From contig JAGRBY010000073.1 in assembly GCA_020433835.1 (NCBI GenBank), positions 1 through 18,722 on the forward strand: 18,722 bases of DNA. Direction: 5' to 3'. This document shows, piece by piece, positions 1 through 18,722 of this stretch (position 1 is the first letter of the stretch; each line of letters starts with the position of its first letter). The notes beneath the pieces are model-generated. The model saw only the letters and a program-made list of their open reading frames with translations, made no database searches and was not told where the DNA came from. The stretch comes from Anaerolineae bacterium. Its GTDB lineage: Bacteria; Chloroflexota; Anaerolineae; 4572-78; J111. The translations under genes and the position numbers were made by a program.

Positions 1-26
1 TTCGGCTGGAGAAACCGAAAATAACG

Positions 27-3000
27 GTGAATAAAAAGCTTATTATTCGACTGTTAGGGAACACAGTCATCGAACTGGATGGCCGGTTAATAAGCGACAG
101 CTTACCATCACGGGCGGCTGAAGCGCTTCTTATCTATTTGGTGTGCCACGATCGGCCTATCCCGCGCGAGACGCTGGCCGATCTCCTGTGGAGTGAGCGC
201 ACGCAGAAACAGGGCTTGACCAACCTGCGCACCATTCTAACCCCTTTGCGCCGCGAACTTGATGATTATCTGATCATCACCCGCCAGATGTTGGCCTTTA
301 ACCACGCTGCCCCCTACTGGCTGGATGCCGCCGAGTTCGAGAGCCAACTGACATCGCTGCAACCGCAGCTGCAAGCCGCCGCGCCGCTATCGCCTGAAGC
401 CGCCCGCCAACTGCAAACCGCCCTCGATCTTTACCAGGGCGACTTTTTGGCCAGTTTTGCCCTGAAAGAAGGGCCTGAATTTGAAGCCTGGATTTTATTA
501 CAGCGCGAACGACTCAAACGTCTAGCGGCCATGGGCTTGGAACATTTCGTAACCCACAGTCTAAGCCGGGGCAACTATCACCCAGGGCTGCGTTATGTCG
601 ATCAACTGCTGGAGCTGGATGCGTATAATGAGGTCGCGCAGCGCCAGCGCATGTGGCTGCTGGTGCGCTCCGGCCAACCACACGCCGCCCTGCAACAGTT
701 CGAGACATTCAGCCAACTGCTGGCCGACGAGCTGGGGCTGGAACCGATGCCCGAAACCAGGCATCTTTATCGGCATATCAAAACAGCCCGCACCTTTCGC
801 CTCAACAATTTACCCCCGCAGACCGGCCCTTTAGTAGGTCGCACCATTGAATTGCAGCGCCTGGAGGGATTTTTAACCAACCCCGACTGTCGCCTATTAA
901 CCCTGGTTGGCCCCGGAGGCATCGGCAAAACCCGGCTGGCCATCGAAGCCGCCGGCCATTACCAGTCGAGCCTGCTGCACGGCGTTTGTTTTGTTTCCAT
1001 CCCGGCCCTGGTTACTGAGGAAGTATTGGTGTCATCTCTGGCCGGGAGTCTCAAACTGGCTCTGGATGGCATGGTCGACCCCCGCGAGCAGTTGCTCAAG
1101 GCGCTACAGGAACGCGAAATCCTGCTGCTGCTCGATAGCTTCGAGCATGCGCTGGCACCTCAGCCTGCCCTTCGCAGTGAGGAGGCGAACGGGGGGCATA
1201 CATCGCAAAACAGCACAGGCCATGAAAATGGTGCTGCCGATGTCCGCAACCTGCTGAGCACTATTTTGGCTTTTGCGCCCCAGGTAAAACTGTTGGTGAC
1301 CTCGCGGGAACGGCTTAACTTAGAAGAGGAATGGTTTTTTCAAGTCGATGGTTTGCCGGTTCCGGATGATGCAATACAACCGGCCCAGGTAACCACTTAC
1401 AGCGCTGTACAGCTTTTTTTGCAAAATGCCAGCCGGGTGCAAAGCGGATTTGCTCCAACCGAAACCGATGTCTTGGCTATCGGTCGCATCTGCCGTTTGG
1501 TCGAAGGTCTGCCACTGGGTATAAATCTGGCAACGGCCTGGATCAAAGTGCTGCCTTGCGCCCAAATTGCCACCGAAATTGAAAGCAACTTGACCTTTTT
1601 GCAAAGCCCAACGCACACAGTAACCCACCGTCACCACAGCATCGAAGCCGTATTCGATCACTCCTGGCAGCGGCTAACCAACGATGAGCAGCAGGTGTTG
1701 AGCCGGCTATCTGTTTTTCAAGGCGGCTTTACCATCGACGCCGCCCAACAAGTTACCGACACAACGGTTTTATTGCTGGCCGGATTGGTCGATAAGTCGT
1801 GGCTGACGCTCAACCCGGAAGGGCGCTATGATGCCCACGAACTGCTGCGCCGCTATGCCGCCTTAAAGTTAGGGATAACTGATGCCGGCTCGCTAGATAA
1901 GGCGAACATGACCGAGGCGGAAATCGATATTCGCACTCGCCATGCCGCATATTACGCCGCTTTTCTCAGCTCCCGCCAAACACGGATCATCAACGAAAAT
2001 CAATTCGAGGCTATGGCCGAGATCGAAGTGGAGTTCGATAATGTGCGGGCCGCCTGGCAGTGGATGCTTACCCACGGTCTTGTCACCCTGGTCGACCAGT
2101 GCATGGAATGTTTGTGGCATTTCCTTGAGCTTAAAAACCAATTCAACGAAGCGGACGAGATGTATGGCCAGGCAATCGAGGCCTTTGCCCGGTATAGCGA
2201 GGCTGGCAAAATGGAGAACACGCCTTTGCTAGACCTTGATGCTCAATATGATCGGGTCTATGGCCGTATCCTCATCCGGCAAGGATGGTTTCACATGCGT
2301 CTATCCCGTTTTGATTCGGCCGAAGCGTTGCTATACCAAGGGTTGGAGCGCGTTCGCCGCACCGGTGATAGGGTGGAAACCGGCCGGGGAATGCAGCATC
2401 TGGGCCTTATTGCCGATGTACGAGGCCGGTATGAGGAAGCCGAAAAGCTATTCCGAGAAAGTTTCGCGATTTTGAAGAGCAGCCCCCACAGCACCCACTT
2501 TGATCTCAGTTCAGTCGGCACGCTCGGATTTTTACTCATGAAGATGGGGCAGTTTGAAGCAGCCCAGCCCTTTCTCGATGAGTCCGCTTTTCACTATCGA
2601 CAAATCGGCAATATGCGGGGCATCTCAGCGATAAGTGCTTTCATGGGTGCCGTTTTTATTCAACAGGGAAACTATCACGAAGCGAAACTGTCCTTGCTCA
2701 AGGCCCTGGATTTCCAAGAAAAAATTGGCGATTGGGCTTATATGCGCATGACACTGGACTGGTTGGGCGAAGCTTATGAGGGGGCAGGTGAATATTCCGA
2801 GGCCAAAACCTACTACGAAAAAAGTTTGACGGTTTCGCAAGGCAACGGCGACTGGGCCGGTGTGGCTCAGGCTTTGGGCCATTTGGGCCGGGTCTGTGTT
2901 ACCCTGAACGCCTATCAACAGGCCAAACAATGTCTGTACGAAGCATTCGATATTGCTACTGCCATTCAATCATGGCCGGTTATCATCGACGGCCTGGTGA

Positions 3001-3281
3001 GTATGGCCGATTGGCTGGTCAAAAACGGTGACCTGCCCCGTGCCTTGGAACTGTTACCCCTCACGCTGAACCATCCGTCGTGTGATCCGCGCACGAAACA
3101 CAGAGCGCAGCAGATCTATACCCAACTGCTTGACACCGCACCTGAAACGACGCCAACCCCTGAGTCGCCTCATCGCCCAATCGAGGCCATCGTATCAAAC
3201 TTTTTGGCTGAATGGGAGTACATGACCAGTAGACGGTATCTCTCATCTCCCACCGTAGCTGTTCGTCACATTATTGACTAA
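27..3281 (+). CDS. BTAD/SARP-type transcriptional regulator with NB-ARC ATPase and TPR domains (paralogue 1)
   Basis: Large STAND-type regulator of 1084 aa. In order: an OmpR-like winged-helix DNA-binding domain (about residues 5-95), a bacterial transcriptional activation domain (about 98-255), an NB-ARC-like ATPase with Walker A GPGGIGKT at 295-302, Walker B ending at D370, TSRER at 425-429 and GLPL at 494-497, a second winged helix near 545-573, and TPRs from about 740 to 1000. Such proteins are thought to switch on transcription when a ligand or partner is sensed by the TPR part; the signal here is unknown. The GTG at 27 is chosen because MNKKLIIRLLGNTVIELDG aligns with the start of the paralogue at 8278. 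The frame stays open to the window edge and the ribosome site (GGAGA at 8-12) is weakly placed, so an upstream start is possible. Odd point: about 25 extra residues (377-406, rich in G, N, S, H) lie just after Walker B and are missing in the paralogue. Confidence 0.88.
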   Translation: MNKKLIIRLLGNTVIELDGRLISDSLPSRAAEALLIYLVCHDRPIPRETLADLLWSERTQKQGLTNLRTILTPLRRELDDYLIITRQMLAFNHAAPYWLDAAEFESQLTSLQPQLQAAAPLSPEAARQLQTALDLYQGDFLASFALKEGPEFEAWILLQRERLKRLAAMGLEHFVTHSLSRGNYHPGLRYVDQLLELDAYNEVAQRQRMWLLVRSGQPHAALQQFETFSQLLADELGLEPMPETRHLYRHIKTARTFRLNNLPPQTGPLVGRTIELQRLEGFLTNPDCRLLTLVGPGGIGKTRLAIEAAGHYQSSLLHGVCFVSIPALVTEEVLVSSLAGSLKLALDGMVDPREQLLKALQEREILLLLDSFEHALAPQPALRSEEANGGHTSQNSTGHENGAADVRNLLSTILAFAPQVKLLVTSRERLNLEEEWFFQVDGLPVPDDAIQPAQVTTYSAVQLFLQNASRVQSGFAPTETDVLAIGRICRLVEGLPLGINLATAWIKVLPCAQIATEIESNLTFLQSPTHTVTHRHHSIEAVFDHSWQRLTNDEQQVLSRLSVFQGGFTIDAAQQVTDTTVLLLAGLVDKSWLTLNPEGRYDAHELLRRYAALKLGITDAGSLDKANMTEAEIDIRTRHAAYYAAFLSSRQTRIINENQFEAMAEIEVEFDNVRAAWQWMLTHGLVTLVDQCMECLWHFLELKNQFNEADEMYGQAIEAFARYSEAGKMENTPLLDLDAQYDRVYGRILIRQGWFHMRLSRFDSAEALLYQGLERVRRTGDRVETGRGMQHLGLIADVRGRYEEAEKLFRESFAILKSSPHSTHFDLSSVGTLGFLLMKMGQFEAAQPFLDESAFHYRQIGNMRGISAISAFMGAVFIQQGNYHEAKLSLLKALDFQEKIGDWAYMRMTLDWLGEAYEGAGEYSEAKTYYEKSLTVSQGNGDWAGVAQALGHLGRVCVTLNAYQQAKQCLYEAFDIATAIQSWPVIIDGLVSMADWLVKNGDLPRALELLPLTLNHPSCDPRTKHRAQQIYTQLLDTAPETTPTPESPHRPIEAIVSNFLAEWEYMTSRRYLSSPTVAVRHIID

Positions 3282-3335
3282 ACCCTTATGATGGGAGATG
3301 GAGTGAGAAACTGTCTACGATTAATTTTTCCGTTT

Positions 3336-3403
3336 GGGAGATTAGAGACTAGAGATTGGAGATTATTAAGTCTCTAATTACCAGTCTCCAATCTCCTAAT
3401 CTC
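3336..3403. repeat. Nested inverted repeats of the GAGATTAG / TCTCCAATCTCC type
   Basis: The space between the two convergent genes holds interleaved inverted repeats. ATTAGAGACT (3341-3350) pairs perfectly with 3369-3378, AGATTGGAGA (3353-3362) pairs with 3385-3394, and GAGATTAG (3338-3345) also pairs with 3396-3403. The stems compete, so more than one fold is possible. It may act as a bidirectional terminator for the regulator and the secreted-protein gene, although no clear T-run follows. A related repeat lies at 5068-5098. Confidence 0.6.
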
Positions 3404-3471
3404 TTCATCTCCAAATCTCCTGATGACAATGCTGGTTTGCGATTAGGTACCATACAATTCTCCCGCTTCGG

Positions 3472-4947
3472 TTACGGCTGCGGGAAGAAGTTAACCCGTA
3501 CAGAGCGCCAGATCAAGTGAAAAACTTGCGTTGGCTCCCACTCCCCGGTCTCCGGAATGTAGGTACAGCGGGCATTGTACGTGGTATCATAGGCAATGCG
3601 GGGGTTACCGCCTTTGTCAAGCGCCAGCGTCGGAGCCACACCATCCCACAAACCACCGTCGCAGTGCGGCGGATAGGCTACCGGCCACTCGGCCAGCAAA
3701 TCGGCTCGCGACTCGACAACTTTGTGCTGCCAGACCCCATTGGCCGACTCGCAGTTACTATTACACCAACTGTAGCCCAACCCGCCGAAATCGTATAACG
3801 CATAAGCGATGCGCGGTCGACCGTTGGCATCCAGTTCCAGGTCAGGCCCGCGACCATTGTTTTGGTTGATCGCCAGCGGAACACCTTGCCAACTATTTCC
3901 GTTCGAACAGGTGCCGTTACACCAGGCGTAGAAAAGCTGATCACCGCCGCCGCCCGCCAGCGATCCTTCATAAAAGACCAGTCGGGGTTTCCCGGCAGCA
4001 TCGAGGGCAATATCATAAGAAATTTCCGAGCCACCGCCACGGTCGGCTAAAGGAACACTGTACCAACTGTTTTCATTTTCACATGCTCCGTCGCAAGCCA
4101 GGTAGTAGAGAAAAAATTCATCTTGTAAAGAAACACCATCGGCCACAATACGCGGCTGGCCTTGAGGGCTAAAGGTCAAAGCCGGATAGTAGAAGTTTTC
4201 ATCACGATAAGGTCCCTGGGTGCTGATTTTGTTGATTCGTGTTTCAAACCAATTATTCGGGTTCAAACAGGTGCTGTTGCAGTAAGCATAGTAGGTCCCC
4301 AGGTGGCCCGTTACCCCATCACCGTACACAAAACGCGGACGACCGTTGGGATCGAGGGCAAAGTAGCGTTGGGGTAACTTATCATCCTTCTCCAAATCGA
4401 CCAAGCCAAGTCCTGAGCTGGTGGTTAAGTATATAAATTGCCAGCGAGCCGGATTGGTACAATCTTGATTACATTCGGCATAGTAGTAATCGTTACCGGT
4501 CGAACGCACTTGCGAGGGTCCCCGGAAGATGATGCGGGGCTGGCCGTTTGCGTTCAGCTTGAGCTGAATTTCATTAACCAACTGCCCCAGGCCCACACCG
4601 CTCCATTTCGATTTATTCTCGCAGTTGCTGGCACAGTACCAATAAACGCCATAGGTGGGCTTGCCGTCATTAGCCGGTTCGTAATAATAGTAGCCCAGAT
4701 GCATGCCCCCTTGAGCATCCACCTGGATACTGGCGCTGCTGGTCTTAAGCTGCGTATCGACAAAGAAGCTGCCTTCAATCTTTGTCGGCGGAGGGGCGTT
4801 GTTGCTATGCCCCTTGATGATAAGCGGCACAAAAATCTGGCTCTGGGCATAAGCCGGTTGTAAAGCAATGATATGGATAAGGATCAAGGTTACCCCAACC
4901 AGCACCGCCAAACGGGTTAGGGAAGAAAATAATTGTGTGCAAAACAT
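3472..4947 (-). CDS. Secreted repeat protein with six CxxxC motifs, likely beta-propeller
   Basis: This 491-aa protein starts with a signal peptide: basic residue R12, a hydrophobic core at about 14-29, and AYA before Q35 as a likely cleavage site. The mature part repeats a unit of roughly 52-64 residues made of a strand such as LDANGRPRIAY followed by an aromatic stretch, CxxxC and a Trp. The cysteine pairs are at 105/109, 159/163, 223/227, 285/289, 343/347 and 395/399, and a seventh, degenerate unit ends the protein. Even repeats with D/N-G-x-P-R-(I/F/L)-x-(Y/F) strands suggest a six- or seven-bladed beta-propeller with a disulfide in each blade; this is inference from the pattern. No enzyme motif is visible. 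The start is supported by GGAGAG seven bases upstream of the ATG. Binding at the cell surface is a reasonable guess, but the ligand is unknown. Confidence 0.85.
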   Translation of the reverse strand: MFCTQLFSSLTRLAVLVGVTLILIHIIALQPAYAQSQIFVPLIIKGHSNNAPPPTKIEGSFFVDTQLKTSSASIQVDAQGGMHLGYYYYEPANDGKPTYGVYWYCASNCENKSKWSGVGLGQLVNEIQLKLNANGQPRIIFRGPSQVRSTGNDYYYAECNQDCTNPARWQFIYLTTSSGLGLVDLEKDDKLPQRYFALDPNGRPRFVYGDGVTGHLGTYYAYCNSTCLNPNNWFETRINKISTQGPYRDENFYYPALTFSPQGQPRIVADGVSLQDEFFLYYLACDGACENENSWYSVPLADRGGGSEISYDIALDAAGKPRLVFYEGSLAGGGGDQLFYAWCNGTCSNGNSWQGVPLAINQNNGRGPDLELDANGRPRIAYALYDFGGLGYSWCNSNCESANGVWQHKVVESRADLLAEWPVAYPPHCDGGLWDGVAPTLALDKGGNPRIAYDTTYNARCTYIPETGEWEPTQVFHLIWRSVRVNFFPQP

Positions 4948-4999
4948 AGTAATCTCTCCTATAAGCTACTTCTTTGTCGCTCTGACATTAAAAGTATGG

Positions 5000-5037
5000 G
5001 GAGGAAGTAAAAAAACTGTTACCATCTTACTTCCTCC
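5000..5037 (-). terminator. Perfect 11-bp hairpin between the cytochrome and secreted-protein genes
   Basis: GGAGGAAGTAA (5000-5010) is exactly complementary to TTACTTCCTCC (5027-5037), with a 16-nt loop containing a T-run when read on the minus strand. It lies 64 bp past the stop codon of the cytochrome gene and about 50 bp before the start of the secreted-protein gene. It could end the first transcript or act in the leader of the second. No clean T-run follows the stem, so a terminator role is uncertain. Confidence 0.4.
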
Positions 5038-5067
5038 ATAGCTCGGGCTGAATAATAACAAGCCTTT

Positions 5068-5098
5068 CAATCTCCAGTTACCAATTACTAATTACCAC
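5068..5098. repeat. ATTACC-type intergenic repeat
   Basis: A run of near-repeats (CAATCTCCAGTTACCAATTA, then CTAATTACC) sits directly after the stop of the cytochrome gene. It shares the AATCTCCA and CTAATTACC blocks with the repeat cluster at 3336-3403, so the secreted-protein gene is flanked on both sides by members of one family. Confidence 0.5.
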
Positions 5099-5100
5099 CC

Positions 5101-6009
5101 CTATCGCTCCCCGTACGGTTTCGCCGGAATGGATTGCAAATATAACCACAGAGCGCTAATTTCCTCATCCGTCATATGTTGGAAGGCCGGCCAGGGCATC
5201 TTTTGCGGGTTGACCTCGGTGCCGTTGGGCCGCTGCCCATAGCGCAGTACCTGCTTAAAATCCGCTTCGGTCCAATCCCCCAGGCCTGTTTCGTGATCCG
5301 GCGTCAAGTTTTGAGGATCGGGTGGATCGGGCGGCAGACCGGGAATGGGTCCACCTGATAACCCTTCGCCGTGGCAGCCAATGCAGGTTTGAGCCAGATA
5401 ATGACCATACTCAGCAGTTTCCCCTTTAGCCACAGCCGCCGGACGCGGTGCATTGTGATCGATCTGTTCAGCCGACAGAACCGGCGCGATCTTACCGACT
5501 AACAAGATTCGCCCCAAGGGGCCAACGGTCACGGGAGGTGGGGTATGGTCCACCGGCGGCAGGGCTTTGAGATAGGCAATCAAAGCGCCCAAATCGTTAT
5601 CATTGATGTTTTTGTATTCGATGGAAGGCATGACCACCAACGGCTTGCTGTCGGGGCCAATACCGTGGCGAATAGCCCGCACCCAGTCTATATCGGTGTA
5701 GCTCTGTCCTACCCCGCCTTCACCGGAAGTGAGGTTTGAAGCCATAATGTGGCCCACGAGCGCATCATCGATAACCATTTTACCGGCCCCATTTTCGCCG
5801 TGGCAGTCGATGCAGCCTCGGGTCAGAAACTGTCGCCCGCCTTCGGTGACCGCGTCCTCACCCGTCGGTATGGTTACAGCAGCCAGTTGAATCTGATACG
5901 TTTTGTTTAAACGCATCGTACTGATAACGTATACGCCCAGTAAAGCCACAATCAGTAGAGCCAGAACAATACCGACGATCCAACCTATCCATTTGAATAT
6001 TTTCTTCAT
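5101..6009 (-). CDS. Membrane-anchored diheme cytochrome c
   Basis: This 302-aa protein has one N-terminal membrane segment (about residues 9-30) that probably stays as an anchor, with two class I cytochrome c domains outside the membrane. Haem sites are CIDCH at 66-70 and CIGCH at 209-213. Likely axial methionines are M127 (in VVMPS) and M271 (in KMPWP). Each domain ends with the usual helix (ALIAYLKALP and ALWLYLQSIP). Family members carry electrons from periplasmic dehydrogenases to terminal oxidases. The ATG at 6009 is preferred over one 24 bp upstream because AAGGAG lies six bases before it and the hydrophobic anchor follows directly. It lies downstream of the FAD oxidoreductase gene on the same strand, which could make it that enzyme's electron acceptor; this is inference only. 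Confidence 0.88.
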   Translation of the reverse strand: MKKIFKWIGWIVGIVLALLIVALLGVYVISTMRLNKTYQIQLAAVTIPTGEDAVTEGGRQFLTRGCIDCHGENGAGKMVIDDALVGHIMASNLTSGEGGVGQSYTDIDWVRAIRHGIGPDSKPLVVMPSIEYKNINDNDLGALIAYLKALPPVDHTPPPVTVGPLGRILLVGKIAPVLSAEQIDHNAPRPAAVAKGETAEYGHYLAQTCIGCHGEGLSGGPIPGLPPDPPDPQNLTPDHETGLGDWTEADFKQVLRYGQRPNGTEVNPQKMPWPAFQHMTDEEISALWLYLQSIPAKPYGER

Positions 6010-6029
6010 ATCCGTCTCCTTGAAGAGAA

Positions 6030-6045
6030 CCAAGTTAAGACTTGG
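6030..6045. promoter_or_regulatory. CCAAGT-TAAG-ACTTGG palindrome in the leader of the cytochrome gene
   Basis: A 6-bp perfect inverted repeat with a 4-nt centre lies 20 bp upstream of the cytochrome start codon. On the minus strand it follows AT-rich TATACA and CTATAG sequences that could hold a -10 box, so it is placed like a repressor site or a small leader hairpin. No specific regulator is implied. Confidence 0.3.
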
Positions 6046-6078
6046 CTATAGTTGTTGTATAAATGAAGCGCCAGGAGC

Positions 6079-6135
6079 GACAAAGCTTACTTTGTCAAAC
6101 GCAATCAAGCAGAGCCGATCAAAGCGAGCTTTGAT
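6079..6135. repeat. Two adjacent sister hairpins after the FAD oxidoreductase gene
   Basis: GACAAAG-CTTA-CTTTGTC (6079-6096) and ATCAAAG-CGAG-CTTTGAT (6118-6135) each have a 7-bp stem and a 4-nt loop, with similar arms (ACAAAG/TCAAAG). They lie just after the stop of the FAD oxidoreductase (6144) and upstream of the cytochrome. They may stabilise or end the upstream transcript; neither is followed by a T-run. Confidence 0.5.
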
Positions 6136-6143
6136 GCTCCCCA

Positions 6144-7553
6144 TCACGCACTCTCTCCGCTCAACGTTGAAGAAATCGGTTTAATATTTTGGTTTAAGCG
6201 AAAAAAGTTGGTGGGGTCATAGCTAATTTTTAAGGCCGCCAATCGATCATAGTTGGCTCGATAGGCAGCACGTACCGTATCCTCGTCTTCACCCCAGATG
6301 AAGTTTACATCCAACTCTGAACCGGCGAACGGCTGCATAGCCGCAACCGATGCCTGCGCCCAGTTCACGTGATCGGTGGCTAGACCTTCATCCCAACCGG
6401 CCATATGAACAACAACATAGTGTGGCTCCCGTAGAGCAAATGCCGTTGCTTCCGGGGCGATACGGGTGGCAGCCCCATGCCTGGGGTGAATGAGAATGGC
6501 TGAAAACGGCGACGACATCCGTTCGCTCCAGGTGATCAACGTCTTGAGCGCTTCATTACTGAATTGACGAACGGTGTAAGCCGGCTCGTAATAGTGACGC
6601 CCTTCAGGCATCATCCAGGCGAGCATCTCCAGAAAGTCGGCGTAGGTCATGGGCTGAATGCGGTCAACATGGGGCGGCCCGAACTGGCGTACCGGCGCGA
6701 GTAAGCGCTCTCCCGCAGTCGGGTTATCGCCAAAGTAGCCGGCCATAATCATCACTACCGGTCCAACATCAGCGGCCGTAGCCAGAAAAGCATAGGCGGT
6801 TACGTCATCGGGTGAACTGCTGCTGAAATCACGATAGAAAGTGAGAACCGAGTTGGCGTTGGTCAGCGGATAAACAACCATCCCCGCTAACACCGACTCC
6901 AGAGGATGCAGTTGGTACTCGATGGCCGTGACAATCCCGAAATTACCGCCACCACCCCGTAGTCCCCAAAACAGATCGGGGTTTTCAGTGGCGCTGGTCC
7001 GCAGTATATGACCGGCCACAGTAACCAGTTCAAAAGCAAGCACATTATCAATCGCCAGGCCGTATTTACCGGCTAACCAGCCGCTACCGCCGCCCAAAGT
7101 TGCGCCACTGATACCCGCTCCGGGCCAAATGGCGGTGGTGGTCGCCAGGCCGTAGAGTTGCAGCGCCCGGCTTAACTCACCTACGGTCAAACCGGCCTCG
7201 GCCCGGGCTATGCGTGTGACCGCATCAACCGTGATGCCTTTACAGGGCGACAGATCGATAACCAGACCGTTGTTGAGGGTGGCGAAGCCGTTGCTGTTGC
7301 AGCCCCCACCCCGAACCGCGACCGGCATGGCATAGTCACGGGCAAAATTAACCGCCAGAACCACATCCTGAGCTGTGCGACAGCGTGCAATTAAAGCCGG
7401 ATATTTGTTGATCCGACCGTTCCACACCCGACGCGCTTGCTCATAAGCGCTATCACCGGGGCGAATAAGCTGTCCGGTCAGCCCGGCTTCGAGCATCTCT
7501 ACGGCCCGCATAAAGGTCTGTTTTTTTGGCGCTGTCGACTCAGTGCTGCTCAT
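6144..7553 (-). CDS. FAD-binding oxidoreductase, berberine-bridge/oxygen-dependent type
   Basis: This 469-aa protein fits the PCMH/BBE flavoprotein family in length and layout. The FAD-binding domain (about 50-215) has RGGGCNSNGF at 81-90, GATLGGGSGW at 150-159 and LFWGLRGGGGNFGIVT at 194-209. The C-terminal BBE motif YDPTNFFRLNQNI lies about 20 residues before the end. Relatives oxidise sugars, alkaloids or other secondary metabolites with flavin and oxygen; the substrate here cannot be read. Odd point: the family has His in GGGH, which carries the 8-alpha covalent bond to FAD, and here it is Cys85 (codon TGC). No cysteine stands at the second, 6-S attachment region near 143-150. FAD may therefore be bound without a covalent link, or in an unusual way. 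The start has AGGAG at a good distance. Thirty bases separate it from the RidA-family gene upstream, which implies one transcript. Confidence 0.88.
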   Translation of the reverse strand: MSSTESTAPKKQTFMRAVEMLEAGLTGQLIRPGDSAYEQARRVWNGRINKYPALIARCRTAQDVVLAVNFARDYAMPVAVRGGGCNSNGFATLNNGLVIDLSPCKGITVDAVTRIARAEAGLTVGELSRALQLYGLATTTAIWPGAGISGATLGGGSGWLAGKYGLAIDNVLAFELVTVAGHILRTSATENPDLFWGLRGGGGNFGIVTAIEYQLHPLESVLAGMVVYPLTNANSVLTFYRDFSSSSPDDVTAYAFLATAADVGPVVMIMAGYFGDNPTAGERLLAPVRQFGPPHVDRIQPMTYADFLEMLAWMMPEGRHYYEPAYTVRQFSNEALKTLITWSERMSSPFSAILIHPRHGAATRIAPEATAFALREPHYVVVHMAGWDEGLATDHVNWAQASVAAMQPFAGSELDVNFIWGEDEDTVRAAYRANYDRLAALKISYDPTNFFRLNQNIKPISSTLSGESA

Positions 7554-7583
7554 TGTGACTCCTACGTAATTGGGAAGATGGAG

Positions 7584-7979
7584 CTAAACCACAGCCGTGG
7601 CTTCGATTTCAACCATCAATTCCGGGAAAGCTAAGCGACTAACACCTAACAGCGTGGCCGTAGGTCGGCATCCGGCCTGGGCCAAACGCGCGTTCATCGT
7701 GCTGCTGGCGGCGAAGAAGGCATCAACATCGGTCACGTAATAGTTCAAGCGCACAACATCCGCTAGTTTGAAACCAGCCTCATCTAAAACGATCTCAAGA
7801 TTATCCAAAGCCACGTTCACCTGGGCTGCCATATCGCCGGGATACATCGGCTGACCGTCAGCACTCATGGCCGTTTGTCCCGAGCACATCAAGCTGCGCC
7901 GCTCGCCACTTACGGCAATGGCTTGTACAAAACCTAACGCATCTTGCCACTGCCAGGGGTTAACAATACGTAGTTCCAT
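7584..7979 (-). CDS. RidA/YjgF/YER057c/UK114-family protein
   Basis: This 131-aa protein has the length and motifs of the family: NPWQWQD near the N-terminus, CSGQTAMSADG at 32-42, DVVRLNYYVTDVD at 74-86, Arg105 where the family's catalytic arginine is expected, and a C-terminal VEIEATAVV. RidA proteins speed the hydrolysis of reactive enamines and imines to ketones. Next to an FAD oxidase, it could clear an imine made by that enzyme; this is inference from context. The ATG at 7979 is chosen because AAGGAG lies seven bases upstream. The longer open frame to 8072 runs through a transposon-like insertion and is not expected to be coding. Only 19 bp separate the start codon from that insertion's target duplication, so the gene's own promoter was pushed away or lies in the element. 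Confidence 0.88.
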   Translation of the reverse strand: MELRIVNPWQWQDALGFVQAIAVSGERRSLMCSGQTAMSADGQPMYPGDMAAQVNVALDNLEIVLDEAGFKLADVVRLNYYVTDVDAFFAASSTMNARLAQAGCRPTATLLGVSRLAFPELMVEIEATAVV

Positions 7980-8004
7980 ATTCAATCTCCTTGTTGTAAA
8001 TGAA

Positions 8005-8116
8005 CAGGGCTTACGCAGAATGTAGAACAATTTGCTAAATTGTTCCGAGTTGTGGGCGTATGTGGGGCGCAAATTGGCAATTTACGCTACAAAATCGGGA
8101 ATTTGCGTAAGTCCTG
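8005..8116. mobile_element. MITE-like element 1 (112 bp) with 13-bp terminal repeats and 6-bp target duplication
   Basis: The left end CAGGGCTTACGCA (8005-8017) and right end TGCGTAAGTCCTG (8104-8116) are inverted copies with 12 of 13 matches. The element is flanked by a perfect direct repeat AATGAA (7999-8004 and 8117-8122), as expected for a target-site duplication. It is too short to code for a transposase. Inside are two hairpins: GAACAATTT-GCT-AAATTGTTC (8025-8045) and a near-perfect one at 8067-8087. A second element with the same ends lies at 12884-13006. Confidence 0.8.
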
Positions 8117-8150
8117 AATGAATTTGTTTTCCTTAGTGTATCCGTAAGCC

Positions 8151-8212
8151 ATTCCAAACCTATGCCGATAAGGAGCCGGAAGCGTTCCAATATCGTACCA
8201 ATTGCGTCCCAC
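8151..8212 (+). promoter_or_regulatory. Candidate SARP/BTAD operator: six heptamers repeating every 11 bp
   Basis: Heptamers start at 8151 (ATTCCAA), 8162 (ATGCCGA), 8173 (GAGCCGG), 8184 (GTTCCAA), 8195 (GTACCAA) and 8206 (GTCCCAC). Each has CC at positions 4-5, and the interval is exactly 11 bp every time. Consensus is RTNCCRA: four are full matches, one is 6/7 and one 5/7. SARP activators are known to bind direct heptamer repeats in an 11-bp rhythm on one face of the helix near the -35 region. The last heptamer overlaps the -35 and ends 12 bp before the TATAAT of the regulator gene. Less regular TTTCCTT (8128) and TATCCGT (8139) may extend the array. Confidence 0.65.
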
Positions 8213-8230
8213 CTAAAATGAACCTATAAT
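8202..8230 (+). promoter_or_regulatory. Promoter of the second BTAD regulator
   Basis: TATAAT at 8225-8230 is a perfect -10 box. TTGCGT at 8202-8207, exactly 17 bp upstream, matches three of six -35 bases, which fits a promoter that needs an activator. Transcription would start near 8237, leaving a leader of about 40 nt before the ATG at 8278. Confidence 0.6.
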
Positions 8231-8277
8231 GAAGCGATATTTCCTCGGGTTTGTCCATCGTGCAGAAAAGAGGTTGT

Positions 8278-11200
8278 ATGGCGCGGCTAACGCTCTACTT
8301 TCTCGGTGCTCCGCGCATCGAACTCGATGGTGCAGTCATTTCACCCAGCCACCACAAAGCTACGGCGCTGCTGGCCTATTTGGCTGTAACCCGCCAGGCC
8401 CACACCCGTCAATCGCTAGCCACCTTTCTGTGGCCCGATCACGATCCCACTGCTGCCCGCGCCGGTGTACGCCGCATGCTGTGGGTACTGAACAAACATA
8501 TGGGGCCAAACTGGTTGGAAACCCGCCATGAAACCATTATGCTGCCACCCCAGCCTGACCTGTGGCTGGATGTCGAGCATTTCCGAGAATTACTGGCCCA
8601 GCGCCGCCAACACGGCCACGCCCTTCATGAGGTTTGCCCGGCCTGTCGAGTACCGCTCATAGAGGCGATAGAACTGGTGCGCGGCGATTTTCTGGCCGGT
8701 TTTACTCTGCCCGACAGCCCCAACTTTGACACCTGGCAAATGTTTGAAACAGAAAATCTGCGCCGCGAGCTGACCGGCGCGTTAGAACTGCTGGTGCAAC
8801 TACTCAGCCAAGACGAGCAAACCTATGACCAAGCCATAAGTTATGCCCGCCAATGGCTAGCGCTCGATCCCCTATATGAGCCGGCCCATCGTCAACTGAT
8901 GCAGCTTTATGCCTGGGCCGGTCAATCGGCTGCGGCGCTTCAGCAGTACCAAACCTGCGTCCGGGAGCTTAAGGAAGCATTGGGCGTTGCCCCGTCAGCC
9001 GAAACCACCGCTCTGATAGAGGCCATTAAGGCCCACCGCTTGCTGCCGCCGGTTGAGACCACAGCGCCGCCCCCCACGGCAGTGCCCCTTGAGCCTCCAC
9101 CTTCGGCCAATCCTCCCCGCCTACCGCACAATCTGCCCGTTCAGGCCACCCCGTTTATTGGTCGCGAAAGCGCACTGAACGGTTTAGAGCAGCGATTGAC
9201 CGATCCCGACGTACGCCTGATAACCATCGTAGGGCCGGGTGGCATCGGCAAAACGCGGCTGGCCTTAGCTCTGGCCGAAAGGATTGTGCGGTCAACGCAG
9301 CTCTCATCGCTTTTTGACGATGGCATTTACTTCATCTCGCTCACTCCGCTATCAATGGGGCAGGCTGTTGTCCAGGCCATTGCCGAAGGTCTGGCCTTTC
9401 CGCTCACCTCTGCCGAAGAACAAGCCGGTCAACTGTTAAACTATCTGCGCTCTAAACGCCTGCTACTTATCCTCGATAATTTCGAACACGTTTTGGCCGG
9501 CGCGCCCTTTGTTAGCCGCCTGCTGCAGAACACGGCCGGAGTAAAAGTGGTGGCGACCTCGCAAGAACGGCTTAACCTGTTGGAAGAAAATCTGTGGCTT
9601 ATTGGCGGTCTGAACTTTGCGGACTTAACCGGTGTAGAAGAGGCCATGACCCACGAGGCTGTCCGGCTTTTTGTGCAGCGCGCCCGCCAGGTACGGCCCG
9701 ACTTTATGCTGCGTGACGAGGATTTACCGCACCTTGAACGCATCCTGCAAGGTGTGTGGGGCATGCCGTTGGCTATCGAACTGGCGGCGGCCTGGCTGAA
9801 TATGCTGTCGCTGGCCGGGGTAGCCGACGAACTTAGCCAAGGTTTAGATTTACTGGAGAGCGAACTGCGCGATGTCCCCAACCGGCACCGCAGTATGCGC
9901 TTGGTTTTTGACCGTTCCTGGGAACGGTTGAACCCGGACGAACAGATGCTGCTCAAAAAGCTGTCCCTCTTTCGGCGTGGCTTTACTCGCGAAGCTGCTC
10001 AACAGGTGGCCGGGGCATCGCTGCGGCTGTTGGCCGGCCTGGTCAACACCTCGTGGCTCACCAGCCAGCCAGACAGTAGTCGCTATACACTGCACGAACT
10101 GATCCGCCAGTATGCGGCTATGCACCTGCAGGCCGACCCGCAAGAGAAAGAGGCTACCTGCCAGCGCTACAGCCGCTACTATCTGGCCCTTATTCAGGCC
10201 CGCGAGATCGATCTGATCAGCCCGCGTCAAAGAGAAACAGTTGCCGCTCTCAAACCGGATGTCGATAATATTCGCCAGGCCTGGGAGATAGCCGCTACCA
10301 ACGCGCAAATCGAGAGGCTGCGCGACACGGCCCGGGCGTTTTACTACTTTTATGAGCTGCATCAATATTTCCAAGAGGCGGAATCGCTCTTTAGGCGCGG
10401 TGCTGCCGTAGTACAAATGCGGCTGGACACCTTAGCCGCCGATAGCCCGGCCTCGGAGCGGGCCGAACTGAACGGCGCACTGGGTTATATGTTGAACTAT
10501 CAGGCTTTCTTCAATCTGCGCCAGGGCAACAATCGCCAGGCTTTAATCCTTTATGAAAGCTGTATTGCCCTGCTGCGTCCGCTTCAAGAAATGTATGCCC
10601 TGGCCTTTGCTTTGATTCACTACGGAGTTGTTCATTGGGCCAGTGGCAACTTTGATGAGGCTGCCGCCACTATGCACGAAGGGCTAACCCTTAGTCGAAC
10701 ACTGGCCGATCTTTACCTACAAGCGCTGGCGAGCGCTTTTCTGGGGGCCTTAACGCACGACCAAGGGAATTACACTGAGGCTTACCGGTGGCTTAGCGAG
10801 GCAATGGGCTTTTGTCGACGCCTGGGAGACCCTCACCTCACCCTTTTTCTCGGCATTTACTTCAGCCGCACAGCCCACGCCTTGGGCCGGCTGACCGAAG
10901 CCCAAACCATGCTGCGCGAAGGCTTATACCTCGCCCGCGAAGCCGGCGACCGCTGGGGCATCGGCCTGGCATTAGAGCGCATGGCCGCCATTGCCCAGGA
11001 TACCGGCGATGTTATTGAAGCCTGTCGTTTGCTGGAAGAAAGCGTTGCCTTGCAGCGAGAGGTCGGCGATCCGTGGAGTTTAACCTGGGGCCTTAACGCG
11101 CTCAGCAAGCTGGCCTTAAGCCAATGTAACATCGATACCGCCGAACGTTATGTGGTCGAAGCTATCGCCACCGCCACAAAAGCCGATTACAACACCGGTG

Positions 11201-11439
11201 CCCTCGATGCCTTGGCTACGCTAGCAGCTATTCGTGCGCAGCAGGATCGGCCGGATGTGGCGCTGGCGATAGCTCTGCACATTCTACAGCATCCGGCCAG
11301 CACCCAAGACGCCAAAGATCGAGCCGAAGCACTGCGCGTTGACATGGTGGCCTTGCTAACACCCCAACAGCTTGAGGCCGTTCAGACCCAGGCCCAGACA
11401 CAAACGCTTGAGTCGCTTCGTCTGGCCGTTCTGGTCTAA
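8278..11439 (+). CDS. BTAD/SARP-type transcriptional regulator with NB-ARC ATPase and TPR domains (paralogue 2)
   Basis: Second giant regulator, 1053 aa from the chosen ATG. Domains: winged helix (about 1-95), activation domain (about 97-255, with CPACRVPLIEAIELVRGDFLAGF split by the usual pattern of this family), a proline-rich linker (about 257-282), an NB-ARC-like ATPase with Walker A GPGGIGKT at 319-326, Walker B ending at D400, TSQER at 427-431 and GMPL at 495-498, then a winged helix and TPR repeats to the end. It aligns along its length with the regulator at 27-3281 and lacks that protein's insert after Walker B. The ATG at 8278 is preferred over TTG at 8251 because AGAGG lies just before it and MARLTLYFLG matches the paralogue's start. 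A phased heptamer array and a TATAAT promoter lie directly upstream, which suggests autoregulation. Its inducing signal is unknown. Confidence 0.9.
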   Translation: MARLTLYFLGAPRIELDGAVISPSHHKATALLAYLAVTRQAHTRQSLATFLWPDHDPTAARAGVRRMLWVLNKHMGPNWLETRHETIMLPPQPDLWLDVEHFRELLAQRRQHGHALHEVCPACRVPLIEAIELVRGDFLAGFTLPDSPNFDTWQMFETENLRRELTGALELLVQLLSQDEQTYDQAISYARQWLALDPLYEPAHRQLMQLYAWAGQSAAALQQYQTCVRELKEALGVAPSAETTALIEAIKAHRLLPPVETTAPPPTAVPLEPPPSANPPRLPHNLPVQATPFIGRESALNGLEQRLTDPDVRLITIVGPGGIGKTRLALALAERIVRSTQLSSLFDDGIYFISLTPLSMGQAVVQAIAEGLAFPLTSAEEQAGQLLNYLRSKRLLLILDNFEHVLAGAPFVSRLLQNTAGVKVVATSQERLNLLEENLWLIGGLNFADLTGVEEAMTHEAVRLFVQRARQVRPDFMLRDEDLPHLERILQGVWGMPLAIELAAAWLNMLSLAGVADELSQGLDLLESELRDVPNRHRSMRLVFDRSWERLNPDEQMLLKKLSLFRRGFTREAAQQVAGASLRLLAGLVNTSWLTSQPDSSRYTLHELIRQYAAMHLQADPQEKEATCQRYSRYYLALIQAREIDLISPRQRETVAALKPDVDNIRQAWEIAATNAQIERLRDTARAFYYFYELHQYFQEAESLFRRGAAVVQMRLDTLAADSPASERAELNGALGYMLNYQAFFNLRQGNNRQALILYESCIALLRPLQEMYALAFALIHYGVVHWASGNFDEAAATMHEGLTLSRTLADLYLQALASAFLGALTHDQGNYTEAYRWLSEAMGFCRRLGDPHLTLFLGIYFSRTAHALGRLTEAQTMLREGLYLAREAGDRWGIGLALERMAAIAQDTGDVIEACRLLEESVALQREVGDPWSLTWGLNALSKLALSQCNIDTAERYVVEAIATATKADYNTGALDALATLAAIRAQQDRPDVALAIALHILQHPASTQDAKDRAEALRVDMVALLTPQQLEAVQTQAQTQTLESLRLAVLV

Positions 11440-11561
11440 CACCCCCAATATTAGTTAGGTATCCCCCATAAATAGCCTTCGTTGTTACAAACATTCAGCA
11501 ATTTCAAGCCTGATGTTCGCTAAAATTTATGACTCAACAGGATTTCGTGGGGTTGACACCA

Positions 11562-11595
11562 TAAAACGTAATGCGTAAAAAAGAATTACGTTTTA
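11562..11595. repeat. Hairpin TAAAACGTAAT / ATTACGTTTTA
   Basis: A perfect 11-bp inverted repeat (11562-11572 and 11585-11595) with a 12-nt loop, 122 bp after the stop of the second regulator. It is AT-rich and could be an intergenic repeat or part of a transcription end. Confidence 0.5.
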
Positions 11596-11632
11596 CGATC
11601 TTGTCATCCCCCTGAGTTCCAAAAGAGCCAAA

Positions 11633-11670
11633 TTTATTTGTCCCGACTGATGTCAGTCCGGCCAAATAAA
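11633..11670 (+). terminator. Long hairpin, possible terminator of the second regulator
   Basis: TTTATTTGTCCCGACTGA (11633-11650) and TCAGTCCGGCCAAATAAA (11653-11670) pair in 16 of 18 positions around a 2-nt centre. A T-rich tract (CTCTTTTATATTTTTT) follows within a few bases. The stem centre is GC-rich, as in an intrinsic terminator, though it also looks like a dispersed intergenic palindrome. Confidence 0.5.
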
Positions 11671-11695
11671 ATCTCTTTTATATTTTTTCCAAAGA

Positions 11696-11747
11696 ACAGC
11701 TTCCGAACAATTTGTGAAACAGTTTCCGGACAGTGCTCCTCTATACT
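11696..11747 (+). promoter_or_regulatory. Direct repeat ACAGNTTCCGNACA before a TATACT box
   Basis: Copies at 11696-11709 and 11719-11732 agree in 12 of 14 bases and lie 23 bp apart, about two helical turns. TATACT at 11742-11747 starts 10 bp after the second copy. This resembles an activator-dependent promoter, but the next plausible gene starts nearly 400 bp downstream. It may be a second, distal promoter for the orphan gene or have no function. Confidence 0.3.
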
Positions 11748-12016
11748 TATCATTAGAAAATTAAACACACACGGTTACCACCAACAGCAGTAATGAAACC
11801 CATTCAATAAAATCGACAGAAATAACAAGATTACAGATGCTTTAGTTATTTTCATCTATCGCATCCTGCCGAAGATTCTGTTTACGTGAGCAGTCGCCAG
11901 GGAGTGCAACAGAAGCTGCGCAACAGCAACGAGAATGAAAATCTTTTGCTAGCGGCTATCAGCTATCTGCTAACTGCTATTTTCAGAGGAGGGAATGATA
12001 AAAAGCAACTAATTTT

Positions 12017-12058
12017 TTGGAACGCTTTTTGGAACGGTTCTGGCAACGAAGTAGGCAC
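12017..12058 (+). promoter_or_regulatory. Second heptamer array, upstream of the orphan gene
   Basis: TTGGAAC at 12017 and 12029, CTGGCAA at 12040 and TAGGCAC at 12052 form a row with intervals of 12, 11 and 12 bp. Read on the opposite strand, the first two are GTTCCAA, identical to a heptamer in the array at 8151-8212, and the last is a 6/7 match to RTNCCRA. An 11-base block (TTGGAACGCTT, 12017-12027) recurs exactly inverted at 8180-8190. The last heptamer ends 10 bp before a TATAGT box, close to the spacing known for SARP-activated promoters. Confidence 0.5.
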
Positions 12059-12068
12059 GCCGATGCGG

Positions 12069-12074
12069 TATAGT
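12069..12074 (+). promoter_or_regulatory. TATAGT, candidate -10 box of the orphan gene
   Basis: The TATAGT box matches five of six -10 consensus bases. No good -35 box stands 16-18 bp upstream; the heptamer array occupies that place instead, as in activator-dependent promoters. The predicted leader is about 62 nt. Confidence 0.45.
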
Positions 12075-12142
12075 GGGGACAAGTTTACAGCAAATCAGTA
12101 AGAATAATTCTAACAAAAATTGAAAAAGAAAGGTGACCAACA

Positions 12143-12868
12143 ATGTATAACAAAATGCAAACAGAGACAAACAGCTCTTTATTTTCTACCGGAGCGTGGG
12201 CCTACAGTAACAGTGCCACCCTTTACAACCGAGATATTCACCAACCATGGAAATCTGCGTACGGATTTGCCGTTAGTGCCGCGCGATTAGCCGCCGGCCA
12301 ACCGTTGGTTTTGCACTGTCGTGAAGATGAAATTTTCGAAAATATGGCCGCTTTAAATACCCTGCTGAAGCATCCGGTAGTGCTACAACGCGCCGCTGCG
12401 ATGCTCATTAACCTCAAGGAAGCTTCTGAACAAAAGCTGGAACGCCTGGTTGAAATAGAAGAACAACCTATCTCAGAAAGCCAACTTGCCGATATCATTC
12501 AGGCGGTTGAAGAATTCTTAACCACAGACCGAGCTGAACTTACCGTTTTTGATCGCCTGGAAGAAAGCTTAATCCCGCCCCATATCGGTGACGAAAAAGT
12601 TGGTTTACAAAAGATGGTCGACAAATTAGAGGGTATGATCGCAGCTTTGGAGCAGGTCAAGGCTACAGGATTTCACGTGGTTGTTCAGGATCGCCGTCGT
12701 CAACCGGCTCGTCCAGCCCTGGAAATGCAACAGAGTGAGGCTGCTCAACACAATGGACAGTCGGCCCAGCATTCAGCCGGCCTGGTGCTGCCGACCCAAT
12801 ACCATCTCACCTTGTGGTCTTACGCTGTTGTTCGCAACGACCATGGTCAATCACCTATATGGAATTAA
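12143..12868 (+). CDS. Orphan hypothetical protein of 241 aa
   Basis: I do not recognise this protein. AAAGGTG lies 8 bases before the ATG and supports the start. No signal peptide or membrane segment is seen. Residues about 60-175 are charged and should be mostly helical, with possible coiled-coil stretches (for example EASEQKLERLVEIEEQ at 93-108 and VGLQKMVDKLEGMIAALEQV at 153-172). Residues about 183-212 are rich in R, Q, H and A and look disordered. The last 30 residues become hydrophobic and aromatic again (PTQYHLTLWSYAVV). There is a single cysteine, C59. It follows the second BTAD regulator on the same strand and has a candidate operator with the same heptamer, so it may be a target of that regulator. 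A MITE-like element begins 15 bp after the stop. Real coding use is likely from the ribosome site and a long uninterrupted frame. Confidence 0.7.
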   Translation: MYNKMQTETNSSLFSTGAWAYSNSATLYNRDIHQPWKSAYGFAVSAARLAAGQPLVLHCREDEIFENMAALNTLLKHPVVLQRAAAMLINLKEASEQKLERLVEIEEQPISESQLADIIQAVEEFLTTDRAELTVFDRLEESLIPPHIGDEKVGLQKMVDKLEGMIAALEQVKATGFHVVVQDRRRQPARPALEMQQSEAAQHNGQSAQHSAGLVLPTQYHLTLWSYAVVRNDHGQSPIWN

Positions 12869-12883
12869 AACGGATTTATCGAT

Positions 12884-13006
12884 CAGGACTTACGCACTTC
12901 AAAAATGACACCACGATTTGAACACCCTAAATTGTCCTACTTACACACTATAGACTCTGATAATCAACCATTTGTAATTAGCTACTCGGTCTTCGCGTAA
13001 GTCCTG
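12884..13006. mobile_element. MITE-like element 2 (123 bp)
   Basis: CAGGACTTACGC (12884-12895) is repeated exactly inverted as GCGTAAGTCCTG (12995-13006). These are the same ends as the element at 8005-8116. The inner sequence differs except for short blocks such as CTAAATTGT. No perfect target duplication is present: the flanks share only TATC (12877-12880 and 13007-13010), with a 3-bp offset on the left. It fills the gap between the convergent orphan gene and cydC, 20 bp before the cydC stop. Confidence 0.65.
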
Positions 13007-13026
13007 TATCTTGCAAAACGCACCAG

Positions 13027-14661
13027 TTACTGGCTAGCCAGCCGCACATGCTGATTAAACCGGTAATGGTCAACCAACTCCATGCGGTGAGTCATGACGA
13101 TGAAAGTGCGGTCAGCCCCGGCGGCCAACACAGCCCGAAAGACGTTGGCCGCGGTGACGGGATCGAGGTTGGCTGTAATCTCATCCAGCAGCCAGATAGG
13201 GGCATCTTTCAATAACATACGGGCCAGAGCAATGCGCTGACGCTCGCCGCCGCTAAGCAAGGTACCACCCTCGCCAACAAAGGTATCGTAACCATGGGGC
13301 AGGGACAGGATAAAATCGTGAATGTGGGCGGCCTGGGCAGCGGCTACTATTTCTTCGTCAGAAGCAGCGGTGCGGCCAATGCGAATATTTTCCCCAATTG
13401 TTGTGTTGAATAGATGGGTACGCTGCGTCATCACGCCGAACATCTGGCGCACATCTTCTTGAGACAGTGTTCTTAAATCGGTACCGTCGACTGTTATGTG
13501 GCCCGCTTCGTACTCGGCAAAACGGAGCAGAATATTGATAAGTGATGATTTACCAATCCCACTTTCTCCCGTCAGCAGCAGCTTTGTGCCATAAGGCAGG
13601 GCGAGTGAAAAATTGGCATAGATCAGGCGCTCTTCGGCAGCGTACCGAAACGACACCCCCTCCAGTTTGAGGTCGGGCGAAGTTAAAGGGCGAGACGCCG
13701 GTTGGGCCGGTTCGGGAACCGTGGGTGTACTGTCGATGACCTCAAACACGCGTCCGGCGGCGGTCAATTCTTGACCGAGGTGCTGCCCGGCCAACGCCAG
13801 CGGTGTAATCGCCTCAAAGGCAGCGATGGTACCGAGCACCAACGTAGCCAGCATCACCCCATCGACTCGCCCAATAGCGATCCACAGCACAACCACAGCG
13901 GCCCCATTAACCAACAGCACCGACAACCCATTTTGTAGTCCATCCAACCGGCCCATTTGTCGCTCCCAATGGGCCAGACGACTATTCATTCCATCCAGCG
14001 CTGCCCGCAATTGGGTGGCGTAACCAAAGGCCAAGCTGTCGGAGATACCCTGGATGGTGTCAACCAAATGGGTGTTGAGTTGGGTACGGCTGTCGATGAC
14101 CTGGCTACCCGCTCTAACCCCAATCCACCACGTTAGCACCGGCAGAAGAAGGCCGGTCACCAGCATAAAGGCCACCAGCACCAACGCCGCCCGGCCATCG
14201 AACACGCTAAAAGTCAGGCCCATACCGAAGGTGACAATCACGGCGACGATGGGCGGGCTGACCAGCCGCAGATAGAAGTTTTGCAGCTCTTCAATGTCAG
14301 ACACCACCCTGGCCATAAGGTCGCCGCTGCGGAAGGCTTGTAGCTGTACTAGCGACAGCGGCTCGATGCGCTCATAGAACCAGACCCGCAAGCGAGCCAG
14401 CAGGCGAAAGGTGACATCGTGGCTAACTAACCGTTCAAGATAGCGAAAGACGGCTCGCGACAGGCCAAACAGCCGCACGGCCACGGGGGCCACCCCCAGC
14501 GAGGTGATACCGAGTTGCAGAGCCGCCACACTAATCATCCAGGCCGAGATCATCATCAAGGCGATGCTGCTGCCAATCGTGAGTACGCTGAGCAATAAGG
14601 CCAGCAAGGTACGCCGCCAAAACGGTTTCATTAAACGTAAAATGCGGAGCAGATTAACCAT
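13027..14661 (-). CDS. cydC: CydC, ABC transporter subunit for cytochrome bd assembly
   Basis: This 544-aa fused membrane/ATPase half-transporter has six predicted membrane segments in about residues 15-300. The CydC signature region ERLVSHDVTFRLLARLRVWF lies at 76-95, with RSGDLMARVVSDIEELQNFY at 111-130. The ATPase part has Walker A GESGIGKS at 365-372, LSGGE at 469-473, Walker B WLLDE at 490-494 and switch His525. With CydD it forms the inner-membrane exporter of glutathione and cysteine, also reported to bind haem, needed for mature cytochrome bd. Its ATG overlaps the cydD stop by 8 bp (ATGGTTAA), which suggests translational coupling, and GGAG lies nine bases upstream. It is the last gene of the cyd cluster. 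Confidence 0.92.
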   Translation of the reverse strand: MVNLLRILRLMKPFWRRTLLALLLSVLTIGSSIALMMISAWMISVAALQLGITSLGVAPVAVRLFGLSRAVFRYLERLVSHDVTFRLLARLRVWFYERIEPLSLVQLQAFRSGDLMARVVSDIEELQNFYLRLVSPPIVAVIVTFGMGLTFSVFDGRAALVLVAFMLVTGLLLPVLTWWIGVRAGSQVIDSRTQLNTHLVDTIQGISDSLAFGYATQLRAALDGMNSRLAHWERQMGRLDGLQNGLSVLLVNGAAVVVLWIAIGRVDGVMLATLVLGTIAAFEAITPLALAGQHLGQELTAAGRVFEVIDSTPTVPEPAQPASRPLTSPDLKLEGVSFRYAAEERLIYANFSLALPYGTKLLLTGESGIGKSSLINILLRFAEYEAGHITVDGTDLRTLSQEDVRQMFGVMTQRTHLFNTTIGENIRIGRTAASDEEIVAAAQAAHIHDFILSLPHGYDTFVGEGGTLLSGGERQRIALARMLLKDAPIWLLDEITANLDPVTAANVFRAVLAAGADRTFIVMTHRMELVDHYRFNQHVRLASQ

Positions 14662-16387
14662 AGGCTTGCGCTCCTTGCGTGTGCAGCAGTTGGAAATAGG
14701 CCCCGTGCTGCCGCAACAGCGTCTCGTGGGTGCCGACCTCTACAATGTGGCCACCGTCAAGCACAACGATTTTATCGGCCTGCGTAATCGTGTTGAGCCG
14801 ATGGGCAATCGTGATGACGGTCTTTCCGACGGTTAGGGCTTGCAAATTATGCTGAACAACTCGCTCATTATCGGCATCGAGATTGGCCGTAGCTTCATCG
14901 AAGATGTAGAGATCGACTTTGCGTACAAAGGCCCGCGCCAAGGCGATCCGCTGGGCCTGGCCGCCGCTGAGTCGCGTAGCATTTTCGCCGAGGATGGTAT
15001 CGTAACCTTGCGGAAGCTGCTCGATGAAATGGTGAGCATTGGCTGCCTGGGCTGCCGCCACAATATCGGACTCAGTAGCATCCGGGCGGCCAACTCGAAT
15101 ATTGTCGGCGACGCTCATATTGAACAGATAGCCCCGCTGCGGCACCCAACCAATCTGCGTGCGCCATTGGTCAGCATCGATGTCGATCAAGGGAACAGGG
15201 CCGGTGGGGGTTCTGAGCAGCACCTGGCCACTGTCGGGTCGGACAAAGCGCAGCAATAGGTTGGCCACGGTCGATTTACCGCTACCTGTGGCTCCGACGA
15301 GGGCAATGTGCTCGCCCTGGTTTATCGTCAACGAAAAATTGTGCAGAGCGGGGCGTTCACCATCGGCAAAGGCAACCGATACATCGGTAAATTGAAGAGC
15401 GGCAAAGGCAGGCACGTCGATGCCGCCCTCTGCCTCCGGGGCATCGGCATCGAGAACGCTGTAGATGCGTTCGGCGGCAGCAGTACCATCGCGGCCTGAA
15501 TGAAACTTGGCTCCCAATTGGCGCAGCGGCATATAAAATTCGGGGGCAATAACCAGCAGAAATAGGGCCTGCTCGAAAACCATCCGGCCATACAGCAGTC
15601 GCAAGCCGATTTCGACGGCCACGACCGCCACACTCATCGTCGCTAGCAGTTCCAAAGTAAAGGCTGACAGAAAGGCGACGCGCAGCACGGCCATTGTACT
15701 GTGGCGGTATCGATCGGTCATGTGGGCGATGATGTGACGCTGGGCCTGACTGCGATTGAACAGCTTGAGCGTGGTCAACCCCTGCATCACATCGAGAAAG
15801 TGGGCGCTCATCTGGCCCAGTTGGGCATAGCGACTGTTGGCCAACGCACCTGCGGCCATACCGATTAAGGCCATAAAGATGGGGATGAGCGGAGCCGTGA
15901 AGAGCAGAATAACAAAAGTCAGGAGGTCGGCAGGCAGCACAACCAGCAAAATAGCCAACGGTATGAGCACAGCGATGAAGAGCGCCGGCAGATAGTCGCG
16001 AAAGTAACTATCAAGGGCATCGATACCGTCGGTGGCAGCCAGGGTCAGTTCGCCGCTGCGCTCCTGCTGGGTATAGGCCGGCCCCAACCGGATCAACCCT
16101 GTCAGCAGGCGTTGGCGCAGCGACTGCTTGATCCGAATGGCGACTTCCGCCGCCGAGATCTGAATACCGGCTTGATTGAGCGCACGCAGTCCAATAACGA
16201 TGAGCAAGAGAAGAAACAGTCCGCCGACTTCACTGCGAACGGCATCCTCCAAAAATACGCGGCTTATGATCCGGCTGAGCAAAAAGGCTTGGCCGATTAT
16301 CAACCCGCCACCGAGCAGACTTAAACTGACGGTGGCGATAAAGGCAAAGCGGGCTAATTGCGCTTCGCTTAGCAGTCGCTTGTCCAT
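14654..16387 (-). CDS. cydD: CydD, ABC transporter subunit for cytochrome bd assembly
   Basis: This 577-aa partner of CydC has the typical membrane part: GLTTLKLFNRS at 203-213, then APEFYMPLRQLGAKFHSGRD at 281-300 and GTAAAERI, a region that marks CydD. The ATPase part has Walker A GATGSGKS at 365-372, LSGGQ at 473-477, Walker B LYIFDE at 493-498 and switch His529, so both halves of the dimer look able to hydrolyse ATP. The start ATG has only a weak ribosome site (CGAGG). It is separated from cydB by 257 bp rich in palindromes, so it may be transcribed with cydAB at a lower level or have its own promoter. Confidence 0.92.
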   Translation of the reverse strand: MDKRLLSEAQLARFAFIATVSLSLLGGGLIIGQAFLLSRIISRVFLEDAVRSEVGGLFLLLLIVIGLRALNQAGIQISAAEVAIRIKQSLRQRLLTGLIRLGPAYTQQERSGELTLAATDGIDALDSYFRDYLPALFIAVLIPLAILLVVLPADLLTFVILLFTAPLIPIFMALIGMAAGALANSRYAQLGQMSAHFLDVMQGLTTLKLFNRSQAQRHIIAHMTDRYRHSTMAVLRVAFLSAFTLELLATMSVAVVAVEIGLRLLYGRMVFEQALFLLVIAPEFYMPLRQLGAKFHSGRDGTAAAERIYSVLDADAPEAEGGIDVPAFAALQFTDVSVAFADGERPALHNFSLTINQGEHIALVGATGSGKSTVANLLLRFVRPDSGQVLLRTPTGPVPLIDIDADQWRTQIGWVPQRGYLFNMSVADNIRVGRPDATESDIVAAAQAANAHHFIEQLPQGYDTILGENATRLSGGQAQRIALARAFVRKVDLYIFDEATANLDADNERVVQHNLQALTVGKTVITIAHRLNTITQADKIVVLDGGHIVEVGTHETLLRQHGAYFQLLHTQGAQAYG

Positions 16388-16437
16388 GGAGCCTCGGGGA
16401 TAGGAATTTTGGGTTGTCTCCCTTGAAAATAGCTTGT

Positions 16438-16463
16438 GTAGGGCAAACTTAAGTTTGCCCTAC
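16438..16463. repeat. Perfect 26-bp palindrome
   Basis: GTAGGGCAAACTT is followed at once by its exact reverse complement, with no spacer. As RNA it would need to open a few central pairs to form a loop. It resembles dispersed extragenic palindromes and lies 50 bp upstream of cydD. Confidence 0.8.
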
Positions 16464-16540
16464 GGATGTGGATGTTTTTATTGCCGGTGTCGTCTCAATC
16501 GAGACGGTTAGACTCTTTTGGGAATACGGGTGAGAATTTT

Positions 16541-16622
16541 TACCACACAGGCCACACAGAAGCTACAGAGAACACGAAGAAACCGCTGTGTCCTCTGTGG
16601 CTACTTTGTGTTCTCCGTGTTG
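16541..16622. repeat. CACAGAG/CTCTGTG imperfect inverted repeats
   Basis: Purine-rich units such as ACAGAGAACAC (16565-16575) pair with GTGTCCTCTGT (16588-16598) at 10 of 11 positions. The same unit can also pair with CTTTGTGTTCTCCGTGT at 16604-16620. It starts 23 bp after the cydB stop and could reduce readthrough into cydDC. Confidence 0.55.
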
Positions 16623-16644
16623 AAAACGTTTACAAACAGCAAGT

Positions 16645-17664
16645 TTAATACTCCAGATGGGTATCGGCCGTTACGCGTTTGCGGAAGACCCAATAAGTCC
16701 ACCCCTGATACATCAGCACAAGGGGTACAAAAATCAAGGCCACGATAGACATCACCTGCAACGTGTAAGGGCTTGAGGAAGCGTTGTAAATGGTCAAATC
16801 GAACTGACTGCCTAGCGAGGACGGCATCACGCGGGGGAACAACCCGCCAAACAAGAAGGTCACTACGCCGATTATCGTGAGGCCGGTGCCGACGAAAGCC
16901 AATCCATAACGCTTTTGCATGAGCAGCCCGCCGACCGCCAGCAAGGCCATTACAGCCACACCCAGCCCGATGCCTTGAACGGCATTGAAGCCGGTAAAGA
17001 GATCGGTTTCGATGAAGCTAAAGCCGACAAAAGCCAAAATGAGCACTACGACCGGGACCCACACCCGCATCAACAGCGCCTTGACTCGTTCGAGGATGAC
17101 GCCATCAGTTTTTAAGCTGAGGAACACAGCGCCGTGCAGGGTAAACAGCGTTAGCGTGACCAACCCACCAAGCAGGGCGAACGGATTTAGGAGGGTGAAG
17201 AAGGTGCCGGTGTAGGTCATCGACTCGTCGATGGGGACACCGCGCACGATATTGCCGAAAGCCACGCCCCACAGCAGCGCCGGGAGAAAACTGCCAACGA
17301 AAATGGCCATGTCCCAGGTTTTGCGCCAGACCGAGTTGTCATCCTTGCTGCGGAATTCGAAGGCAACGCCGCGAATGATCAGCGCAAACAGGATAAGGAA
17401 CAGCGCCAGATAAAAGCCACTGAACAGCGTAGCATACCAGTTGGGAAAAGCAGCAAAAATTGCGCCGCCGGCGGTTAGCAACCACACCTCGTTGCCGTCC
17501 CAGTGGGGGCCAATAGTGTTGATGGTCATACGGCGTTCCTGATCGTTTTTGGCGACAAATGGCAGCAGAATGCCAACGCCGTAATCAAATCCTTCCAGAA
17601 AGAAGAAGCCGGTGAACAGGATAGCGATGAGTAAGAACCAAAGTGTGTTGAGATCGAAAGGCAT
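16645..17664 (-). CDS. cydB: Cytochrome bd ubiquinol oxidase subunit II
   Basis: This 339-aa multi-spanning membrane protein starts with FFFLEGFDYGVGILLPF, the hallmark of CydB, and has PHWDGNEVWLL near residue 53. The length fits the family. It pairs with CydA to form the quinol oxidase that reduces oxygen to water with high affinity and does not pump protons. The ATG follows AGGAG, and the cydA stop codon TAG is part of that ribosome site, with 12 bp between the genes, so the two are co-translated. Confidence 0.95.
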   Translation of the reverse strand: MPFDLNTLWFLLIAILFTGFFFLEGFDYGVGILLPFVAKNDQERRMTINTIGPHWDGNEVWLLTAGGAIFAAFPNWYATLFSGFYLALFLILFALIIRGVAFEFRSKDDNSVWRKTWDMAIFVGSFLPALLWGVAFGNIVRGVPIDESMTYTGTFFTLLNPFALLGGLVTLTLFTLHGAVFLSLKTDGVILERVKALLMRVWVPVVVLILAFVGFSFIETDLFTGFNAVQGIGLGVAVMALLAVGGLLMQKRYGLAFVGTGLTIIGVVTFLFGGLFPRVMPSSLGSQFDLTIYNASSSPYTLQVMSIVALIFVPLVLMYQGWTYWVFRKRVTADTHLEY

Positions 17665-17676
17665 AATTGTTAACTC

Positions 17677-18722
17677 CTAATAGGCCAGCTTGACTTTATC
17701 GTCTGACCGAGGGCTTTTGGGCAGGGGGAGCATATCATCGGTGGAATGGCTGGTGGTGGCGTATTTCCAGAGCAAGTAAAAGTCGGCCAGGGCCAACACG
17801 CCGTAGAGCACTGTAAAACCAATCAGCGAAATCCAGAGATCGGTCACGGTTAAGTTGGGTGAAAGGCCCTGCTCAGTGCGCATTAAGCCCTGCACAATCC
17901 ACGGCTGACGGCCCATTTCGGTCAGCATCCAGCCGGTGGCGTTGGCAATATAAGGCAGCATTATTGTGAAAGGGAGTATGAATAGAAACCAGCGCGATTT
18001 GTCTAAGATGCCGCGCCACCACAAAAACAGCCCCACTATCGCGACCAAACTCATGAGCATGCCAAAGCCGACCATCGCCCGGAAGCTCCAGTAGATAAGC
18101 CAGATCATGGGCGGGACAAAGTTGGCGTTGGGGCCATACGTGTTGGCGTATTGCTCTTGATACATTTCATTAATATTGTTGATACCGGGCACCAACCCGT
18201 GAAAAGAGTCGTAGGTCAAGAAGCTCAAGAGGGAAGGAATACGGATGTTAATGATTGAACTGCGGGTCTTTTCATCGCCAATCTGAAAGAAAGAGAGCGC
18301 GGCGGGCGACTCGGCTTCCCACAACCCTTCGGCTGCGGCCAACTTCATCGGCTGCTTTTCGAGCATGAACTGGCCGGACAGGTGGCCGACGACCATCGTG
18401 ATTATCACCGCCGCCAACCCAAAGACTAAGCCGATGCGCAACGAGCGCGAAAACATAAGCTGCTCAGCGGGGGTGTTGCGGCGCAGCAGGCGATAGCCGC
18501 TAATGGCGACGATGAAGAAGCCGGCCGTAGTAAAGGCGGCAAAGACAACGTGGGGAAACTGGAGAAAGATGTTGGGGTTGGTGATAATCGCCCCGAAGTC
18601 AACCATCTGTGCCCGACCGTTGACCAGCTCATAACCGACCGGGTTTTGCATCCAACTGTTGGCGATGAGAATCCACAGGCTGGAAATCGTCGTGCCCAGC
18701 GCCACCATCCAGATCGTGAGCA
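17677..18722 (-). CDS. cydA: Cytochrome bd ubiquinol oxidase subunit I (5' end outside the window)
   Basis: About 347 C-terminal residues are visible and the frame is open to the window edge; the first internal ATG at 18708 is not the real start. NSWMQNPVGYELVNG and FPHVVFAAFTTAGF carry the helix with the conserved haem b558 histidine. The stretch GLVPGINNINEMYQEQYA is the quinol-binding loop. It is followed within about 20 residues by the next membrane helix with WSFRAMVGFGML, which holds the conserved methionine ligand. The loop is therefore the short type, unlike the long loop of E. coli CydA. GRQPW is also present. CydA carries all three haems of the oxidase. Confidence 0.95.
   Translation of the reverse strand, partial: LTIWMVALGTTISSLWILIANSWMQNPVGYELVNGRAQMVDFGAIITNPNIFLQFPHVVFAAFTTAGFFIVAISGYRLLRRNTPAEQLMFSRSLRIGLVFGLAAVIITMVVGHLSGQFMLEKQPMKLAAAEGLWEAESPAALSFFQIGDEKTRSSIINIRIPSLLSFLTYDSFHGLVPGINNINEMYQEQYANTYGPNANFVPPMIWLIYWSFRAMVGFGMLMSLVAIVGLFLWWRGILDKSRWFLFILPFTIMLPYIANATGWMLTEMGRQPWIVQGLMRTEQGLSPNLTVTDLWISLIGFTVLYGVLALADFYLLWKYATTSHSTDDMLPLPKSPRSDDKVKLAY

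Follow-up and report, generated by a model that had tools for sequence, protein, structure and literature searches.

A SARP-type candidate operator upstream of a large BTAD regulator in Anaerolineae, and gene-specific spelling of 11-bp arrays among its Chloroflexota relatives

The regulator and the array before it

SARP operators have been described in the antibiotic clusters of Streptomyces. Here we describe an array of short direct repeats in a stretch of 18,722 nucleotides from an Anaerolineae bacterium (assembly GCA_020433835.1, contig JAGRBY010000073.1), which we call the window and which carries a giant BTAD regulator on one side of the array and a divergent row of genes on the other. 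Two relatives recur in the comparisons: L001, the single close orthologue from the genome collection (Anaerolineae MAG HKST-UBA12, 87% protein identity), and L032, the next relative compared (54% identity over 930 residues, 67% within the first 262). The features of the locus are as follows.

5101..6033, minus strand: cytochrome c protein, part of the divergent gene row (domain search; identical order in L001)
6144..7553, minus strand: FAD-linked oxidase with a BBE domain, divergent, a probable second target (domain search)
7584..7979, minus strand: RidA-family gene, divergent, 131 aa (Pfam Ribonuc_L-PSP on the 7584-8072 frame)
8151..8157, plus strand: unit 1, heptamer ATTCCAA, upstream pair (kept in L001; L032 counterpart AATGCCA)
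8162..8168, plus strand: unit 2, heptamer ATGCCGA, upstream pair (ATGCCTA in L001, TGTGCCA in L032)
8173..8179, plus strand: slot 3, GAGCCGG, degenerate and read as blank instead of as a unit (GAAGCAG in L001; also degenerate in L032)
8184..8190, plus strand: unit 4, GTTCCAA, triplet, preceded by C, giving CGTTCCAA (window, L001 and L032)
8195..8201, plus strand: unit 5, GTACCAA, triplet, preceded by C, giving CGTACCAA (window, L001 and L032)
8206..8212, plus strand: unit 6, GTCCCAC, triplet, preceded by C, giving CGTCCCAC (window, L001 and L032)
8202..8207, plus strand: -35-like TTGCGT, matching three of the six bases of TTGACA, 17 bp before the -10 and within the array
8225..8230, plus strand: perfect -10 TATAAT, 20 bp past the C of the last CGT
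8278..11439, plus strand: BTAD-NB-ARC-TPR regulator of 1053 aa with large-SARP architecture, ATG at 8278 (Pfam BTAD, NB-ARC and TPR)
8446..8502, plus strand: recognition helix of the regulator, residues 57-75 (AlphaFold helix and alignments to AfsR)

The 8278 protein belongs to the large type of BTAD regulator. Its BTAD domain scores far above threshold (PF03704, 4.5e-20, 72.9 bits against a cut-off of 22.1), and NB-ARC (PF00931, 9.6e-10) and several TPR families also exceed theirs. An OmpR-type winged helix precedes BTAD in the AlphaFold model, with the helical BTAD domain behind it and a pLDDT of 95.7 over residues 1-262. All six PDB matches at E<=0.001 are to AfsR (8k60, two chains, and 8hvr) or EmbR (2ff4, two chains, and 2fez), with TM values of 0.71-0.75 against AfsR 8k60/8hvr and TMq of 0.71-0.73 against EmbR; these two proteins also lead in sequence comparison. 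EmbR of Mycobacterium tuberculosis shares the fold of the DNA-binding and BTAD domains but has an FHA domain where the 8278 protein has NB-ARC-TPR. We also considered the protein as AfsR proper and rejected this: the AfsR model NF053617 is hit at 7.2e-30, but with 103.7 bits against a cut-off of 1430, which marks a relative and not AfsR.

The initial annotation had described six heptamers of consensus RTNCCRA in one 11-bp register. Direct reading of the window bears out the spacing, with CC steps at 8154, 8165, 8176, 8187, 8198 and 8209 lying exactly 11 bp apart, and likewise the four full matches in a single register, which start at 8151, 8162, 8184 and 8195; the heptamers at 8206 (GTCCCAC) and 8173 (GAGCCGG) match five and four of the six specified positions. 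Units 4-6 are better written nCGTnCCAAnn, and in units 1 and 2 an A replaces the G of CGT. The array overlaps the stretch 17 bp before TATAAT, the putative -35 region of a start site read from sequence alone, and a sigma-70 scan under a 4-of-6 rule found no promoter at the array/TATAAT site. Against Rfam, at gathering thresholds, the window gave no matches.

That such a run is rare, as had been claimed, is true of the register and not of the single heptamer. Single RTNCCRA matches are common in the window (46 on both strands, against a shuffle mean of 37.7, sd 5.7). In a six-unit scan at 11 bp the array reaches 33/36, with a scoring consensus derived from the array itself, against 25/36 for the best place in the window that does not overlap it (periods 9-13, either strand). 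Free of any consensus, at least six identical dinucleotides at some period from 8 to 14 appear in 22 of 3,000 shuffled versions of the 298-bp spacer between the genes and in nine of 60 of the whole window. By itself the window array is suggestive, and mildly unusual when no consensus is assumed; the consensus-free test within the window is the weaker one, and comparison with relatives decides.

On the divergent side, the RidA-family gene matches TIGR00004 at 7.6e-13, under the cut-off, and has a counterpart in L001. The window FAD oxidase is 82% identical to that of L001 and 34-35% identical to those beside the L032 and L228 arrays, which are described below. Between ridA and the array lies a 112-bp palindromic element (8005-8116), probably MITE-like, with ends CAGGGCTTACGCA and TGCGTAAGTCCTG and 6-bp flanking repeats AATGAA at 7999-8004 and 8117-8122. 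It folds far better than its shuffles (z -5.4), is missing from L001 and has 20 matches elsewhere in genome G001. Farther out, the window holds a second BTAD-NB-ARC-TPR gene (27-3281), its upstream region cut off, as well as cytochrome bd oxidase subunits with a CydD-type ABC transporter (14654-18708, minus strand) and an adjoining ABC transporter half (13027-14661), probably CydC.

Conservation in close relatives and beside FAD oxidases

The L001 promoter keeps units 1, 2, 4, 5 and 6 together with TATAAT, and its slot 3 has lost the CC (GAAGCAG). Substitutions between the window and L001 number two in 40 positions of the unit cores, five in 15 of the linkers, four in 12 of slot 3 and nine in 56 of the remaining promoter, with none in the six of TATAAT or in the 30 bp on the ridA side. 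L032 shows two units, a degenerate slot, three units and then TATAAT, and the distance from the C of the last CGT to this box is 20 bp in the window, 20 bp in L001 and 19 bp in L032. Conservation of phased CC in orthologous promoters, which had been put forward as the check on the array, is thus seen in both close relatives compared. The claim of six heptamers in exact phase needs correcting: slot 3 is degenerate, and the pair and the triplet are 22 bp apart in the window and 23 bp apart in L032 and in the L228 copy, so an unbroken six-unit register is not conserved. Since slot 3 lacks CC in L001 and is degenerate in L032, the conserved object, as judged from these alignments, is a pair, a blank slot and a triplet.

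These comparisons also bear on chance. The spacer DNA is AT-richer, and the 22 of 3,000 spacer shuffles with a comparable dinucleotide run show that such runs do arise. Given that the array is kept in L001 and L032, where the units have changed less than the DNA between them, and given the family-wide pattern described below, we reject chance as the sole cause and regard it as exceedingly improbable.

A search of genome G001 with CGTNCCANNNNCGTNCCA found six occurrences, and a backward control pattern found two. Of these six, two overlap in the orthologous promoter, two overlap on contig C481, one lies before the BTAD gene L025 and one falls inside an open frame. The exact three-unit array, with no mismatch allowed, occurs at two places in this genome, the orthologous promoter and C481. 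On C481 it stands 124 bp before a FAD oxidase and points away from it, the same orientation that the window array has relative to ridA and its FAD oxidase, and the 3 kb read at this second locus (L228, promoter 1430-1660) contain no BTAD gene. The C481 oxidase is 72% identical to the oxidase divergent from the BTAD gene in L032, and the C481 and L032 spacers give a gap-free alignment of 97 bp at 68%. In the sequences compared, the array and FAD oxidases evidently travel together, and from this we infer that the BTAD protein also controls the divergent and FAD oxidase genes.

One could go further and regard the array as an operator that primarily serves the divergent row of ridA, FAD oxidase and cytochrome c genes, with the BTAD gene a mere neighbor and the BTAD protein possibly still the binder. 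Such a role would fit the second exact array 124 bp upstream of a FAD oxidase with no BTAD gene in 3 kb, the position of the L032 array between its BTAD gene and a divergent oxidase 72% identical to that of C481, and the identity of the 30 bp on the ridA side between the window and L001. It sits poorly with the orientation of the units, which point to the BTAD promoter and its conserved TATAAT at 19-20 bp; with a grammar that is family-wide in the direction of BTAD genes and not on the reverse strand; and with a unit spelling that tracks the DNA-binding domain of the BTAD gene itself. We keep it as a possibility on the unlikely side, and continue with the array as an operator of the regulator's own gene.

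Spelling of the units across Chloroflexota BTAD genes

We assembled upstream regions of Chloroflexota BTAD genes in three sets of 127, 87 and 57 genes. Inclusion was from among the matches listed, with the alignment beginning near the protein start, upstream DNA present and genes already included left out. With at least 150 bp upstream and trusted starts, 122, 86 and 56 regions were usable, 264 in total. A single Chloroflexota genome can encode dozens of BTAD regulators; G001, with 39 BTAD matches, supplied 30 loci, of which three without upstream DNA and five with untrusted starts were dropped. Thresholds were fixed after set 1 had been seen. One fixed consensus, RTNCCRA, proved unsuitable for paralogues: few of those in G001 scored high, and because several low scorers carried 11-bp repeats spelled otherwise, it was exchanged for a spelling-free test.

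In set 1, this test gave a mean z of 1.24 at lag 11, with 21 of 122 regions at p<=0.02, and every other lag from 5 to 35 fell between -0.13 and 0.41; in control DNA 650-900 bp upstream, lag 11 gave a z of -0.13 and 3 of 112 regions at p<=0.02. The unit profile built from 32 set 1 arrays reads nCGTnnCaAaA. Left-one-out scoring of set 1 with this profile yielded a z of 1.62 at period 11 and 0.42-0.70 at other periods, and 28 of 122 regions scored above all 60 of their own shuffles or level with the best. Set 2, outside profile training, gave a mean z of 1.11 at period 11 (11 of 86 regions above all 80 shuffles), compared with 0.33-0.58 at other periods, 0.39 on the reverse strand and -0.09 in control DNA. 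The difference between the forward and reverse strands indicates that the array is directional.

To describe the spelling itself we used a caller whose score comes solely from CGT and the A-rich end of the frame nCGTnnnnAAA and takes no account of the four inner bases. In sets 1 and 2 it called 11-bp pairs in 115 of 208 regions, whose inner bases agreed at 2.61 of four positions against 1.15 between genes; 41 of the 115 pairs agreed at all four. No pair with full inner agreement was found at periods 9, 10 and 13. The 12-bp period was not empty (46 of 208 called, agreement 1.61, 4 of 46 full), so a 12-bp spacing may occur in some BTAD genes. In control DNA the caller found 32 pairs at 11 bp, with an agreement of 1.09 of four and two full matches, and at the strictest threshold seven pairs with 2.14 and two full.

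The agreement persisted without the 32 training genes: 2.70 in 46 pairs from 90 genes of set 1 (permutation maximum 1.67), 2.24 in 42 pairs from 86 genes of set 2 (maximum 1.74) and, in set 3, 3.29 of four with 38 of 56 regions called and 23 full (maximum 1.92). Over all sets, 153 of 264 regions were called, 103 had at least three agreeing inner bases and 64 had four, and those 64 fully agreeing pairs carry 40 different tetramers. Because 111 of the 264 regions had no pair at threshold and just four of 23 usable G001 paralogues reached at least three agreeing inner bases, a self-spelled 11-bp pair, as judged with this caller, is frequent but falls short of universal. No pair at threshold was called for L138, L143, L148, L149 and the G001 paralogue L062, whose DNA-binding domains are closely related to that of the window protein. 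In a comparison with 13 regions of XRE-type NB-ARC-TPR genes, three were called at 11 bp and none agreed at four of four inner bases; this sample is small and impure, with at least one member (L312) starting with a BTAD-type domain, and adds little.

Two observations on 12-bp spacing stand apart from these counts. Upstream of L035, L038 and L025 the units seem to repeat at 12 bp rather than 11, possibly as a minority spacing class. The XRE-type NB-ARC-TPR gene L314 has 12-bp-spaced GCGTTACAAAA and ACGTTACAAGC upstream, agreeing at four of four inner bases, and may be regulated by a BTAD protein.

We compared unit bases with residues of the DNA-binding domain, blindly and in AfsR numbering, using pairs over threshold with at least two agreeing inner bases (85 pairs, sets 1 and 2) or at least three (pooled). 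Among the 85 pairs, residue 87 with base 2 ranked first, and 92 with base 6 and 88 with base 5 ranked high. When sets were pooled at one unit per gene (72 representatives below 60% identity), 87 with base 2 (z 11.7) and 88 with base 5 (z 10.0) were first and second of 968 blind tests. At residue 88, Q goes with A at base 5 in 26 of 31 representatives, R with C in 8 of 12, K with C in 3 of 3, L with T in 5 of 5 and T with T in 3 of 4; R at residue 92 goes with C at base 6 in 23 of 25. G stands at base 2 in 64 of 67 representatives with R87 against two of five with S87, so that the 87 signal rests on five S87 genes. Residues outside the helix (45, 46 and 78, and also 29 in the 85-pair comparison) rank high as well, which indicates that shared ancestry was not fully removed.

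Set 3 served for prediction, with no filter on inner agreement and with rules written from the 85 pairs of sets 1 and 2. These rules were Q to A, R to C and V, T, L or I to T for residue 88 and base 5, and R to C and N to G for residue 92 and base 6. Residue 88 predicted base 5 correctly in 43 of 56 units, where permutations averaged 34.9 (p 0.009), and residue 92 predicted base 6 correctly in 36 of 54, where they averaged 21.9 (p 0.0004); when only domains below 65% identity were kept, p was 0.013 and 0.012, respectively. In the window protein, R65, R66 and V70 align with AfsR R87, T88 and R92, so that R66 occupies the 88 place while C stands at base 5, and the CC that had been noted corresponds to bases 5 and 6. 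The set 3 calls include no R88 gene, and the window's own R-to-C rule thus lies outside this prospective test. Two residues at 88 may supply further code words: Y88 goes with units CGTGG in all five set 3 genes that have it (L248, L266, L274, L275 and L300), and D88 goes with CGTCG in both of its genes (L243 and L293).

We consider it reasonably probable, from these correlations, that large-SARP genes in Chloroflexota commonly carry a self-addressed operator, in which a fixed CGT....AAA every 11 bp would enclose four inner bases peculiar to each gene and matched, through a short code, to the recognition helix that the gene encodes. Paralogues would then form mutually insulated autoregulatory circuits with addresses readable from sequence. 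As part of this reading, the proposed code assigns R87 to G at base 2; Q88 to A, R88 or K88 to C, and L88 or T88 to T at base 5; and R92 to C at base 6. If the code is true, R66Q and R66L would move the base 5 preference from C to A and to T, respectively (arrays CGTNCCAA, CGTNACAA and CGTNTCAA).

Gene-specific spelling also speaks to the identity of the binder. PhoP recognizes the AfsR repeats, according to a published review (PMC10972967), and another OmpR/PhoB-type protein with 11-bp direct repeats, such as a PhoP-like response regulator, might occupy these arrays as PhoP does the AfsR box. A common regulator would give one spelling, whereas we find 40 tetramers in 64 fully agreeing pairs and a spelling that covaries with the adjacent gene's own domain. 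We therefore reject a foreign common regulator, which we hold to be very unlikely.

Proposed action and comparison with known systems

With high confidence, we interpret the window array as a SARP-type operator of the AfsR-box kind, to which the 8278 BTAD protein is predicted to dock, probably activating its own promoter. Autoregulation predicts that unit bases covary with the recognition helix encoded by the same gene, as observed family-wide, and a foreign binder does not. The simplest reading offered initially, a SARP-type operator with autoregulation by this protein, draws support from the conservation in L001 and L032, the AfsR/EmbR fold and the covariation with the gene's own domain, and needs amending in that the array is a pair, a blank and a triplet, not six heptamers, and probably also serves the divergent oxidase operon besides autoregulation.

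In the mechanism that we envision, adjacent BTAD protomers would occupy the same DNA face, each docking on a single 11-bp unit through its OmpR-type winged helix. The recognition helix would read unit bases 2 to 7, with R65 (AfsR 87) reading the G of CGT and R66 (AfsR 88) the leading C of CC through the G opposite it. Because the promoter-proximal triplet covers a poor -35-like stretch with a good -10 behind it, protomers bound there would recruit RNA polymerase and activate the regulator's own promoter. The upstream pair may add cooperativity and probably serves the divergent ridA-FAD oxidase-cytochrome c genes, and the NB-ARC/TPR part would act as a signal-gated switch.

The nearest precedent is AfsR of Streptomyces coelicolor at the afsS promoter. 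As two reports describe, its afs box consists of two 11-bp direct repeats, CGTT(T/C)ATCGNN, AfsR occupies positions -40 to -19, and region 4 of sigma rests on the SARP protomers (PMC10936776, PMC10972967). In the cryo-EM structure, T88 contacts base pair -36 (unit base 5), R92 touches T-38 (unit base 3), R87 makes a backbone contact and the contacts together cover the first 8 bp (PMC10936776). The two systems share the SARP-NB-ARC-TPR architecture, the OmpR-type winged helix, CGT-led 11-bp repeats, a box over the -35 (putative here) and spacer, and the pairing of residue 88 with unit base 5, a contact in AfsR and a covariation here. Unlike the two repeats that serve afsS, the array here is a pair, a blank and a triplet that apparently address the regulator's own gene and the divergent oxidases; its inner bases are nCC rather than T(T/C)A, its host belongs to the Chloroflexota, and by our count its last unit lies 20 bp from the -10 instead of the approximately 17 of the AfsR promoter. 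Residue 92 covaries with base 6 and residue 87 with base 2, in contrast to the base 3 and backbone contacts of AfsR.

PimR, a SARP-LAL protein, offers a second parallel: its operator at pimM, which it activates, contains three CGGCAAG heptamers with 4-bp spacers, and binding needs at least two heptamers (PMC5930380). Three heptamers at 11 bp with a separate pair are common to both operators. The PimR heptamer differs, its pair has a 3-bp spacer and its C-terminal half is of the LAL type, not NB-ARC-TPR.

Operator type and protein type are known. In the open-access literature searched, which most subscription journals fall outside, we found neither a paper treating the operators of BTAD regulators from Chloroflexota nor one describing a recognition code for SARP proteins, nor did we find in it the Chloroflexota setting, the pair-blank-triplet layout, the self-addressed spelling of paralogues or the covariation code. 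If our reading is true, own-promoter arrays would provide hundreds of natural protein-site pairs and make a specificity code of SARP/OmpR-type domains testable. The targets and regulons of uncultured Chloroflexota regulators could then be predicted by a search for the spelling that belongs to each protein.

The sign of regulation is a separate question. The layout resembles that of AfsR, about 3 bp further upstream, which suggests activation of the regulator's own promoter; we take activation to be the likeliest sign, with fair confidence and with repression as its rival. Under that rival, the same protein would bind the same operator and repress its own gene by covering the -35 and spacer, activating only elsewhere. 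An array over the putative -35 region, a perfect -10 that could allow unaided basal transcription and TATAAT-like boxes that lie at varied distances from the called pair across the family (10-60 bp, 60 boxes) are all compatible with this. Nevertheless, AfsR and other SARP proteins activate from boxes so placed and the -35 here is poor, and we judge negative autoregulation rather unlikely. Activation is also better suited than simple blocking to the phasing of the TATAAT-like boxes, which to some extent follow the 11-bp step of the units (Rayleigh p 0.007, an exploratory value and the best of eight periods).
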